Below are positions 1-64,000 of a stretch of DNA of 64,000 nucleotides, in pieces (the first letter of the stretch is position 1; every line of letters starts with the position of its first letter). The stretch lies in assembly GCF_011752975.1 (NCBI RefSeq), contig NZ_VWWP01000009.1, positions 1 to 64,000 on the forward strand, given 5' to 3'. The notes beneath the pieces were generated by a model, which was not told the origin of the DNA, made no database searches, and saw nothing but the letters and a program-made list of their open reading frames with translations. A program made the position numbers and the translations under genes. This stretch comes from Chryseobacterium sp. Tr-659 (GTDB taxonomy: Bacteria; Bacteroidota; Bacteroidia; Flavobacteriales; Weeksellaceae).

Positions 1-160
1 TGTCATCCCGAAGGGATCCAAGCTATTCAATACTTATTCTATCCCCATCGGTACAGTTCCTTTTTTATTATGAACTACTTTTGTAAGTATTATAAGAATC
101 TGTAATCCCTTCTTACTGTGTTTTCCCAAAGGGTGCTAAGCTAATTCAATATCTTTTTAT
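1..160. repeat. Degenerate direct repeat at left edge, no gene
   Basis: No coding sequence was recognised in 1-355 on the + strand. Two related stretches stand out: bases 7-30 (cccgaagggatccaagct, then attcaata) and 123-151 (cccaaagggtgctaagct, then aattcaat), about 117 bases apart. They look like diverged copies of one unit. The first starts close to the window edge, so more copies may lie upstream. The nature of the repeat is unknown and the similarity was judged by eye only. Confidence 0.3.
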
Positions 161-298
161 CCTTAAACCTAACACTTATTATAATCCATTTTTTAATCTC
201 ATTTAAGCCTTTATATCGCTTATAACAAAAAAACTTACCTGAGGTTCCAACTCTCGATAAATCTCAGAGATAAACCCTATTTTAGGCCATAGGTAAAT

Positions 299-326
299 AA
301 AAAACCGTCTCAGTAAAGAAACGGTT
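299..326 (-). terminator. Rho-independent terminator of the 356-517 peptide gene
   Basis: On the minus strand AACCGT (from 326-321) pairs with ACGGTT (308-303) around a short loop and runs into a T tract. It lies about 30 bases after the stop codon of the small minus-strand peptide gene. Confidence 0.6.
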
Positions 327-355
327 CAAATTTTATGGCATTTTGATTTTCAATC

Positions 356-517
356 TTACATATCACTGTTAGTGTCCGGACATTTGAAATCATCACTGCA
401 ACCTGCACAAATAATTGTACCATTACAATAATACATACAGAAATCTTGTTCAGGAAGGTTAGTTCCTCCAGAAATGTTTTTTAATTGGTCTTTTCTTAGT
501 TTTTTTAAATTTTTCAT
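356..517 (-). CDS. Small Cys-rich peptide with double-glycine-type leader
   Basis: A 53-residue ORF. The first 18 residues form a lysine-rich amphipathic leader that starts MKNLKKL and ends ISGG, the layout of leaders cut after Gly-Gly by C39-peptidase ABC exporters. The predicted 35-residue core has five cysteines (residues 27, 31, 37, 40, 46) and is acidic. The leader matches those of the peptides at 745 and 25076, so these are one family; such ORFs are commonly annotated as bacteriocin-like in Chryseobacterium. No exporter, modification enzyme or immunity gene is adjacent. A terminator follows. It lacks the conserved upstream element seen before the other two. Function (bacteriocin, signal or redox peptide) is unknown; the leader call is by pattern. 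Confidence 0.65.
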   Translation of the reverse strand: MKNLKKLRKDQLKNISGGTNLPEQDFCMYYCNGTIICAGCSDDFKCPDTNSDM

Positions 518-701
518 ATTGTTTTAATTAAAATTTTGATAGTGATGTAAATGTAATTAAAATATTTTGAATTGGATTGCATGTGGTATATAAAAAATAA
601 ACTTATTTAGAATAATAATATTGTTAAGGTGTTTTTTGATTTATTTTAAGTTAATTATTTGAATATTAGTATAATAAATATTAAATTTAGACAAGCGTTA
701 T

Positions 702-722
702 CCGAAAAGCTTATAGAGTAGG
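702..722 (+). promoter_or_regulatory. Conserved 5' element before peptide gene 745
   Basis: CCGAAAAGC followed by TTATAGAGTAGG. The same two blocks occur at 25033-25053 before the 25076 peptide. In both cases the element starts 43 bases before the ATG and ends 22 bases before it. A possible -7 box (around 681-690) lies upstream, so the element would sit in the 5' untranslated RNA. Role unknown: it could be a regulator site, an RNA element or a translation enhancer. Confidence 0.5.
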
Positions 723-744
723 AGATACCAAAAAATCAAAAACT

Positions 745-1017
745 ATGAAAAAACTTAAGAAACTTTCAAGAGAAGACAGAAAGAAAATTGTGGCAGGGAT
801 TGATTTCCCAGCTTACTGTTTTGACGGTGGAGGCCCTGGTGAAGGAGGCTGCTCTGCGGGATATATCTGTTCCGGAGGGCAATGTGTTCCTTACACAGGT
901 AATCCGGGAGGAGGAGGAAACCCAGGTGGCGGCGGAGCTACATATACTTGCATTTGCCCTTGGGGAACCTTTACCCAATCTAGCCCTTGTCCGGAATTTT
1001 ATTGTATTACAGGTTAA
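745..1017 (+). CDS. Cys/Gly-rich peptide with double-glycine-like leader
   Basis: A 90-residue ORF. The leader begins MKKLKKLSRED and ends IVAG, in the same register as the leaders at 356-517 and 25076, with Ala-Gly in place of Gly-Gly. The mature part has eight cysteines in two clusters joined by a glycine-rich linker in which GNPGGGG is nearly repeated, suggesting two small disulfide or metal-binding modules. A conserved element sits 22 bases upstream of the ATG and a terminator follows at once, so it is a stand-alone gene. An out-of-frame 78-residue ORF overlaps it but lacks the leader signature. Export by a C39-type ABC transporter encoded elsewhere is inferred; activity is unknown. Confidence 0.65.
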   Translation: MKKLKKLSREDRKKIVAGIDFPAYCFDGGGPGEGGCSAGYICSGGQCVPYTGNPGGGGNPGGGGATYTCICPWGTFTQSSPCPEFYCITG

Positions 1018-1026
1018 AAGATAAAA

Positions 1027-1062
1027 AAGAATAGCCAGTAATTTAATTACTGACTATTCTTT
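1027..1062. terminator. Bidirectional terminator
   Basis: AAGAATAG and CAGTAAT pair with ATTACTG and ACTATTCTT around a TTA loop, with a T run on the plus side and an A run (T on the minus strand) on the other. It lies between the convergent peptide gene (745-1017) and the oxygenase gene (1074-2024) and can serve both. Confidence 0.7.
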
Positions 1063-1073
1063 TTCTATTATCA

Positions 1074-2024
1074 TTATTTCTTAATCAATCCCAATTCGAT
1101 CAATCTTTCATGTAAGAATTCTCCTGCTGTTGTATCTTCGTATAACTTTGGATTGTTTTCGTCAATACAGTTTTCAAGAGCATTTAAAGACATTGCACTG
1201 ATAGGGTGCATAAAGAAAGGAATAGAGTATCTTGAAGTGCTCCATAGCTCTCTTGGTGGGTTTACCACTCTATGGATGGTAGATTTCAATTTGTTGTTGG
1301 TATGTCTTGAAAGCATATCTCCAACATTGATCATTAATTCATCCGGTTCTGCAATTGCATCGATCCATTCACCATTGTGGTTCTGAACCTGAAGACCTTT
1401 ACCCTGCGCTCCCATTAAAAGAGTAATAAGGTTGATATCTCCGTGTGCTGCTGCTCTTACGGCATCATCCGGTTCTTCATTGATTGGTGGATAGTGGATT
1501 GGTCTTAAAATAGAATTTCCTTCTGCGATCTTGTCGTCAAAATAGAATTCATTGAGACCAAGATGTAAAGCTAAAGCTCTTAAAACATATTGTCCAGTTT
1601 TTTCAAGCATCTGGAAGGCTTCTTTACCTACCTCGTTGAATTTCGGAAGTTCATCAACGATTACATTGTCGGGATACTCCTGTTTGTATTTTGAATCATC
1701 AGACAGGTACTGTCCAAAATGCCAAAATTCTTTTAAGTCTCCTTTTTTGAAACCTTTTGCAGTTTCTTTACCGAATCCTACATAACCTCTCTGGCCACCA
1801 ATTCCTGGAATCTCATACTTTTGTTTCGTTTCCACTGGCTGGTCAAAAAAGTTTTTTACCTCTCCATATAAGTCATCTACTAGGTTGTCATCAAGAAAGT
1901 GGCCTTTTAAGGCAACAAAACCAATTTCTTCATAAGCTTTTCCGATTTCATTTACAAATTTCTGTTTGCGTTCCGGGTTGTCCGAAAGGAAATCACGCAG
2001 GTCTACACTAGGTATTTTATCCAT
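1074..2024 (-). CDS. 2-oxoglutarate/Fe(II)-dependent oxygenase, isopenicillin N synthase-like
   Basis: A 316-residue soluble protein of the DIOX_N plus 2OG-FeII_Oxy type, normal length for the isopenicillin N synthase-like group. The N-terminal part (about 4-110) contains the usual IGFVALKGH stretch. The double-stranded beta-helix carries the iron triad H194-x-D196 and H251, and R265-x-S267, which binds the 2-oxoglutarate carboxylate. Such enzymes hydroxylate, desaturate or cyclise small molecules; the substrate cannot be told from sequence. It is transcribed away from menD across an 84-base gap holding a perfect palindrome, and converges on the peptide gene at 745 through a shared terminator. 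No biosynthetic cluster surrounds it, so a general metabolic role is as likely as secondary metabolism. Confidence 0.85.
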   Translation of the reverse strand: MDKIPSVDLRDFLSDNPERKQKFVNEIGKAYEEIGFVALKGHFLDDNLVDDLYGEVKNFFDQPVETKQKYEIPGIGGQRGYVGFGKETAKGFKKGDLKEFWHFGQYLSDDSKYKQEYPDNVIVDELPKFNEVGKEAFQMLEKTGQYVLRALALHLGLNEFYFDDKIAEGNSILRPIHYPPINEEPDDAVRAAAHGDINLITLLMGAQGKGLQVQNHNGEWIDAIAEPDELMINVGDMLSRHTNNKLKSTIHRVVNPPRELWSTSRYSIPFFMHPISAMSLNALENCIDENNPKLYEDTTAGEFLHERLIELGLIKK

Positions 2025-2068
2025 TTTTAGAAATTTACGAATAGCAAAATTACATATTTTTTAAATTA

Positions 2069-2104
2069 AATGATTTTAAAATCATTATTTATAAGTTAAA
2101 TTTG
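2069..2104. promoter_or_regulatory. Palindrome and -7 box in the oxygenase/menD divergent gap
   Basis: Bases 2069-2086 read AATGATTTTAAAATCATT, a perfect 18-base palindrome. Bases 2097-2104 (TAAATTTG) match the Bacteroidota -7 consensus TAnnTTTG and end only four bases before the menD ATG at 2109, so a transcript starting there would be leaderless or nearly so. No clear -33 TTG was seen. The palindrome could be an operator, or chance in AT-rich DNA. Confidence 0.35.
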
Positions 2105-2108
2105 CTGT

Positions 2109-3779
2109 ATGAAAAAATATTCTTCTAAGAGAAGTATCCAAATACTTGCACATCTTCTTCAGCAGTACGGAATTGCAGATATCGTAATTTCTCCGGGATC
2201 AAGAAATGCCCCTTTAGCGATTCATTTTTCAGAGATTGATAGTTTTAACTGTTACAGCATCGTAGACGAAAGAAGTGCCGCTTTTGTGGCAATGGGAATG
2301 GCTAAAAGCGAGAAGAAACCTGTTGCAATTACCTGTACAAGCGGATCTGCTGTTGTTAATTATTATCCTGCGGTCACTGAAGCATTTTATCAGAATATTC
2401 CACTTTTGATACTGACTGCCGATCGCCCTACGGATTTTGTTGATATTTTCGATGGACAGACCATAAGGCAGAAGGATGTTTTTCATCAGCATTCTTATGG
2501 TGATTTCCAACTTCTGGAAGACAGCAAAGAGAATGCGGAAGATATTAATTTCGATATTATTAAAAAGGCTATCGAGCTTTGTTTTGAAAAACAAGGGCCG
2601 GTGCATATTAATATTCCTCTGGAAGAACCTTTATATGAACTTGTTTCCGAACTTCCTACTTTTCCAACGGTTGAAAAGACTATCAAACATAAAGATTATG
2701 AAATTCCATCCAATCTTATTGCAGAATGGAATACATCTCAAAGAATTATGCTGTTGGTAGGAACAAAGGATTACAGTCCGGAATTGGAAAATCAGTTAAC
2801 GCAATTGGTGAAAAATCACTCTGTGATCGTATTGTGTGAAGCCAATTCCAATCTGCACCATGAGAAGTTCTTTAAACATATTGACCGTTACATTTTCAAT
2901 TTCACTGAAGAAGATTATAAAATGTATGCTCCGGACCTGTTAATCACAGTAGGGCAGAATGTAGTTTCTAAAAAAGTAAAGCAGTTTCTGAGAAGTGCAC
3001 GGCCAAAGCAGCACTGGCATTTGGATGAAGTATGGCAGCCTGATACCTATTTTTCATTAACGGAAAAAATAGAGGTTAAACCTGAAGTTTTCTTTTCGAA
3101 ACTCTTGAAGTTTATCAATCTTGAACCAAGACCTTATTTCAATCTTTGGGATGTTTTAAGGGATAAAAAAGATGCAAAACACGAACAGTTTTTAAATACT
3201 GTTGACTTTTCAGACTTTTATTTTTTCAATAAAGCGGCACAAACGATTCCTGAAAACTATAATATCCATTTCAGTAATTCGTCCGGTATCCGATATGCCC
3301 AGCTGTTCGATTTCGGTAAAAGAAAAATGTATTGTAACAGAGGAACCAGCGGTATTGACGGATCAACATCTACTGCAATGGGATTTGCCATCAAAAATGA
3401 AAATCCTACTTTGCTGATAACCGGAGATCTGAGTTTCTTCTATGATATCAACGGGCTTTGGAATCAATATATTCCACCGTTTGTAAGAATTATGATCTTC
3501 AACAACGGAGAAGGGAATATCTTTAAAATTATTCCGGGTCCGGGTAATGCCAATCCGAATACGCTGGATGAATTTATTGCAACCAAGCATCGAAAGAATG
3601 CGGAACATCTTGCAAAGCATTTCGGTTTCTCCTATATCAAAGTAGAAGATGAACTGACGCTGGACAGAGTTCTTGAAAATTTCTTCAAACCTGACGCACA
3701 GCCCAAAATCCTGGAAGTAAATACTTATGGGAAAAACAGTGCAGATGTACTGAAGTCTTATTTTGAATTCATGAAATAA
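2109..3779 (+). CDS. menD: 2-succinyl-5-enolpyruvyl-6-hydroxy-3-cyclohexene-1-carboxylate synthase (MenD)
   Basis: A 556-residue ThDP-dependent enzyme of menaquinone synthesis. It decarboxylates 2-oxoglutarate and adds the succinyl unit to isochorismate. Visible signatures are SPGSRNAPL (28-36), the DERSAAF segment with the ThDP-activating Glu (E54), CTSGSAVVNYYPA (about 76-88), and the cofactor motif beginning GDLSFF near residue 439 and ending NNGEGN about 28 residues later. Length and start (MKKYSSKRSIQILAHLL) are typical. The gene stands alone here, convergent with the pabC/pabB pair only five bases away; other men genes are not in the window. Bacteroidota respire with menaquinone, so this should be an essential housekeeping gene. 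Confidence 0.95.
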   Translation: MKKYSSKRSIQILAHLLQQYGIADIVISPGSRNAPLAIHFSEIDSFNCYSIVDERSAAFVAMGMAKSEKKPVAITCTSGSAVVNYYPAVTEAFYQNIPLLILTADRPTDFVDIFDGQTIRQKDVFHQHSYGDFQLLEDSKENAEDINFDIIKKAIELCFEKQGPVHINIPLEEPLYELVSELPTFPTVEKTIKHKDYEIPSNLIAEWNTSQRIMLLVGTKDYSPELENQLTQLVKNHSVIVLCEANSNLHHEKFFKHIDRYIFNFTEEDYKMYAPDLLITVGQNVVSKKVKQFLRSARPKQHWHLDEVWQPDTYFSLTEKIEVKPEVFFSKLLKFINLEPRPYFNLWDVLRDKKDAKHEQFLNTVDFSDFYFFNKAAQTIPENYNIHFSNSSGIRYAQLFDFGKRKMYCNRGTSGIDGSTSTAMGFAIKNENPTLLITGDLSFFYDINGLWNQYIPPFVRIMIFNNGEGNIFKIIPGPGNANPNTLDEFIATKHRKNAEHLAKHFGFSYIKVEDELTLDRVLENFFKPDAQPKILEVNTYGKNSADVLKSYFEFMK

Positions 3780-3784
3780 TAATA

Positions 3785-4411
3785 TTAAAGATCAAGATAT
3801 TCTTCATTATCGGGCAGATTGATAATTCTGTCAATTGGATAGATGAACATATCATCAAAATCATTTAATGCATTAATGATCTGGAAATGGGTAAATTGCT
3901 TTATATTCTGTAAAGTGATTTCCGTTTCTTTGATCTTTTTTTGTTTTAAAAGATACTGCCTTTGTACGCCGTTTAAAAGGTAAGTATTTGGGGTAAACCA
4001 GTCTTTTCCTTTTAAAAATAAAAGGTTGGAAAATGAGGTGTCGGTAATATGATTATTTTTAACAATAATAATTTCTTCGGCTTTGGCTTTCATCTTCATT
4101 TTATCCAGCTCCTTGCGGTCTTCGAACTTGAATGAATAATCGAAACTGTTGTTTTCTACCAACTGGAAATCCTGTATTTCAGGAATAGCATAAGGAATCA
4201 TCTGTGTACGGACCCTTTTATCGAGATCATAAGCAATTCTTAGTTTGAAAAGACCATCTTCGTCATGCTGTAGATTTTTATAGATCTTGGCCAGATCAAT
4301 AGAGTCTTCCTTCCCAAAATGAGAAAATGTTTGATTGACACGTTTTTGATGTAGATCTAATAAAAAAATCTTCTGATCTTCTACTTTAATGCTTTCAATG
4401 AATTGGGACAT
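3785..4411 (-). CDS. pabC: Class IV aminotransferase, aminodeoxychorismate lyase-like (PabC)
   Basis: A 208-residue protein resembling short class IV PLP enzymes. It follows the pabB-like gene with a 17-base overlap, which indicates a translationally coupled pair. In that context it most likely releases p-aminobenzoate and pyruvate from 4-amino-4-deoxychorismate for folate synthesis. The C-terminal half keeps the family pattern of a hydrophobic strand, an ITDTSFSNLLF stretch (usually E-x-S-x-S-N-L-F) and a following NTYLLNGVQR segment. It is shorter than E. coli PabC (about 270 residues), and the N-terminal part is divergent. The function rests more on the partner gene than on sequence. Confidence 0.7.
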   Translation of the reverse strand: MSQFIESIKVEDQKIFLLDLHQKRVNQTFSHFGKEDSIDLAKIYKNLQHDEDGLFKLRIAYDLDKRVRTQMIPYAIPEIQDFQLVENNSFDYSFKFEDRKELDKMKMKAKAEEIIIVKNNHITDTSFSNLLFLKGKDWFTPNTYLLNGVQRQYLLKQKKIKETEITLQNIKQFTHFQIINALNDFDDMFIYPIDRIINLPDNEEYLDL

Positions 4412-5372
4412 AGATTTTGTTTTTCATTTCCTGATATTCGTCTTCTAATTTACTCATGTGCGTTATTCCGCCTCCGCTTTTGAAATAAAGTTGATCTCCT
4501 TCTTTTTCAATAAAACGTATCATTACACAACTGTCTACATTCTGGCCGTCAAACCAGCCGCAAACTCCCGTATAATATCCTCTGTCATATCCTTCAGCTT
4601 CCAGAATTATTTCCAGGGTTTTAGGTTTGGGTGCTCCTAAAATAGATCCTGCCGGAAGAAGTTTCTGCATAATACTTCCTACTTTTCCATTATACTCAGG
4701 TTTTAATTTTCCTGATATTTCGGAACTCATTGCATACAAGCTTCTGTGAAACGTTTTGATGAAGTCTATGTATTGAAAATGATCAAGTTTTACCTCATCA
4801 GCCACCATACTCAGATCATTTCTTAGTAAATCTACTACTGTATAATGTTCTGCTTTCTCCTTTTTATCATTTTTCAGTATTTCTGCCGCATTTTCTAGAG
4901 AAGCGTCAATGGTGCCTTTCATGGGATACGTTAAGATTTTTCCGTCAATGATCTTCACAAAAGTTTCAGGAGAAAAAAATACAAAAAAATCTTTATAAAA
5001 AACTTTGTATTTCGCATTTGAGTGATAAAAAATTTCTTCGAGACTTAAATTCGTATCAATTTTAGTTTTTCTGGTATAATTTACCAGATAAGAATTTCCT
5101 AAACGAATATTTTTCTGAACTTTATCAAAACCTGTTTTAAAACTTTCAAGGGTCTCAGGATAAGATTTCCATTCTACTTTTTTATCTAATTCAGGTCTCT
5201 TTTTAGTGTTTGAAAATGATTGAAAATCAATAATTAAGCTTGATTTTTCAATTTCATTTTCTTTATAAATTTCAACATTCTCCGAGAGAAAGTCAATAAC
5301 AAAAAAATAGGGAACTTTCTGGAGTGAAAGCTCATCCATTTCCATAAATTTTTGATGATTCATTGAAAACAT
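4395..5372 (-). CDS. pabB: Aminodeoxychorismate synthase component I (PabB-like)
   Basis: A 325-residue chorismate-binding enzyme, the short form without a long N-terminal domain. It should aminate chorismate to 4-amino-4-deoxychorismate with ammonia from a glutaminase subunit not found in this window. Motifs: LGNSYLVNYT (91-100), TYPMKGTIDAS with the active-site lysine K152, EHYTVVDLLRNDLS (about 176-189), GSILGAPKPKTLEI and GYYTGVCGWFDG. The start is uncertain: M1 (5372) and M4 (5363) are both possible. It begins 44 bases from the divergent membrane-protein gene at 5417 and overlaps the pabC-like gene by 17 bases. Confidence 0.85.
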   Translation of the reverse strand: MFSMNHQKFMEMDELSLQKVPYFFVIDFLSENVEIYKENEIEKSSLIIDFQSFSNTKKRPELDKKVEWKSYPETLESFKTGFDKVQKNIRLGNSYLVNYTRKTKIDTNLSLEEIFYHSNAKYKVFYKDFFVFFSPETFVKIIDGKILTYPMKGTIDASLENAAEILKNDKKEKAEHYTVVDLLRNDLSMVADEVKLDHFQYIDFIKTFHRSLYAMSSEISGKLKPEYNGKVGSIMQKLLPAGSILGAPKPKTLEIILEAEGYDRGYYTGVCGWFDGQNVDSCVMIRFIEKEGDQLYFKSGGGITHMSKLEDEYQEMKNKIYVPIH

Positions 5373-5396
5373 TCTGCAAAAATACTTATTGATGTT

Positions 5397-5404
5397 TACT
5401 TTTG
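5397..5404 (+). promoter_or_regulatory. -7 box of the 5417 gene
   Basis: TACTTTTG fits TAnnTTTG exactly and lies 12 bases before the ATG at 5417, giving a very short leader. It also argues against a TTG start at 5402, which would fall inside the promoter. Confidence 0.4.
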
Positions 5405-5416
5405 CATAAAATTTTT

Positions 5417-6142
5417 ATGATGCAGAACAAATATCCCCAGAAACCGGGACTTGATTTTATATTGAAGCAGGCTTTTTTTTATTGGAATAAGACTCTGATC
5501 TTTCAGCTTATGTTTTCCATGGTCTTTTTTGGAATACTTCTTACCTCGTTGTTTTTCTTCGGTTCCAGATATGGAATATTAGAACAAAACCAGGTACTGG
5601 CAGAAGCTCTTAAAGATGGTGCCAAGGCTTATATGGAAAAGATTGCGGAATTAAGTGCTACTGAAAATTATCAGATGTTCACTCTTGCTATCTGGATGAC
5701 CAGCGCATTTCTTTATCCGCTGAATCTTGGAATGTTCCAGATTTTCAGAAAGCTTGATCTTAATGAAAAAATTGTGTTGGGAGATTTGTTTGCAGGGTAT
5801 AATGGGATTAACTTTTTTAAATACCTGGGGTATTACCTTTTCTGGTTCTTTATTTACAGATTTACAGTTCCTACAGTATTATTGGCGATACTTTGGGTAG
5901 CTATGACCATTTTTGTAGCTCCATTAATGTTTTTTACAGATAAAAGAATCTTTGAAGCTATTTCACTGAACTTTAAAGCTTTTAAAATGTATTTTGTAGA
6001 AATAATGGTTTGCATAATGGTGGCTGTTTTGTTTAAATATTTGGGCTTCACTCTGTTTTTGGTGGGAGGTCTTTTTACTTTTCCTTTCTGGAATGCCATG
6101 ATTTATTCATTATATAAAACTGTTTTTTCAGAGAAAAGTTAA
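5417..6142 (+). CDS. Integral membrane protein, unknown function
   Basis: A 241-residue protein with about five hydrophobic segments (near residues 25-50, 90-110, 135-165, 170-190 and 200-235). The frame is open from a TTG at 5402, but the paired ATGs at 5417 and 5420 are better starts because a -7 box overlaps the TTG. The layout, including a Gly/Phe/Pro-rich last membrane segment before a short basic tail, recalls the proteins at 6215 and 56010. All three resemble the loose group of six-helix membrane proteins often named DUF975-like or glycerophosphodiesterase-membrane-domain-like. It may be co-transcribed with the next gene (72-base gap). Function unknown. Confidence 0.75.
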   Translation: MMQNKYPQKPGLDFILKQAFFYWNKTLIFQLMFSMVFFGILLTSLFFFGSRYGILEQNQVLAEALKDGAKAYMEKIAELSATENYQMFTLAIWMTSAFLYPLNLGMFQIFRKLDLNEKIVLGDLFAGYNGINFFKYLGYYLFWFFIYRFTVPTVLLAILWVAMTIFVAPLMFFTDKRIFEAISLNFKAFKMYFVEIMVCIMVAVLFKYLGFTLFLVGGLFTFPFWNAMIYSLYKTVFSEKS

Positions 6143-6214
6143 ATTTCATGGATGTTTAATGTGTTTTTTTATCAAAAAAAGTTAAATTTGATAAAATCAT
6201 TAAATATTTAAACT

Positions 6215-6943
6215 ATGTCTGAATTTAACGAATTTGACCAGCAAGGATCTGTCCCAAATAGAGATACAGGATCAATTATTTCTCATGCTTTTGAAATGTA
6301 TAAAGGGGTTTTCGGCTATGGAATCGTAGCGATGATCGTTTACCTGATTGGCGGGTCAGTTATTCAAATGCTTACTGGATTCAACTCTGCTTCTATGATG
6401 GAAGAGATGCGGTCTTCAGGAGGAGATTTCAATTACTGGAATACACCTGGGCTTTCTTTATATATGGGGGCTTCCAGTCTTTTCGGGATTTTACTGTCTC
6501 CGTTATATGTGGGATTGATCTATATGGTTAATAAATACAATACCAAAAATCCGATTGAATTTACGGATTTGTTTATTGGTTATCGCCAGAATTTTGTCAA
6601 TATCCTGATCTATAGTTTCCTTTCGGGAATTATTTCTACAGTTGCATTAATGTTATGTGTTATTCCAATCATTTTTGTGTATCCTTTACTATTATTAGGG
6701 TATCCGATTTTGTTATTTGAAAATGCTTCAGCAACTGATGCTTTGTCAAAATCTTTCAATATTGCTAAAGAAAATTACGGAACTTTTTTATTGACCACTT
6801 TTTTAGGAGCTTTAATTTCCGTAGCTGGAGTAATTCTTTGCGGAATAGGTGTTATTTTAACCGCTCCGTTCATGATGATCGTTATGTACTCAGCCTATTG
6901 TGCCTTTCTAGGAAAACCAAGGCAGATCATGTACAGTAAATAA
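6215..6943 (+). CDS. Integral membrane protein, unknown function
   Basis: A 242-residue protein with a soluble, charged first 20 residues and about six membrane segments. Segments around 155-180 and 200-230 are strongly hydrophobic, and a CGIGVILTAPF motif near the C-terminus is echoed as CGIGIFLTIPF in the protein at 56010. Relatives in Chryseobacterium genomes often carry the misleading label beta-carotene monooxygenase, which nothing in this sequence supports. It lies in a same-strand run with the genes at 5417 and 6957 (13-base gap to the latter), so the three may be one operon. Function unknown. Confidence 0.75.
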   Translation: MSEFNEFDQQGSVPNRDTGSIISHAFEMYKGVFGYGIVAMIVYLIGGSVIQMLTGFNSASMMEEMRSSGGDFNYWNTPGLSLYMGASSLFGILLSPLYVGLIYMVNKYNTKNPIEFTDLFIGYRQNFVNILIYSFLSGIISTVALMLCVIPIIFVYPLLLLGYPILLFENASATDALSKSFNIAKENYGTFLLTTFLGALISVAGVILCGIGVILTAPFMMIVMYSAYCAFLGKPRQIMYSK

Positions 6944-6956
6944 TAAAAAAGAATAA

Positions 6957-8036
6957 ATGATGAATAAAGATAAACAGATAAGCAGTGTTGCCATAAAGCA
7001 GGTGTCTTTGCTGGCAATTATTTTGGTGTTGGCAGGATTGATCTGTTTTAACCTTTCGTTGTTTATTCCTTCCGTTTTAGGAGCGATTACCATCTATGTT
7101 GTGTGCAGGAAATATAATTTTTATCTGCAGGAAGAAAAGAAATGGAAACCATCACTTGCTGCATTTGCTTTGATGTTTGCAAGTCTTATTGTCCTTATTC
7201 TGCCTATCTATTTCATTGCAGATCTGATTATTGATAAACTAGGAAACGCACAGGCTTATATGGCTAAGTTCAATGTTTTTCTGGATAAAATACACTCTTA
7301 TATTTATTCTAAAACAGGATTTGATATTTTGAGTCAGGAAAATATGAATAAACTGAAGAACTCTGTAGGGAAAATATCTACTTCAGCACTCAGCGGAACA
7401 TTTAATACCCTTACAGTGGTGATGTCCATGTATTTTATTCTTTATTTTATGCTGGAAAAACCAAGGTTGTTTGAAAGAATACTGAGCACTTCAGCTCCGT
7501 TGAAAAGATCAAACATTTCTTTGATAGGCGATAAAATGAGAAAACTTATCATGGCCAATGCTATTGGAATTCCTGTAGTGGCAGTTGGGCAGGGAATTGT
7601 AGCGCTTATCGGGTATCTTATTTTTGGAGCGCCAGGAGCGGTATTGCTTTTTGCTTTGACGGCTGCAGCCTCCGTAATTCCCGTAGTAGGAACTGCAATT
7701 GTGTACGTTCCCGTATGTATCTTTATGATTGCAGAAGGCAATACTGTTCAGGGATTAGGATTAGCTGCCTACTGTGTAATTGTGGTAGGGCTTACGGATA
7801 ATCTGCTTCGTTTTACCCTTTTGAAAAAATTGGAAAATATTCATCCGTTAAATACGGTATTCGGGATTATTATGGGAATGAACCTGTTTGGCTTTATGGG
7901 ACTTATTTTCGGGCCTATTTTGATCTCACTTACACTTCTTCTGATCCAGGTATACAGAAATGAGTTTTCTGACGAAAATGCCCCGCCTGATCTTGAATTA
8001 CCCGATCAGAATAAACTGGACGAAAAATTAATTTAA
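6957..8036 (+). CDS. AI-2E family transporter (TqsA/PerM-like permease)
   Basis: A 359-residue permease, the usual length of the AI-2E transporter family (PF01594). It has two N-terminal hydrophobic segments, a third near residues 60-85, a long amphipathic extracytoplasmic region (about 90-145), and a C-terminal bundle with GQGIVALIGYLIFG and FGFMGLIFGPILI-like stretches typical of the family. Members export diverse small molecules or act as Na+(Li+)/H+ antiporters; the substrate cannot be predicted here and AI-2 itself is not implied. Two consecutive ATGs at 6957 and 6960 are possible starts. It follows the 6215 gene by 13 bases and precedes the DUF3820 gene by 12 bases. Confidence 0.85.
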   Translation: MMNKDKQISSVAIKQVSLLAIILVLAGLICFNLSLFIPSVLGAITIYVVCRKYNFYLQEEKKWKPSLAAFALMFASLIVLILPIYFIADLIIDKLGNAQAYMAKFNVFLDKIHSYIYSKTGFDILSQENMNKLKNSVGKISTSALSGTFNTLTVVMSMYFILYFMLEKPRLFERILSTSAPLKRSNISLIGDKMRKLIMANAIGIPVVAVGQGIVALIGYLIFGAPGAVLLFALTAAASVIPVVGTAIVYVPVCIFMIAEGNTVQGLGLAAYCVIVVGLTDNLLRFTLLKKLENIHPLNTVFGIIMGMNLFGFMGLIFGPILISLTLLLIQVYRNEFSDENAPPDLELPDQNKLDEKLI

Positions 8037-8048
8037 TTATATAAAAAA

Positions 8049-8285
8049 GTGGACGGAATAAATCCTGAGATATTAAAAGAAATCTGTGTTATTAAAATGC
8101 CTTTCGGGAAGTATGAAGGAACAGTACTTGCCGATCTCCCGGTAAGTTATCTGGAATGGTTTAACAGAAACGGAATGCCTAAAGGGAAACTGGGAATGCA
8201 GCTTTCTACAGTTTATGAAATTAAAATCAATGGTTTAATGGATTTGCTGATCCCTATAAGAGCATCAGTAAGAAACGGAATATAA
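8049..8285 (+). CDS. DUF3820 family protein
   Basis: A 78-residue protein with the family signature: MPFGKYEGTVLADLP (near residues 17-31), then SYLEWF and a GKLG element. DUF3820 proteins are small, soluble and of unknown function; some relatives were labelled quorum-sensing-regulated virulence factors. The start is a GTG at 8049, 12 bases after the AI-2E transporter gene; no ATG is available upstream of the conserved core. A strong hairpin follows. Confidence 0.8.
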   Translation: MDGINPEILKEICVIKMPFGKYEGTVLADLPVSYLEWFNRNGMPKGKLGMQLSTVYEIKINGLMDLLIPIRASVRNGI

Positions 8286-8300
8286 CAAAAATTTACCTGT

Positions 8301-8345
8301 AAACCAATTTCGGGCAGCATCGAAGATGCTGCCCGAAATTGGTTT
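8301..8345. terminator. Perfect 21-bp inverted repeat between convergent genes
   Basis: Bases 8301-8321 are fully complementary to 8325-8345 with a GAA loop. The lower stem is A/T-rich and the upper stem contains CGGGCAGCATC. There is no classical T run, but the position between two convergent genes fits a bidirectional terminator. Confidence 0.7.
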
Positions 8346-8361
8346 ATCCTTATATATTCAA

Positions 8362-10062
8362 TTAAAGTAGAGCCAGAAAGGAATTCAGATCTTGATTTTT
8401 GGGCACATTAAGTTTGTTTTTAATTTTTGTTTTATACACTCTGATAGTTCCCGGTGAAGTATTTTCAATGGTAGCGATTTCCTTTGCAGAAAGATCCATT
8501 TTGAAATAATTGCACAGCTTTAATTCAGTTTTGGTAAGCTTTGAGATGGCAAGTAGTTTCTCAGTGAAAAGCTGATTTTCGACGCTGTTTTCGTAGTTGT
8601 TTTCAACAAATTTTTTTTTATCAATATTTCCTAAATTATTGATTGTTGAAATCATTTCCTTGATGGTATTACTGGATTCTGTATCACTGGAGTTTTTGAT
8701 CTTTTTTAAGTTTTCTAAAATGATTTTCTCAGTGTCTTTTTTAAGGTTGATATTTTGATATAATTGATTAATTTTCTTTCTGTCAGAGGATAGTCTGTTT
8801 GCAAGTAACTTTTTTTCACCCTCAGTCTCTGTTATTTTTTCCCGATGTCTTTTTATAATACAAAGTGTAATAGAAATCAGAATAATGGATACGGTGATGA
8901 GTAACGCATAGGTTAATAAACTTATTTTCTTATTGGCATCTATTTCACTTTGATGATTTTCGCTTAGCTTACTAACCAGTATATTGTCTGAGATAGAAGA
9001 AATATTTTTTATATTCTCTACCTGCTCAACATTAAATTTATCATAGAGTACATTTACCTTTTGGGATATGCGGATAAGATTTGGTAAATCATTATTCTGA
9101 ATATAATAATTCTTAAAAATTTTATTAACAGTAAGAAGATCTTCAGTAGATTTCAACTGATGTTCAAACTCTTTCAGATGAAGAATAATATCTTTGTTTT
9201 TTAAATTTTGTCCGGAATTTGTATACAATTCAAATAAGGTGTTGTAACAGTGAGTCAGTTCATGATAATTGTTGGTAAGATTATAATGGTTAAGAGCTTC
9301 TGTTAATTCCTGTTCCGATTCTCCATAATTTTTGATTTTAAGTAAATAAACGGCCAGGTGCTGTTTCATAAAGAAAAGAAAATTTTTTTCATCTCTGGTA
9401 AGGCTTCCTTTATCTATTAAAATATTAATTCCTTTTTTAACTTCCTCAATTGCTTTTTTATAATTTCCTGTTTTACGGTAAACGGAGCTGAAATTATTAT
9501 ACATGGAAGCTCTGAAAAGATATTCATTCTCCGCTAATTTATTTAAAGACTGATTAAAAAATAACAAAGCTTTAGAATAATCTTTTTTGTTATAATAGAA
9601 CCTCCCCTTAGCATGGTATAAATGTGCTATAAAATATTCTTTGGGCTCTTTTTTGTTATACATAATTGCACTGTCTAAAAATTTCATAGCGAGATCCGGA
9701 GAAGATTTTTCAAGTTTAAGGGACAGATGAAAATAACAGGACATTGATATGAAACTGTATTTGTCGTTATTAAGTTTTAATAAATCTAGGGCTAAAGGTA
9801 TCTGATCGAAATATTTTGCAGGGCTTGTTTCTTCACGTAACAAAAGAAATTCTATGTACTTGCTGCTGATAAGATATTTTTTTTCACCAGTTTTTTTATA
9901 TTTCTCAAATTCTCTCGCCTTAGCTTTATTAATATAGCTTGTGTCATACTGGAACGGGCTTAATTCTTTAGTGATATTATAAAAATATTTATTGGAATTT
10001 TCTGCTCTTTTGCAGCTTATAAATAGCAGAAAAAAGATAAATAAGTAGGGCTTGTATTGCAT
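8362..10062 (-). CDS. Membrane-anchored TPR protein with C-terminal LuxR-type HTH
   Basis: A 566-residue one-component regulator of a type common in Bacteroidota. The N-terminus is a signal segment with a lipobox-like LFISC (C17). Residues about 70-330 form helical TPR-like repeats rich in Tyr, Asn and Lys. A single membrane helix follows near 375-395 (LLTYALLITVSIILIS), then a coiled-coil linker (about 400-490). The last about 60 residues form a GerE/LuxR-type HTH (LTKTELKLCNYF, then SAKEIATIENTSPGTIRVYKTKIKNKL). This predicts TPRs outside the membrane and the HTH in the cytoplasm, so an envelope signal could be passed to DNA. Both flanking genes belong to other units, so no target is suggested. 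Confidence 0.8.
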   Translation of the reverse strand: MQYKPYLFIFFLLFISCKRAENSNKYFYNITKELSPFQYDTSYINKAKAREFEKYKKTGEKKYLISSKYIEFLLLREETSPAKYFDQIPLALDLLKLNNDKYSFISMSCYFHLSLKLEKSSPDLAMKFLDSAIMYNKKEPKEYFIAHLYHAKGRFYYNKKDYSKALLFFNQSLNKLAENEYLFRASMYNNFSSVYRKTGNYKKAIEEVKKGINILIDKGSLTRDEKNFLFFMKQHLAVYLLKIKNYGESEQELTEALNHYNLTNNYHELTHCYNTLFELYTNSGQNLKNKDIILHLKEFEHQLKSTEDLLTVNKIFKNYYIQNNDLPNLIRISQKVNVLYDKFNVEQVENIKNISSISDNILVSKLSENHQSEIDANKKISLLTYALLITVSIILISITLCIIKRHREKITETEGEKKLLANRLSSDRKKINQLYQNINLKKDTEKIILENLKKIKNSSDTESSNTIKEMISTINNLGNIDKKKFVENNYENSVENQLFTEKLLAISKLTKTELKLCNYFKMDLSAKEIATIENTSPGTIRVYKTKIKNKLNVPKNQDLNSFLALL

Positions 10063-10344
10063 GTGTTAATAAGTCATTGAAGGGAATTAAAAATAAATAT
10101 TTTTTAGAGATATGAAATAGATACGCTAATGGGAATAGTCAATACAAAGCTTTTTCTTTGAAGCAGCTAAAAAATGTTTTAAAACAGAAAAAATAGAGGA
10201 CTTTTATTCTTTAAAAGGGATAAATGACAGAAAATAAAAAACTGAATAAAAGTCGGAAAGCCCTATCAGAAGCTAATTTACTACTCCATAGATGTTGTTA
10301 AAGACTCCTGAAAAGCGCTACTTTAAACAAAAATGAAAAGAACA
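10063..10344. other. Intergenic region without recognised gene
   Basis: About 280 bases of AT-rich DNA between the start of the TPR/HTH regulator gene and the uvrB terminator. It must hold the promoter of the minus-strand regulator gene. No convincing ORF, RNA gene or repeat was seen. Confidence 0.5.
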
Positions 10345-10381
10345 TAAAAAAAGAGCAATGCACATTGAGTTGTACATTGCT
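10345..10381 (-). terminator. Terminator of uvrB
   Basis: On the minus strand AGCAATGTACA pairs with TGTGCATTGCT (one mismatch) around a short loop, then a run of seven Ts. It lies 34 bases past the uvrB stop codon. Confidence 0.75.
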
Positions 10382-10414
10382 ATATTTGTAAATCGGGTTA
10401 TATGATCTGAAATT

Positions 10415-12406
10415 TTACGCTTTTAGAGCAGCAATTTCATCTCTTAACTTAGCCGCTTTTATAAAATCAAGATTTTTAGCAGCTGCCTCCATTTCTTTCT
10501 GCTTCTGGGCAATCATTTTTTCGATATCTTCTCCGGCATAGGTGGCTTTGGTTTCAGCAACTTTCTGAAGAATTTCTTTTTGAGTATATTTTTCATCAGG
10601 GAAATCTTTACTTCTTCCTACCAGATTTTCAGAGATTTTTTTGTTCAAAGCTTTTGGCTTCAGTCCATTATCTTCATTGTACTGCATTTGTTTGGCGCGG
10701 CGGTATTCCGTTTCGTCTAACGTAGCCTGCATAGATTTGGTAATTTTATCAGCATACATGATCGCTTTTCCGTTAACGTTCCTTGCGGCACGCCCAACCG
10801 TTTGGATCATTGATCTTCTGCTTCTCAGCATTCCTTCCTTATCCGCATCCAAAATGGCAACCAATGAAACTTCAGGTAAATCCAATCCTTCCCTTAATAA
10901 ATTAACCCCAATAAGAACATCAAATAGCCCAAGACGAAGATCCTGCATAATCTGAATACGTTCAAGAGTCTCCACATCAGAATGAATGTATCTTGTTCTG
11001 ATTCCGAACTTTGTAAAATATTTGGTAAGCTCTTCAGCCATTTTCTTGGTTAAAGTGGTCACTAAAACCCTTTCATCAGCATCAGCTCTTTTCTGGATCT
11101 CCTCCATCAGGTCATCAATTTGGTTTAATGAAGGCCTTACCTCGATAATAGGGTCAAGAAGTCCTGTAGGACGGATAATCTGTTCAATATAAGCTCCGCC
11201 TGTTTTTTCCAGTTCATAATCTGCAGGGGTTGCAGAAACGTAAATTACCTGATTCTGAATGGCTTCAAATTCCTCAAATTTTAAAGGCCTGTTATCCATA
11301 GCAGCAGGAAGCCTGAATCCATATTCTACCAATGCTTCTTTTCTGCTTCGGTCACCTCCATACATGGCATGAACCTGCGGAACGGTAACGTGGCTTTCAT
11401 CAATAACCATTAAAAAGTCTTTTGGAAAATAATCAATAAGGCAGAAAGGTCTCGTACCAGGAAGTCTGCCATCCAGATATCTCGAATAGTTTTCAATTCC
11501 TGAACAATATCCAAGTTCTTTAATCATTTCAAGATCCAGTTCGGTTCTTTCCTGAAGTCGTTTAGCTTCTAACGGTTTTCCCACAGAACTAAAGAAATCT
11601 ACCTGTTTCACCATATCGTCCTGAATGTCTTTAATGGCCCCGTTTAGCGTCTCCTTGGAGGTAACGAAAAGATTGGCAGGGTAAATTTGTATTTGATCAA
11701 AATTGTCTTCTACATTTCCTGTAACAGGATCAAAACTTTGTATTTTTTCTATTTCATCTCCAAAAAACTGAATTCTGATCGCATTGTCAGTATAAGCAGG
11801 AAAAACATCAATCACATCACCTTTTACCCGGAATGTACCTCGTTGGAATTCATTTAATGTTCTGGCATATAATGCATTAACTAAAGAATGGAGAAGCGCG
11901 GTTCTCGTTACTTTCTCACCAATTGCAATAGATATCAATGATTTATGAAACTCCGTTGGATTCCCAATACCATAAATACAGGAAACAGATGCTACTATCA
12001 GAACATCTCTTCTTCCGGAAAGAAGACTGGCGGTAGCAGAAAGACGAAGCTTTTCAACCTCTTCATTAATGCTCAGGTCTTTCTCAATATAAGTTCCGGT
12101 GGTTGCAATATAAGCCTCCGGTTGGTAGTAATCATAGTAACTCACAAAATATTCCACAGCATTTTCCGGAAAGAACTCTTTAAACTCCATAAAGAGCTGA
12201 GCCGCTAATGTTTTATTATGGGCTAAAACTAAGGTCGGTCGCTGAACATTTTGAACAACATTAGCAACAGTAAATGTTTTTCCGGAACCTGTTACCCCAA
12301 GAAGTGTCTGATATTTCTCGCCGATCTCAATGCCTTCGGTAAGTTTTTCAATAGCTTGAGGCTGGTCGCCGGTAGGTTTATATTCTGATTGAAGCTTAAA
12401 ATCCAT
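10415..12406 (-). CDS. uvrB: Excinuclease ABC subunit B (UvrB)
   Basis: A 663-residue DNA damage-verification helicase of nucleotide excision repair; it loads with UvrA and recruits UvrC. The start at 12406 (MDFKLQSEYKPTGDQPQAI) is the family's normal N-terminus; an upstream ATG at 12427 would add seven atypical residues. Motifs: Walker A GVTGSGKT (37-44), the beta-hairpin region with YYDYYQPEAYI and GTYIEKD, the DESHV box, helicase motif V/VI segments (GVNLLREGLDLPE and QTVGRAARN), and the C-terminal UVR domain (AAAKNLDFIKAAKLRDEI) that contacts UvrC. It is a single gene with its own terminator; uvrA and uvrC are not in the window. Confidence 0.97.
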   Translation of the reverse strand: MDFKLQSEYKPTGDQPQAIEKLTEGIEIGEKYQTLLGVTGSGKTFTVANVVQNVQRPTLVLAHNKTLAAQLFMEFKEFFPENAVEYFVSYYDYYQPEAYIATTGTYIEKDLSINEEVEKLRLSATASLLSGRRDVLIVASVSCIYGIGNPTEFHKSLISIAIGEKVTRTALLHSLVNALYARTLNEFQRGTFRVKGDVIDVFPAYTDNAIRIQFFGDEIEKIQSFDPVTGNVEDNFDQIQIYPANLFVTSKETLNGAIKDIQDDMVKQVDFFSSVGKPLEAKRLQERTELDLEMIKELGYCSGIENYSRYLDGRLPGTRPFCLIDYFPKDFLMVIDESHVTVPQVHAMYGGDRSRKEALVEYGFRLPAAMDNRPLKFEEFEAIQNQVIYVSATPADYELEKTGGAYIEQIIRPTGLLDPIIEVRPSLNQIDDLMEEIQKRADADERVLVTTLTKKMAEELTKYFTKFGIRTRYIHSDVETLERIQIMQDLRLGLFDVLIGVNLLREGLDLPEVSLVAILDADKEGMLRSRRSMIQTVGRAARNVNGKAIMYADKITKSMQATLDETEYRRAKQMQYNEDNGLKPKALNKKISENLVGRSKDFPDEKYTQKEILQKVAETKATYAGEDIEKMIAQKQKEMEAAAKNLDFIKAAKLRDEIAALKA

Positions 12407-12643
12407 AGAAAAGAATGTATATAACAAAAATACGAAAGAAATTATTAGGCAGGATAATGTTTTGGTGCTGAATATTTTGATAAGAAAATTTTAACCGATT
12501 GAAGATATATTACCAGGTTTTATTCCTTTCTTTGTGGACGTAAATAGGCTATTCATCTGATCTTATGGTTACTATCCGTTTATTAAGACCTGCTTTATGG
12601 CATTATTTTTCCATTCATCTTCAAACCACTTAATCATAATACT

Positions 12644-13861
12644 ATGAAAATCAATCAATTTTATGTTCCTGCATTAAGCATATTTCTTATCTTATCATCA
12701 TGTAAAGAAAATCATGCGAATGCTCAGCAGACCGGTAATGACGGAAGTGTAGAGACCGAAAAGCCTAATTCTGATTATAAGCCTGCATTTAAAGGACAGA
12801 CAAGAATTAAGGCAGTAAAAACTTCATCAGAATATAGTGTAGATATTCTGAATAAAGAGCTGGGAAGACCATGGGGAATCATTAATTTACCGGATGGAAG
12901 ATTTCTCATTACAGATAAAAAAGGCTATATGAACGTAGTTTCAACCGATGGAAAGCAAGTTTCTAAAATAGAAGGCTTCCCAAAGGTGGACTCAAAAGGA
13001 CAAGGAGGAATGCTGGATGTAGCTCTGGACCCTGATTTTAAAACCAATAATATTATCTACTTCAGCTTTTCTGAACCTTTTGGAAAAGGAAACCTAACTT
13101 CCGTAGCAAAAGGAAAACTGTCGGCAGATCTTAAAAATATTTCAGAAGTAAAAGTAATCTTTCGCGCTGAGCCATCTTATGACGGAGATAAACATTATGG
13201 CAGCCGACTGGCTTTCGATAAAGATGGGTATCTATTTGTAAGTACAGGAGAAAGATCAGATAAAGTAACCAGAGTATATGCCCAGAAAACAGATAATTAT
13301 TTAGGAAAAATACTTAAAATTACAAAAGAAGGAAAACCGGCTCCCGGAAATCCATTTATAGGAAAACAAGGATATAAACCTGAAATTTATGCTTACGGAG
13401 TACGAAATCCACAAGGACTGGCCATAGACCCCAACGGAAATCTTTGGGACGTGGAAATGGGGCCAAGAGGAGGAGATGAGATCAATCTGATCCAACCCGG
13501 GAAAAATTACGGCTGGGGAGATGTTACTTATGGTATTGAATATTCAGGAGATAAAGTGGGGCAGGGAATTACTCAAAGACAAGGAACAGAGCAGCCTGTC
13601 TACTATTGGGACCCCGTTATTTCTCCCAGCGGAATTACATTTTATACCGGAAATATTGATGAGTGGAAGGGAAATCTGTTTATCGGATGTTTAAGTGGTG
13701 AACATATTGACAGAATTGTTATGAAAGACAATAAAGTGGTAGGCGAAGAACGTCTTCTCGCAGATCAGAAAGAACGCTTCCGCGATGTTTTGAACGGAAT
13801 GGACGGAAATCTGTATGCCGTTACAGACAGCGGTAAACTCTATAGAATTGCAAAAAAATAA
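12644..13861 (+). CDS. PQQ-dependent sugar dehydrogenase-like lipoprotein
   Basis: A 405-residue protein of the glucose/sorbosone dehydrogenase family (YliI/Asd-like six-bladed propeller). The N-terminus is a lipoprotein signal with lipobox LSSC (C20) followed by a polar spacer. Family blocks are LGRPWGIINLPDGRFLITD (near 75-95), QGGMLDVALDPDF, HYGSRLAFDKDGYLFVSTGE, YGVRNPQGLAIDP with a GGDEIN segment, and SPSGITFY. These form the PQQ- and calcium-binding propeller that oxidises aldoses at C1 in the periplasm or at the cell surface. PQQ synthesis genes are not seen here; Bacteroidota often scavenge PQQ. A 17-bp terminator hairpin follows. The sugar specificity is unknown. Confidence 0.85.
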   Translation: MKINQFYVPALSIFLILSSCKENHANAQQTGNDGSVETEKPNSDYKPAFKGQTRIKAVKTSSEYSVDILNKELGRPWGIINLPDGRFLITDKKGYMNVVSTDGKQVSKIEGFPKVDSKGQGGMLDVALDPDFKTNNIIYFSFSEPFGKGNLTSVAKGKLSADLKNISEVKVIFRAEPSYDGDKHYGSRLAFDKDGYLFVSTGERSDKVTRVYAQKTDNYLGKILKITKEGKPAPGNPFIGKQGYKPEIYAYGVRNPQGLAIDPNGNLWDVEMGPRGGDEINLIQPGKNYGWGDVTYGIEYSGDKVGQGITQRQGTEQPVYYWDPVISPSGITFYTGNIDEWKGNLFIGCLSGEHIDRIVMKDNKVVGEERLLADQKERFRDVLNGMDGNLYAVTDSGKLYRIAKK

Positions 13862-13900
13862 AACAAAGTCGCCTGAAATTTTCAGGCGACTTTGTTTTTT
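13861..13900. terminator. Bidirectional terminator
   Basis: A 17-bp perfect stem (AAACAAAGTCGCCTGAA and its complement) with a three-base loop and a T run. It separates the convergent sugar dehydrogenase and TonB-dependent receptor genes. Confidence 0.8.
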
Positions 13901-13902
13901 AT

Positions 13903-16332
13903 CTAAAATTTAAAGTTCATTCTCAGGAAAACCTGTCTTCCGGCAAATCCCATCTGCACAGGATCAAAGATTCCTCCGGACTCGGTATTTCCGCTGCTTA
14001 CCTGGGTAGTTTGTAAGGTAGGATATCTGTTGAAGAGGTTTTTACTTCCCAATGTCAGGTTAAGGTTTTTTGAAAATTCATATCCAAATGAAAGATCAGT
14101 TGTCACCTTTGGATTGTAAATCTGTTCTGTACCATCATACCCGATCAGGGTTACTTTATCAAATCTTACCATCTGAAGGTTCACATTAAATTTGTTTATT
14201 TTATAGTTGAGATTTAAATTAACTTTTGTTTTTGGAGCAGAAGCAAGAATAAAAGCTTTTTCTCTTGCACTCAGATAAATATCTTCTTTTCCTGCCAGCT
14301 GTTCTGAGGTATTCACTTTTGTAATTTCCATATCATTATAATTCCCGGCTAAAGTAGCGGTAAGTTTCCCGGGGCCAATGTTTTCATTATAACTTAAGAT
14401 AAGGTCAACTCCTTTCGTACGGGTATCAATTGCATTAGAAAAGAATTGTACTTGGTCGATATATGGATTCTCTGCCTGAACGTCTGCCGGCAGGTCTGCT
14501 CGTGCGAAATATCCTGTCAAAACAATTCTGTTTTTTACCTGAATATAATATCCATCAACTGTTGCCGTGAATTTACCTGTATTGAATGTAAATCCGGCAC
14601 TTCCATTCACCGATGTTTCTTGTTTCAATTGAGGGATCCCAAGGCTGTTGGCCAGCTTGCTGTCGTTAGAAGCCAGCTGAATAGTAACCAGCTGCCCTCC
14701 TTGAAAATTGGTAAACTGTTGGCTATAGTATTTCTGAGCCAGAGAAGGCGCTCTGAATCCGGTAGAAACAGACCCACGGAAAGCAAATTGCGGGGTAAAT
14801 GCATACCTTGTTGCAAACTTACCATTCAGCGTGCTTCCAAAATCATTATAATTTTCAAATCTTCCGGCTACACTGATCATCCAGTTCTTTGTAATATCCA
14901 GTTCAGTATCTACATAAGCGGCAAAATTATTTCTGCTTTTTCCAATATCTGTAGAGTATCCCGGAAATCCCTGAGATCCGCCGGGTCTTACATTTCCGCT
15001 CAGAGGATTAGTGACTAATAATGCTTCAGGGGTATCCCGGGTTACAGGATTTCCATTTTGATCATACATTGTATAAGAGGCTTGTTCCCCTTTAATAATG
15101 TTAAATTTTTCGTATCTGAATTCTGATCCGAAAGCTACATTGAGTCCTTCAAGCACTTTGAACTGTCTAACAGCATTAAAGCCGGTTGTGTTCTGAAGTA
15201 AAGAATGTCCTCCGGCGTAAAAGTCGGTAGGAGACTTAACACCTAAGGTTGCATTAATGGTATTATTGATGTCATAAGTAAACCTGTTATTTCCGAAAGC
15301 ATTATAGAAATCCACTTCCCAGTCAGCAACCTTAAATTTTAGCCCGTTATCGAAAGTGAAATCTGTAATACTGGTATTTTCGATCGGGTTAAAACCATTG
15401 GGATAAACTTCCGGAATGTTTCCATCTGCATCCGGTGTTCGTGTCCAGGCATAGGCTTTTGTATTTCTGTGAGAAAAACCTTGTCGGGAATAAAATTTCA
15501 ATCCATCAGACAAGGGAAGTTCAATATTTCCAAAGAAATAAACATTTTGTGCCTTGGCATCTCCAAAGCGTTGCCTTGGTGAGGTGTACATTGCAGGATT
15601 AGCATTTCTTATCGCATATTCCTTATTGATAAACTCAGCAGTGAAATTCCCGAAACCACCTTTTGACCCGATTTTTGTTCCTAAATTTCCACTGAAATCA
15701 AAAGTGCCTCCGTCTATTTTATGATCTGATACAACGTCATTATTGCCAGGACTCTTAAAAAGGTTCATCCCATAAAAAGCATTCCCTTCAAATCCTTTGT
15801 CACGATCATTCAGAATAACATTGATTACGCCGGCTATTGCATCAGATCCATATTGAGCAGAAGCTCCATCACGGAGCACTTCCACTCTTTTGATGGCCCC
15901 GATCGGAATAGTGTTCATATCGTAGCCGGTATTTCCTCTTCCTTTGGTTCCGAAAAGATTAATCAATGAAGACTGGTGGTATCTTTTCCCATTGAGAAGC
16001 AGCAGTGTCTGATCAGGTCCCAAACCTCTTAATGTAGCCGGATCTACGGCATCTGCACCATCCGATCCCGACTGTTTGTTGGAGTTAAAAGACGGAGCCG
16101 CAAACTGAAGCAGCTGGTTTACTTCTACCTGACCTGTTGCCTGGCTGACCTGTTTGATATCAATAATATCAATAGGAACAGGGGTATTGGTAACTGTTCT
16201 TTTTTTGTTCCGGCTTCCGGTAATAGCCACTTCGTCTATTTTTGATTCTTTGATAAGTGTGTCTTTTACCTGTTGAGCATAAGACAGGGAACTAACACCA
16301 AGAAAAATGATGCTGATGTATTTTATTTTCAT
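13903..16332 (-). CDS. TonB-dependent outer-membrane receptor
   Basis: An 809-residue outer-membrane receptor. The start is set at 16332 (MKIKYISIIFLGV) because this gives a clean signal peptide ending SYAQ; the frame is open to 16371, but the extra residues are polar and precede the signal. The plug domain (about 35-165) carries TGSR, VDPATLRGLGPDQTLLLLNG and a typical RVEVLRDGASAQYGSDAIAGVINV block. The rest is a 22-strand barrel pattern, ending in NPxFxFS-like strands and a terminal aromatic (MNFKF). No N-terminal carboxypeptidase-like domain and no SusD partner are present, so it is a stand-alone receptor, perhaps for siderophores, vitamins or peptides. The ligand is unknown. Confidence 0.92.
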   Translation of the reverse strand: MKIKYISIIFLGVSSLSYAQQVKDTLIKESKIDEVAITGSRNKKRTVTNTPVPIDIIDIKQVSQATGQVEVNQLLQFAAPSFNSNKQSGSDGADAVDPATLRGLGPDQTLLLLNGKRYHQSSLINLFGTKGRGNTGYDMNTIPIGAIKRVEVLRDGASAQYGSDAIAGVINVILNDRDKGFEGNAFYGMNLFKSPGNNDVVSDHKIDGGTFDFSGNLGTKIGSKGGFGNFTAEFINKEYAIRNANPAMYTSPRQRFGDAKAQNVYFFGNIELPLSDGLKFYSRQGFSHRNTKAYAWTRTPDADGNIPEVYPNGFNPIENTSITDFTFDNGLKFKVADWEVDFYNAFGNNRFTYDINNTINATLGVKSPTDFYAGGHSLLQNTTGFNAVRQFKVLEGLNVAFGSEFRYEKFNIIKGEQASYTMYDQNGNPVTRDTPEALLVTNPLSGNVRPGGSQGFPGYSTDIGKSRNNFAAYVDTELDITKNWMISVAGRFENYNDFGSTLNGKFATRYAFTPQFAFRGSVSTGFRAPSLAQKYYSQQFTNFQGGQLVTIQLASNDSKLANSLGIPQLKQETSVNGSAGFTFNTGKFTATVDGYYIQVKNRIVLTGYFARADLPADVQAENPYIDQVQFFSNAIDTRTKGVDLILSYNENIGPGKLTATLAGNYNDMEITKVNTSEQLAGKEDIYLSAREKAFILASAPKTKVNLNLNYKINKFNVNLQMVRFDKVTLIGYDGTEQIYNPKVTTDLSFGYEFSKNLNLTLGSKNLFNRYPTLQTTQVSSGNTESGGIFDPVQMGFAGRQVFLRMNFKF

Positions 16333-16494
16333 ATTAATGATTTTGAATGGAGATTTATTCAAAATTATCAATATTTATTTTTAAATCACTATCTAATTTA
16401 AATATTTGTTATGAAAATATTAATTTAATTTTGTTTTTGAACATTTTTAGAATAATAATAGTTAAATAATGTTTTTCAACGAATAATTTTAATT

Positions 16495-17652
16495 TTAAAA
16501 GCTGGAAATGATTCTGTTAATCCCTTCTTCCAAAATTTCCTGTGAAGTAGAAAAGCAGATTCTGATATGTCCTTCCGCTCCTTTTCCAAACCATCTTTCC
16601 GAACCAGGTACTATGGCAACCTTTCCCTGTTGTAACGCATGAAGGGCAAACTCATCGCTGGACATTCCGTTTTCAATTTTCGGGAACAATACAAAAGTGG
16701 CCTCAGGAAGAGTCGGGGTAAGAATTTCCGAACGGCTCAATAAATTAAAAGCAAGATCTCTATTTTGCTGTAAATGATTAAGGAATTCTTTGTACCAGGG
16801 TTTGGCTTTTTCCAGCGCAACACTTCCAGCAATTTGTGATAAAGTAGATACGCCTTCAATGGTAGAGTTGAAGTTGGATTTTTCTGTAAAATCTTCCAGA
16901 ATATCCTGATCATTGCATAAAACAGCACCAATTCTCAAACCGGCAATTCCAAATGATTTGGAGAATCCATAAACTGTAAAACTCTTTTTCTTTGCTTCAT
17001 CAGAAACAGATGAGTAGGTATGGAATTCTTTATTATCATAAATGATATCACTCCAGATTTCATCACTCATCACCCATAAGTTATGTGCTGATGCAATTTC
17101 AGAGATTTTTTTTAATGTTTCCTTAGAATAAACTTTTCCCAGCGGATTATGTGGATTGCATATGCTGATAAGTTTTGTTTTGGAATTGATCAGTGAAACC
17201 ATTTTTTCAAAATCAATTTCTCCGGTTGTGGTGTCAACAGGGCAAAGCTTTACTTTTCCACCGGCTGTTTCCACCGATTTTTTAAAAAGAAAATCAACAG
17301 GATCAAGAATAATAGCCTCGTCTCCGGAATTGAGAACATAAGATGCGATGAGAAACATCCCTTGTGCCGCACTGTTTACTGCAAGTACATTTTCAGAAGA
17401 AAATGTACCGGATTTTTCCTGATTAAAATGTTCAGCAACACTTTTCTTAAACTCCGGAAGTCCGGAAAAGGGGCCGTAGCTGAGGTATCCATCTTTAATA
17501 TATTCGATAATTCCCTGCTCTATTTCCGGTGCTGTTCTGAAATCTGGATCAGCGGCTGTCAACGGGATAATTCCATCCTCCAGGGTAGCCCATCTTCCGT
17601 TATAGGCTTTTCTTTTTAATGCTTCAAAGTTGATATCGTTGTTGGTGAACAT
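16495..17652 (-). CDS. MalY/PatB-family PLP aminotransferase or cystathionine beta-lyase
   Basis: A 385-residue fold-type I PLP enzyme. Visible residues: the N-x-H-N-P loop with N167, D197 in MSDEIWSDI, the Schiff-base lysine K232 in YGFSKSFGIAGLR, and R240. The N-terminal W-x-x-x-D-x-I-P-L-TAADPDF pattern is typical of the MalY/PatB group, which cleave C-S bonds of cystathionine and related beta-thio amino acids; some members are true aminotransferases. It ends the two-gene operon with the FAD monooxygenase (four-base gap). Which S- or amino-substrate it uses is not evident. Confidence 0.85.
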   Translation of the reverse strand: MFTNNDINFEALKRKAYNGRWATLEDGIIPLTAADPDFRTAPEIEQGIIEYIKDGYLSYGPFSGLPEFKKSVAEHFNQEKSGTFSSENVLAVNSAAQGMFLIASYVLNSGDEAIILDPVDFLFKKSVETAGGKVKLCPVDTTTGEIDFEKMVSLINSKTKLISICNPHNPLGKVYSKETLKKISEIASAHNLWVMSDEIWSDIIYDNKEFHTYSSVSDEAKKKSFTVYGFSKSFGIAGLRIGAVLCNDQDILEDFTEKSNFNSTIEGVSTLSQIAGSVALEKAKPWYKEFLNHLQQNRDLAFNLLSRSEILTPTLPEATFVLFPKIENGMSSDEFALHALQQGKVAIVPGSERWFGKGAEGHIRICFSTSQEILEEGINRIISSF

Positions 17653-17656
17653 TTTT

Positions 17657-18733
17657 TTATTTATAAGATATGGGTAAAATATTTTCTGTTTGCTGGTCGA
17701 GAGGAAGAAGGAACTGATTCAGTAATATCCTTCCGTTATTGATGTGAATCTCTATTTCCGGTTTCCTTTCTGCTTCATATTTTCTGAATGCTTCTGTAAG
17801 GTTTTCTTCTTCAACTAAATATTTAGTCAATGTGGACGAGTCTTTTAATGCTGAAGTAACGCCCTGGCTTGTAAAAGGGATCAGCGGATGAGCTGCATCC
17901 CCTATAAATACAATATTGTCCTTGTAAAATGGATTCAGATGTTCCAATTCATATACACACCACAAATGTACATTTTCATAATTTGATTTTTTAATTATAG
18001 ATGGAACTAGTGGATACCATTCTCTAAATATTTCAAGCATATATTTCTTCAAATTATCAGCAGGGCATTCATTAATCCGGTACTTCTGATTGTCAAACTG
18101 TGAATACCATAAGATGGTATCATGGGAAAGCTTGAGGATTCCGAAAGTGAGCCCGCCTGCTTCATGATGAAACTTCATAAAATCATTCTCAATAGAATCA
18201 GCAATACCTCTGTCTTTAATAATATTCACTACTTCATTTTCCCTTACCACATTCATTTTTTCTTCTTTGAAGAGATTTTTTCTAATACGGCTTCTGGAAC
18301 CATCTGAAATAATAGCAAGGTCAGCATCAATATAAGCTCCGTCAGATTGCTTTAACTTCCCTTTTTTTGCATTGCAAGGAGTTATGGTTTCTTCATACGT
18401 TATTTTTTCCGGAGAGATATTTTGCGCCAAAAGATGAATTAAAGAATGTCTTGAAATGGCAAAAACGTTATCGAGTTTCTTTTCTGCAAGTACTTTTCCG
18501 GTATGTGAATATTGTATGTATTTTTTCAGAAAACTGCCATGCTCAAAAAGGAGAGAGCGGTCTATGATTTGTGAAAGATATTCAATTCCTTCCTGTGGAA
18601 TCAGAAAGCCATGGCCTGCCAGATCATCTTTTTTTCTTCTTTCATAAATGTGATAGTCAATCTTGTGTTTTTCTAAGTAATTCGCCATGCTTAAGCCGGA
18701 AATACCGGCGCCCACGACAGCAATTTTGTTCAT
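17657..18733 (-). CDS. FAD-dependent aromatic-ring-type monooxygenase
   Basis: A 358-residue flavoprotein of the UbiH/PHBH-like FAD_binding_3 family. It has the N-terminal dinucleotide motif VVGAGISGLSMA (6-17), the DG motif in IISDGSRSRIR (142-151) and the C-terminal FAD motif FIGDAAHP (276-283) followed by SQGVTSALKDS. Such enzymes hydroxylate or epoxidise aromatic and related substrates with NAD(P)H and oxygen. It lies four bases upstream of the PatB-like gene, so the two are almost surely co-transcribed, and next to the separate tryptophanase gene. A link to aromatic amino acid or indole derivatives is possible but only contextual. Substrate unknown. Confidence 0.82.
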   Translation of the reverse strand: MNKIAVVGAGISGLSMANYLEKHKIDYHIYERRKKDDLAGHGFLIPQEGIEYLSQIIDRSLLFEHGSFLKKYIQYSHTGKVLAEKKLDNVFAISRHSLIHLLAQNISPEKITYEETITPCNAKKGKLKQSDGAYIDADLAIISDGSRSRIRKNLFKEEKMNVVRENEVVNIIKDRGIADSIENDFMKFHHEAGGLTFGILKLSHDTILWYSQFDNQKYRINECPADNLKKYMLEIFREWYPLVPSIIKKSNYENVHLWCVYELEHLNPFYKDNIVFIGDAAHPLIPFTSQGVTSALKDSSTLTKYLVEEENLTEAFRKYEAERKPEIEIHINNGRILLNQFLLPLDQQTENILPISYK

Positions 18734-18963
18734 TTTCGGAATAACGGATTTTCAGGTTGGTTTTTAAGTATTTTAATCTATATGATTAGATCGATACAAA
18801 ATTAAATTAAAAACATTCAATATTTAAAAAAAATAAATTAATTTGATTTCTATTTTTTATAAAATAAATTGAAAATCATAACTTATTCGGGTTCATAAGA
18901 ATAATTTTTTGAAGAATATTTATAGTGAAAATAAGTTTTCCTGAGAATTGCTTTTAAATAAAA

Positions 18964-18983
18964 AAACCGGAAAAGCTTCCGGT
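18964..18983 (-). terminator. Terminator of tnaA
   Basis: AACCGGAA and TTCCGGTT pair around AAGC; on the minus strand the hairpin is followed by a run of Ts. It lies just past the tryptophanase stop codon, so tnaA and the downstream FAD gene are separate units. Confidence 0.75.
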
Positions 18984-18990
18984 TTTATGG

Positions 18991-20367
18991 TTATGCTTTT
19001 TCAAGCTGAACAGTAAAGTGTCTTAAGATTTCCGGTTCCCAGGTAATCTTATAACCCTTTGCCACTTCCTCTCGTCTTTCATATACATTTTTGATGGCTG
19101 CAGCAATATAATCCATATGATTATTGGTATATGTTCTTCTAGGGATTGCCAAACGTACAAGTTCCAGTTTTGGATAACGGTTTTGTCTAGTCTCAGGATC
19201 TCTGTCTGCCAGTAATGTCCCGATTTCTACGGTTCTGATTCCTGCTTCCTTATAAATTTCAAGACCTAGTGTCTGCGCAGGATATTCTTCACGGGAAACA
19301 TTAGGAAGGAAATTTAATGAATCGATGAATACAGCGTGTCCTCCAATTGGTTTTTGTACAGGAATCCCGTATTCAATAAGCTTATTTCCGAGATATTCAA
19401 CCTGGGAAATTCTGCTTTCCAGGTAAGCGAACTCAGTAGCTTCATCAAGACCTACTGCAAGGGCTGCCATATCTCTTCCTGCCATTCCTCCATAGGTAAT
19501 GAATCCTTCATAGATAATGGTGAAATTGGATGCTTTTCTGAAAATCTCTTCGTTGTTTAGAGCGATAAATCCGCCAATGTTTACCAGTCCGTCTTTTTTG
19601 GAACTCATTGTCATTCCGTCTCCGTATGAGAAGATTTCTTTACAGATTTCCTTAATGCTTCTATTTTCCTGTCCCGTTTCTCTTTTTTTAATGAAATAGG
19701 CATTTTCTGCAAATCTTGCCGAATCAAAGAATACGGGAATCCCATACTGATCGGAAAGAGCTTTTACTGCTTTCATATTTTCCAGAGAAACAGGCTGTCC
19801 CCCTGAAGAGTTACAAGTGATCGTGATTAAACAGAAAGGGATGTTTTCTTTAGGGTGGCTTTTGTAAACCTCTTCCAGCTTTTCAAGGTTGATATTTCCT
19901 TTGAAAGGGTGAAGGTCATTAATGTCGAAAGCTTCATCTATTGTACAGTCGATAGCATGTGCTTTTCTGAATTCGATATGCCCTTTCGTAGTATCGAAAT
20001 GAGAGTTTCCGGGAACTACATCTCCCTCTTTTACCAGAACGGAGAAAAGAACATTTTCTGCAGCTCTTCCCTGGTGTGTAGGTAATAAATATTTGAATCC
20101 GGTAATTCTTTCAACCGTGTTTTGTAATTGTTCAAAAGAACGGGATCCGGCATAGCTTTCATCCCCTGTCATCAATGCTGCCCATTGTTTGTCAGACATT
20201 GCTCCGGTTCCGGAATCCGTAAGCAGATCGATGTATACCTGCGAAGATTTTAAATTAAAAAGGTTATAATTTGCTTCTTTAAGCCATTGTTCTCTTTCTT
20301 CTTGGGTGGATTGATAGATTTCTTCCACCATTTTAATGCGGAAAGGTTCCGCGTACGGTAATTTCAT
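18991..20367 (-). CDS. tnaA: Tryptophanase
   Basis: A 458-residue PLP lyase of the tryptophanase/tyrosine phenol-lyase family, splitting tryptophan into indole, pyruvate and ammonia. Recognised blocks are YIDLLTDSGTGAMSDKQWA (45-63), PTHQGRAAEN (96-104), DSARFAENAYFIK (215-227) and SSKKD with the PLP lysine at K258. Several positions favour tryptophanase over tyrosine phenol-lyase: D125 in HFDTTKGH (equivalent to E. coli D137; the lyase has Thr), DSARFAENAYF rather than DATRCVENAYF, and Ile in VEIG where tyrosine phenol-lyase has the substrate-binding Arg. It stands alone with its own terminator. No tnaC-like leader or TnaB permease was seen. Indole production is a known trait of many Chryseobacterium. 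Confidence 0.92.
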   Translation of the reverse strand: MKLPYAEPFRIKMVEEIYQSTQEEREQWLKEANYNLFNLKSSQVYIDLLTDSGTGAMSDKQWAALMTGDESYAGSRSFEQLQNTVERITGFKYLLPTHQGRAAENVLFSVLVKEGDVVPGNSHFDTTKGHIEFRKAHAIDCTIDEAFDINDLHPFKGNINLEKLEEVYKSHPKENIPFCLITITCNSSGGQPVSLENMKAVKALSDQYGIPVFFDSARFAENAYFIKKRETGQENRSIKEICKEIFSYGDGMTMSSKKDGLVNIGGFIALNNEEIFRKASNFTIIYEGFITYGGMAGRDMAALAVGLDEATEFAYLESRISQVEYLGNKLIEYGIPVQKPIGGHAVFIDSLNFLPNVSREEYPAQTLGLEIYKEAGIRTVEIGTLLADRDPETRQNRYPKLELVRLAIPRRTYTNNHMDYIAAAIKNVYERREEVAKGYKITWEPEILRHFTVQLEKA

Positions 20368-20457
20368 GAGTTAAAATATGTTTTAAATTGTTTTTAAAGA
20401 AAATCGTTTTGAAAATAATTTTCAAATTCATCAAAGTATAAGTAAGGGGGGAAGAAA

Positions 20458-21075
20458 TTATTCCGGAGCCTTAAATATATTTTCATCAGAATGGAATCCG
20501 GCAACACCGCCGCTTACTGCAAACTTCATGGCAGAAGCTGCTGTCATTCCCACTACAGGTTTGATGTTTTTTTCTTCAGTAACAATTACCCAGCCCGATA
20601 TTGCATAAGAATGGGGGAGGTATACCGCAACGTAGTTATGTTTGTCAACGTCTGACATTTCTTTCTGTGTCAAAAAACCAATTCTCCAGATTTCCGGATT
20701 CTCATTGGTTTTTACCCATACAGGATCGTTGAATTTTTTCTTATCGCCTACGAATGAAGACATAACGTCTTTTGTAGGTGTATAGATATGTTTTACCCCG
20801 GGAGTTTTTTCCAGCAGGCTATCCATGGTGTCGAAAAAGAATCTTCCGACTACAAATTTATTTCCTAAATATCCAAGAATGGCAGTAAATAGTATGATAG
20901 AAACAAAAACAAGCCCTGGAATCTGTTTGGCAAGCGATGGTATCAGATTGTCAATAGCACTTACAATATACCAGATAACGAAAATGGTAAGCCCGATGGG
21001 GCCAATAATGAGCAATCCCTGAAAAAAATTTTTCAGAAAAATATTGGCTATATTTTCAAAGCTTGGCTTCTTCAA
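20458..21075 (-). CDS. DUF502 family membrane protein
   Basis: A 205-residue protein with two N-terminal membrane helices (about 18-38 and 50-72), then a soluble domain with the DUF502 pattern: a TPGVKHIYTPTKDV block near 95-107, VKTNENPEIWRIGFLT, and VAVYLPHSYAISGW. The family is widespread and of unknown function; an envelope location is expected. The gap to the upstream miaE-like gene is 27 bases, so the two are likely co-transcribed. Confidence 0.85.
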   Translation of the reverse strand: MKKPSFENIANIFLKNFFQGLLIIGPIGLTIFVIWYIVSAIDNLIPSLAKQIPGLVFVSIILFTAILGYLGNKFVVGRFFFDTMDSLLEKTPGVKHIYTPTKDVMSSFVGDKKKFNDPVWVKTNENPEIWRIGFLTQKEMSDVDKHNYVAVYLPHSYAISGWVIVTEEKNIKPVVGMTAASAMKFAVSGGVAGFHSDENIFKAPE

Positions 21076-21102
21076 TGTGTACTCTTTACTTTTATATATA
21101 TT

Positions 21103-21681
21103 CTAACCGTGAATGGTTTCTTTATTTCCATATGATTTAATAATGCCGGCTTCATATTCCAGCCATTCTTCCCAGCGTTGATTTACTTTATCGGGGTCTC
21201 CCAGCTGTCTTGCGAATCCTATGAATGTGGTATAATGATTGGCTTCTGAAATCATCAGTTCTCGGTAGAAAACTTTAAGTTCCTCATCCTTGATGTTTTC
21301 AGTAAGTACTTTGAATCTTTCGCAGCTTCTTGCTTCAATCATAGCGGCAAACAGCATCTTGTCTACGATAAGATCTTCTCTGCTTCCCTGAATGATAAAT
21401 TTTGCCAGTTCATTCACATAATCATCTTTTCTTGCTCTTCCAAAAGCGTAACCTCTTTTTTTAATAATCTCATGAACCTGATTAAAATGATCAAGCTCTT
21501 CCTGAGCAATAGCAAGAAGTTCGGTTACAATTTCAGGATATTCCGGAAGCATAGTAATAAGGCCGATAGCATTGGTAGCTGCTTTTTGCTCGCACCAGGC
21601 ATGATCCGTTAAAATTTCTCCAATGTTTCCTTCTGCAATATTAGCCCACCTTGGGTCGGTAGGGAGTTTCAACTTAAACAT
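21103..21681 (-). CDS. miaE: tRNA-(ms2io6A)-hydroxylase-like protein (MiaE)
   Basis: A 192-residue ferritin-like di-iron protein, the usual length of MiaE. Putative iron ligands sit in four helices: E31, E62 with H65 (EELDHF), E116 (MIEARSCERF), and E145 with H149 (SEANHY). MiaE hydroxylates the isopentenyl group of ms2i6A37 in tRNAs that read U-initial codons. The methylthiolation enzyme MiaB is encoded at 52 kb in this window, so the substrate should exist in the cell. The gene leads a probable operon with the DUF502 gene. Confidence 0.88.
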   Translation of the reverse strand: MFKLKLPTDPRWANIAEGNIGEILTDHAWCEQKAATNAIGLITMLPEYPEIVTELLAIAQEELDHFNQVHEIIKKRGYAFGRARKDDYVNELAKFIIQGSREDLIVDKMLFAAMIEARSCERFKVLTENIKDEELKVFYRELMISEANHYTTFIGFARQLGDPDKVNQRWEEWLEYEAGIIKSYGNKETIHG

Positions 21682-21755
21682 GTTGTAAAATTTTTGTAAA
21701 TTTAAGCAAATTGAAGTAAGAAATGTGACTTTATTTCAATTTGGTCGTTAAAGTC

Positions 21756-22844
21756 CTAAGATGCGGTCTTTCTTCTTAGGAATTCCAAAATATTCCAACC
21801 CGCCGTATCTACTTTTTTCAATCCCGCAGAGATAATGAATGCTAAGATGATATTGATGACATAGATGATGATCATTAATAGCCACCAGGTCATATTTTCT
21901 TTTAACGGAACCACGAGAAAGTAAACCAATGACGAACTTAGACCTTGTGCAAAATAGAAGAAAATAGCGTTTTTCCCAATATAAGTGATGAAATTATCTT
22001 TCGTGATCTTTAATCTGTTGTAAAGAACAAATAAGGTTACCAATGAGAACAAAGCCCAGATAATATAAGGAATCTGTGGTGGGAATTTATTCTTGTTGAT
22101 CTTATAAAAAATTTCATTTCCATAAAACCAGAACATCCAGATCAGAGCACCGGCTACCAAAGCATATAAAAGAGGAATTATCTTAGTCGGAATTCTTTTT
22201 CCACGCATTCTGTTTCCTATCAGAAATACGGCTAAATAAAATGCGACATAACCCACTTGCCCTGTCGGATAATATTCCGGATAGATGTTGAATGCTAAAG
22301 TTAAAGCAATGCAAAGACCAATCAACCAGTTGACATGTCTTGGAAAAAATCTTAAAATCAGGACTCCGAAAACGGTGAGTATAAAATATACCTTCAGATA
22401 CCAGAAACTTCCCATGACCACCGGAAAAGTGTCTGCATTGGTATATTGATGCAGGTACCAGTTTCCGAGATTCTGCCATTGAGGATATTCTGAAATACTT
22501 GTAGTAGAGTATTTTGAACCGAATGTTGAATAAAAATTTTTCAGCCACTCCATAGAAAAGAAGCTCAATCCAAATACTTTAAAGAAGTAATCAAGGAAGA
22601 ACAGAAATGTTACAAAGATCATATAGGTGATCTGTAATTTTAATAAACGGTAAAATGTTTTTTCAATATTAGAACCGGAAGTGATCCCGCTGAGTGCATA
22701 AAAAAGAGCAACATCAAAAACGAGAGAAAAGACCCTGACTTCTGCCGGAATATAAAACTGTCCGGACCAGAAAGCCGTATGGATAAAGATAATGGAAAGT
22801 GTGGCCAGCCCTTTGGCGAAGTCAATATAGAGATCTCTGTTCAT
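21756..22844 (-). CDS. Membrane acyltransferase family 3 protein
   Basis: A 362-residue integral membrane protein with about ten hydrophobic segments, of the Acyl_transf_3 (OafA/NolL-like) family. The N-terminus RDLYIDFAKGLATLSIIFIH fits the family opening, with an arginine and the histidine that is thought to be catalytic (here H in the first helix, near residue 20). The start at 22844 is preferred over a TTG at 22865. Such proteins O-acylate polysaccharides, lipids or antibiotics using acyl-CoA. It is flanked by unrelated minus-strand genes and nothing identifies the acceptor. Confidence 0.8.
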   Translation of the reverse strand: MNRDLYIDFAKGLATLSIIFIHTAFWSGQFYIPAEVRVFSLVFDVALFYALSGITSGSNIEKTFYRLLKLQITYMIFVTFLFFLDYFFKVFGLSFFSMEWLKNFYSTFGSKYSTTSISEYPQWQNLGNWYLHQYTNADTFPVVMGSFWYLKVYFILTVFGVLILRFFPRHVNWLIGLCIALTLAFNIYPEYYPTGQVGYVAFYLAVFLIGNRMRGKRIPTKIIPLLYALVAGALIWMFWFYGNEIFYKINKNKFPPQIPYIIWALFSLVTLFVLYNRLKITKDNFITYIGKNAIFFYFAQGLSSSLVYFLVVPLKENMTWWLLMIIIYVINIILAFIISAGLKKVDTAGWNILEFLRRKTAS

Positions 22845-22965
22845 TATTGTAGGATATGGTGTCAAAAGTAAATAAACTTCTGTGATTTTTCAAGCCAAAT
22901 AAAAAGAGATGGAACACATAGTGTCCACCTCCTTATTTAAATATGCTAAAAATGAATGTTTGCGT

Positions 22966-23853
22966 TTATTTAAGATTTTTAAATTCTTCTGCAGAAATTT
23001 CTCCAGACTGAATTTTTCTCAGCTCATCAATATATTGACTCATATAAGCATCAATTTCAGGACTTACCGTGTTCTTAGCCATTTTATAAGTTCCGTTCAG
23101 AACTCCTTGATAATAATAGAAGAAATTGTAATCAAAATTGGATGCGTTAAGATCGTACTGACCTAAAAGGAACCCTAAACGAACTGCAGATCTTCTCTGT
23201 GCAGGCGTTCCGTGGTGGCCGGGGCTTGTGGTTTGATAATCTCCGATACTTTGTGCAAATTCGTAAGCTGCTGCAATTTCAGAGAAATTGGTTTTGTTAT
23301 AACCGTTGGGTCTTCTCAGATAGTATCCTGCAAAACCGTCGGCTTCAAGCTCATTTGGTCTTGCTGTATTTTCGTTTACTGAAGGCAGTCCAAAAATATA
23401 CTGCAGCTGATGTCCATATTCATGAGCAAGAATCATCGCGTTTACAATATCTCCTCCTTTTGCTTTTGCATCATAATAGATGGCGTATCCATAATAGATT
23501 TTTCCTGTGGAGTAGGAAATTGCATTGTAGGTTGAGTTAAAATTGGAGGGGTCATTTACAAATCTAAGCGTAGGGTTGCTTCTTCCCCACATGCTTGCAA
23601 TTTTTGTCATCTGGGAATTCATGAAATTGGTGTCTGTGGTGTTTTGAAGCCCGGTCATTAAAACAGAACTTGAACTCCAGTTGTTATCTACATAGTAGCA
23701 GACTTTTTCAAGATCACCGGGTTGATCAATTTTTGCACTCAGCGTTTCTTGTTGAGGTTGAACAGTTTCGTTCATTGGATCATCATTACATGCTGTTAAT
23801 GAAGTTACAGCGATGGCGCCTGCTAATAAGCAGAGGTTAAAGTTTCTTTTCAT
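22966..23853 (-). CDS. Neutral zinc metalloprotease-like lipoprotein
   Basis: A 295-residue exported protein. The signal peptide ends in a lipobox LTAC (C22) followed by DD, a combination that fits a membrane lipoprotein. The catalytic motif is H144-E145-Y-G-H148 within AHEYGHQLQ, and a downstream ELEADGFAGYY segment (168-178) supplies the third ligand in the pattern of YpfJ-like neutral zinc metallopeptidases. Later TPAQRR is also typical of that group. The last about 60 residues are family-specific. Substrate unknown. It is monocistronic by context and transcribed away from rplU. Confidence 0.8.
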   Translation of the reverse strand: MKRNFNLCLLAGAIAVTSLTACNDDPMNETVQPQQETLSAKIDQPGDLEKVCYYVDNNWSSSSVLMTGLQNTTDTNFMNSQMTKIASMWGRSNPTLRFVNDPSNFNSTYNAISYSTGKIYYGYAIYYDAKAKGGDIVNAMILAHEYGHQLQYIFGLPSVNENTARPNELEADGFAGYYLRRPNGYNKTNFSEIAAAYEFAQSIGDYQTTSPGHHGTPAQRRSAVRLGFLLGQYDLNASNFDYNFFYYYQGVLNGTYKMAKNTVSPEIDAYMSQYIDELRKIQSGEISAEEFKNLK

Positions 23854-23974
23854 ATGTTAAATTCAATTTGGTAAAACGAAGGTAATAAATTATCTCTTAA
23901 GTGTGAGTACTTTATTTAAAAAAATTATTCAAAACATAGTGAATAGGATTTATTGTAAAAAAACATTGCTTTGA

Positions 23975-24008
23975 TTGTAAGCTAATTAGAAATTAATTTG
24001 TATATTTG
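23975..24008 (+). promoter_or_regulatory. Promoter of rplU-rpmA
   Basis: TTG at 23975-23977 and TATATTTG at 24001-24008, 23 bases apart, match the Bacteroidota sigma-ABfr consensus. The rplU ATG follows at 24039, leaving a leader of about 25 bases. Confidence 0.6.
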
Positions 24009-24038
24009 CACCTCGAAATAACTAAAAATTTATAAACA

Positions 24039-24614
24039 ATGTTTGCAATTGTAGAAATAGCAGGGCTTCAATACAAAGTTGAGCAAGACCAGAAGTTGTT
24101 TGTAAACCGTTTAAAAGGAGATAAAGGAGGAAAAGTTTCTTTCGATAAAGTTCTTCTTACTGTAAACGGTGCAATCACTGTAGGCGCCCCAGCTGTAAAC
24201 GGAATCACTGTGGAAGCAGAGATCCTTGACCACGTTAAAGCTGATAAAGTAATCGTTTTCAAAAAGAAAAGAAGAAAAGGTTACAAAGTGAAAAACGGTC
24301 ACAGACAATCTTTAACTCAAATCGTAATCACTGGTATTACAGGTTTTGAAGGAGGTGCTAAAAAAGCAGCTAAAAAAGAAACTGTGAAAGGTGAAGTTCT
24401 TTCTGACAACGCAACTGTTAACTTTAGTGAAGATCACGAGCTGAACTATCACTTAAAGAAAAACAACTTGTCACAGTCTAAAGAGAACAGAGAAACTTTA
24501 ATTACTTTAGGTAAAGCAGTTAAAGTTGAATTAGAAAAGAATATTCTTACACATGAAGAAGTAGATGCTGCTATCATTAAGAATATCGATCAATTTAAAG
24601 CACTTAATAAATAA
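24039..24614 (+). CDS. rplU: Ribosomal protein bL21, C-terminally extended
   Basis: A 191-residue protein, about twice the usual bL21 length. Residues 1-103 are a normal bL21 (MFAIVEIAGLQYKVEQDQ at the start, then a KRRKGYKVKNGHRQ block) that binds 23S rRNA. After an Ala/Lys-rich hinge (KKAAKKE, near 108) comes an acidic and then helical extension of about 80 residues with a predicted helix pair ending FKALNK. Extended bL21 forms are found in Flavobacteriia; their role is not settled. It is followed 12 bases later by rpmA, the universal rplU-rpmA pair. Confidence 0.95.
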   Translation: MFAIVEIAGLQYKVEQDQKLFVNRLKGDKGGKVSFDKVLLTVNGAITVGAPAVNGITVEAEILDHVKADKVIVFKKKRRKGYKVKNGHRQSLTQIVITGITGFEGGAKKAAKKETVKGEVLSDNATVNFSEDHELNYHLKKNNLSQSKENRETLITLGKAVKVELEKNILTHEEVDAAIIKNIDQFKALNK

Positions 24615-24626
24615 TCCACTAATAAA

Positions 24627-24884
24627 ATGGCACACAAGAAAGGAGTCGGTAGTTCCAAGAACGGTAGAGAGTCTCACTCTAAAAGATTAGGTGTGAAGAT
24701 TTTCGGAGGACAAGAAGCTATTGCCGGAAACATTATTGTTAGACAAAGAGGTACTCAACACCACCCAGGTGATAACGTGGGAATCGGTAAAGATCACACT
24801 TTGTTTGCACTAGTAGACGGTAAAGTAGTTTTCAGAAAGAAAGCAAACAACAGATCTTTCGTATCTGTAGAACCAAACGCATAA
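24627..24884 (+). CDS. rpmA: Ribosomal protein bL27
   Basis: An 85-residue basic protein starting [14 protein letters not shown], with the conserved [17 protein letters not shown] and [16 protein letters not shown] segments. bL27 lies at the peptidyl-transferase centre. There is no N-terminal cleavage extension of the Firmicutes kind. It is the second gene of the rplU operon, which ends in a strong terminator. Confidence 0.98.
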
Positions 24885-24910
24885 TTAAATTAAGCGTTTT
24901 ATAAAATGTA

Positions 24911-24937
24911 AAGCTCCAGCATCGCTGGAGCTTTTTT
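24911..24937 (+). terminator. Terminator of rplU-rpmA
   Basis: AAGCTCCAGC and GCTGGAGCTT pair around ATC, followed by a T run. Confidence 0.85.
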
Positions 24938-25032
24938 GTTTTTAATTAACGATAAATGATTTTCAGGTATTCAATTGTTTGTGAAATATATTTATATTTG
25001 TTAACTGTCAAATTATAAGTCAGTTGCGGAAG

Positions 25033-25053
25033 CCGAAAAGCATTATGAGTAGG
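25033..25053 (+). promoter_or_regulatory. Conserved 5' element before peptide gene 25076
   Basis: CCGAAAAGC followed by ATTATGAGTAGG, matching 702-722 and at the same distance (43 bases from element start to ATG). A promoter-like TTG...TATATTTG lies upstream around 24970-25000, which places the element in the 5' untranslated region. Confidence 0.5.
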
Positions 25054-25075
25054 CGGAAAATTAAACAAAATATCT

Positions 25076-25243
25076 ATGAAAAATCTAAGAAAATTAAACA
25101 AGAAGAGGTTGAAAAAAATTGAAGGAGGAGTAGCTGCCAATTGTCCTTCAATGTTTCAGTCATGCGAAGAATGGTGCAACTGGTCTCCGTGGCAGAAATC
25201 ACATTGTATGCTTTCACAGGCGTGCACCGATTGCTTTGAATAG
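25076..25243 (+). CDS. Small Cys-rich peptide with double-glycine leader
   Basis: A 55-residue ORF. The first 18 residues (start MKNLRKL, end KKIEGG) are a canonical double-glycine-type leader, aligned without gaps to the peptide at 356-517. The 37-residue core contains six cysteines, three tryptophan/phenylalanine-rich spots and few charges. It is preceded by the shared 5' element and followed by a hairpin terminator, so it is a single-gene unit between the ribosomal operon and a T9SS protein gene. As with its relatives, no exporter or maturation enzyme is adjacent. Function unknown; export with removal of the leader is inferred. Confidence 0.65.
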   Translation: MKNLRKLNKKRLKKIEGGVAANCPSMFQSCEEWCNWSPWQKSHCMLSQACTDCFE

Positions 25244-25272
25244 TATTTCTGTTATGCATAAAATTAAAGAAG

Positions 25273-25300
25273 GCCGCGGTTTCATCAAAACTGCGGCTTT
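25273..25300 (+). terminator. Terminator of peptide gene 25076
   Basis: GCCGCGGTTT and AAACTGCGGC pair with one G-T wobble around a short loop, followed by TTTG. Confidence 0.6.
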
Positions 25301-25401
25301 GATTTTGAAAGCTATGTTAAATTTTAATTGAATTTTAATTTTTCAAAGACCAGGCAGTTCCAAAGTATTATAATTTTGTACCCCATTTTAAATAACTTGA
25401 C

Positions 25402-26610
25402 ATGAAATGTAAAATTATACTGATACTGGGGTTGCTGGTATCTGCAAACTGGCAGGCACAAATAAAAGTGTTATTTGATGCTACTAAAGCAGAATCTGCA
25501 GGAAATGCAGACTGGGTAGTGGATGCGGATGTTCATAATCTTAAGTTTAGTGCAACAGGGGTTACTACCAACGGAACAGAGTCTAATCCGCAAAGATTTC
25601 CTACACCTGCGCAAAGTGGTATTACAGCAGCAACCCCGGAAACTTATTGGCAGGGAGCCCTGAGTAATTGGGGAATAGATCTGGTAAAGCAAGGTTACAC
25701 TATAGAAACATTACCTTACAATGCAAGTATTACCTACGGAAACTCATCCAATCCACAAGATTTATCTAATTACAAAGTTTTTGTTGTAGTCGAGCCTAAT
25801 ATAAGATTCAGTGATTCCGAGAAAATTGCAATGCTGAATTTTGTACAAAACGGAGGTGGCCTTTTTATGATTTCGGATCATAATCAGAGCGACAGAAACA
25901 ATGATGGATGGGATTCTCCTGCTATCTGGAATGATTTTTTTACAACAAACGGTGTCATTCCAAATCCTTTCGGAATTAGTTTTGATCTGAATAGCGTGTC
26001 TCCAATCACAACGAATTTTGTTCCGATAAATGTAAACCCAACCATTTTATCCGGCCCGCAAGGAACACCCACGCAGATGAAATTCTCCAGCGGAGCTACA
26101 ATGACGCTTGATAAAAACAGTAATGCGTCTGTTCAGGGGCTTGTGTTTACCAGCAGTGCTTCCACTGCAGGCAGTACTAATGTTATGTTTGCAACTTCCA
26201 CTTATGGAAATGGAAGGATCTGTGCATTGGGAGACAGTTCTGTTCCGGACGACGGAACCGGAGACCCAAACGATACTCTATATAATGGTTATACAGGTGA
26301 TGCTAACGGAAATCACAGACCTTTACTAGTGAATGCTATAATCTGGCTGGCAGGTTCTTCCAGTTTAAGTACTCAGGAAGTGGTAAACAAGGAAAATGCT
26401 GAAGTCTATCCAAATCCTTCGGCGGATTATATCTATATTAAAAATAATAAATACAAGACCTATAAAGTGATAGATGAGGCAGGTAGGATAATGGCTTCAG
26501 GAATATTGCAGGGAAATAGCTTTAGTATTCAGTCTATACCGTCCGGAATATATTATCTGATTCTTCAGTCTGATAAAGAAACTCAATCAACCAAAATTGT
26601 AAGAAAGTAA
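25402..26610 (+). CDS. Secreted protein with T9SS C-terminal sorting domain
   Basis: A 402-residue protein. The N-terminal signal peptide (to about QAQ, residue 20) is followed by a roughly 300-residue domain with an IKVLFDATKAE opening, a strand-turn YKVFVVVEPN, a GGGLFMISDHNQSD loop and a late LVNAIIWLAG helix. This resembles the class I glutamine-amidotransferase-like fold (DUF4350/IFT52-like) used by secreted Bacteroidota proteins, but no catalytic Cys was identified. The last about 70 residues, starting VYPNPSADYIYI and ending STKIVRK, are a type A sorting domain for type IX secretion. Surface or secreted location is therefore likely. The enzymatic role is unknown. Confidence 0.8.
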   Translation: MKCKIILILGLLVSANWQAQIKVLFDATKAESAGNADWVVDADVHNLKFSATGVTTNGTESNPQRFPTPAQSGITAATPETYWQGALSNWGIDLVKQGYTIETLPYNASITYGNSSNPQDLSNYKVFVVVEPNIRFSDSEKIAMLNFVQNGGGLFMISDHNQSDRNNDGWDSPAIWNDFFTTNGVIPNPFGISFDLNSVSPITTNFVPINVNPTILSGPQGTPTQMKFSSGATMTLDKNSNASVQGLVFTSSASTAGSTNVMFATSTYGNGRICALGDSSVPDDGTGDPNDTLYNGYTGDANGNHRPLLVNAIIWLAGSSSLSTQEVVNKENAEVYPNPSADYIYIKNNKYKTYKVIDEAGRIMASGILQGNSFSIQSIPSGIYYLILQSDKETQSTKIVRK

Positions 26611-26611
26611 A

Positions 26612-26686
26612 ATGAGAAATCTAAAAAAAAACACTGAAAATCAATTGAAACTAATTGTTGATGCTAAAAGTATTTGGCCAATCTAA
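26612..26686 (+). pseudogene. Possible remnant of a leader-peptide gene
   Basis: A 24-codon ORF starting one base after the upstream stop codon. Residues 1-15 (MRNLKK, then QLKLI) align in register with the leaders at 356-517, 745 and 25076, but the cleavage-site Gly-Gly is Asp-Ala and the ORF stops six residues later without any cysteine. It looks like a leader whose core was lost. It could also be chance, given its size. Confidence 0.3.
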
Positions 26687-26705
26687 TTATCAGATGTCTG
26701 AAGAT

Positions 26706-26738
26706 AAGTTCGGCGGCTTCAAAGAAGCCGCCGAACTT
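26706..26738. terminator. Bidirectional terminator
   Basis: A 14-bp perfect GC-rich stem (AAGTTCGGCGGCTT and its complement) with a five-base loop, between the T9SS protein gene and the convergent DUF5686 gene. Confidence 0.75.
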
Positions 26739-26756
26739 ATTTTATAATGTTTTTGT

Positions 26757-29288
26757 CTAAAATCCTACCTGGAACCCGGCTTTTACACCAAACTTAGAAA
26801 TGTCAGGTCTATCGAGATAATTTCCTCTCCAGTTGAAGTCGACCCTGAAAATTCTGAGGTTTCCGATTCCGATATTTTCAATACCAAAGCCATATTCATA
26901 ATAAATATGTTCACTTGGGGCAGTATATTTAAATCCTTCTACATTGATGGCTTTAGAAGCGTCGCTCAGAGTTCCATATGCTCCACGGATAAATGCCACT
27001 TCTCTAAGTTTCAGTTTTTTGATCAAAGGAATATAAGACAAAATTTTACCATTAAAATGATGTTCCAGCTGAAGAGTGGTATAAGCATCTGTAACAAACT
27101 CATAATAGTTCAGCTGAGAAAAAGTATTGGGAACCAAACCATACGATAAATTCGCAGGAATGATATTCTGCAATGCCAAAGGAACAGTATTGAAGTTTTT
27201 CCCTGCTTCAAAATTTACTATCATTTTTCCAAGGCTTCCAATTAGGAACGGCTTGTATAACATAAACTGAAGTTTGTTATAATTGAAATCAGCATTGAAA
27301 AGCCCTTCTATACCCCTGGTATATCGCAGAACAATAGTAGGAGCCAGGTTTCTTGCCTGATAACGGTCTATTCCGGTCTGGGAAAATTTAGCTCCGGGTT
27401 TTGCAATTAAGCTGATCGTCACATGAGAATCATTTACCGTCTGTCTCAGATTACCATCCTTATAATACATCAGGTTGAATTTCTCCGGAATTGCAGATTT
27501 AATACTCTGCATCACCCCGTCTACTCGTATCTGGAAATTTTTCCAAGGCTCAATAGCTGCAAAAACGCTGGTTTGATTTACTGAACTTAATGAAATATTT
27601 TCTCCTCTGGCAAAAAAAGTACTGGAAGATAAAGATCTTGATGCAACCCCATCTCCGGAAGTCAGCTGCCCTCCGAGCTGAACAATATCTCTGCTGGTTC
27701 CTGCTCCAATCATAAAACGGTTCAGCCTGTTGAACATATATCGTGCTTCAACTCCATATTTTACCTGTTTATCCTTAAACCCGTAAGCCGTATAAAATTG
27801 TACTCTCCAAGGATCATTAAGCCCGAAATATGATCTTGCTCCAAGTCTTATTCTATCGCCTTCCACTTCATTTCTTCCGTATACCGAGAAAATAGGCCCG
27901 AAATCTACTCCTTTAAAAGCATTATAATATCTGGAACCAAGAGTTTCAAACAGTTTTACCATTCTGTTGAATTTAGGGGTCTGCTGAAGCTGGTCAAGCA
28001 TATTGTAAACCCCTTGTTCAGATTTGGATAGTGTATCGGGTCTTGCCTTTGTCCAGTAAGCCTCATCCTTGTCTGTAAACTTATCCTCATATTCCTCTTC
28101 TTTCCTTTTAAATACACTTGGGTCAAGAGGCTTGTTGAATTGATAATTAGAGTAATCCACAGATCTTTTAGCGATAATGCTTTTAGATCCTTTCTTTTTG
28201 GAAAAAGGACTCATTTCAAACTCTGTAACGAGTTTTTTAGGAAGAAATGTCTCTTCATCAGGATTGTCATATTCCAGCTGAGTATAGACACTGTTAACAA
28301 AATTGACGTTGATTTTCTGTGTTGATTTTAAAGTAGCACCTAAAATAGCATAAGTGTCCGTATCAATATATAGATTCCCTTGGAATGCAAGGATATCTTT
28401 TCTTTTAGGCTGATATCTTATCTGAAACGCTTTTTCGCCACGGATGGTAATGGTATCCATAAGGCTGTAATCATACGTGGAAAATCCATCTGTTCCTACC
28501 GGGCTTTGAAATCCGATATCAAAATAATTTAATGTATTATCGTAAATATTAATATCCCTGTACAGGTTTTTAGCAGAAACCGTGATCACCTGGTTATCCT
28601 GAAAACCAGAGGTTTTTTGAGCAACTAATGTTCTTTTACTGTCTTTATCAGGTCTGTTTTTACCATAATTTTCATAAACAGCTTCATTCAGGAAGATGGG
28701 AAGCCCGAGTCTTCCGCTGGCCGTAGAATCTGCGTAGTCAAAAATAAAGTTCAGTTTATTGAAGATCTTTTTCTTCATAAAGGCACTGTCGATATTATTA
28801 AGATCGAATTGAGTCTTTTCGTATTCTTTGTATGAATAAGTGTCAAACTTCTCCAGTCCGTTATTTCTTTTGTGTGCCCATACTTTTTGCATGATGGCAT
28901 AGGCCGGGTTTTCTTTTTTGTTTTTGTATTTGGGTTTTCCGCTTTGAAGGACAATTTCCTGAATGTCACTTACTTTGGACTGAGATAGCTGAACAAAGAT
29001 ATTTTCTGCATTTTCAGGAGTAATTTCTAATGTTTCGGAAGTATAGCTTTTTCTTGAAAATTTTAATTGACGAATAATGCTGTCTGACTGAATAATGAAG
29101 CTGCCTGATGTTGTCGTCAGGGAAGGTGTTTTGCTGTTGTTGATAAAAATATCAACTTTGCTGAGTTCTTTATTATTTTTTTCATCAACAATTTTACCGC
29201 TGGCTTTGTTTTGTGCAGATACAGAACCGGTAAGTATCAGTAAGAAAAATAATATATAGTGTTTTGGGGAGTTATTGTTTAACATCAT
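26757..29288 (-). CDS. DUF5686 family outer-membrane protein with carboxypeptidase-like domain
   Basis: An 843-residue protein. The start at 29288 (two ATGs in tandem, MMLNNN) gives a proper signal peptide ending VSAQ; an upstream in-frame start at 29387 would add 33 atypical residues. After the signal comes a CarboxypepD_reg-like beta-sandwich (ASGKIVDEKNNKELSKVDIFI, about 25-110). The DUF5686 region follows, with a YSYKEYEKTQFDL motif, a roughly 300-residue periplasmic part and a C-terminal beta-barrel ending in aromatic F. The family is common in Bacteroidota and of unknown function; outer-membrane location is inferred from the barrel pattern. Single gene. Confidence 0.85.
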   Translation of the reverse strand: MMLNNNSPKHYILFFLLILTGSVSAQNKASGKIVDEKNNKELSKVDIFINNSKTPSLTTTSGSFIIQSDSIIRQLKFSRKSYTSETLEITPENAENIFVQLSQSKVSDIQEIVLQSGKPKYKNKKENPAYAIMQKVWAHKRNNGLEKFDTYSYKEYEKTQFDLNNIDSAFMKKKIFNKLNFIFDYADSTASGRLGLPIFLNEAVYENYGKNRPDKDSKRTLVAQKTSGFQDNQVITVSAKNLYRDINIYDNTLNYFDIGFQSPVGTDGFSTYDYSLMDTITIRGEKAFQIRYQPKRKDILAFQGNLYIDTDTYAILGATLKSTQKINVNFVNSVYTQLEYDNPDEETFLPKKLVTEFEMSPFSKKKGSKSIIAKRSVDYSNYQFNKPLDPSVFKRKEEEYEDKFTDKDEAYWTKARPDTLSKSEQGVYNMLDQLQQTPKFNRMVKLFETLGSRYYNAFKGVDFGPIFSVYGRNEVEGDRIRLGARSYFGLNDPWRVQFYTAYGFKDKQVKYGVEARYMFNRLNRFMIGAGTSRDIVQLGGQLTSGDGVASRSLSSSTFFARGENISLSSVNQTSVFAAIEPWKNFQIRVDGVMQSIKSAIPEKFNLMYYKDGNLRQTVNDSHVTISLIAKPGAKFSQTGIDRYQARNLAPTIVLRYTRGIEGLFNADFNYNKLQFMLYKPFLIGSLGKMIVNFEAGKNFNTVPLALQNIIPANLSYGLVPNTFSQLNYYEFVTDAYTTLQLEHHFNGKILSYIPLIKKLKLREVAFIRGAYGTLSDASKAINVEGFKYTAPSEHIYYEYGFGIENIGIGNLRIFRVDFNWRGNYLDRPDISKFGVKAGFQVGF

Positions 29289-29631
29289 TCGTTTCTTCAG
29301 GCAATTAGCACAAACAAAAAGCATGCAGTTTATTTTAAAAATATGAAAAAAATAAAAATATTTTTGGTGTTTCAGATAAAACAGCAAATGTAACGAAAAT
29401 AATACATGTATTTATTAAAAAAATGTCACGAATTTTTAAGGCTTATGAGATAATAATCAATGAATTAATAACGAAATAATAACTATTTTATTGATAAGTT
29501 ATTCTGCTATTTTTCCTTTATAAAAAATATCAGCTTTTGTACATGAAAATAAATTGAAGTATTACACAGGAATTGCTAGTATAATTATTTGAAAAGAGAA
29601 AACAATTAAACTTTTGAAATTTAGTCAGGAT
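29289..29631. other. Intergenic region without recognised gene
   Basis: About 340 AT-rich bases between the start of the DUF5686 gene and the tRNA terminator. It should contain the promoter of the minus-strand DUF5686 gene. No ORF of note, RNA gene or repeat was seen. Confidence 0.5.
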
Positions 29632-29666
29632 ATAAAAAAAGACCTACATTTCTGTAAGTCTTTTTT
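29632..29666 (-). terminator. Terminator of tRNA-Asn copy 1
   Basis: On the minus strand AAGACTTACA, loop GAAA, TGTAGGTCTT, then a T run. The same hairpin core occurs at 38113-38145 and 34497-34534. Confidence 0.75.
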
Positions 29667-29667
29667 G

Positions 29668-29741
29668 CTCCTCCTGCTGGGCTCGAACCAGCGACCCTCT
29701 GATTAACAGTCAGATGCTCTAACCAACTGAGCTAAGGAGGA
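29668..29741 (-). tRNA. tRNA-Asn (GTT), copy 1
   Basis: A 74-base cloverleaf on the minus strand: acceptor TCCTCCT pairs with AGGAGGA, the D arm is GCTC/GAGC, the anticodon loop is CTGTTAA with anticodon GTT (Asn), and the T arm is GCTGG-TTCGAGC-CCAGC. The discriminator is G, as expected for Asn, and CCA is not encoded. A promoter with TATATTFG-type -7 box lies just upstream (29764-29771, TATATTTG on the minus strand) and a terminator follows. A second identical copy is at 38147-38220. Confidence 0.97.
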
Positions 29742-29763
29742 ATGTCCTTTGTTTTAAGTGGTG

Positions 29764-29794
29764 CAAATATAATAGGAATATCCGTACCAAGCAA
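29764..29794 (-). promoter_or_regulatory. Promoter of tRNA-Asn copy 1
   Basis: On the minus strand TTG (complement of 29792-29794), a 20-base gap, then TATATTTG (complement of 29764-29771). The spacing equals that of the second copy. Confidence 0.55.
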
Positions 29795-29944
29795 GTTTTT
29801 ATCCCTTAATATTTCACAGAAATTGCTATCGATTTATTTTTCAATAAATTAAAATTTTGAAAATTATCTGTTTTTTTACAGATAGCCTGAGATGGCAGTG
29901 TTGTAATGATAAATTTTCCTATATAATGAGTATTTCGGAAACAT

Positions 29945-30787
29945 TTAAAGGGCTACAAATTCCATTCTGAAAGCCTTGGGACTTTTTCCGCGTTGCGCTT
30001 TGAAAAATTTGTTCAGATGGCTTTCATCTGTGAATCCCAATTCGTCAGCAATTTCGGAAATTCTGTTGCTGCTATGCTTCAGACGGTGCTCAATGAGTGT
30101 CGTTTTGTAATTGCTGATATAAGACTGAAGGGTTTCACCACTATGTTTTTTAAAATATTTACCCAAATAGTTTTCTGAGAATCCAAATGTTTTACAGATG
30201 TTCTCGGTCCGGATTTTTTCAGGCTCATAAATATTACTCTGAATGAAATTGAGGATATTAATGATCCTTGATTCGGAGGCTTCGTCTATTTTTTGAGGAA
30301 GATACTTGGCAATATTACGGGCTACTACTACAATAAGTGTATTGATGAGTTGTGATGTTATATCGCTGTGGTAGACATCTTTATTGACAGCCTCTCTGAT
30401 GAGCGCTTCCACAAGAGGGCGCACCAGTGTTTTGTCAGACTGATTCTTCAAAATACATCCAGGCTTATGATTGGCATTTTCCAGAATAAATTCGAGCCGC
30501 TGGATATTTTCTTTCGAAATTCTATTGTCTTTCAGGTAGATGTTGCTGAATTTTAAAAAGAAAAACCGGGTGGTAGTGTCAATCCAGAATTGGCTGCAGT
30601 CCTGTGGTGTCAGAAGAAACATATGATTGTCTGAATAAGAAAAGCTGTGCTTATTAATGCAATGCCGCCCGGTTCCCGATAAAATGAAAACCAGTTCAAA
30701 AAAATTCTTTTTGCTTTCCTTATCAGGAAATACATCCAGCGTTTCAAAATGAATGCTGAAGGGTTCATATAATACATTTCTGTTCAT
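29945..30787 (-). CDS. AraC family transcriptional regulator
   Basis: A 280-residue regulator. The N-terminal part (about 1-170) fits a cupin-like AraC ligand domain, beginning with a GTGRHCINKHSFSYSDNHMFLL strand set. The C-terminal 100 residues hold two HTH motifs: ENICKTFGFSENYLGKYFKKH (first) and SEIADELGFTDESHLNKFFKAQRGKSPKAFR (second, with the family signature). It is divergent from the acetolactate decarboxylase operon with a gap of about 110 bases, so it is the obvious candidate regulator of that operon and perhaps of itself. The effector is unknown. Confidence 0.88.
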   Translation of the reverse strand: MNRNVLYEPFSIHFETLDVFPDKESKKNFFELVFILSGTGRHCINKHSFSYSDNHMFLLTPQDCSQFWIDTTTRFFFLKFSNIYLKDNRISKENIQRLEFILENANHKPGCILKNQSDKTLVRPLVEALIREAVNKDVYHSDITSQLINTLIVVVARNIAKYLPQKIDEASESRIINILNFIQSNIYEPEKIRTENICKTFGFSENYLGKYFKKHSGETLQSYISNYKTTLIEHRLKHSSNRISEIADELGFTDESHLNKFFKAQRGKSPKAFRMEFVAL

Positions 30788-30862
30788 CAGTATTGTTTTT
30801 TATATAGCAAAAATATACAAAAATACAGAAGTCTTATACCGGTAAATTGCTAAATATCAGTA

Positions 30863-30870
30863 TAATTTTG
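30863..30870 (+). promoter_or_regulatory. -7 box of the budA-like operon
   Basis: TAATTTTG matches TAnnTTTG and lies 26 bases before the ATG at 30897. No TTG at proper -33 spacing was found, consistent with a promoter that needs an activator such as the divergent AraC protein. Confidence 0.35.
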
Positions 30871-30896
30871 CTTCATCCAATACGAATTATTGCATT

Positions 30897-31661
30897 ATGA
30901 TAAAATTATTATTAATCGGATTAACAGCCTGGTCTGCGTGTATCAGCGCTCAGGAGAATAAAGATGGAATTTTTCACTATTCCTCTATGGATGCAATGAG
31001 AAATGGAGTTTATACCGGCAATCTTACTGTAAAAGATGTTAAAAAGAAAGGGGATTTCGGTTTAGGTACTTATAATTTTTTAGATGGTGAGTTGGTTATG
31101 CTTGACGGAAGTGTTTATCGTATTGTTTCTGACGGATCTGTAGAAATAGCAGATCATAAAAGAGAAATTCCTTTCGGTTCCTTTACTTTTTTCAAAAAAG
31201 AACACTCAGAAGAATTGAGAAATGTAAAAACTGTGGAAGAATTAATGAAAAATATCCGTGAAATACTTCCGTCTTCCAATCGCTTTTACGCTATAAAGAT
31301 AGAAGCTGTTTTCAAAGAGCTCACGCTGGGAGGTGCCATAAAAGTTAACGAAGAGGACAGAACCGGTATTGCAGATCTTATGAAAACGAGGCCTTTATAT
31401 ATAAACCAAAATATAAAAGGTACTCTTGTCGGATTTTACAGCCCTTCCTATGTTGGAGGTCTTGATCTTTCCCCGTTTCATTTCCACTTTATTTCGGAGG
31501 ACAGGAAAGTTGGAGGGCATTTGGTAGAAGGGACTTTTGCCTTCTCAAAATTTACAGTTCAGCTGGATGAGAAAAATACCTACGAGGTGATGTTACCCAA
31601 CAATGACAATAAAGGATACAGGAGTAAATGGGAATCTTCCGGGGCCAATTCACAATATTAA
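30897..31661 (+). CDS. budA: Alpha-acetolactate decarboxylase with signal peptide
   Basis: A 254-residue enzyme that converts (S)-alpha-acetolactate to acetoin. It has a hydrophobic signal ending ISAQ (about residue 19), so it is probably exported to the periplasm or beyond. Zinc ligands H195, H197 (PFHFHF) and H208 (GGHLVE) are present, with E65 in DGELVMLDG, in the same spacing as the characterised Brevibacillus enzyme, which is also extracytoplasmic. It is the first gene of an operon with a cupin/MRJP fusion, an SMP-30-like lipoprotein and an ABM-domain protein, divergent from an AraC regulator. No acetolactate synthase is adjacent. The enzyme could act on acetolactate that leaks from valine synthesis. 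Confidence 0.9.
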   Translation: MIKLLLIGLTAWSACISAQENKDGIFHYSSMDAMRNGVYTGNLTVKDVKKKGDFGLGTYNFLDGELVMLDGSVYRIVSDGSVEIADHKREIPFGSFTFFKKEHSEELRNVKTVEELMKNIREILPSSNRFYAIKIEAVFKELTLGGAIKVNEEDRTGIADLMKTRPLYINQNIKGTLVGFYSPSYVGGLDLSPFHFHFISEDRKVGGHLVEGTFAFSKFTVQLDEKNTYEVMLPNNDNKGYRSKWESSGANSQY

Positions 31662-31710
31662 AAATTTAACAAGTCATGAAGGTTCATGGCTGTAACAATA
31701 CAATATACAA

Positions 31711-33117
31711 ATGAAAACAAACATATTATTTTTTATTTCTTCAATAGTGCCCGTGTTTTTCTTTAATTCAGTCTCTGCACAGCAAAAAGTGCTTCAAACT
31801 GATTTTAATAAGGGGATTTGGGAGCAGGTTGGGAAAGGTTTACAGCGTAAATGGGTATCAGGTTCTGAAAGTACATTTGCTTTTTGGAAAATGGATAAAG
31901 GGGCTCATGTAGCACCTCATAATCATCCGAATGAACAGGTAACTTATATTACAAAGGGCAGTGTAAAAGTTCTGATGAATGATAAAGAGCATATTGTAAA
32001 AGCAGGTGGCATACTGATCATTCCGGCTGGGGTTACCCATGAATTTTTCTGTCTGGAAGATGGAACTGAAGATCTGGATTTTTTTACACCTGTCCGTAAA
32101 GATTGGATAGACGGAACTGCTTCATATCTTCCTCAGCAGGGGAAAAGTCTTGAAGTGGTAGCTCAGTTCAATGATGCCCGCCCTGGAAATGTTGCGGTAA
32201 GCCGTACCGGACGAGTATTTGCTACAATACATCCTTTGGCAGGAGCAAAACAGCAGCTGGTTGAAATTGTAAATGGACAGCCTATACCATTTCCCTCAGC
32301 AGAATTACAAAAAAATGGACAACCTGCGGATAATAATAAGTTTGATACCCCACTGGGAATCATAACAGATAAACAAAATCGTCTCTGGATGATCGACATG
32401 GGGCTGGAACTTGGAAAAACAAGGCTCTGGTGTTTCGATCTTAAGAAAAATAAAGTAATAGAAAAGATTGAACTTCCTTCAGCTATTGCACCCAAAGGCA
32501 GCTTTATACAGGATGTTGCTATTGATGAGAAAAATGGATGGGCCTATCTTGCTGATATTGCCAATCCGGGAATCGTTGCTTTAAATCTTAAAAATAAAAA
32601 AGCCAGGAGATTCAGTGGGCATACATCATTACAAGCGGAGGATGTAGATATGATTATTGATGGGAAAGTGATTGATTTTGGTGGTAAACCAGCAAGAGTA
32701 GGAATTAATCCGATTACACTTTCAGATGACAGAGAAACCCTGTTTTTCGGAGCAATGAATGGGACTTCATGGTATAAGCTTCCAGCCGGGCTTTTCCGTG
32801 AAAATGGAAATGACAATGTGATAGAAAATGCTATTCAAAAAGTGGGAGATAAGCCGGTAAGCGACGGAGCTGCAACAGATAAGGCAGGTAATCATTATAT
32901 CACCAACCTAGGTGGTCACAGTATCAGTAAGCTGGACTCAGACGGTCATCTTACAGAATTTATTAAAGATCCAAAATTAAAATGGCCGGATAATGTTGCC
33001 GTTTCAGAGGATGGGTATTTATACATTTCAGTAAATCAACTGCATACTACAACTGCATTTTCAGGACTGCCGGATGCGGGAAGACCTCCTTATTTCATCT
33101 ATCGCGTTAAATTGTGA
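31711..33117 (+). CDS. Secreted cupin domain fused to a major royal jelly protein-like propeller
   Basis: A 468-residue protein. A signal peptide ends VSAQ (23). Residues 25-125 form a cupin with the metal-binding pattern H70-x-H72-x-x-E75 and H110 (IIPAGVTHEF). Residues about 145-468 form a propeller with MRJP/Yellow family blocks: FDTPLGIITDKQNRLWMID, a GSFIQDVAIDEKNGWAYLAD segment, GINPITLSDDRETLFFGAMN and LKWPDNVAVSEDGYLYIS. MRJP-like bacterial proteins are of uncertain activity; relatives in insects include dopachrome conversion-linked Yellow proteins. The fusion of the two domains is unusual. Position in the acetolactate decarboxylase operon suggests a linked extracytoplasmic role, but none can be named. 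Confidence 0.8.
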   Translation: MKTNILFFISSIVPVFFFNSVSAQQKVLQTDFNKGIWEQVGKGLQRKWVSGSESTFAFWKMDKGAHVAPHNHPNEQVTYITKGSVKVLMNDKEHIVKAGGILIIPAGVTHEFFCLEDGTEDLDFFTPVRKDWIDGTASYLPQQGKSLEVVAQFNDARPGNVAVSRTGRVFATIHPLAGAKQQLVEIVNGQPIPFPSAELQKNGQPADNNKFDTPLGIITDKQNRLWMIDMGLELGKTRLWCFDLKKNKVIEKIELPSAIAPKGSFIQDVAIDEKNGWAYLADIANPGIVALNLKNKKARRFSGHTSLQAEDVDMIIDGKVIDFGGKPARVGINPITLSDDRETLFFGAMNGTSWYKLPAGLFRENGNDNVIENAIQKVGDKPVSDGAATDKAGNHYITNLGGHSISKLDSDGHLTEFIKDPKLKWPDNVAVSEDGYLYISVNQLHTTTAFSGLPDAGRPPYFIYRVKL

Positions 33118-33169
33118 TGCGAAGATGAAGAGAATTCAACTAAAAAAACACAAAATAAATATAAACACA

Positions 33170-34186
33170 ATGAACAAAAACATTTTAACTGATTTTTTCT
33201 TATCAGCCGTATTAGCATTAAGCCTGTCTTCATGCAGAAGCAACGACTCTTCTGATCCTATTGTGAAAGAAGAACCAAAATTGCTTGAAAATTATTCTTT
33301 TCAACTCACGGGAGCTTATCCTGAAGGTGTTGATTATGATACTAAAAACAAACGTTTTGTTATCAGCTCTTTTAATAAAGGAATCGTCTATACTTTAGGG
33401 ATTGATGGTAAAACTTTCGCACCATTAATTAATGATCCTCATCTTATTGCCGCATTGGGTGTATATACTGATGAAGAAAACGAACGTATTATAGTCGTAA
33501 GCGGTGATGCTGGTGCTTCAGAAAAAAGTGGAGCAGGAGGAAGTACAGCCGGACAGGTTGCTTATGCAGGGGTTTATAATGCAAAGACCGGAGCATTGAT
33601 CAATAATGTTAATCTGAAACCTCTTGTAGCTTCCGGAGGCGTATTTCCCAATGATATTACCGTAGATAAAAACGGAAATATTTATATTACCGATTCTTTT
33701 TCTCCTGTTATTTATAAGATTGATACAGGTTATAAAGGTTCTGTTTTTGTAAATAACAGTGCCTTTTCAGTGTCACCCAATGCTTTTGGGCTTAATGGTA
33801 TAGTTTACCATAAAGATGGCTATCTCATTGCAGCTCATACTGAAAAGGCTAAACTATTTAAGATCAGTATTGCCAATGGAGAAGTTTCAGAAATTACAGG
33901 GGTTAATGATGCTTTTAAAGCTCCTGATGGCCTTGAATGGAAAGGTAATGATCTGGTGGTTATAGAAAATGGACTGGCCGGTGGTAAAGCGCACGTATTA
34001 AGTAGTAGTAACAATTGGGGATCTGCATCTAAAGTTAAAGAAGTATCTATAGGGGCAGCTGAATTTCCTACTACAGCTTATGCCGCATATAATGGAACTG
34101 TATATGTGCTTAATTCTTATCTGGGCAAACTTTTAGGGGGTGACAAAACCCATGCTGATTATCAGATCAAAGGGGTCAAATTATAA
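33170..34186 (+). CDS. SMP-30/NHL-like beta-propeller lipoprotein
   Basis: A 338-residue protein. The start is set at 33170 because it gives a lipoprotein signal (LSLSSC, C near residue 19-20); the frame is open from 33074 but that part overlaps the previous gene. The mature region shows repeated propeller blades: YPEGVDYDTKNKRFVISSF, FPNDITVDKNGNIYITDSF, GLNGIVYHKDGYLIAAH and APDGLEWKGNDLVVIENG. This places it with SMP-30/gluconolactonase-like or NHL propellers. A surface or periplasmic lipoprotein is expected. It may hydrolyse lactones or bind ligands; catalytic residues could not be assigned with confidence. Confidence 0.78.
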   Translation: MNKNILTDFFLSAVLALSLSSCRSNDSSDPIVKEEPKLLENYSFQLTGAYPEGVDYDTKNKRFVISSFNKGIVYTLGIDGKTFAPLINDPHLIAALGVYTDEENERIIVVSGDAGASEKSGAGGSTAGQVAYAGVYNAKTGALINNVNLKPLVASGGVFPNDITVDKNGNIYITDSFSPVIYKIDTGYKGSVFVNNSAFSVSPNAFGLNGIVYHKDGYLIAAHTEKAKLFKISIANGEVSEITGVNDAFKAPDGLEWKGNDLVVIENGLAGGKAHVLSSSNNWGSASKVKEVSIGAAEFPTTAYAAYNGTVYVLNSYLGKLLGGDKTHADYQIKGVKL

Positions 34187-34201
34187 GATAAAAAAATTAT
34201 T

Positions 34202-34498
34202 ATGAATAAACAATTTAGATCAATGGCTGTATTAAAGGCAAAACACGGTAAGGGTGAAGAATTAAGAAATGCTTTATTACTGTTGATAAATCCTACCCGT
34301 AGTGAATCCGGCTGTTTATATTATATTCTTTTTGAAGATAAGAATGATTCAGATACTTTCTATATGTGGGAAGCTTTTGAAGATGAGGAAGCTTTTAAAT
34401 TTCATACCCAAACAAGTCATTTTCAGGGTTTTGCTGCCAGAACAGATGAATTGTTGAATGGCCCCATACAATTGATAGAATTAGCTCACGTTTTATAA
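34202..34498 (+). CDS. Antibiotic biosynthesis monooxygenase (ABM) domain protein
   Basis: A 98-residue single-domain protein of the ABM/YgiN type: an N-terminal strand with MAVLKAKHGKGEELRNAL, then SESGCLYYILFEDKND, then YMWEAFEDEEAFKFH and a final HFQGFAAR helix. Such dimeric ferredoxin-like proteins include quinol monooxygenases and heme-degrading enzymes. It has no signal peptide, in contrast to the three upstream genes, so it works in the cytoplasm. It follows the lipoprotein gene by 15 bases and ends the operon, with a hairpin terminator overlapping its stop codon. Confidence 0.85.
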   Translation: MNKQFRSMAVLKAKHGKGEELRNALLLLINPTRSESGCLYYILFEDKNDSDTFYMWEAFEDEEAFKFHTQTSHFQGFAARTDELLNGPIQLIELAHVL

Positions 34499-34534
34499 AG
34501 CAAAAGACTTACAGAAATGTAAGTCTTTTGCTTT
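34497..34534. terminator. Terminator with 17-bp stem and GAAA loop
   Basis: AAAGCAAAAGACTTACA, loop GAAA, and the perfect complement. It ends the budA-like operon on the plus strand and can also serve the convergent protease gene. The core GACTTACAGAAATGTAAGTC recurs in the two tRNA-Asn terminators. Confidence 0.8.
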
Positions 34535-34560
34535 TATATCGGCTTTAAGCTGGATTTTCA

Positions 34561-37500
34561 TTATTTCTTTAAATCCTTCAGAATTTCCTGAATAGCTCTT
34601 TCCAGCTGAGGATCGTTACCCTGCTGGCGGTCTAAGAAGGTATTTTTAACGTAGATGTCAGGTTTTACACCTGTTTTTTCCAGGTTTTGACCATCCAGGG
34701 TGTAAGTTCCCCACCCAGGTAATCTGTAAAAAGAACCGTCTACAAGGCTTTTTCCCGAAGTGAAAATAATCCATCGGTAAGTGTCTTGCCCAATAATTTT
34801 TCCCAGTTTGAGTGCTTTGAAACCTGCTGCAGTCATTTCAGCATCACTTAATGAAGCTTCATTGATCAGTAGAACAATAGGTTTTCCGGAAGGAGCAAAA
34901 TTAGGCTGTGTCGTCATTTTTCCTTCGCGGTATTTCCATTGTAAATAAGGTTTCTGAGCAAGGAAATTCAATACTTTGTCATGAACATTTCCTCCGGTAT
35001 TGTAACGCAGATCAAGGATGACTGCATCTTTTCTGTTTTCCTGTTCTACCATATCCAAAAGGAAGCGGTCCAGCTCATCGGTACTCATGTTTTTCATACA
35101 TGAATAAGCAATGCGGTTGTTGCTCAGTTTATCAACACGCTGGCGGTTGTTGTATATCCAATCATCATAAAGCAATCCTTTCAACTCTGAATTTGAGATC
35201 GGGTGTACTTTTGTAGTGATGTTTTTACCGCCACGATTGAAAGTAAGGATAAGTTCATCCTGTTTCTTAGGGGTTGTAAAATAGGGTTCGCTGTTTTCAT
35301 TAATATCAATGTTTTTCCCATTCACAGAAACCAGCTGGTCGCCAGGCTTAATATCAACGCCGGAAAGGAATGCCGGAGATTTCCTTACAATGCTTTCTAC
35401 AACATAAGGCTGGTCTTTCTTAAAGACAATTCCGGTTTCATTAGTGAAATAATTCAGGTATCTGGTTTCTTCTTTTCCTGATGAAGAAAATCCTGTGTGA
35501 GAAGAGTTAAGTTCACCTAAAAGGTCATTTAATAAAATTCTCAGATCATTTCTGTTATTTACATAGGGAAGGTATTGGGCATACTGTTCCTTTTTTGCTT
35601 TCCAGTTAATACCATGAAATTTTTCATCATAAAAATTCTCCTCTACACCGGTCCAGGCTTCATCATACATCTGAGTAAATTCAGACGCAAGATCTTTATC
35701 AAAAGAGTACTGGATGGTTATTTTCTCCGGTTTTAGAGCTGCTACAGTTGTTTTATAAATATTACCTTCTATTAAGGCATACAGATTTTTATCATTTTTT
35801 ACAATATAAAATGCTGGCTTATCAAATACCTTCTCAGATTTAGTCGGTTCAAAGTCTGTGAATACTTTTTTGAAAAGCTGTTTTTTTCCGTTATCCTGAT
35901 TAGAATTAAATAATAGAATTTCTTTCTTATCATCAGCAATAACTATAGGATCATCCTGATAGCCATATCGGTCAGTAACCAACTCAATTCTTTCCAGGGT
36001 ATCATCAGGGTTTACTTTCAGTTCTTTGATAACCGGTTCTTTCTCTTTGGTTTCCTTTTTATCCTTGTCGTCTTCTTTTTTCTCTTTCTCCTTCTTGTCT
36101 TTGTCTTTACTGTCTTTTTTATCCTCAGTAGATTTTGTATCCTTCTTTTCTTCAGTAAAAAGGGTATCGAATTTTTCAGATTTATAAGGTTCATCAAACC
36201 AATCCAGAGCCATACGATAAATATTTGATTTCTGCGTACCTAAAGGGTAAGACGGATTGGTTCTGTCACTCGCAAAATAGATATATTTACCATTGGGTGA
36301 CCAAACGGGATCTTCCTCCGAAACGCCTGTGTTGGTAAGGTTGATGGTTTGCCCTTTTTTGATGTTGTAAATGAAAATATCCAGCTCAAAATTCCTTTTG
36401 GCGGAAAATAATACATATTCATTATTAGGAGAAAAAGAAGGAATTGAATTCTGGAATGCCCAGATTTCATCTTTTACAATTGTGGTTGAATTGAAATTCT
36501 TCAGATCCATTAACCTTACTTCATCCCGGCCGCTTAGATAAACTGCTTTTGAGAGATCGCTGCTGAGTGTTATACTGCGGTTATTGCGTAAATCCTGAGT
36601 CAGCTGTTTAGGCTGCCCCTTTCCGTCTGCAGCAATGGTAAACCAGTTCTGATACCCTTTATAAGTTTGGTTATAAAGTAATGTACGATTATCTTTCAGC
36701 CATTTTACTTCCATTACACGTTCCTTTCCGTCAGTAACCTGTTGCGAGAATTTTCCTTCAATATCAGAAACAAAAAGAATTCCCCGGCTTACAAAGGCCA
36801 TTTTTTTACCATCTGGTGAAACATCGTAAAAGGAAATATTATTTTCCACATTGAAGTTTTGTTCTTTTTCCAGAGTTTTATTTGTGTTAAGGCTTATGTC
36901 TAAGGCTTTTGAGGTTTTTGCAGCAACATCATAAACATAGAGCTGATAATCTTTTTCAAATATGACTTTAGATCCGTTTGCTGAAACAAAAGGTTTTTTG
37001 ATGGAGGTATCGAATTGGGTTAATGGTGTTTTCTTACCATTTTCTATTTTATAAAGATTGTATTCGTTATTATTCTCGTCAGAAATAAAATAAATAACTC
37101 CGTTTTTATCTACACTGGGATTGAAATCTTTTCCTTCGTAATTGGTATATTGCTTGAAAGAATTATTCTTCGGGTTGTAGCCCAGAATATCAGGATTGTT
37201 TTCTCCTTTATATCTTTTACGCTGTACCTGGTGAGCACTTTCCGATGAACTTGTGAAAAGGTATTCCCCGGCAGGAGTTTCTGCAAGACCATTGGTATTA
37301 TTAAAGTAATTATTGAACAGTTTTTGAGGTGTTTTTCCTTCAATAGTTGTTTTAAAACTGCCAAAATTATTATTTCTGCTTGAAGTAAAATAAATAGTTT
37401 TGCTGTCCCATCCCCAGTTTTCTATTTCGTCTTTTCCCGTATGGAAGGTCAATTGTTTAATTGTTCCGCCTTCAGCAGGCATTAGATAAACATCATAGTT

Positions 37501-37758
37501 CCCGTACTGATTAGAGCTGAATGCAAGCCACTTTCCGTCAGGAGAAATACGTGGATTGATCTCTTCCCCGTCCAGAGCTGTAATTCTTGAAGCGTTTCCG
37601 CCATTAGAATCCACTTTCCATATATCTCCGTTATAAGCGAAGTAAGCAGTTTTACCATCAGGACTTAGTGAAGGGGTTGATAAGAAATAAGACTTTTCCT
37701 GTGCAGAAACTTGAGTAAAAGCAAAGGCAGTTAATAATGAAATAAGAGTTTTTCTCAT
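34561..37758 (-). CDS. Tricorn-like S41 family peptidase
   Basis: A 1065-residue exported protease. A signal peptide ends VSAQ (19). It is followed by WD40/PD40-like propeller repeats (about 25-530; for example DGEEINPRISPDGKWLAFSSN), then a very charged Lys/Asp/Glu-rich stretch (about 545-590). A second region then leads to a tricorn core, a PDZ domain (about 790-860, LSGVDIKPGDQLVSVNGKNI) and a C-terminal S41 domain. The latter keeps AVILDLRYNTGGN and NEASLSDAE, where S971 is the likely nucleophile. The organisation matches tricorn proteases, which degrade peptides released by other proteases. The charged linker is the odd feature. It is monocistronic. Confidence 0.88.
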   Translation of the reverse strand: MRKTLISLLTAFAFTQVSAQEKSYFLSTPSLSPDGKTAYFAYNGDIWKVDSNGGNASRITALDGEEINPRISPDGKWLAFSSNQYGNYDVYLMPAEGGTIKQLTFHTGKDEIENWGWDSKTIYFTSSRNNNFGSFKTTIEGKTPQKLFNNYFNNTNGLAETPAGEYLFTSSSESAHQVQRKRYKGENNPDILGYNPKNNSFKQYTNYEGKDFNPSVDKNGVIYFISDENNNEYNLYKIENGKKTPLTQFDTSIKKPFVSANGSKVIFEKDYQLYVYDVAAKTSKALDISLNTNKTLEKEQNFNVENNISFYDVSPDGKKMAFVSRGILFVSDIEGKFSQQVTDGKERVMEVKWLKDNRTLLYNQTYKGYQNWFTIAADGKGQPKQLTQDLRNNRSITLSSDLSKAVYLSGRDEVRLMDLKNFNSTTIVKDEIWAFQNSIPSFSPNNEYVLFSAKRNFELDIFIYNIKKGQTINLTNTGVSEEDPVWSPNGKYIYFASDRTNPSYPLGTQKSNIYRMALDWFDEPYKSEKFDTLFTEEKKDTKSTEDKKDSKDKDKKEKEKKEDDKDKKETKEKEPVIKELKVNPDDTLERIELVTDRYGYQDDPIVIADDKKEILLFNSNQDNGKKQLFKKVFTDFEPTKSEKVFDKPAFYIVKNDKNLYALIEGNIYKTTVAALKPEKITIQYSFDKDLASEFTQMYDEAWTGVEENFYDEKFHGINWKAKKEQYAQYLPYVNNRNDLRILLNDLLGELNSSHTGFSSSGKEETRYLNYFTNETGIVFKKDQPYVVESIVRKSPAFLSGVDIKPGDQLVSVNGKNIDINENSEPYFTTPKKQDELILTFNRGGKNITTKVHPISNSELKGLLYDDWIYNNRQRVDKLSNNRIAYSCMKNMSTDELDRFLLDMVEQENRKDAVILDLRYNTGGNVHDKVLNFLAQKPYLQWKYREGKMTTQPNFAPSGKPIVLLINEASLSDAEMTAAGFKALKLGKIIGQDTYRWIIFTSGKSLVDGSFYRLPGWGTYTLDGQNLEKTGVKPDIYVKNTFLDRQQGNDPQLERAIQEILKDLKK

Positions 37759-38112
37759 GGGCTTATTTGGAATTTGTGCAATATGATATAATATTGATTT
37801 TATTATTCTTTATGAGTAAGTCGTTTAAAAGCATCCATATGTTTCATACATTGTAAAAAATATATAAATCAAAGGTTAATTTAATTCGAAACTATATGCT
37901 ATGAGGAAGTTAATAGAGAAACTAATAAATGTTCTTTATAAAAAAGAGTACTGCTATGCTTTTTGATGATACCAGAAATAGTTGTAATGAGATGTTGCAG
38001 ATCAAATAAGTGTTTTTCTGTCATGACTTAATAATAAGTTACAAATATCTATTTTTTTAACGATATCAGTAACCTTGATGATGATTATTTCTGCATTTCG
38101 AAAAGTTTAAAC
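37759..38112. other. Intergenic region without recognised gene
   Basis: About 350 bases between the start of the S41 protease gene and the terminator of tRNA-Asn copy 2. It must include the protease promoter. A 21-codon ORF at 37901-37966 has no support and was not called. Confidence 0.5.
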
Positions 38113-38145
38113 AAAAAAAAGACCTACATTTCTGTAAGTCTTTTT
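38113..38145 (-). terminator. Terminator of tRNA-Asn copy 2
   Basis: Same hairpin as copy 1 (GACTTACA, loop GAAA, TGTAGGTC on the minus strand) followed by a long T run. Copy 2 has one T fewer between the hairpin and the tRNA. Confidence 0.75.
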
Positions 38146-38146
38146 G

Positions 38147-38220
38147 CTCCTCCTGCTGGGCTCGAACCAGCGACCCTCTGATTAACAGTCAGATGCTCTA
38201 ACCAACTGAGCTAAGGAGGA
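38147..38220 (-). tRNA. tRNA-Asn (GTT), copy 2
   Basis: Identical in sequence over all 74 bases to copy 1 (29668-29741), with anticodon GTT and discriminator G. The flanking blocks are also shared: the terminator on one side and, on the other, about 30 bases including the TATATTTG -7 box. Homology ends just past that box, so the duplicated unit is a complete expression cassette minus the -33 region. Confidence 0.97.
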
Positions 38221-38242
38221 ATGTCCTTTGTTTTAAGTGGTG

Positions 38243-38274
38243 CAAATATAGGACGAATATTTATACCCTACAAA
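38243..38274 (-). promoter_or_regulatory. Promoter of tRNA-Asn copy 2
   Basis: On the minus strand TTTG (complement of 38271-38274), 20-base gap, TATATTTG (complement of 38243-38250). This is a near-perfect match to the Bacteroidota consensus. Confidence 0.65.
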
Positions 38275-38301
38275 TATTTTTTAGAAAAATTTTCAAAAAA
38301 A

Positions 38302-39792
38302 TTATAATTTCCCGGTGAATACTTTGAAAATATCACTTCCGAAGATTAGTAACATCAAGCCTAGCAGGAAGATAACTCCAATCATCTGTGCATTTTCCAA
38401 CACCTTCTGAGGAACCGGTTTTCCTACTATAATTTCATATAAAGTAAATAAAACGTGTCCGCCATCAAGCCCCGGAATAGGAATAAGGTTAAGGAATGCC
38501 AGCCATACGGAAAACATTGCTGTAAAGCTCCAGAATGCCGTCCAGTTGATCGCAATACTCCCGTCAGCGTTCTTGTCAACAGGCATATTTTTCACAATCG
38601 CAATAGGACCACCTACATTTTTATACCCCTGAACTTTAGAATTAAACATGATCTTGAATTGCTTCACCTGAGTCGTTAAAGCTTCAATCGTTCTTGTAAA
38701 CCCTCTTGGAATAGCTTCTCCGAAAGAGTATTTCTTATTCGTTACAATCGCCTTTGCTATAGATTTAGTGTCTAATCCTACTCCTATTTTTCCGTCTTTG
38801 TCAACAGAAACTGATGGTAATGTCTGTAAAGTTCCGCTTCTTTCAACGTCTACCGTAACAGATTTTCCTTTGTTTTCTTTTAAAAGAGTACTCACTTCAT
38901 CGAAAAAAGAAACTTTCTTCCCATTGATTCCTACTACTTTATCACCTTTTACCAGTCCTGATGTCTTGGAGGAAGGGGTAGCCAATGTATCAATAACCAT
39001 TGGAACTCTGGGGGTAATATATAATTTAGCTTCTCTTTGTTTAAGAACATCTGCAACACCATCAGCATTTACAGGGAATGTTACTTCCTGTCCGTTTCTC
39101 AGAACAGTAACATCGTTTCCTAGAAGAATATTGATGGATGTATTTTCCAGTCTTTCTGCAGGTTTTCCGTCTACACTAATGATTTTGTCACCATTCTGGA
39201 AGCCCATTTTCTTTCCTGCATCAGTAGCCTCAATACCATCATTGAATTTGGTGATGTCCGTATAAGTTTCTCCATTGAAGAATGAAAGACTACTGTAAAT
39301 AAGCCATGCCAGGAAAAAGTTTACAGTAACACCGCCCAGCATAATAATAAGTCTCTGCCAAGCCGGCTTAGATCTGAACTCCCATGATTCTGCAGGCTTT
39401 TTCATTTGTGCGGTGTCCATACTTTCATCCACCATTCCTGCAATTTTCACATATCCTCCAAAAGGAAGCCATCCGATACCGTATTTGGTTTGCTCAGGAT
39501 GCTTTCTCCAGTCATTATCCGGAAGTTTTGATATATCGATAGGAACTTCTTCCTTCTTTCCGTTTACCTCTATCACTTCAGAATCCGGCAGATTCTTTGA
39601 TAAAAATTTATACTGCCATTTTCCGTTGATTTTCTTCATGGAGAATATGGAAAAATAAGGATCAAAAAACAGGAAGAATTTCTCTGCTCTGGTCTTGAAC
39701 CATATTGCCGGTAAAAAATGCCCAAGCTCATGAAGAAGCACAAGTATAGAGATGCTCAGAATGAACTGAAAGAGTTTGATTGCTATTTCCAT
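38302..39792 (-). CDS. rseP: RIP metalloprotease RseP (site-2 protease)
   Basis: A 496-residue integral membrane zinc protease. The first helix has H21-E22-L-G-H25, and the last helices carry LDGGH with D443 as the third zinc ligand. Between them are two PDZ domains (about 195-260, with GFQNGDKIISVDGKPAE, and about 265-340, with GLVKGDKVVGINGKKV) plus a small inserted segment after the first helix. In E. coli RseP cleaves anti-sigma factors and leftover signal peptides in the membrane. A single gene; the neighbours (tRNA downstream, beta-barrel protein upstream) give no added clue. Confidence 0.95.
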   Translation of the reverse strand: MEIAIKLFQFILSISILVLLHELGHFLPAIWFKTRAEKFFLFFDPYFSIFSMKKINGKWQYKFLSKNLPDSEVIEVNGKKEEVPIDISKLPDNDWRKHPEQTKYGIGWLPFGGYVKIAGMVDESMDTAQMKKPAESWEFRSKPAWQRLIIMLGGVTVNFFLAWLIYSSLSFFNGETYTDITKFNDGIEATDAGKKMGFQNGDKIISVDGKPAERLENTSINILLGNDVTVLRNGQEVTFPVNADGVADVLKQREAKLYITPRVPMVIDTLATPSSKTSGLVKGDKVVGINGKKVSFFDEVSTLLKENKGKSVTVDVERSGTLQTLPSVSVDKDGKIGVGLDTKSIAKAIVTNKKYSFGEAIPRGFTRTIEALTTQVKQFKIMFNSKVQGYKNVGGPIAIVKNMPVDKNADGSIAINWTAFWSFTAMFSVWLAFLNLIPIPGLDGGHVLFTLYEIIVGKPVPQKVLENAQMIGVIFLLGLMLLIFGSDIFKVFTGKL

Positions 39793-39847
39793 TAATAAAT
39801 TTTAGATTTTAATTTGCAAAGGTAACAATTATCAAAACTATGCCAAA

Positions 39848-39876
39848 TAAAAAAAGCTCCCCGAAATGAGAAGCTT
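39848..39876 (-). terminator. Terminator of the 39900 gene
   Basis: On the minus strand AAAGCTTCTC pairs with GGGGAGCTTT (two G-T pairs) around ATTTC, followed by Ts. Confidence 0.55.
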
Positions 39877-39899
39877 TGTCATATTTAAAGACGTTTTGA

Positions 39900-40340
39900 T
39901 TATAAATTGAAAGAAACTCCAAGACTGCCGTTATTTCCTACCTCTGCAAATACTCCTATTTTCTCAGTGAAGAAATAGCGCGCTCCTATGTGAGCCCCAA
40001 TTCCGAAATCTTTTCCCAGCACTCCAAGATCAACACCCGGGTAGATATCCCATTTTGAAGGAAGACCTAAAGCTTCCTGTAAGTGAAAATTCAGTCTTCC
40101 AAAAACAAAAACACGATTGTCTTTATCATTGTTCTTGTAATTGTCGAAATAACCGTTAAGACCTGCACCTATCGAGATCAGCTTATTGAGACCGTAGTCG
40201 TAAGTTCCCGTTATTCCGGTTCCGTAGCCCCAGGCACTCAGCCCGAGTTGAACCTTATGATCTCCTTTTCCGTTCCAGGCCTGGGCATTGGCCATTGCTC
40301 CAAAAAAGAATATCATCACCATAAAAACCAATTTCTTCAT
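39900..40340 (-). CDS. Small outer-membrane beta-barrel protein
   Basis: A 146-residue exported protein. The start at 40340 (MKKLVFMVMIFFFGAMANAQ) gives a signal peptide; an upstream in-frame start at 40385 adds only hydrophobic residues. The mature part shows alternating amphipathic strands rich in Gly and aromatics (VQLGLSAWGYGTGITGTYDY and later GAHIGARYFFTEKIGVFAE), ending NGSLGVSFNL. This fits an eight-stranded OmpW/OmpA-like barrel with a C-terminal aromatic-Asn-Leu. The function is unknown. Monocistronic with its own terminator. Confidence 0.75.
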   Translation of the reverse strand: MKKLVFMVMIFFFGAMANAQAWNGKGDHKVQLGLSAWGYGTGITGTYDYGLNKLISIGAGLNGYFDNYKNNDKDNRVFVFGRLNFHLQEALGLPSKWDIYPGVDLGVLGKDFGIGAHIGARYFFTEKIGVFAEVGNNGSLGVSFNL

Positions 40341-40560
40341 AAATTTTATAATTTTAATGATATAATAAAAAATTATCAGTATCAAAAATGAAACCGAAAG
40401 AAAGCCAACACTGCAAAAATCAAAGACTTTAATAGTTTTTAAGAAATGAAAACGCGGGTTATTTTTTTTTAATTTCTTTCATTGATGCATTCTTCCGGGT
40501 AAATATAAAAGGCGTATTTTTATACATCAGATATTGGAATAATTTTAAAAAAAGAAAAAG

Positions 40561-41313
40561 ATGAAAGTTGCCGGGCTTAATTTAGATATCATCTGGAAAA
40601 ATAAATCAGAGAATTTTAGACTTATTGAAAATGAACTTCAGGGTGTAGAAGCGGATCTGTTCCTTCTTCCCGAGATGTTCTCAACGGGTTTCTGTATGGA
40701 TGCTTCTGAAGTTTCGGACAGAAATGAAGAATCCTTGGAATTTTTAAAAAAGATCTCAAAAGATAAAAATGCAGCATTTTGCGGAAGTGCCCCTGTAGAG
40801 GAAAATGGGAGCTTTTATAACAGAATGTATTTTGTACAGCCGGATGCTGAAACCGTTTTCTATGATAAAAGACATCTGTTTTCTTTTTCAGGAGAAGAGA
40901 AAGTATACACACCGGGAAAAGACAGAGTAGTTGTGGAATATAAAGGAATAAGATTTCTGCTTCAGGTCTGTTATGATCTGCGTTTTCCTGTTTTTGCAAG
41001 AAATAATGATGATTATGATGCTGTTCTGTATGTGGCCAACTGGCCAGAAAAAAGAGTAGGGGCATGGGAACATCTTTTGAAAGCCAGAGCTATTGAAAAC
41101 CTGTCTTTTGTATTTGGTTTAAACAGAATAGGAACGGATGGAAATGAATTGTTTTATCAGGAAAGTTCGCATTGTTTCTTTGCAGACGGAAAAGAAATTT
41201 CTCAGAAAGAAGGAAATATAGTACTTGCAGAATTAAATATGAACGAGCTTAAAGATTTCAGGAAGCATTTCCAGTTCCTGAATGACCGGGATAGTTTTTC
41301 TATTCAATTATAA
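40561..41313 (+). CDS. Nitrilase-family omega-amidase (YafV/NIT2-like)
   Basis: A 250-residue carbon-nitrogen hydrolase, normal length for the omega-amidase branch. The catalytic triad is visible: E38 in LLPEMFSTGF, K103 in YDKRHLF and C137 in LQVCYDLRFPVF. The FSTGF pattern after the Glu is typical of YafV-like enzymes that hydrolyse alpha-ketoglutaramate (methionine salvage or glutamine transaminase K pathway). A terminator hairpin at 41315-41352 is shared with the convergent thioredoxin gene. Single gene. Confidence 0.88.
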   Translation: MKVAGLNLDIIWKNKSENFRLIENELQGVEADLFLLPEMFSTGFCMDASEVSDRNEESLEFLKKISKDKNAAFCGSAPVEENGSFYNRMYFVQPDAETVFYDKRHLFSFSGEEKVYTPGKDRVVVEYKGIRFLLQVCYDLRFPVFARNNDDYDAVLYVANWPEKRVGAWEHLLKARAIENLSFVFGLNRIGTDGNELFYQESSHCFFADGKEISQKEGNIVLAELNMNELKDFRKHFQFLNDRDSFSIQL

Positions 41314-41314
41314 A

Positions 41315-41352
41315 AAACTAAAGGCTGAGAAAATAATCTCAGCCTTTAGTTT
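41315..41352. terminator. Bidirectional terminator
   Basis: AAACTAAAGGCTGAG and CTCAGCCTTTAGTTT pair around an eight-base loop. It overlaps the stop codon of the thioredoxin gene at 41351. Confidence 0.7.
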
Positions 41353-41650
41353 AAGCATATTGTTGCAGGAGTTGGGTCAGTGTGTTTACGTCATGTACAC
41401 CGCTTTCCTTCCATAGTAATTCTCCATTTTTGAAAACCGCTAAGGTAGGTACACCGCGAACTCCATATTGAGCTGCTAAAGCAGGATACTGATCTACATC
41501 TACTTTTATGATTCTGGCTCCTTCGCCGATGTTCTCTTTTACACTGTTCAAAACCGAAGACTGTACTTTGCACGGCTGGCACCATGTTGCGAAAAAGTCA
41601 ATAAGTACCGGCCTTTCGGAGTTGATGATTTCCTGAAATTTCTGTGACAT
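41351..41650 (-). CDS. Thioredoxin
   Basis: A 99-residue thioredoxin with active site W-C24-Q-P-C27 and the cis-proline motif GVRGVPTLAVF near residues 63-73. The Gln in WCQPC instead of the usual Gly is a minor variant. There is no signal peptide, so it is cytoplasmic. It is the last gene of an operon with a rhodanese lipoprotein (13-base gap) and a metallo-beta-lactamase/rhodanese protein, which suggests a role in thiol or persulfide turnover rather than general reduction. Confidence 0.88.
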   Translation of the reverse strand: MSQKFQEIINSERPVLIDFFATWCQPCKVQSSVLNSVKENIGEGARIIKVDVDQYPALAAQYGVRGVPTLAVFKNGELLWKESGVHDVNTLTQLLQQYA

Positions 41651-41663
41651 AGTTGAGGTTTTA

Positions 41664-42041
41664 TTAGTTTATTTTTTTGATTGCTTCATCCTGGATGGCT
41701 TTTACATTTTTCCAGGTCGTTCCGTCATAAGCTTCCACTCCGTTTTTCTTTAGGATTTTCATGGCCTGATCTGCCTGTATTCCTTTATTACAGAAAACAA
41801 CTACTTTTTTCCCTTTAAGGCTTTCAATATTGTTCTGAATTTCTGCCAACGGAATATTCACTGCATTCTTTGGTGTTCCTGCAGCATATTGCTCGGGAAT
41901 TCTGACATCTATCAATGTAACATCAGAACTATTGACTATTTCTTTAATGTTAGCGTTAGAAACTTCTGTTAAACGATTTGTTTTACAGGAGTTTAACGAA
42001 AAAATAAAAACAAGAATAAGTACAGAAAATTGAATCTTCAT
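41664..42041 (-). CDS. Rhodanese-like lipoprotein
   Basis: A 125-residue protein with a lipoprotein signal (FSLNSC, C19) and a single rhodanese domain. LIDVRIPEQYAAGTPKNAVNIPL is the CDC25/rhodanese signature and C84 in VVFCNKGIQ is the catalytic cysteine. It should sit in the periplasm, attached to a membrane, and handle sulfane sulfur there. It lies three bases after the MBL-rhodanese gene and 13 bases before the thioredoxin gene. Confidence 0.85.
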   Translation of the reverse strand: MKIQFSVLILVFIFSLNSCKTNRLTEVSNANIKEIVNSSDVTLIDVRIPEQYAAGTPKNAVNIPLAEIQNNIESLKGKKVVVFCNKGIQADQAMKILKKNGVEAYDGTTWKNVKAIQDEAIKKIN

Positions 42042-42044
42042 GCC

Positions 42045-43454
42045 TTATAACGTTTTGGATTGGCACACAAAATCCGTTGTTGGGAATTTTTCTGTCTTTT
42101 TAATTCCATTAAAACCACCTTCTATTTCAGTGAAATTCCTGATTCCCTGTGAGTTAAGGAAGCTTGCTGCAATCATGCTTCTGTATCCTCCGGCACAGTG
42201 AAGGAAGAAATGTTCGGAATCATCAATATTTCGAGCCCATTCGCTAATAGTGTCCAGGGGCTTATTATAAGCATTATCAATATGTTCTGCGGTATATTCA
42301 GTCAGTTTTCTGACATCAATTACCGTTGAGTTTTCCGTAAACTGTTCAGCAAATTCTGCGGGAGTGATCCTCCTGATTTCGTCTGTTTCTTTACCGGAAT
42401 TCTTCCATGCTTCAAAACTTCCTTGTAAATAGCCTACAACGTTATCAAAACCTACTCGGCTTAATCTGGTAATGACTTCCTCCTCAGTACCCTCATCCGT
42501 TACCAGTAATAAAGGATGCTTTACATCTACGATTAGGGTACCTACCCATGGGGCAAAATCTCCTTTCAGTCCGATATTGATGGCATTCGGAACAAAACCT
42601 TTGTGAAATTCTGCGGCACTTCTCGTATCTAAAATCAATGCTCCTGTTTCTTCTGCCAAAGCCTCGAAATCTTCAGGTGCAACAGGGTGAAGGCCTTTAT
42701 CCATTACTACATCCAGGCTTTCATAGCCTCCTTTATTCAGGGCTACATTCATGCCGAAATATTTAGGAGGAGCAGTTAATCCATCAAGTACTTCTCTGAT
42801 GAAGGCGTCTTTATCCGGCTGGTTAAGCGCATAATTGGTCTTTTTCTGATTCCCTAAAATATCTACCGTTTCTTTCTGCATATTCTTACCACAGGCAGAG
42901 CCGGCTCCATGGGCAGGATAAACAGTGATGCTGTCATCCAGCGGCATGATTTTATTCTGAAGACTGTCATACAGAATTCCCGCAAGATCTTCCTGAGTAA
43001 GGTTGGTTGCTTTCTGAGCAAGATCCGGTCTTCCTACATCTCCTAAGAATAGAGTATCCCCGGTAAAAATAGCCGTTTCAATACCATTTTCATCAATTAA
43101 AAGGTAGGTGCTGCTTTCCATAGTATGTCCCGGAGTATGCAGAACCTTAATTTTTATCTTTCCAATTTCAAATATTTGCTGATCTTCCGCAATGATAGTT
43201 TCAAATTCAGGAGCTGCGGTAGGTCCGTAAACAATAGGAGCACCAGTCTTCATACTCAGGTCCAGATGTCCTGAAACAAAATCAGCATGGAAGTGAGTTT
43301 CAAAAATATATTTTAAAGTGACATTGTCTTTTTCAAGACGATCCAAATAAGGTTTTACTTCTCTCAACGGATCAATAATAGCCGCTTCATTTTCTGATAC
43401 AATATAATAGGCACCCTGAGCCAGACAGCCCGTATATATTTGTTCAATTTTCAT
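42045..43454 (-). CDS. MBL-fold persulfide dioxygenase-like protein with two rhodanese domains
   Basis: A 469-residue protein. The N-terminal metallo-beta-lactamase domain (1-about 240) has THFHADFVSGH (H54, H56, D58, H63), HTPGHT and FTGDTLFLGDVGRPDL, in the pattern of ETHE1/CstB-type iron enzymes that oxidise glutathione or other persulfides to sulfite. Two rhodanese domains follow. The first (about 260-355) has lost its cysteine (VTDEG at the loop). The second (about 365-469) keeps it in HCAGGYRS. The three-gene operon thus forms a sulfide/persulfide detoxification module. It is the first gene with an obvious function; a possible 54-codon ORF lies upstream. Confidence 0.88.
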   Translation of the reverse strand: MKIEQIYTGCLAQGAYYIVSENEAAIIDPLREVKPYLDRLEKDNVTLKYIFETHFHADFVSGHLDLSMKTGAPIVYGPTAAPEFETIIAEDQQIFEIGKIKIKVLHTPGHTMESSTYLLIDENGIETAIFTGDTLFLGDVGRPDLAQKATNLTQEDLAGILYDSLQNKIMPLDDSITVYPAHGAGSACGKNMQKETVDILGNQKKTNYALNQPDKDAFIREVLDGLTAPPKYFGMNVALNKGGYESLDVVMDKGLHPVAPEDFEALAEETGALILDTRSAAEFHKGFVPNAINIGLKGDFAPWVGTLIVDVKHPLLLVTDEGTEEEVITRLSRVGFDNVVGYLQGSFEAWKNSGKETDEIRRITPAEFAEQFTENSTVIDVRKLTEYTAEHIDNAYNKPLDTISEWARNIDDSEHFFLHCAGGYRSMIAASFLNSQGIRNFTEIEGGFNGIKKTEKFPTTDFVCQSKTL

Positions 43455-43512
43455 TGGGTCTTTTTTTAATTAGTTAAAGATACAAAGTATTAGATAAATT
43501 CTAAATGAAATG

Positions 43513-43677
43513 TTAAATCCCATTGATAGTTTCTTTCAATACTGTGTTAAACGGATGTTTAACGTCTTTTGTTTTTTCAGCAAAAAGAATGCCTTCCATA
43601 GTATTAATCCGCAATAGCTGTTTTTTATCATGTGTCTTAATGAGAATAGGTTTGATATAGAGTGCTTTAATAGTCAT
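43513..43677 (-). CDS. Possible small protein, unknown
   Basis: A 54-codon ORF with an ATG start, upstream of and in the same direction as the MBL-rhodanese gene (58-base gap). The product is basic (many Lys) with no signal peptide or known motif. It is the only notable ORF in the 350-base region between 43455 and 43802, which must also hold the divergent promoters. No homology could be tested. Confidence 0.35.
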   Translation of the reverse strand: MTIKALYIKPILIKTHDKKQLLRINTMEGILFAEKTKDVKHPFNTVLKETINGI

Positions 43678-43802
43678 GGTTTAAAATTTGCTTGTGATGG
43701 TACAAAATTATTTTCTGATGAGTATTAACAGAAGTTCATTAGAAAATATCGTTAAATATTTTACAAAAAATTTTATATTTATAAGTTAAAAAAAGTGATC
43801 AG

Positions 43803-45329
43803 ATGGCAGATAAAGCACAATTTATTGAAGAATTAAATGCGAGATACACTCCGAAAGGAGAACATATTATATTAGGAAAAGCAATGTTGGACGGAGAAGT
43901 GGTTCCGGAAGTGAACGTAACAATTCCCCTGAAAACAATTAACAGACATGGGCTTATTGCGGGAGCAACCGGAACAGGTAAAACAAAAACACTTCAGGTT
44001 TTTGCAGAACAGCTTTCTCACGCAGGAATTCCGTCATTGGTTCTGGATATTAAAGGAGATTTCTCGGGAATTGCTGAACCAGGCCAGATGAATGCTATTA
44101 TTGAAGAAAGATATGCAAAAACACAGCTCCCCTATAATCCGCAAGGCTTTCCGGTAGAACTGATGAGTATTTCCGGAGGAAAAGGAGTGAAATTAAGAGC
44201 AACCGTTACGGAATTCGGACCGGTTTTATTAAGTAAAATCCTGGAGCTGAATGATACTCAGCAAAGCATCATGTCAATCGTCTTCAAATATTGTGATGAT
44301 AAAGGTCTTCCTTTAATTGATCTGAATGACTTAAAGAAAGTATTGCAGTATGTAACGGATAATGCACAGGGAAAAGCTGAACTGGCAGCCAACTATGGTT
44401 CCATTGCTCCAGCTTCTTTAGGTGCTATTTTAAGGTCTATCGTTGCACTGGAACAGCAAGGAGCTGCGGGATTCTTCGGAGAATTGAGCTTTGATGTTCA
44501 GGATCTGTTGGAAACAAGAGATGGGAAAGGAGTTGTAAATATTTTAAGAGTATCGGATATTCAAAATAAGCCTCAATTGTTTTCTACATTCATGCTATCC
44601 CTTTTTGCAGAAATCTATATGACTTTCCCAGAGGAAGGTGACAGCGGTAAACCGAAACTGGTATTATTTATTGATGAGGCTCACCTGATTTTTGATGAGG
44701 CTTCAAAAGCACTCCTGTCACAGATTGAAACAATGGTGAAACTGATCCGCTCCAAAGGGGTAGGTATTTATTTCATTACCCAGATTCCTGGTGATGTACC
44801 GGAGAATGTGCTGTCTCAATTAGGATTAAAGATACAGCATGCTTTGAGAGGTTTCACTGCAAAAGACAAAAAAGAGATCAGCAAAGCCGTGGAGAATTAT
44901 CCTACTACAGAATACTATAATGCCTCCAGCCTTATCCAGAATCTGGGAATCGGAGAAGCATTTGTAACAGCTCTGGATGAAAAGGGGATTCCGACACCGC
45001 TGGTGCACACGTATCTTATATCTCCGGAATCCAGAATGGATGTGCTGAGTGAAGCAGAAATTTCAGATTTGACCAGCAGATCTGCATTGGTGGCGAAATA
45101 CGAGCAGGCTATCGACAGAGAATCTGCCTACGAAATATTAACAAACAGAATGGAACAGGCGGTTCAGAATTCTGCTCCTACTCAAAAAACAAAACCGGTG
45201 AAAGAAGAGCCGGGAATGTTTGAACAGGTATTACAAAGCCAGGCAGGGCGAACCTTTACCAATACATTGATGCGGGAAGGTGCAAAAGCTATCCTGGGAA
45301 TGTTCGGATTAGGAGGCAGAAGACGATAA
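43803..45329 (+). CDS. HerA-like/DUF853 helicase-like ATPase
   Basis: A 508-residue protein of the YjgR/DUF853 group. It has Walker A GATGTGKT (54-61) in the sequence NRHGLIAGATGTGKTKTLQ, a DIKGDFSGIA segment (about 80-90), and a Walker B LVLFIDEAHLIFDEAS (near 282-297) followed by KGVGIYFITQ. HerA-like ATPases pump DNA with NurA; the DUF853 branch is poorly characterised. The last 60 residues are flexible. No NurA-like nuclease lies next to it, but an exonuclease-domain gene follows at 45487. It is therefore not called a HerA-NurA pair. Confidence 0.85.
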   Translation: MADKAQFIEELNARYTPKGEHIILGKAMLDGEVVPEVNVTIPLKTINRHGLIAGATGTGKTKTLQVFAEQLSHAGIPSLVLDIKGDFSGIAEPGQMNAIIEERYAKTQLPYNPQGFPVELMSISGGKGVKLRATVTEFGPVLLSKILELNDTQQSIMSIVFKYCDDKGLPLIDLNDLKKVLQYVTDNAQGKAELAANYGSIAPASLGAILRSIVALEQQGAAGFFGELSFDVQDLLETRDGKGVVNILRVSDIQNKPQLFSTFMLSLFAEIYMTFPEEGDSGKPKLVLFIDEAHLIFDEASKALLSQIETMVKLIRSKGVGIYFITQIPGDVPENVLSQLGLKIQHALRGFTAKDKKEISKAVENYPTTEYYNASSLIQNLGIGEAFVTALDEKGIPTPLVHTYLISPESRMDVLSEAEISDLTSRSALVAKYEQAIDRESAYEILTNRMEQAVQNSAPTQKTKPVKEEPGMFEQVLQSQAGRTFTNTLMREGAKAILGMFGLGGRRR

Positions 45330-45349
45330 CCCTGGAGAATAATCTATGG

Positions 45350-45395
45350 TAACCTGCTATGTATTTGAAATATTTTTTATTATTTTAGCAGGTTA
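45350..45395 (+). terminator. Possible terminator
   Basis: TAACCTGCTA and TAGCAGGTTA are perfectly complementary but 26 bases apart, and the T run after them is weak. Position just after the HerA-like gene supports the call. Confidence 0.35.
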
Positions 45396-45486
45396 TCTTT
45401 ATTTAGATAGAGATATTTTACCCTTTTTATCGGGAGATAATAAAGGATTTTAATATGAATAATAAAAAGCAGTAACAGGAAATCAA

Positions 45487-46710
45487 ATGTATTCAATTAT
45501 AGATATAGAAAGTAATGGTGCAGGTTATAGGAATGAATGCATTATAGATATTGCCATCTACAGGTATGATGGCCAGAAGATTACTGATCAGTTCATTTCT
45601 CTGGTAAATCCTGAAGGTGATATTACTCCTTTTGTTCAGAAGCTGACCAGTATTACCCCAAAAATGGTCAAAACAGCTCCTAAATTTCATGAAATTGCTA
45701 AAAGAGTGATCGAAATTACTCAAAATACAACGTTGGTAGGACATAACATCGACTTTGATTACAGAATGCTTCGCCAATCTTTTAAAAGACTCGGTTATGA
45801 CTTTAAAATCAATACTTTAGATACTATTCCGTTGGCTAAAAAGCTGATTCCCGATGAAGTAAGCTATTCATTAGGGAAACTAGTGAAATCATTGGGTATT
45901 CCTCTCACCAATCATCACAGGGCTGAAGGAGACGCAAGAGCAACCCTGGAACTTTTCAGATTATTGATTTCGAAAGATGTTGAAAATGAAATTATTCAGA
46001 AACAGCATGAGGAATCCAATGCCAAGACATATATCAATAAGATCAAAGAGTTAACACAGGATCTTCCTAATGATAAAGGTTTTGTTTATTTTCAGGATGA
46101 AGCAGGTAGAATCATATTCTCAGATTATGTTCAGGATATCAATAAGTTTTCGAAAAAGGTTTTCAATTCCAAATCAAAAAGATGGGAACAGATCCAGAAA
46201 GGAGTAGAGCAGATCAATTTCGAACTTACAGGAACTGATATTATTGCAAAATTGATTCTGAACTCCAAGAATATCAAAAAGAAAGAAATTTTACCGTTCG
46301 GGCTTTATTTCAGGAATAATAAATATGTTGTTGAAAAAAATAAACTGAATAAAACGGAAAAGCCTGTCTTAAAATTCAGATCTTTTACACAGGGAACAAA
46401 AGCGGTTCAGTTTATTGGTTCTCAGGAAGAATTTAATGACTTTGAAGTACTGAAACAAAAAATAGAATTCAGAAAAAGGAATGAATTGTGGCTGGGGCCA
46501 GGAAGGAAATTAGGTGAAAGACTATTTTTAATCATTGAAAACGGGAAGGTGGTATCCTTCGGTTTTTATGAATTGTTCACGCAGATTCAGACATTGAGTA
46601 AGCTGGCCAAATTAAAAATTGACCTTCCATTGTCTTCTACAGATTTAAACAATGAATTGCAGCTGGCACTGCTTCGAGGTGATTTTGAAACCCTGCCTCT
46701 CCCCAAATAA
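45487..46710 (+). CDS. DEDDh exonuclease fused to a degenerate GIY-YIG-like domain
   Basis: A 407-residue protein. Residues 1-165 form a DnaQ-like 3'-5' exonuclease: D6 and E8 in IIDIESNG, D89 in VGHNIDFDYRML, and H144 with D149 in HHRAEGDARATLELF. After a helical linker, residues about 190-275 resemble the N-terminus of UvrC/Cho: LPNDKGFVYFQDEAGRIIF, then a helix pair and TGTDIIAKLILNSKNIKKK. The GIY and YIG signatures are changed to FVY and FSD and no catalytic Arg could be placed, so the domain is probably inactive or only binds DNA. The rest is unrecognised. A DNA repair or processing role is likely. Confidence 0.8.
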   Translation: MYSIIDIESNGAGYRNECIIDIAIYRYDGQKITDQFISLVNPEGDITPFVQKLTSITPKMVKTAPKFHEIAKRVIEITQNTTLVGHNIDFDYRMLRQSFKRLGYDFKINTLDTIPLAKKLIPDEVSYSLGKLVKSLGIPLTNHHRAEGDARATLELFRLLISKDVENEIIQKQHEESNAKTYINKIKELTQDLPNDKGFVYFQDEAGRIIFSDYVQDINKFSKKVFNSKSKRWEQIQKGVEQINFELTGTDIIAKLILNSKNIKKKEILPFGLYFRNNKYVVEKNKLNKTEKPVLKFRSFTQGTKAVQFIGSQEEFNDFEVLKQKIEFRKRNELWLGPGRKLGERLFLIIENGKVVSFGFYELFTQIQTLSKLAKLKIDLPLSSTDLNNELQLALLRGDFETLPLPK

Positions 46711-46790
46711 TAGGGGGATTTAAGCTTTAAAGTTTTTATCAGCAAGGAGATGCTTTTCAAATCAATTTTCTCAAAGTAAAAAATAAATAG

Positions 46791-46798
46791 TATTTTTG
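46791..46798 (+). promoter_or_regulatory. -7 box upstream of the lysA leader
   Basis: TATTTTTG matches TAnnTTTG. It lies 20 bases before the mini-ORF at 46818 and about 170 bases before lysA. Confidence 0.5.
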
Positions 46799-46817
46799 CA
46801 AAAAATAAAAAGAAGCA

Positions 46818-46889
46818 ATGCAAAATTTTAAACAAAATAAAACTGGTAAAAAGGGAGCTGTAAAGTTCTCTAAGGTTTGGAATATTTAA
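46818..46889 (+). CDS. Lysine-rich leader mini-ORF before lysA
   Basis: A 23-codon ORF (ATG to TAA) in the 260-base gap between the exonuclease gene and lysA, with six lysine codons (positions 5, 8, 11, 12, 16, 19), 26% of the product. A -7 box precedes it, and a terminator-like hairpin follows before lysA. The layout is that of a transcription attenuator that would sense charged tRNA-Lys. The product may have no function of its own. It could instead be a small independent gene. Confidence 0.4.
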   Translation: MQNFKQNKTGKKGAVKFSKVWNI

Positions 46890-46921
46890 AAGACTTGTCT
46901 TGCATAAAAAATAATCAATGT

Positions 46922-46954
46922 GGCAGGCTCTTTTTCGAAGAATCTGCCTTTTTT
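46922..46954 (+). terminator. Terminator or attenuator hairpin before lysA
   Basis: GGCAG (46922-46926) pairs with CTGCC (46944-46948), extended by TCTT/AAGA around TTTCG, followed by six Ts (49-54 of the 469xx block). It lies 32 bases after the mini-ORF stop and 17 bases before the lysA ATG, so transcription stopping here would keep lysA off. Confidence 0.6.
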
Positions 46955-46970
46955 ATGTTAAAATGAAATT

Positions 46971-48173
46971 ATGAATTCAAAAGAATTATTAAAGATTGCC
47001 CATGAGTTTGGCACCCCGGTGTATGTTTATGATGCTGAATCCATCAAAGTTCAATACGAAAAACTTACATCTTCTTTTTTAAAACACACGAAGTTTTTCT
47101 ACGCAGCGAAGGCGTTGACGAATATCAACATCCTGAAGTATGTCAAGAAACTCGGTGCATCTTTGGATTGTGTATCTATTAACGAGGTTAAACTTGGATT
47201 AAAAGCAGGATTTCCGAAAGAAAAAATATTGTTTACTCCAAATTGTGTTGACTTGGCTGAAATAGAAGAAGCAATGACTTTCGGAGTTCATATTAACATT
47301 GATAACATTTCTATCCTCGAGCAATTTGGGAACAAATACGGAAATTCTTATCCTATTTTTGTGAGAATCAACCCGCATATCTTTGCCGGAGGAAATTATA
47401 AAATTTCAACAGGCCATATCGATAGTAAATTCGGGATCTCCATTCACCAGCTTCGCCATATCGAAAGAGTAATGAAGAGTACAAATCTTAATGTTGAAGG
47501 CCTTCATATGCACACAGGAAGTGAGATCAAAGATCCGGAAGTATTTCTTCAGGCTTTGGATATCATGCTTGAGCTTTCTGAGCATTTCCCTAATCTTAAA
47601 TATCTGGATATGGGTAGCGGTTTCAAAATTCCTTACCAGGACAGCGAAGAGGAAACAGACGTTAGAACATTAGGTAAAAAAGTAGAGAAAGTTTTAGGTG
47701 AATTCTTAAAAACAACAGGAAGAAAATTTGAACTATGGTTTGAGCCGGGAAAATTCCTCGTAGGAAAAAGCGGCTATCTGTTGGTGAAGGCTAATGTGAT
47801 CAAGCAGACTACAGCTACAGTTTTTGTTGGCGTGAACTCTGGTTTCAATCACCTGATCCGTCCGATGTTCTACGATTCTTACCATGCTATTGAAAACCTA
47901 TCCAATCCAAAAGGAGCAGAAAGGATTTATACAGTAGTAGGAAACATCTGTGAAACCGATACGTTTGCATGGGATAGAAAATTACATGAAGTAAGAGAAG
48001 GTGATATCCTTGCTTTCCATAACGCAGGAGCTTACGGTTTTGAAATGAGCTCAAACTTTAATTCAAGATTAAAGCCGGCAGAAGTTTTATTCTTGGACGG
48101 AAAAGCTCATCTGATCCGTAAAAGAGATGAGTTTGAAGACTTGCTGAGAAATCAGATCGAAGTAGTAATCTAA
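46971..48173 (+). CDS. lysA: Diaminopimelate decarboxylase
   Basis: A 400-residue fold-type III PLP enzyme making lysine from meso-diaminopimelate. Motifs: K47 in FFYAAKALTN (PLP Schiff base), MHTGSEIKD (near 180), the glycine-rich phosphate loop GSGFKIPY, EPGKFLVGKSG, and the substrate-binding C-E-x-x-D in ICETDTFAW (near 321). The start and length are typical. The gene is preceded by the lysine-rich leader mini-ORF and hairpin, and followed by a terminator. Lysine-responsive control is plausible but unproven. Confidence 0.95.
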   Translation: MNSKELLKIAHEFGTPVYVYDAESIKVQYEKLTSSFLKHTKFFYAAKALTNINILKYVKKLGASLDCVSINEVKLGLKAGFPKEKILFTPNCVDLAEIEEAMTFGVHINIDNISILEQFGNKYGNSYPIFVRINPHIFAGGNYKISTGHIDSKFGISIHQLRHIERVMKSTNLNVEGLHMHTGSEIKDPEVFLQALDIMLELSEHFPNLKYLDMGSGFKIPYQDSEEETDVRTLGKKVEKVLGEFLKTTGRKFELWFEPGKFLVGKSGYLLVKANVIKQTTATVFVGVNSGFNHLIRPMFYDSYHAIENLSNPKGAERIYTVVGNICETDTFAWDRKLHEVREGDILAFHNAGAYGFEMSSNFNSRLKPAEVLFLDGKAHLIRKRDEFEDLLRNQIEVVI

Positions 48174-48192
48174 ACGTAAAATATAGCATATA

Positions 48193-48220
48193 AGCAGCCA
48201 CCTATCTGGGTGGCTGTTTT
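48193..48220 (+). terminator. Terminator of lysA
   Basis: AGCCACC and GGTGGCT pair around a short loop, followed by TTTTG. Confidence 0.75.
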
Positions 48221-48392
48221 GTTTTAGAAATATAATATTATAGATTTTTGGCTGAGATTTCAGAATAAAAAATTACGAAACTTTAATAGATGAAGAACAC
48301 AGAAGTTCCAATTTAATTGGTTAAATTTGATAAAGGCAGTTCACCTCTGCTTCTATTTCTCACAAGAAAATAACTACCAAAAAATATTAATT

Positions 48393-50126
48393 ATGGCAAA
48401 AAATATTGCAGAGCAGATCGTAGAAATGCTCGAAAATGCCAATGTGAAAAGAATTTACGCCGTCACTGGAGACAGTTTGAATCATCTGAATATTGCTGTT
48501 AAAAAAAGCAGCATTCAGTGGATCCATGTAAGGCATGAAGAAGTTGGCGCTTACGCCGCAGCTGCAGAAGCTGAGCTCGATGGTCTTGCAGTATGTGCCG
48601 GAAGCTGCGGTCCGGGGCATGTTCATCTGATCAATGGAGTGTATGAAGCGCACCGCTCTCATGTCCCAATGCTGGTGATTGCTTCTACCATCCCAAGTGA
48701 AGAAATGGGAATGGACTATTTTCAGGAGACGAATACCATCAAACTTTTTGACGACTGTAGTTATTATAACCAAATGATTACAAGGCCGGAGCAGGTGCAG
48801 AGAACGGTTCAGACAGCCATTCAACATGCCATTTCCAAAAAGGGAGTTGCTGTAATAGGTCTTCCTGGAGATGTTTCCGAACTGGAAGCGGAAGAAGCAG
48901 CTACTTCTGCACAGATATTTAAAACGAATCCTGTAGTAAGACCTTCAGATGATGAGTTGAAAAGCTTGTCAAAACTGGTAAACGAAAGTAAAAAAGTAAC
49001 ATTATACTGTGGAATTGGTGCTGGAAGAGCGAATGCTGAGGTCATAGAATTATCGCAACTTTTAAAAGCTCCTGTGGGATACTCTTTCCGTGGGAAAATG
49101 GCGATTCAGCCTAATAATCCTAATGAAGTGGGGCTTACCGGATTGTTGGGGCTTCCTTCTGCCTATCACGCCATGCACGAAGCCGATCTGGTTATTCTTC
49201 TGGGAACAGATTTTCCCTATCAGAAATTCATGCCGGTAAAGAATAAGATCGTACAAATAGACGAAAGCCCCGAAAGGTTAGGAAGAAGAGCGAGGTTGGA
49301 ATTGGGACTGACAGGTGATGTAAAAGAAACAATTAAAGCTTTACTTCCATTGCTGGAGGAAAAAACAGATGTTCATTTTCTTAATGAGCAATTGACGTTT
49401 TATGAAAAGGTAAAAGAAAATCAGCTGGAATATGTGAAAGATTTTGGCAAAGAAAACTCAATCCAGCCGGAATATGTTGCCCATACTTTAGACAGGCTAG
49501 CTAAAAATGATGCTATTTTTACTGTGGATACCGGAATGTGCTGTGTTTGGGGTGCCAGATTTATTACCGGAACCGGAGAAAGGAAAATGCTTGGATCTTT
49601 TAATCACGGATCGATGGCCAATGCAATGCCAATGGCAATCGGTGCAGCTTTAGCCCACCCGGAAAAACAGGTTATCGCCATGTGTGGGGATGGAGGTTTG
49701 TCTATGCTGTTAGGAGACATGGCAACTATTTTTCAATACAAGCTGCCTATTAAACTAATTGTTTTCAATAACAGAACTCTGGGCATGGTAAAGCTGGAAA
49801 TGGAAGTAGGAGGAATGCCGGATAATGAAACAGATATGATTAATCCGGATTTTGCGATGGTAGCACATGCCATGGGATATCCTGGTAAAAATGTACATCT
49901 TCCCGAAGAGGTGGAGAGCTCGATCAAAGAGTGTTTGGATTACAATGGTCCTTATCTTCTGAATATCTTTACCAATCCCAACGCATTGGCTCTTCCTCCA
50001 AAAATTGAATTTGATCAGATCATAGGAATGACTAAATCTATGGCCCAGCTTATGCTTGGTGGTAAAATGGATGAAGTTTTTGAAACAGTGAAAAGCAATT
50101 ATAAACATATTAAAGGATTGTTATAG
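48393..50126 (+). CDS. poxB: Pyruvate oxidase/dehydrogenase (quinone), PoxB-like
   Basis: A 577-residue ThDP- and FAD-dependent enzyme that oxidatively decarboxylates pyruvate to acetate, feeding electrons to the quinone pool. The start at 48393 (MAKNIAEQIVEML) gives the E. coli PoxB-like N-terminus; an in-frame start at 48327 would add 22 atypical residues. Motifs: the ThDP-activating Glu in VRHEEVGAYAA (E49/E50), AGSCGPGHVHLINGVY, a mid-protein FAD region, and the ThDP motif CGDGGLSMLLGDMATIF ending FNNRTLG. The last 20 residues are a helical tail, as in PoxB, where it binds the membrane. Electrons likely go to menaquinone. Confidence 0.9.
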   Translation: MAKNIAEQIVEMLENANVKRIYAVTGDSLNHLNIAVKKSSIQWIHVRHEEVGAYAAAAEAELDGLAVCAGSCGPGHVHLINGVYEAHRSHVPMLVIASTIPSEEMGMDYFQETNTIKLFDDCSYYNQMITRPEQVQRTVQTAIQHAISKKGVAVIGLPGDVSELEAEEAATSAQIFKTNPVVRPSDDELKSLSKLVNESKKVTLYCGIGAGRANAEVIELSQLLKAPVGYSFRGKMAIQPNNPNEVGLTGLLGLPSAYHAMHEADLVILLGTDFPYQKFMPVKNKIVQIDESPERLGRRARLELGLTGDVKETIKALLPLLEEKTDVHFLNEQLTFYEKVKENQLEYVKDFGKENSIQPEYVAHTLDRLAKNDAIFTVDTGMCCVWGARFITGTGERKMLGSFNHGSMANAMPMAIGAALAHPEKQVIAMCGDGGLSMLLGDMATIFQYKLPIKLIVFNNRTLGMVKLEMEVGGMPDNETDMINPDFAMVAHAMGYPGKNVHLPEEVESSIKECLDYNGPYLLNIFTNPNALALPPKIEFDQIIGMTKSMAQLMLGGKMDEVFETVKSNYKHIKGLL

Positions 50127-50244
50127 TTGTATAAAATTTTGTAAATCAAAGTTTTATTGAGTATAATTGAACGATAAAAATCTTTATTTTTAAAAACTTC
50201 ATATTTGCGTGAAGTTTTTCTTTTTAAGAAATAAGGTAAATATT

Positions 50245-50252
50245 TAACTTTG
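50245..50252 (+). promoter_or_regulatory. -7 box of the TonB_C-like gene cluster
   Basis: TAACTTTG matches TAnnTTTG, 31 bases before the ATG at 50283. The -33 region is not clear. Confidence 0.35.
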
Positions 50253-50282
50253 CTTAATATTTAACGGTAAATAAAATCAATT

Positions 50283-50765
50283 ATGAAAACTATATTTTTA
50301 TTTTTGGCCATTTGTGTAGCAAATTTTTCATTTGCTCAGGACCAGGAAGATCGCGATGACTCTTTCATCAGAGATAGTAATAAGAATCTTTTGAAAATAG
50401 ATATTAAAGAACCTTTTATGCAGGTTGCTGTGAAATGTAACGATTTTAAGCCGGCTGCATTTGAAGGTGGAGTTGCTGCTTATAAAACCGTTTTGAATAA
50501 ATACATGTTTGCTTATCTGAATTCCGATTTTTATGCACTGACAGGAGATTTCGTGTTTACTTTAGTGCTTGATGCCAAAGGAAAAGTGGTTGATGTGAAA
50601 GGGATGCCAAAAGTTCCCAACAGCGAAGTGTTTTTTGATGATATGCAGTATGTGGTAAGAAGAATAAAGAAAAACTGGACTCCGGCATCTTGTAACGGAC
50701 AGCCCGTAGCTTCACAAATCAAAGTGAAAATGAACTTCTCTTCAATTTCAACAGATATTGATTAA
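50283..50765 (+). CDS. Secreted TonB_C-like domain protein 1
   Basis: A 160-residue protein with a signal peptide ending SFAQ (19). Residues about 65-155 resemble the TonB C-terminal fold: FEGGVAAYKTVLNKYM, GDFVFTLVLDAKGKVVDVKGMP, then a helix (VRRIKKNW), TPASCNGQPV and a last strand. It lacks the TM anchor and the proline-rich linker of a real TonB, so energy transduction is unlikely. It starts a run of three related genes (50283, 50769, 51181) with gaps of three bases and an eight-base overlap. Periplasmic location inferred; function unknown. Confidence 0.7.
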   Translation: MKTIFLFLAICVANFSFAQDQEDRDDSFIRDSNKNLLKIDIKEPFMQVAVKCNDFKPAAFEGGVAAYKTVLNKYMFAYLNSDFYALTGDFVFTLVLDAKGKVVDVKGMPKVPNSEVFFDDMQYVVRRIKKNWTPASCNGQPVASQIKVKMNFSSISTDID

Positions 50766-50768
50766 CAG

Positions 50769-51188
50769 ATGAGAAAATATATTTTAGCATTACCTTTATT
50801 GCTCTTAGGTTTTAAAGGTTTTTCCCAGGAAACGACAGCTCAGTATCAATATCAGAACAATGCTGATTTCCAAAAAGCAGAATTTCCGGGAGGAGAAGAA
50901 GCCTTTAAGAAAGAATTTCTGAATATGGTACATGCTTATATTGATATGGCTTTGTATGCGGTTCAGGGAGAAGTTACTTTCATATTTAATATTAATTCTA
51001 AAGGGAAAATTGATCATCTGGACGTACTTCCTAAATTCAAAAACAATGAAATGTTTATTGATGATATGAAGTTTGCACTTAAAAAGGTAAAAGGAAAATG
51101 GAGCCCGGCCACAAAAAGCGGGGTTCCGGTAGATTCTAAGGCAATCATGAAAATCCGTTTTGAACATAATGTGTATGATCATGATTAA
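50769..51188 (+). CDS. Secreted TonB_C-like domain protein 2
   Basis: A 139-residue protein with signal peptide (LLLLGFKGFSQE). Residues about 38-137 repeat the domain of the gene before: FPGGEEAFKKEFLNMV, GEVTFIFNINSKGKIDHL, KGKWSPATKSGVPVDSK and a final KIRFEH strand. It follows the previous gene by three bases. The two products are clear paralogs. Function unknown; no TonB anchor region. Confidence 0.7.
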   Translation: MRKYILALPLLLLGFKGFSQETTAQYQYQNNADFQKAEFPGGEEAFKKEFLNMVHAYIDMALYAVQGEVTFIFNINSKGKIDHLDVLPKFKNNEMFIDDMKFALKKVKGKWSPATKSGVPVDSKAIMKIRFEHNVYDHD

Positions 51189-51960
51189 GAAATTTTTGTT
51201 GCTTATCACTTTCTTTACTACAAAATTAATTTTTGGTCAAAATGAAGTTTTGGATAAATATCCTTATGGTCAAGATTTTTACGCCGGAGGATTAAATCAA
51301 TTAAATAAGGAAATGGTGAAGATTGTCAAGGAACAAAAGTTTTTGCCTTGTGAAAAAACTGAAGAACAATATAATGTACAGATTCTTGTGCGCGAAAATT
51401 CGACCATCAGTTATGTTAAAGATTTTGATACTGTAAATATTCAAAAAAATAAATGTGCATTTGATTTCAGCCGTAAAATTATTCCTCATCTCAAAAGATG
51501 GATGCCGGCAAAAGTGAACGGGAAATTTATTGGAGCAATTGCCAGAATTGAAATAAACCCTTTTTATTTAGTTAATTCCAAAGATGATCCAAGTAAAAAC
51601 GAAAAGAAAAACCCAACTTTTAAAAAAGGAATAAAAGCTTTTGGATTTGAGATTAAATCCATTTTTGAAAGATACGTAAAGAAAAATGAGGATAAAAGAG
51701 CTTGGTTGACTTTTGTTGTCAATGAAAATGGTGAAATGGAGGATTTGAAGATCGAAGGTGATTTTTCTGACTATGAAAAGAAAGATATCATTAATAGTCT
51801 ATACAGAATAAAAGGGAAATGGAATCCTGCGACATTTAATAATATTCCAATTAGAGCTAAAATTAGCCAACCTATTCTTCAACAATTTGATCTTCAGGTA
51901 GAGTTAGAAAATCAGAATAAAATGATGGATCAAAATTTTCAGAATAACAGATACCGATAA
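51181..51960 (+). CDS. Secreted protein with two TonB_C-like domains
   Basis: A 259-residue protein; the start at 51181 overlaps the previous stop by eight bases, giving a clean signal peptide (KFLLLITFFTTKLIFGQ). Two copies of the neighbouring domain follow: residues about 30-125 (FYAGGLNQLNKEMVKIV to AKVNGKFIGAIARIEI) and about 150-245 (FKKGIKAFGFEIKSIFERYV to NPATFNNIPIRAKIS). The first copy is more diverged. The gene ends the three-gene run before miaB. Function unknown. Confidence 0.65.
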   Translation: MIKKFLLLITFFTTKLIFGQNEVLDKYPYGQDFYAGGLNQLNKEMVKIVKEQKFLPCEKTEEQYNVQILVRENSTISYVKDFDTVNIQKNKCAFDFSRKIIPHLKRWMPAKVNGKFIGAIARIEINPFYLVNSKDDPSKNEKKNPTFKKGIKAFGFEIKSIFERYVKKNEDKRAWLTFVVNENGEMEDLKIEGDFSDYEKKDIINSLYRIKGKWNPATFNNIPIRAKISQPILQQFDLQVELENQNKMMDQNFQNNRYR

Positions 51961-51988
51961 TCTCCTGCCATTCTGTCACAATATTTTG

Positions 51989-51996
51989 TATCTTTG
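51989..51996 (+). promoter_or_regulatory. -7 box upstream of miaB
   Basis: TATCTTTG matches TAnnTTTG, about 75 bases before the miaB start. Confidence 0.35.
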
Positions 51997-52072
51997 CAGA
52001 CTCATCTGTTTGGAGTTTAAATATCATCAATAAGCTTTGAATTTTTAAGTTCCGGACCTTAAATTGATTATC

Positions 52073-53509
52073 GTGCAGGAAAAATATATAGACGAAACGA
52101 AACAGGGCGAAGCCTTTGCTATTGCAGAAAGACCTGAAAATTCTAAAAAATTGTTTTTAGAAAGCTATGGCTGTCAGATGAATTTCTCTGACTCTGAAAT
52201 TGTTGCATCTATCCTTAATGAACAAGGATACAATACAACGATGAAAGTAGAAGAAGCTGATCTTATCCTGTTAAATACATGTTCCATTCGTGAAAAAGCT
52301 GAGCAGACCGTAAGAATGCGTCTTTCCCAGTTTAAAAACCTGAAAAAAGAAAAGCCGAATATGACGGTAGGAGTTCTGGGCTGTATGGCGGAAAGATTAA
52401 AAACAAAATTTCTTGAAGAAGAACAATTGGTCGATCTTGTTGTAGGACCCGATGCTTACAGAGATCTCCCGAATCTTTTGAAAGAAACAGATGATGGGAG
52501 AGATGCCATCAATGTTATCCTTTCCAAAGAAGAAACCTATGCAGATATCAATCCCGTACGTCTAGGAGGAAACGGTGTTACAGCCTTTGTTACCATTACA
52601 AGAGGTTGTGATAATATGTGCACATTCTGCGTTGTTCCGTTTACCAGAGGAAGAGAAAGAAGCCGGGATCCTCATTCAATCATTGAGGAATGCAAAGATC
52701 TTGCTCAGAACGGATATAAAGAAATTACTCTTTTAGGTCAAAACGTGGATTCTTACCTTTGGTATGGAGGCGGTCCTAAAAAAGACTTTGGCAAGGCTTC
52801 TGAAATGCAGAAAGCAACAGCCGTTAACTTTGCACAGCTCCTTGATCTCGTAGCAAAAGCTGTTCCTGAAATGAGAATCAGATTCTCAACGTCAAACCCT
52901 CAGGATATGAGCATTGATGTGTTCAGAATGATGGCGAAACACGAAAATATCTGTAAATATGTACACTTACCTGTACAAAGTGGAAGCAATAATATGCTTG
53001 AAGCAATGAACAGACAGCATACACGAGAAGAATATCTTGATCTGATTAAAAAAGCCAAAGAAATTGTTCCGGAAGTAGCCTTTTCTCAGGATATGATTGT
53101 TGGCTTCTGTAATGAATCGGAAGAAGATCACCAGGATACCCTGAGCCTGATGAGAGAAGTAGAATATGACTATGGTTATATGTTTGCTTATTCAGAGAGA
53201 CCGGGAACACCCGCCCATAAGAAAATGGAAGATAATATTCCGGCAGATGTGAAGCAGAGGCGTCTTGCGGAGGTAATTGCCTTGCAGGGTGAACTTTCCA
53301 GACTGAGAATGAAGTCTTACGTAGGAAGAGTACACCAGATTCTGATCGAGGGGATTTCCAAAAAGAATGAAAACCAATGGAAAGGAAGAAATTCTCAGAA
53401 TGCCGTATGTGTTTTCGATAAACTTGAAGGACAGAAAATAGGTGACATTGTGAACGTTTTTGTTTATGATAACACCCAGGGCACACTTTTAGGAAGAACA
53501 GGAGAATAA
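52073..53509 (+). CDS. miaB: tRNA-2-methylthio-N6-dimethylallyladenosine synthase (MiaB)
   Basis: A 478-residue radical-SAM methylthiotransferase acting on i6A37 of tRNA. Iron-sulfur ligands: the N-terminal cluster cysteines in YGCQMNFSDSE, NTCSIRE and VLGCMAERLK, and the radical-SAM CxxxCxxC in GCDNMCTFCVVPFTRGRE. A C-terminal TRAM domain (about 410-478) ends the protein. The frame is open from a TTG at 52064; a GTG at 52073 is preferred because it gives an MQEKYID start, but this is not certain. It sits between TonB_C-like genes, with its product acting before MiaE (21103). Confidence 0.93.
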   Translation: MQEKYIDETKQGEAFAIAERPENSKKLFLESYGCQMNFSDSEIVASILNEQGYNTTMKVEEADLILLNTCSIREKAEQTVRMRLSQFKNLKKEKPNMTVGVLGCMAERLKTKFLEEEQLVDLVVGPDAYRDLPNLLKETDDGRDAINVILSKEETYADINPVRLGGNGVTAFVTITRGCDNMCTFCVVPFTRGRERSRDPHSIIEECKDLAQNGYKEITLLGQNVDSYLWYGGGPKKDFGKASEMQKATAVNFAQLLDLVAKAVPEMRIRFSTSNPQDMSIDVFRMMAKHENICKYVHLPVQSGSNNMLEAMNRQHTREEYLDLIKKAKEIVPEVAFSQDMIVGFCNESEEDHQDTLSLMREVEYDYGYMFAYSERPGTPAHKKMEDNIPADVKQRRLAEVIALQGELSRLRMKSYVGRVHQILIEGISKKNENQWKGRNSQNAVCVFDKLEGQKIGDIVNVFVYDNTQGTLLGRTGE

Positions 53510-53904
53510 ATTTAGGTTTTAAAAAGTACGGTGCAGGTAAAGATATCCCTTTCAGCTTTCAGTATTATCATGGTACAAAGCAATTTAGCTATAAAGGAGA
53601 GAAAATAGCCATCATCGAAAAACTTAAAAAAGAAAATATATATTCTGAAAATAGGATAAACGGCTATATTACCGTCAGATTTTTAGTAAATTGTGAAGGA
53701 AAGAAAGGCTTGTTCAGATTGCAGCATATGAACCGGGATCTGAAAGATATGATATTGGATCCTGAGCTGGAAAACAAGCTGTTGCAGTTTACAAAATCAC
53801 TGGATGGCTGGTTGCCGAAAGAAATCAAAGGTTTAAAAGTAGATTATTATCAGTATTTAACCTATAAAATTGAAAATGGAAAAGTTTCAGAGGTATTACC
53901 TTAG
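53473..53904 (+). pseudogene. TonB_C-like ORF without a start codon
   Basis: The frame is open from 53473 (after a TAA at 53470-53472) to the TAG at 53902-53904 and encodes about 142 residues. Within it, NGYITVRFLVNCEG and LDGWLPKEIKGLKVDY match the strand and W-P turn pattern of the secreted TonB_C-like proteins at 50283-51960. But there is no ATG, no signal peptide and no gap from miaB; the first usual start (TTG 53710) is in the middle of the domain. It looks like a gene that lost its 5' end by fusion next to miaB. Its end overlaps the next gene by 29 bases, so it was once coupled to it. Confidence 0.55.
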
Positions 53905-54673
53905 CTTTTTGTTACTTATTGTTTACACCAATACTATTGCACAGGTCAACTGTAATGCAGTAGAGGGTGAGAACTGCAAAAAAGCATGTGAGTTATACAA
54001 CTGGGCTTCAGATCTGCAGGGTTCCGGAGAATCTCAGGAAGGCTTTGATAAAGCGATTGAGCTATGTCCCGATTTCTCCCATGCATACATGGAAAAATCT
54101 GTTTCCTATCTTAAAAACGGAGATTTCGTAACCTGGAAGATCTTAATAGATAAAGCCGTTGCTGCAGATCCAAAAATGTATCTTGGATACAGAGGTTGGT
54201 GCAAATTCCAGTTTTTAAGGGATTATAATGGAGCTGTTCAGGATCTGGAGGAATTAAAAAAATATTATCCTGAAGACTTAGGCAGATCTCAAAATGGAGA
54301 TTATAACCTGGATGTTGTGAGAGCGATGTCCTACAGTGCGTTAGGGCAAAAAGAAAAAGCTGCAGGAATTATTGAAAGGCTTCTCGCTGCAAGAGGCTAT
54401 GTGAAGGGAATGTTTGATCATTACCAGCTTGGGGTAACCTATTTTGAGCTGAGAAGATATGACAAAGCCCTGGAAAACTTCGAAAAACAAAGCAAAGAAT
54501 ACAACTTTGCCGAGAACATATACTTTAAAAGTAAAGTTTCTAAGATTAGAAACAAGGATTATTTGGATTTAAAAATGTTAGCATTGAAGACGTACGATGA
54601 AGAAAAAGTTATGAAGGACGTTTACACTCATCATTTTAACAAAATCTACAGACAGAATATTGAAGAACTGTAG
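53876..54673 (+). CDS. Secreted TPR protein
   Basis: A 265-residue protein. The start at 53876 (MEKFQRYYLSFLLLIVY) is preferred over a TTG at 53870; it gives a signal peptide ending IAQ (about 22). The mature protein begins with a Cys-containing segment (NCNAVEGENCKKACELY) that suggests one or two disulfides, then four to five TPR-like helical pairs (about 45-240; YLGYRGWCKFQFLRDYNGAVQDLEEL, YFELRRYDKALENFEKQ). Periplasmic scaffold likely. It overlaps the truncated TonB_C-like ORF by 29 bases and precedes the sigma-54 regulator by 36 bases. Confidence 0.75.
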   Translation: MEKFQRYYLSFLLLIVYTNTIAQVNCNAVEGENCKKACELYNWASDLQGSGESQEGFDKAIELCPDFSHAYMEKSVSYLKNGDFVTWKILIDKAVAADPKMYLGYRGWCKFQFLRDYNGAVQDLEELKKYYPEDLGRSQNGDYNLDVVRAMSYSALGQKEKAAGIIERLLAARGYVKGMFDHYQLGVTYFELRRYDKALENFEKQSKEYNFAENIYFKSKVSKIRNKDYLDLKMLALKTYDEEKVMKDVYTHHFNKIYRQNIEEL

Positions 54674-54709
54674 AAGATTAACATTAAATCAATAATCAAA
54701 AATTTACTT

Positions 54710-55996
54710 ATGAGCAACGAGTTACAAAACATAAAAAACCGTTTCGGAATTATCGGAAACTTTCCCGCACTCAACAGGGCTCTGGAAAAATCAATCCAGG
54801 TTGCCCCCACAGATATTTCTGTACTGGTAATAGGAGAAAGTGGAGTAGGGAAAGAGTTTATTCCGAAAATTATCCATTCAGAATCCAGAAGAAAGCATCA
54901 GCCTTATATTGTTGTAAACTGTGGTGCTATCCCGGAAGGAACCATAGATTCTGAGCTATTCGGCCACGAAAAAGGAGCTTTTACAGGAGCTACGGCCACC
55001 AGAAAAGGATATTTTGAAGTCGCTGATGGCGGAACGATATTTCTGGATGAGGTAGGAGAACTTCCGCTTCAGACTCAGGTTCGTCTTTTAAGAGTACTGG
55101 AAAGCGGTGAGTTTATGAAAGTAGGTTCTTCGCAGGTACAGAAAACCAATGTAAGAATTGTAGCGGCCACCAACGTGAATATGATGAAAGCAATTCATGA
55201 TGGCAGATTCCGTGAAGACTTATACTACCGTTTGAATACCGTTCAGATTGATATGCCGCCTTTGAGAGAAAGAAAGGGAGATATTCATTTATTATTCAGA
55301 AAATTCGCAATAGATTTCGCAGAGAAATACAGAATGCCTGAGCTTGAATTAGAACCAAGCGCAGTTCATTATATTGAAAACTATACATTCCCGGGAAATG
55401 TCCGCCAGCTGAGAAATCTGGTTGAACAGATGACTGTGGTTGAAAGGAATAGAAATATAACCGCAGAAAAACTGGCGGAATATATTCCAATGGAAACACA
55501 CCTTCCGATGGTAGTAAACTCACAAAATACACCTAAACAGAACGATTTCGGAAGCGAAAGAGAAATCATGTACAAGATTCTCTTTGATATGAGAAGCGAT
55601 ATTAATGATTTAAAATCCTTAACTTCGGAATTAATCAAGAACAGGGCAGGAGATTTAAGCAGTCATGAGAAGAATCTGATTAACAGGATCTATACTCCCG
55701 AAACACAGTCGCAGGTCAACTCGGGATCATTGTTATATTTTGACAATAATAATGATGCTCCGGCGGTTCAGACCCCTACAATCATTTCCACTCCGGAAGA
55801 CAGCTATGAAGATTTTGAGGATATCGAAGTGGAAGAAAACAGACCAGAATCACTTTCTCTTCAGAATAATGAAAAGGATTTGATTATCAAGGCGCTGGAG
55901 AAACATAAGGGACGTAGAAACAGAGCTGCAGATGAACTGGGAATATCTCAGAGAACATTATACAGAAAAATAAAACAATATAACCTGGAAGATTAG
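54710..55996 (+). CDS. Sigma-54-type (AAA+) Fis family transcriptional regulator
   Basis: A 428-residue regulator lacking any N-terminal receiver or GAF domain. Residues about 10-245 are the AAA+ domain: Walker A GESGVGKE (42-49), the GAFTGA loop (89-94) that contacts sigma-54, and Walker B TIFLDE (109-114). A variable linker (about 255-385) follows, then a C-terminal Fis-type HTH (RRNRAADELGISQRTLYRKIK, near 403-423). Without a sensor domain it may be controlled by level or by the linker. It heads a run of same-strand genes (membrane protein, lptE, acidic protein), an arrangement seen in other Bacteroidota. Confidence 0.9.
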   Translation: MSNELQNIKNRFGIIGNFPALNRALEKSIQVAPTDISVLVIGESGVGKEFIPKIIHSESRRKHQPYIVVNCGAIPEGTIDSELFGHEKGAFTGATATRKGYFEVADGGTIFLDEVGELPLQTQVRLLRVLESGEFMKVGSSQVQKTNVRIVAATNVNMMKAIHDGRFREDLYYRLNTVQIDMPPLRERKGDIHLLFRKFAIDFAEKYRMPELELEPSAVHYIENYTFPGNVRQLRNLVEQMTVVERNRNITAEKLAEYIPMETHLPMVVNSQNTPKQNDFGSEREIMYKILFDMRSDINDLKSLTSELIKNRAGDLSSHEKNLINRIYTPETQSQVNSGSLLYFDNNNDAPAVQTPTIISTPEDSYEDFEDIEVEENRPESLSLQNNEKDLIIKALEKHKGRRNRAADELGISQRTLYRKIKQYNLED

Positions 55997-56009
55997 CACA
56001 ACATAAATA

Positions 56010-56717
56010 ATGAAAGTAATTTTAACACCTAAACCGGTCAATTTTAAACTCGGAGAATATATTAATAAAGGGTTTGAATTTTTAAAGAAAGATTTCGGGG
56101 ATATTTTTGTAGCATTTTTAGTATGCCTCATCATGTCTATTATTCCTTTTTGTGGGCTCTTAGCGGTAGGTAATCTATACAAATACCTTCAAAAGCGCAG
56201 TAGGAATCAACCCGCAAGTTCAGGAGATATTTTTGACTTTAAAGATTTTATGCCTTATCTTATTTTGCAGTTAATTGTCTTTGGAGGTGTTTTACTACTT
56301 TATATCCCTCTGATTATTGTAATGGCTTTAACAGGTGCCATGTCAGACGGTGGTAATGAGGCTAACCCAATGGTAATGCTTTTTATGTTTCCTTATCTGT
56401 TTTTAATAATTGCAGCGATCTACTATTTTGTATTGAAAGGATTCTATATCATTCCATTGATCAGCCTTAAAGGAATTAATGATATCAAACAAGCCTGGAA
56501 TATTTCAAAAGTAATGACTAAAGGAAATCTGTTGTCTATTTTTCTTTTCTCATTCGTAGTGAGTCTTTTGGCTCAGGTGGGTATTCTTGCCTGCGGAATA
56601 GGGATTTTTCTTACCATACCATTTTTATATACTGCAAATTATTTTGCTTATGAAGATGCTATTGAACAAATTGAGCGTGATGAAATTACTGAAATTGGAT
56701 CTAAAAATGAATATTAA
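56010..56717 (+). CDS. Integral membrane protein, unknown function
   Basis: A 235-residue protein with about five to six membrane segments, starting near residues 30-55, 85-110, 125-150 and ending near 190-215. The motif CGIGIFLTIPF (about 199-209) matches that in the protein at 6215, and the first region GEYINKGFEFLKKDFGDIFVAF resembles its GSIISHAFEMYK start, so the two are paralogs. It lies 13 bases after the sigma-54 activator and its 3' end overlaps lptE by 11 bases. Function unknown. Confidence 0.75.
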   Translation: MKVILTPKPVNFKLGEYINKGFEFLKKDFGDIFVAFLVCLIMSIIPFCGLLAVGNLYKYLQKRSRNQPASSGDIFDFKDFMPYLILQLIVFGGVLLLYIPLIIVMALTGAMSDGGNEANPMVMLFMFPYLFLIIAAIYYFVLKGFYIIPLISLKGINDIKQAWNISKVMTKGNLLSIFLFSFVVSLLAQVGILACGIGIFLTIPFLYTANYFAYEDAIEQIERDEITEIGSKNEY

Positions 56718-57258
56718 AATTAAAAATATTAGCTTAAAACAGTCATTATTGACGGGGATACTTTTTGCTTTGCTGGGTATTTTAAATTCTTGTTACAGTT
56801 TTACAGGATCTTCCCTTACAGAGGAAAAAACGGTTCAGATCAATGAATTTCCCAATAATGCGCCGCTTGTGAACCCTGCGCTATCTCAACAGTTTTCTAC
56901 AGCGATCCAGAACAGATTTCTTCAGAGAACAACTTTGAAAGGAACAAAAGAAAACCCTGATATACTTATAGAAGGAGAGATCACAGATTATTCCATTACT
57001 CCTACTACAATCAGTTCTTCTACACAGACTAATCCTTCCGGAGGAGTAATCCAGCAGGCACAAAATAAATTGACGATCACAGTGAAAGTTCACTATGAAA
57101 ATAAAATCCGCCCCGAGGCCAGTTTCGACAGAACCTATACAGATGAAGCTACTTTCAATAGTGATGTTTCTCTGAGTCAGATCGAAGACCAGCAGGTTAA
57201 ATTGGTGACAGACAGAATTATTAATAAGATATTTAACGACATTGTAGCGAATTGGTAA
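56707..57258 (+). CDS. lptE: LptE-family LPS assembly lipoprotein
   Basis: A 183-residue lipoprotein; the start at 56707 gives a signal with lipobox ILNSC (near C34). The mature part contains CYSFTGSSL, a typical opening of Bacteroidota LptE, then a mixed alpha/beta domain with GTKENPDILIEGEITDY (near 90) and a Ser/Thr-rich loop. LptE sits in the LptD barrel and guides LPS to the outer leaflet. The frame is open from 56644 but those residues lack a signal. It overlaps the upstream membrane-protein gene by 11 bases; the next gene starts one base after its stop. Confidence 0.85.
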   Translation: MNIKIKNISLKQSLLTGILFALLGILNSCYSFTGSSLTEEKTVQINEFPNNAPLVNPALSQQFSTAIQNRFLQRTTLKGTKENPDILIEGEITDYSITPTTISSSTQTNPSGGVIQQAQNKLTITVKVHYENKIRPEASFDRTYTDEATFNSDVSLSQIEDQQVKLVTDRIINKIFNDIVANW

Positions 57259-57259
57259 G

Positions 57260-59299
57260 ATGAATCCGAGAGTTTTAGAATTAATAAAAAATCCGAAAAA
57301 TATTCAGTTAGAAGACCTTGGTCTTTTGAAAGAAGAGATTCATGCCTTTCCCTATATTCAGAATATAAGGGCCCTTCATTTGTATGGAGTACACCTGTAT
57401 GAAAAAGAGAATTACCAGAAAGAACTCTCTATTACCGCAGCCTATACCACAGATAAAAAAATTCTTTATCAGCTGATTAACGGAAAAATCAAACAAGAGC
57501 AGAAGCCTGAAATAGCAGAAGAGAATCAATCTTCCCAAACGACTGAAAAATCTGCTTCATACGCTCCGAAAAACAAGGTATTTCCAATTAAAAGAGAAGA
57601 AACAGAGACCTCTTCAGAAAAAGCTGCAGAAGAGGAAATCACCGCTTGTGTATTGCCTGCTTCACAAGAAATCAAGCACATCTATATCAATGGAGAGCGA
57701 AACAGAATTTTGTTTGAAGGAGAAGAAAACTTTCTGGATGAAGAAAATTCTGAAACCATAGATATTGAATCTACGCTGGAATCAGGAACTTTAGTAACTC
57801 AGAAAGTGCAACCCGCTGCAGAGCCGCTTAAAGTTCAATCCGAAGAGGATCTTAAGGAAATTGAAGAGGAGACGGGTGAAAATTTCACACCGGAAACTAT
57901 CATTCATGAAGAAGATATTCCTTCGGAAAAAGAAGAAGAGGAAATTGAGAAAGACGAAAACTTAAGTTTCCATGAAGTGGAACCTATAGTACCGGAAGTA
58001 AATATTGAAGAAGAAATAGAAGAAGAGCCGGAAAGTAAAGATACAGCAGAGAATAATGAAACCCTTTCCAAGGAAGAAGAATCAATAGAAGAATCCGATG
58101 CTGAAGTAAGTTTCCATGGAACGGATGCTTTTATGCCGGATGTTAAAATACAGGCCAATAGTGAAGTAATTGCAGAAACGGCTGAAGTCTCACAACCGAA
58201 TGTCAATAAGCATGAGGAAGAAATGAGACGTTTGATTGAACAGGTTGAAAAAAAGATGAAAGAAGCTAAACCTGTTGTACAAGAAGAAAAAGAAGAGCCT
58301 GAAACTGCTGAAGATCATGAAATAAGTTTTGCGGAAACCCAAAGTTTCCATTTTTGGTCGACAGATCAGGAAAATGCAGAACTTAAAACAACGGAAAACG
58401 TACAAGAACCAATACAGGAAGAGATTGTTGAAGCTCAATCAACTATAGAAGAGGAGTCCAAAGAAGAAATCGTTGAAGAAGGAATAATATCTGAAGCTCA
58501 GACAGCATGGAAGCCAATGAACGTTGAATCTAATATGCCGGATTCTTTGATCAGTAAATCAGCGGAAACTTCTGCTCCTGAAGTGAAAATTCCTGTAGAA
58601 GAGATTCCGGTGCCAATAGCAGAGCCGGTTGTGGAAACCATAAAAGAATCTGAAGCTGTTGCAGAAGCTTCTAATACTGAGATCTTACCGGTAGTAGATG
58701 AAAATCCGGAAATATCAACAGAAGAAGATGTAGAAGAACTTTCTGAAATTACCAATCCAGAAGAAAAAACAAATATTGAGGCTTCAAAAGATAAAAAAGA
58801 AGAAGTTCCTGTGATGAATGTTTCATTCTTTGGTACAGATATTTCGACTCTTAAAGTGGAAGAAAAGCAGAAAGAAAATAATGAGGAACCTGTAGAAAAA
58901 GAAACTGTACAGGAGGTTACAATGAAGAATACAACTCAAACTTCAGTAGATAGCAATGTTCCCGGTTTTATTAATACATGGCAAAGCTGGCTTAAAATCG
59001 ACAGAACAGATGAAATTGAAAAAGAAAAGTCTGAGATCAAAGAAAAAGCGATTGAGACTTTTATCGAGAATAATCCTAGAATAAGCCAGTTAAAAGAAGA
59101 AAGTACTTATGTGATTAAGGAAAAGAATGATGATATTTCACATTTGATGACTGAGACGCTGGCCAATCTTTATTTTGAACAGAAACTCTATACTAAAGCC
59201 ATAAAAGCGTTTGAAATACTTATCAGAAAGACCCCTGAAAAGAAAGAATATTTTGAATCGAAAATTAAGGATATAAAAGACTTCAGAAGTAAAAATTAA
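57260..59299 (+). CDS. Large acidic repeat protein
   Basis: A 679-residue protein. The first about 80 residues are helical (MNPRVLELIKNPKNIQLEDL), then an extremely Glu-rich low-complexity region runs to about 580. A short motif recurs in it: S-F-H followed by Gly/Glu and an acidic stretch at about residues 235 (VEPIVPEVNIEEE) and 283 (GTDAFMPDVKI), with diverged copies near 356 and 521. The last 80 residues contain a helical pair like a TPR (MTETLANLYFEQKLYTKAIKAFEILIRK, 630-660). No signal peptide or TM, so cytoplasmic. It is coupled to lptE (gap of one base), which suggests an envelope-linked role; none is known. Confidence 0.75.
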   Translation: MNPRVLELIKNPKNIQLEDLGLLKEEIHAFPYIQNIRALHLYGVHLYEKENYQKELSITAAYTTDKKILYQLINGKIKQEQKPEIAEENQSSQTTEKSASYAPKNKVFPIKREETETSSEKAAEEEITACVLPASQEIKHIYINGERNRILFEGEENFLDEENSETIDIESTLESGTLVTQKVQPAAEPLKVQSEEDLKEIEEETGENFTPETIIHEEDIPSEKEEEEIEKDENLSFHEVEPIVPEVNIEEEIEEEPESKDTAENNETLSKEEESIEESDAEVSFHGTDAFMPDVKIQANSEVIAETAEVSQPNVNKHEEEMRRLIEQVEKKMKEAKPVVQEEKEEPETAEDHEISFAETQSFHFWSTDQENAELKTTENVQEPIQEEIVEAQSTIEEESKEEIVEEGIISEAQTAWKPMNVESNMPDSLISKSAETSAPEVKIPVEEIPVPIAEPVVETIKESEAVAEASNTEILPVVDENPEISTEEDVEELSEITNPEEKTNIEASKDKKEEVPVMNVSFFGTDISTLKVEEKQKENNEEPVEKETVQEVTMKNTTQTSVDSNVPGFINTWQSWLKIDRTDEIEKEKSEIKEKAIETFIENNPRISQLKEESTYVIKEKNDDISHLMTETLANLYFEQKLYTKAIKAFEILIRKTPEKKEYFESKIKDIKDFRSKN

Positions 59300-59306
59300 A
59301 ATAAAA

Positions 59307-59334
59307 GGTACTGTTACAGAAAACAGTACTTTTT
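59307..59334. terminator. Terminator between convergent genes
   Basis: AGTACTGTT-type arms (GGTACTGTT and AACAGTACT) pair around a short loop with Ts after. It ends the sigma-54 regulator/lptE unit. Confidence 0.6.
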
Positions 59335-59346
59335 TATTTATAGGTT

Positions 59347-59946
59347 TTAGGGAGTGTCTTTATGAGCTCTGAACTTTTTCCAGGCCTTTCGTCCGAAAAC
59401 AATGACCAGAATCAATATAATTATTGCAAAAACAGCAGCAATAATAGGGGCTGCCATGGCAAGAACAGACATAATGCCGGCACCTGCCGTTTCAGTGGTT
59501 CCTACGACAGAATTTCCCAATCCTCCGGTTGTTGCAGTAGAAGCGGCCCGTATCCCTGCAAATCCTGAGCTGATGGTGGCCGCAGTACCACCGCCGGCAA
59601 TTAAGGCAAGCGCCCATTGTGGAAACGTACCCAAATCGGCAAACTGACTTGCAAATAGTATAGAGCCAGCCACTGTAGCCATCGGAATAGAGATGGTATC
59701 CAGCAAATGATCAATAAACGGAATATAGTAAGCTAAAATCTCTGCAACAGTAGCAATCCCTGTCGTTATAAGTGTAGGAAGACCTGCCAGCCACTCAAAC
59801 TGTTCACTCATCGGAATCCATTGGAAATAGGAAGCAAGGCTTACAAAAAACATGGGAAGAAATACCCTGAAGCCTGTTGCAGCGGCTAATCCAATGCCGA
59901 TAAAAGCACTGAGCACATAGGGAAGATAGGGAACATGATCTAACAT
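59347..59946 (-). CDS. DUF4126 family membrane protein
   Basis: A 199-residue membrane protein with about six hydrophobic segments, beginning YLPYVLSAFIGIGLAAATGFRVFLP, the family's opening. Further blocks are AEILAYYIPFIDHLLDT and ALIAGGGTAATISSGFAGIRAAST, followed by a C-terminal helix with a basic tail. DUF4126 proteins are of unknown function. The gene is convergent with the acidic repeat protein gene and separated by about 180 empty bases from rnpA. Confidence 0.85.
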   Translation of the reverse strand: MLDHVPYLPYVLSAFIGIGLAAATGFRVFLPMFFVSLASYFQWIPMSEQFEWLAGLPTLITTGIATVAEILAYYIPFIDHLLDTISIPMATVAGSILFASQFADLGTFPQWALALIAGGGTAATISSGFAGIRAASTATTGGLGNSVVGTTETAGAGIMSVLAMAAPIIAAVFAIIILILVIVFGRKAWKKFRAHKDTP

Positions 59947-60128
59947 ATTAATTTTCAGATTTATTGTTTTCCCTAAATTACAAAAAGTCCTTGATATTTG
60001 GAATATTCGGATGCTGAGTTAAGGCATATTTGAGGATATATCAATAAACGTTTATACAAAACCACTCCTAAAAAAATCATATTATTTGTGCTGAAATCAG
60101 GATGGTTGGTAAAATTGAAGAAAATGTT

Positions 60129-60500
60129 TTATTTTTTGTGCGCCTCACAAAGTTTTTTAAACTGAACTTCCACATCCTGAAGTTTTTCAGGCATTTCAGG
60201 AGATACCCAGAATAACATAGCCATCGTCTTTTTTCCGAAAGCTTCATGAAATAAATCCTTATTCAGGCGGTAGCACTCTCTCAGTAATCTTTTGATCCGG
60301 TTTCTGTGTACCGCTCTCTTAAAATATCTTTTAGAAACAGAGACGGCCAGTTTGGTAGATTCTACCGGAATAGAGGGTTTATCTTTCAGAATAATGATTC
60401 TCAGGTTTCCGCTGGTCTTCCATTTACCTTTATCAAAAAGTAAACTGATTTCCGTATTTTTTTTGAGCTTTTCCGCTCTGGGATATTGAGAATTCTGCAT
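60129..60500 (-). CDS. rnpA: Ribonuclease P protein component
   Basis: A 123-residue basic protein with the RNR motif region: KRYFKRAVHRNRIKRLLRECYRL (about 58-80), which binds the RNA subunit and pre-tRNA leader. It starts MQNSQYPRAEKL and overlaps the tcdA stop by one base (60500). The usual rpmH neighbour is absent here. Role: removal of 5' leaders from tRNA precursors. Confidence 0.93.
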   Translation of the reverse strand: MQNSQYPRAEKLKKNTEISLLFDKGKWKTSGNLRIIILKDKPSIPVESTKLAVSVSKRYFKRAVHRNRIKRLLRECYRLNKDLFHEAFGKKTMAMLFWVSPEMPEKLQDVEVQFKKLCEAHKK

Positions 60501-61225
60501 TAATCTTTTTTCACTAAATAATTGATCACTTCAGCAGCTGCATACAGACCGAAAATAGCAGGAATAAAGCTGATCGTTCCATAAAATGATTTTTTGAAGT
60601 TGCTGCCGTCAGTCATTTTTAAACTTTCTTCTTTCTGAATCTCGTTAGAAAATACACATCTGAAGCCCTTATTGATCTTTTCTTTCTTTAATCTTTTTCT
60701 GACCTGTTTGGCAAGGAAGCAATTATGGGTTTTGCTGATGTCTCTTACCATAACCATGCTCGGGTCTGTTTTTCCGCCAGCACCCATGGAGCTTACAATT
60801 TTAATTTTTCTCCTTCTAGCAGCCTTTATCAGACAAATTTTTGGTGTTACACTATCAATACAGTCCAGTACATAATCAAACTTTCCGGAATCAAGAATCT
60901 CATCCATTCTTTCCGGATTCAGAAATTCGTTGATTTTGATTAAATTAATTTGTGGGTTGATATCAAGAAGCCTTTCAGCCACTACTTCTACCTTGTGTTT
61001 TCCCACAGTAGAATGTAAAGCGGGAAGCTGCCTGTTAATATTGGTAATGTCTACCGTATCACCATCCACAATGGTCATATTTCCTACTCCGGCTCTCGCA
61101 AGAAATTCTGCGGCAAAAGAACCTACCCCGCCCAAGCCTACTACAAGCACATTGGCTTTGATCAGCTTATCCAATCCATCTTCCTTAATCAAAAGTTCAG
61201 TTCTTTCCAGCCAGTATTTATCCAT
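60500..61225 (-). CDS. tcdA: tRNA threonylcarbamoyladenosine dehydratase (TcdA)
   Basis: A 241-residue E1/ThiF-like ATP-dependent enzyme that cyclises t6A to ct6A in tRNA. Motifs: VLVVGLGGVGSFAAEFLARAG (26-46) nucleotide loop, IVDGDTVDITNINRQ (about 52-66), DYVLDCIDSVTPK (about 115-127), a SSMGAGGKTDPS loop and a C-terminal hydrophobic helix (FIPAIFGLYAAAEVI) as in E. coli TcdA/CsdL. The gene runs between tatD (eight-base overlap) and rnpA (overlap), forming a three-gene tRNA/DNA maintenance operon. Confidence 0.9.
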   Translation of the reverse strand: MDKYWLERTELLIKEDGLDKLIKANVLVVGLGGVGSFAAEFLARAGVGNMTIVDGDTVDITNINRQLPALHSTVGKHKVEVVAERLLDINPQINLIKINEFLNPERMDEILDSGKFDYVLDCIDSVTPKICLIKAARRRKIKIVSSMGAGGKTDPSMVMVRDISKTHNCFLAKQVRKRLKKEKINKGFRCVFSNEIQKEESLKMTDGSNFKKSFYGTISFIPAIFGLYAAAEVINYLVKKD

Positions 61226-61844
61226 TTTTTATTGCGTGTAAATTTTGTAAAATCTGTTCATTCAGTTGTTCCAGGGAAATCCCTCTTATTTCCGAGACTT
61301 TAAGGTACAATTCTTCGATGTTAAAATCTTCATTGTCAGTCTCTAAAAAGAATTTATCCGGTGGAGTGTTTTTTAAAATATCCTGCAAAGATAGATTATA
61401 CAAAACAGCTTTTCCAAAACTCAGATAAAAATTATTGGCAAGAAGATCCTCTGCAATCCTCTTTTTTTTATTAAAACCATGAATGATCATGGGTTGTTCA
61501 GCTTTCTTTTTAAAAGAAATTACCTCGTAAAATTTTTTGACGCAATGGATAATAATAGGTTTTTTTACCTCATTTGCGATCATGATCTGCCTTAAAAATA
61601 CGGCCTCTTGTATTTTCTGGTCAATCGGAACCAATGCATCCAGACCACATTCTCCAATGGCAAAGCAGCTTTTAAACATCATGCTTCCCATCCACGAAAA
61701 CTGTTTTTGAATATTGCTCACATCAATATCTTTTGGATGAATTCCAATGGAATAAGGAAAATCGGGTGGAATTCGCCCGATATCCAGATTATAAATTCCG
61801 TTTCTGATATATTTTTTATGATGGTGAAAATCAAAAAATTCCAT
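61218..61844 (-). CDS. TatD family metal-dependent hydrolase
   Basis: A 208-residue protein of the TatD/Cof-type TIM-barrel nucleases, shorter than E. coli TatD (260). The metal-binding residues are kept: H-x-H in FDFHHHK (near 5-8), E in AIGECGLDAL (near 65), H in IIIHCVKKFYEV and MIIHGFNKKK, and D in LETDNEDF (near 168). The start at 61844 (ATG) is preferred over a TTG at 61850. It heads the operon with tcdA and rnpA. A 3'-5' DNase or tRNA-related function is possible. Confidence 0.83.
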   Translation of the reverse strand: MEFFDFHHHKKYIRNGIYNLDIGRIPPDFPYSIGIHPKDIDVSNIQKQFSWMGSMMFKSCFAIGECGLDALVPIDQKIQEAVFLRQIMIANEVKKPIIIHCVKKFYEVISFKKKAEQPMIIHGFNKKKRIAEDLLANNFYLSFGKAVLYNLSLQDILKNTPPDKFFLETDNEDFNIEELYLKVSEIRGISLEQLNEQILQNLHAIKNG

Positions 61845-61941
61845 CTTCAAAAATAATGTTTTTTTAGATTTAATCTAAAATTATTAAACGATCGTTTATA
61901 AATGTGTTAAAAATTTCTTAACTTTACTCAAAGTACACTTC

Positions 61942-62571
61942 ATGAAAAAAAAATTTACAGAAAAACAGATTCACATACTGGATATTGCAGAAGAATTAAT
62001 TGCAAAAAAAGGGTATGAGGGAACTTCTGTAAGAGATATCTGCTCTAAAGCAAACATCAATGTCGCGATGATCTCTTATTACTTTGGCTCTAAGGAGAAA
62101 ATGATGTCTTACCTCTACCAGTACAGGGTATTGAAGACCAGGGAAAATTTTTCGGAATTTGCAGACACCATCAAAGAAGGAAAACCTGAAATGCAGCTGC
62201 GTGAAATGATTAAATATATTGTTTCCCAACTTTTCAAATACAATTATTTCCACGGATTTGTTACCCAGGAACTCCGCCATACAGAAAATCTTAAAGATGA
62301 ACTCCTTGATTTCTATCAGTTGTTTGTAAAGAAACTAGACGAAGTCATTAAAAAAGGAGTGACTTCCGGAGTTTTTACTTTCACTCCAAAGCCTGAGGAT
62401 ATTCTTACTATGATTATCGGTTCCACTTTATTTGTGATCAGAAACAAAAATTTCTATGAGCTTTACGTCCCGAGTAAAAATGAAGAAACCTACGCCAAAG
62501 AAGCTGAGAAAAAAGTGAGAATGAATCTTTTATTAAGTGTTTTTGCAATTTTGGGATACGCTGCAGACTAA
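61942..62571 (+). CDS. TetR/AcrR family transcriptional regulator
   Basis: A 209-residue regulator. The N-terminal DNA-binding domain (1-50) has ILDIAEELIAKKGYEGTSVRDICSKANINVAMISYYFGSKEKM, a canonical TetR HTH. The C-terminal ligand domain is helical and rich in Phe and Tyr; a FYELYVPSKNEE segment is near the end. It is transcribed away from the tatD operon with an about 100-base gap. No efflux pump or other obvious target is beside it. The ligand is unknown. Confidence 0.88.
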   Translation: MKKKFTEKQIHILDIAEELIAKKGYEGTSVRDICSKANINVAMISYYFGSKEKMMSYLYQYRVLKTRENFSEFADTIKEGKPEMQLREMIKYIVSQLFKYNYFHGFVTQELRHTENLKDELLDFYQLFVKKLDEVIKKGVTSGVFTFTPKPEDILTMIIGSTLFVIRNKNFYELYVPSKNEETYAKEAEKKVRMNLLLSVFAILGYAAD

Positions 62572-62618
62572 AATTACGTTAAATATTCATAAAAAAAAAT
62601 CTATTGACAAAAAAGTTA

Positions 62619-62626
62619 TATTTTTG
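62619..62626 (+). promoter_or_regulatory. -7 box of bamD
   Basis: TATTTTTG matches TAnnTTTG, 49 bases before the bamD ATG. A TTGAC lies only 12 bases upstream, too close for a normal -33. Confidence 0.4.
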
Positions 62627-62674
62627 CAAATTAGTAAATCGGCTGTATAATCCGAAAACTGTTGAATTTTTTAT

Positions 62675-63670
62675 ATGAAAAAATATATTTTAGGTCTTTT
62701 TGCTGTAGCGGTGGTTACTTCTTGTGTAAGCCAGCAGGAAAGAGCAATGAGAAGTGCTGATAAAGATTTTATCCTGAAGGCAGCTAATGAAAACTTCGCT
62801 AAGAAAAAGTGGAAAAATGCATTGGCTCTTTATGACAGGCTTGCTAATCTTGTAGCAGGAACAGATGATTTCCCTAATGTAGGTTTCAACACGGCTTATG
62901 CCAACTATTATGACAAAAGTTATAAGCTGGCAGGGCATCAGTTTAAGAATTTTGCAGTTAGCTTTCCAAAAGATCCCAGAGCAGAGGAAGCAGCTTATAT
63001 GTCTGCACTATGCTACTATGAAGGGTCTATGGATTATAACCTGGATCAATCCAGTACAGAACTCGCAATTAATGAGCTTCAGGACTTCCTGAACAATTAT
63101 CCTGCTTCTGAAAGATCTAAAAATATCAGCCAGCTTATTGATGAACTGTCTTACAAGCTTGAATTCAAAGCATATGAAAACGGAAGGCAGTATTTCAAAA
63201 TGGGAGAATACAAGGCAGCGAACGTTGCTTTGGAAAATGTATTGGAAGATTTCCCAAGTACAAAACTTCGTTCAAAGATTTATGATTATATCATGAAGGC
63301 CCGTTATGAACTGGCAATGAAATCAATCTATGATCTTAAAAATGAACGTATCGAAAGTGCTTTAACCTATACAAAAATGGTTGAAAAAGAACTTCCAAAT
63401 ACAGAATATTCTAAAACGGCTACAGATCTGAGAGAAAAACTTGAAAAAGAAAAACAGAACTTTGTTATCGTTAAAAAACAAACGGAAGCAAGAATTGCAG
63501 CTTTAACTGCAAGACAAAAGAAAGAGGCTGATAAGCTGGCAGATAAGAATAAATCCGATCAGCAGGTGAAAGATCAGATCAGTAATGAAAAGAAAGCAAT
63601 GCAGATCCAGAGGGACAGTGCGGCACTTCAGACACCTCCTCCTGCAGCGACTTTCAAAATTCAAAGATAA
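62675..63670 (+). CDS. bamD: Outer membrane assembly lipoprotein BamD
   Basis: A 331-residue lipoprotein of the BAM complex that inserts barrel proteins into the outer membrane. The signal ends in lipobox VVTSC (near C17), and the body has TPR-like repeats (about 30-230) with FPKDPRAEEAAYMSALCYY and ELQDFLNNYPASERSKNI, the usual BamD spacing. Compared with E. coli BamD (245) it has an extra C-terminal coiled-coil/charged extension (about 245-331, many Lys and Gln, then PPP). The following omega-like gene starts 43 bases later. Confidence 0.93.
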   Translation: MKKYILGLFAVAVVTSCVSQQERAMRSADKDFILKAANENFAKKKWKNALALYDRLANLVAGTDDFPNVGFNTAYANYYDKSYKLAGHQFKNFAVSFPKDPRAEEAAYMSALCYYEGSMDYNLDQSSTELAINELQDFLNNYPASERSKNISQLIDELSYKLEFKAYENGRQYFKMGEYKAANVALENVLEDFPSTKLRSKIYDYIMKARYELAMKSIYDLKNERIESALTYTKMVEKELPNTEYSKTATDLREKLEKEKQNFVIVKKQTEARIAALTARQKKEADKLADKNKSDQQVKDQISNEKKAMQIQRDSAALQTPPPAATFKIQR

Positions 63671-63712
63671 TTCGTAAATTTGCCATCTTAAAATAAAAAT
63701 AATTTTCTCAAA

Positions 63713-64000
63713 ATGAGTGTAAAAGATACAAAAGCAGAAGTAAATACAATTACTTACGATAAAGATAAGATTGAAGATAAAGTAGGTTCAATCTATGAAG
63801 CTATTGTTATCATGGGAAAGAGAGCAGAGCAGATCAATGCGGAGATCCGTACGGAACTTCACAACAAATTGGATGAATTTGCCGTTCACAATTCTACATT
63901 AGAAGAGGTTTTCGAAAACAGAGAGCAGATTGAGATCTCTAAACATTACGAAAAGCTTCCAAAGCCAACTTCAATTGCTATTGAAGAGTGGTTAAACGAA
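63713..64000 (+). CDS. DNA-directed RNA polymerase omega-like protein (partial)
   Basis: The first 96 codons of a gene cut by the window edge. The product starts MSVKDTKAEVNTITYDKDK and contains GSIYEAIVIMGKRAEQINAE, the omega/RPB6-like core in the Bacteroidota form, then an acidic helix with FENREQIEISKHYEKLPKPTSIAIEEWLNE. This matches small proteins annotated as RpoZ in Flavobacteriia. It lies 43 bases after bamD, the common order in this group. Confidence 0.85.
   Translation, partial: MSVKDTKAEVNTITYDKDKIEDKVGSIYEAIVIMGKRAEQINAEIRTELHNKLDEFAVHNSTLEEVFENREQIEISKHYEKLPKPTSIAIEEWLNE

Follow-up and report, generated by a model that had tools for sequence, protein, structure and literature searches.

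A probable lysine-codon transcription attenuator preceding lysA in Chryseobacterium sp. Tr-659 and part of the Weeksellaceae

Positions 46791-46954 of the DNA analysed here (the window, a 64,000-nt stretch of Chryseobacterium sp. Tr-659) very probably constitute a classical ribosome-mediated transcription attenuator, which reads the charging of Lys-tRNA and controls lysA. The comparison of related genomes points to a coding leader ORF, conserved Lys codons, two mutually exclusive helices, a narrow spacing, a telling promoter placement and a linkage to lysA. The preliminary description of the region had proposed attenuation by ribosome stalling at Lys codons, and this reading is supported by the comparative sequence data on Lys codons, antiterminator and promoter placement.

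In the proposed mechanism every step is predicted, from the start site and the translation of the leader through stalling to termination or readthrough and the response to lysine. RNA polymerase would start at the TAnnTTTG promoter, about 5-8 nt downstream of the -7 box at 46791-46798, and would proceed into the Lys-rich leader ORF. With plentiful Lys-tRNA the ribosome would reach the stop codon and cover segment 2, segments 3 and 4 would pair, and transcription would stop before lysA. With scarce Lys-tRNA the ribosome would stall with a Lys codon, K19 at the latest, in its A site; segment 2 would then lie just past the leading edge of the stalled ribosome and could pair with the emerging segment 3, whereupon the terminator would come too late and lysA would be transcribed. 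If the leader is not translated at all, segment 1 would pair with segment 2 and the terminator would form.

Layout of the leader in the window

Direct reading of the leader stretch (TAGTATTTTTGC), with TATTTTTG as the promoter-like -7 box, confirmed the order given in the preliminary description, namely a box, an ORF of 23 codons of which six encode Lys, a U-tailed hairpin and lysA (Table 1). The hairpin had rightly been placed just before lysA, but its distance, given as 17 bases, was measured as 16 nt from the U-tract to the ATG at 46971. The terminator hairpin as a whole covers 46922-46948 and the U-tract 46949-46954. Segment 2 overlaps the leader stop codon, and segment 3 serves both the terminator, as its 5' arm (46922-46933), and the antiterminator, as its 3' strand, two uses which are mutually exclusive. 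The pairs between segments 1 and 2 lie within 46815-46823 with 46895-46903 and 46826-46832 with 46885-46891. It is possible that the hairpin inside the ORF acts as a pause hairpin.

Table 1. Coordinates of the leader elements and of lysA in the window
Feature	Position	Strand	Basis or remark
-7 promoter box TATTTTTG (TAnnTTTG)	46791..46798	+	direct reading; kept before the ORF in relatives
Segment 1, start-codon region; predicted partner of segment 2 without leader translation	46815..46832	+	folding, alignment
Leader peptide ORF MQNFKQNKTGKKGAVKFSKVWNI and stop; 23 aa, six Lys codons (5, 8, 11, 12, 16, 19)	46818..46889	+	
ORF-internal hairpin, 8 bp, GUAA loop	46852..46871	+	97.3% of cells paired
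Last conserved Lys codon, K19 (AAG in 64/64)	46872..46874	+	proposed deciding stall site
Segment 2, antiterminator 5' strand AAAAGACUUGUC (46888-46899) and inner GCAU (46902-46905)	46888..46905	+	pairs with segment 3
Segment 3, AUGU and GGCAGGCUCUUUU	46918..46934	+	folding, alignments
Segment 4, terminator 3' arm (46937-46948) and U-tract (46949-46954)	46937..46954	+	
lysA, diaminopimelate decarboxylase; proposed regulated gene	46971..48173	+	TIGR01048

The identity of LysA is given by NCBIfam TIGR01048 (382.7 bits against a cut-off of 297.9), and the protein is 99% identical to LysA of named Chryseobacterium species. The gene upstream of the leader encodes a DnaQ/DEDD-type exonuclease. Downstream of lysA, on the + strand, lies a hairpin that runs into a T-rich tail (48194-48225, GCCACC..GGGTGGC followed by TGTTTTGTTTT), and lysA may therefore be a single-gene unit.

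Taken singly, the features of the leader are only suggestive, and it is their conservation that lifts the leader above chance. TAnnTTTG occurs 82 times in the window where 83 occurrences are expected; six or more Lys residues in 22 codons have P = 0.007 at the Lys frequency of the 37 long ORFs of the window; and the leader fold reached a z of -1.98, with 7 of 200 shuffles as good. The leader hairpin, whose stem has a C-A mismatch, was not listed by a standard terminator scan of the window. At the gathering threshold, an Rfam scan of the whole window gave only two tRNAs and a DUF805b motif and nothing at the leader, while a scan of 46600-47100 at E up to 5 gave sub-threshold matches of E 0.83 or worse; neither the lysine (L-box) riboswitch nor the T-box was listed in either scan. 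The DUF805b match lies at 692-724 on the + strand (38.4 bits, gathering 35.6). The two tRNA genes, on the - strand at 29668-29741 and 38147-38220, are identical, 8.5 kb apart and score 70.6 bits each, and from the anticodon loop CUGUUAA we read the anticodon GUU (Asn) for both. A search of the genome itself for a second leader copy returned one match only (DNA at E<=0.001, peptide at E<=1), and further DNA matches to the leader were short and weak.

Conservation of the leader ORF and its linkage to lysA

The leader ORF of class A, the kind found in the window, bears the signature of a translated sequence. For 64 class A ORFs, Fitch parsimony on the lysA tree gave 29 changes at first, 33 at second and 106 at third codon positions; L148 and a locus whose lysA match was short are left out of this count. 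L148 has an in-frame 6-nt insertion in the ORF. Within the same 64 ORFs K5, K11, K12 and K19 are invariant, codon 8 encodes K in 49, Q in 13 and R in 2, and codon 16 encodes K in 45 and R in 19. The class A search pattern, which matched 166 loci with 107 distinct leaders, partly fixes codons 10-23, so that invariance there is partly by construction; the identical residues are conserved among 65 leader-bearing named loci that were aligned without that pattern. L034, which has a TGA stop, and L005, with a 1-nt loss, fail the pattern.

Diverged leaders, here called class B, were found in genera g7, g11, g24, g26 and g27 (these and g9 and g22 below are labels of the genome set, not taxon names). 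Sixty additional lysA loci of the family had been taken to cover genera rather than at random; six of them are leaderless Chryseobacterium loci, and 13 of the other 54 have, as judged by eye, a Lys-rich ORF and then a terminator in front of lysA. Eight more class B loci came from a degenerate DNA pattern for KGKKxFxK run on 256 family genomes, which gave many unrelated matches, in many genomes about as many among those listed as the reversed control; eight matches of the FFSK type were followed among those listed. The total is 21 loci with 19 distinct peptides, for example MKVQKSIKKGASKGKKFFSKANSVD. In the 16 distinct peptides of 25 aa only Met1, K8, K13, G14, K15, K16 and K20 are invariant, where 7 of the 16 come only from pattern-picked loci (L296-L303), for which the pattern fixes K13, G14, K15, K16, F18 and K20, not K8. 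The same lysines are present in the ten class B loci with a 25-aa peptide that were fetched by lysA alone and that hold nine distinct peptides. Conservation of the Lys codons in relatives, which the preliminary description had put forward as a check, was thus observed in both classes, in 64/64 class A ORFs for the four positions above and in 16/16 class B peptides for five lysines, partly fixed by the patterns. Beyond Lys and GKK/FSK the two classes share little, and the RNA sequence of the leader is strongly diverged between them while the Lys codons stay.

Class A also conserves G10, G13, F17, V20, W21 and N22, which counts against a pure codon-reading leader insofar as such a leader does not need residues other than Lys to be fixed. 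This nearly complete fixation of the C-terminal half, V20, W21 and N22 included, is what an arrest peptide would predict, in which the nascent chain together with free lysine or a related amine, and not the charging of Lys-tRNA, sets the terminator. Known arrest peptides of this kind are TnaC with tryptophan and SpeFL with ornithine. We regard this as improbable here, since the C-terminal VWN is absent from all 19 distinct class B peptides, and the amino acids of codons 10-23 in class A are partly fixed by the search pattern. Moreover, the 12 nt of codons 19-22 (AAGGUUUGGAAU) show no change in the 64 class A ORFs, third positions included, although AAA, AAC and the remaining Val codons would have passed the pattern, which indicates a constraint on the RNA. 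The helix of alignment columns 43-47/77-81, with 99.8% of cells paired, takes in the first part of AAGGUUUGGAAU, and RNA structure can thus explain part of its conservation. A combined arrangement, a two-input switch in which the Lys codons read charging and the class A GKKG...FSKVWN peptide is also an arrest peptide for lysine or an amine of the pathway, is unlikely as well; if true, such a leader would integrate charging with a metabolite signal and split diaminopimelate between the cell wall and protein synthesis.

Most class A leaders contain GGA AAA AAG (46845-46854), a possible slippery heptamer directly 5' of the internal hairpin. The heptamer is unconserved, as the window has GGT AAA AAG and some relatives AAG AAG. 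A programmed frameshift at A AAA AAG was dropped as a candidate, as K11 is AAG in 8/64 ORFs and codon 10 is not GGA in 15/64.

With regard to distribution, the 191-nt leader was found full-length or nearly so in 78 of 98 genomes of the genus by count of the listed matches, the Tr-659 genome included, and the remaining 20 gave short weak matches or none. By alignment, 65 of 80 named Chryseobacterium lysA loci have the leader and 15 do not; the automated count is 64 because a TAA or TAG stop was required and L034 ends in TGA. A six-frame search with the leader peptide matched 147 of 296 family genomes at E<=1e-6 (123 of the genus of the window, 23 of g9 and one of g7), and the other 18 peptide matches among the family genomes had E above 0.1. 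When 296 genomes of the order were searched with a 19-aa peptide, a search that would miss diverged class B leaders, 24 matched, all of them in the family of the window (Weeksellaceae), and inspection by eye of 20 lysA loci sampled from the order's other families showed no such leader. Class B, order-level and promoter-only loci were all recognised by eye.

Wherever the leader was followed into its surroundings it led to lysA. Class A copies found by leader sequence lie directly before lysA in 20/20 cases from three genera, and the lysA start follows the ORF by 79-84 nt in 83 of 84 loci from the leader queries (the genomes overlap), the 84th, L005, reading into lysA by eye. All eight class B copies followed from the DNA pattern precede lysA. 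At some class A loci the exonuclease gene is not adjacent to the leader, and 0.6-1.4 kb of other sequence lies between the two. The leader of L005 is 98% identical, and its ORF is broken by the loss of one G in a run of Gs. As the genome is listed at 75% completeness, this 1-nt loss is likely to be a sequencing error.

TAnnTTTG, described as the sigma-A box of flavobacteria in the part of PMC9723704 consulted, precedes the leader ORF in 107/107 distinct class A and 21/21 class B leaders, and between leader ORF and lysA it is found in none of the 107 and none of the 21. The 15 leaderless named loci (L061, L076, L084-L086, L088, L090, L091, L094, L097-L100, L102 and L105) all have the box 42-52 nt before the lysA ATG. 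The box standing only before the ORF, together with lysA having its own box when the leader is missing, makes a position upstream of the terminator the likeliest for the lysA promoter of leader-bearing genomes, and the terminator must consequently be passed. This agrees with the preliminary description, in which the hairpin has to be bypassed and a start of lysA downstream of the hairpin would have counted against attenuation; as far as the TAnnTTTG box is concerned, no such start is indicated. The leaderless loci would seem to reflect a transition, in either direction, between attenuation and plain transcription. In one locus of genus g22 (L200), the last 200 nt before lysA have a promoter-like TTATTTTTGA box and a terminator-like hairpin (GCAGGCTCC..GGATCCTGC) with no evident leader ORF between them, perhaps a remnant.

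Own promoter box, coding signature, terminator and strong conservation could also be those of an independent small gene, whether for a 23-aa protein or for a small RNA that ends at its own terminator, with lysA expressed by plain readthrough. We rejected this on the linkage to lysA and the promoter placement, and consider it very unlikely: the copies precede lysA in all the samples given above (20/20, 83/84 and one by eye, 8/8), no other TAnnTTTG is available to lysA in leader-bearing loci while it is present in 15/15 leaderless named ones, and the two classes have little in common beyond Lys and GKK/FSK. Furthermore, six Chryseobacterium genomes that are leaderless at lysA (L211-L216) have no match to the leader peptide anywhere in the genome.

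Exclusive helices and the predicted position of the ribosome

In class A (83 sequences) the 16 pairs of the antiterminator, formed by segments 2 and 3, are paired in 91.2% of cells, against 34-56% in slid controls, while the terminator stem is paired in 99.8% and the 1:2 fold, which joins the ORF to segment 2, in 95.9%. Covariation within class A alone is not significant, with 2 two-sided pairs, a number reached by 177/500 shuffles. A linked change is nevertheless seen between segment 2 and segment 3: C at column 97 goes with G at column 133 in 12/12 loci, G at column 97 goes with G at 133 in 6/51, two loci being left unscored. About seven changes of column 97 are counted along the lysA tree.

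Covariation becomes informative only when class B is added to class A. L019 and L113, two leaders which the terminator pattern had missed, were added later. The joint alignment has 39 sequences, 38 of them distinct. Here the six pairs of the antiterminator core are paired in 91.6% of cells against 24.7-51.1% in slid controls, with two-sided changes in 3/6 pairs, and the terminator is paired in 91.8% against 29.7-48.7%, with two-sided changes in 3/8 pairs. For cells paired, two-sided cells and covariation score, 0/500 shuffles reached either helix; the number of pairs with a two-sided change was reached by 35/500 shuffles for the antiterminator and 40/500 for the terminator, and the number of pair types by 42/500 and 14/500, respectively. 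The relatedness of the sequences inflates the shuffle tests, and the weight therefore rests on the slid controls and on the two-sided events, at least four of which, read from the joint alignment, are separate for the antiterminator (the class split, L113, L225 and L296). The competing antiterminator pairing that the preliminary description had suggested looking for is accordingly present across both classes, with two-sided changes in the joint alignment, though not significantly so in class A taken alone.

The extended conserved fold of the leader would also suit a metabolite riboswitch, for lysine or of a new class, that uses the terminator and has the ORF as a by-product, but this is highly improbable given that no Rfam family reaches threshold on the leader (best sub-threshold E 0.83), that the RNA diverges between the classes with the Lys codons retained, and that the codon-position bias and the in-frame insertion of L148 argue for a translated ORF.

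The spacing between Lys codons and helices fits the proposed Lys-tRNA attenuator. The distance to the core of segment 2, measured from base 1 of the last conserved Lys codon, is 16-18 nt in class A (98 of 107 leaders scored, the other nine being left unscored by the spacing pattern) and 16-20 nt in 21/21 class B leaders, 17 of them at 19 nt; the last conserved Lys of L193 and L206 was picked by our own choice. In L193 and L235 the class B ORF is six codons longer and segment 2 lies inside it, at 16 nt. With the leading edge of a ribosome at about 12-15 nt, segment 2 should be just free when the last Lys codon is in the A site and covered when the ribosome is at the stop codon.

Folding limited by the ribosome is consistent with such a switch. 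When the ribosome is placed at the last Lys and transcription has not yet reached the 3' arm of the terminator, at least five 2:3 pairs form in 107/107 class A and 21/21 class B leaders, a level that shuffles reach at a rate of 0.48 and 0.58, respectively, so that only the mean number of pairs supports the 2:3 pairing; this mean, with segment 2 including the spacer, is 11.4 in class A and 8.0 in class B, against 4.5 and 5.0 in shuffles. Shuffles were mononucleotide both here and in the segment pairing test. A ribosome placed at the stop codon leaves the terminator able to fold, which it does in 107/107 and 21/21. When the whole transcript is folded and segment 2 is left free, the terminator remains the most stable structure in 90/107 class A and 20/21 class B leaders, and the decision of the switch must therefore be kinetic. 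A kinetic decision is also what is generally held for trp attenuation.

Comparison with known attenuators and lysine regulators

The reaction encoded by lysA is the lysine-specific step after diaminopimelate, the precursor of the cell wall. Diaminopimelate must reach the cell wall whatever the lysine level, which would explain why lysA is the controlled step.

The lysine (L-box) riboswitch also controls lysine genes, but there the RNA itself senses free lysine, and the leader described here has no match to it in Rfam. This riboswitch is named in the part of PMC1262725 consulted, where no conserved RNA structure is reported before lysine operons in Actinobacteria. In the openly available literature searched, no lysine leader-peptide attenuator was found described; the word 'lysine' does not occur in the accessible text of PMC4833913, nor 'lysine' or 'Bacteroid' in that of PMC2965389.

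For the Bacteroidota, the accessible part of PMC7366714 notes short ORFs in Bacteroides that resemble leader peptides, and in that of PMC9723704 attenuation by leader peptides is reported to be strongly indicated upstream of amino-acid biosynthesis operons in Flavobacterium psychrophilum, which belongs to the same phylum and order as the present host; neither 'lysA' nor 'lysine' occurs in the main text of the latter. The preliminary description had held that attenuation of lysine genes by leader peptides is rarely described in Bacteroidota. This stands for lysine, a case we did not find described in the sources covered, but attenuation of amino-acid operons had already been proposed for F. psychrophilum (PMC9723704, as far as its text was available), which makes the setting in this phylum less surprising than was stated. 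If our reading is correct, ribosome-mediated attenuation would extend to lysine, in a phylum where, judging from these partial sources, such control has so far only been suggested.

The element occurs in part of the Weeksellaceae and is searchable in their genomes. Its two sequence classes follow one grammar of codons and pairing, which makes them a natural test case for the constraints that an attenuator keeps.

The closest known systems are the trp/his-type attenuators of Proteobacteria, represented by trpL, hisL, thrL, leuL, ilvL and pheL. In common with these, the lysA leader has a short ORF rich in codons for the product, segments that exchange partners, a terminator before the gene and a predicted kinetic competition, the principle being stated in the consulted part of PMC1183508. 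It differs in having Lys codons, a host from the Bacteroidota, a TAnnTTTG box and a lysA that apparently stands alone, and its Lys codons are spread along the peptide (e.g. K..K....K.KK...K) rather than gathered in one run.
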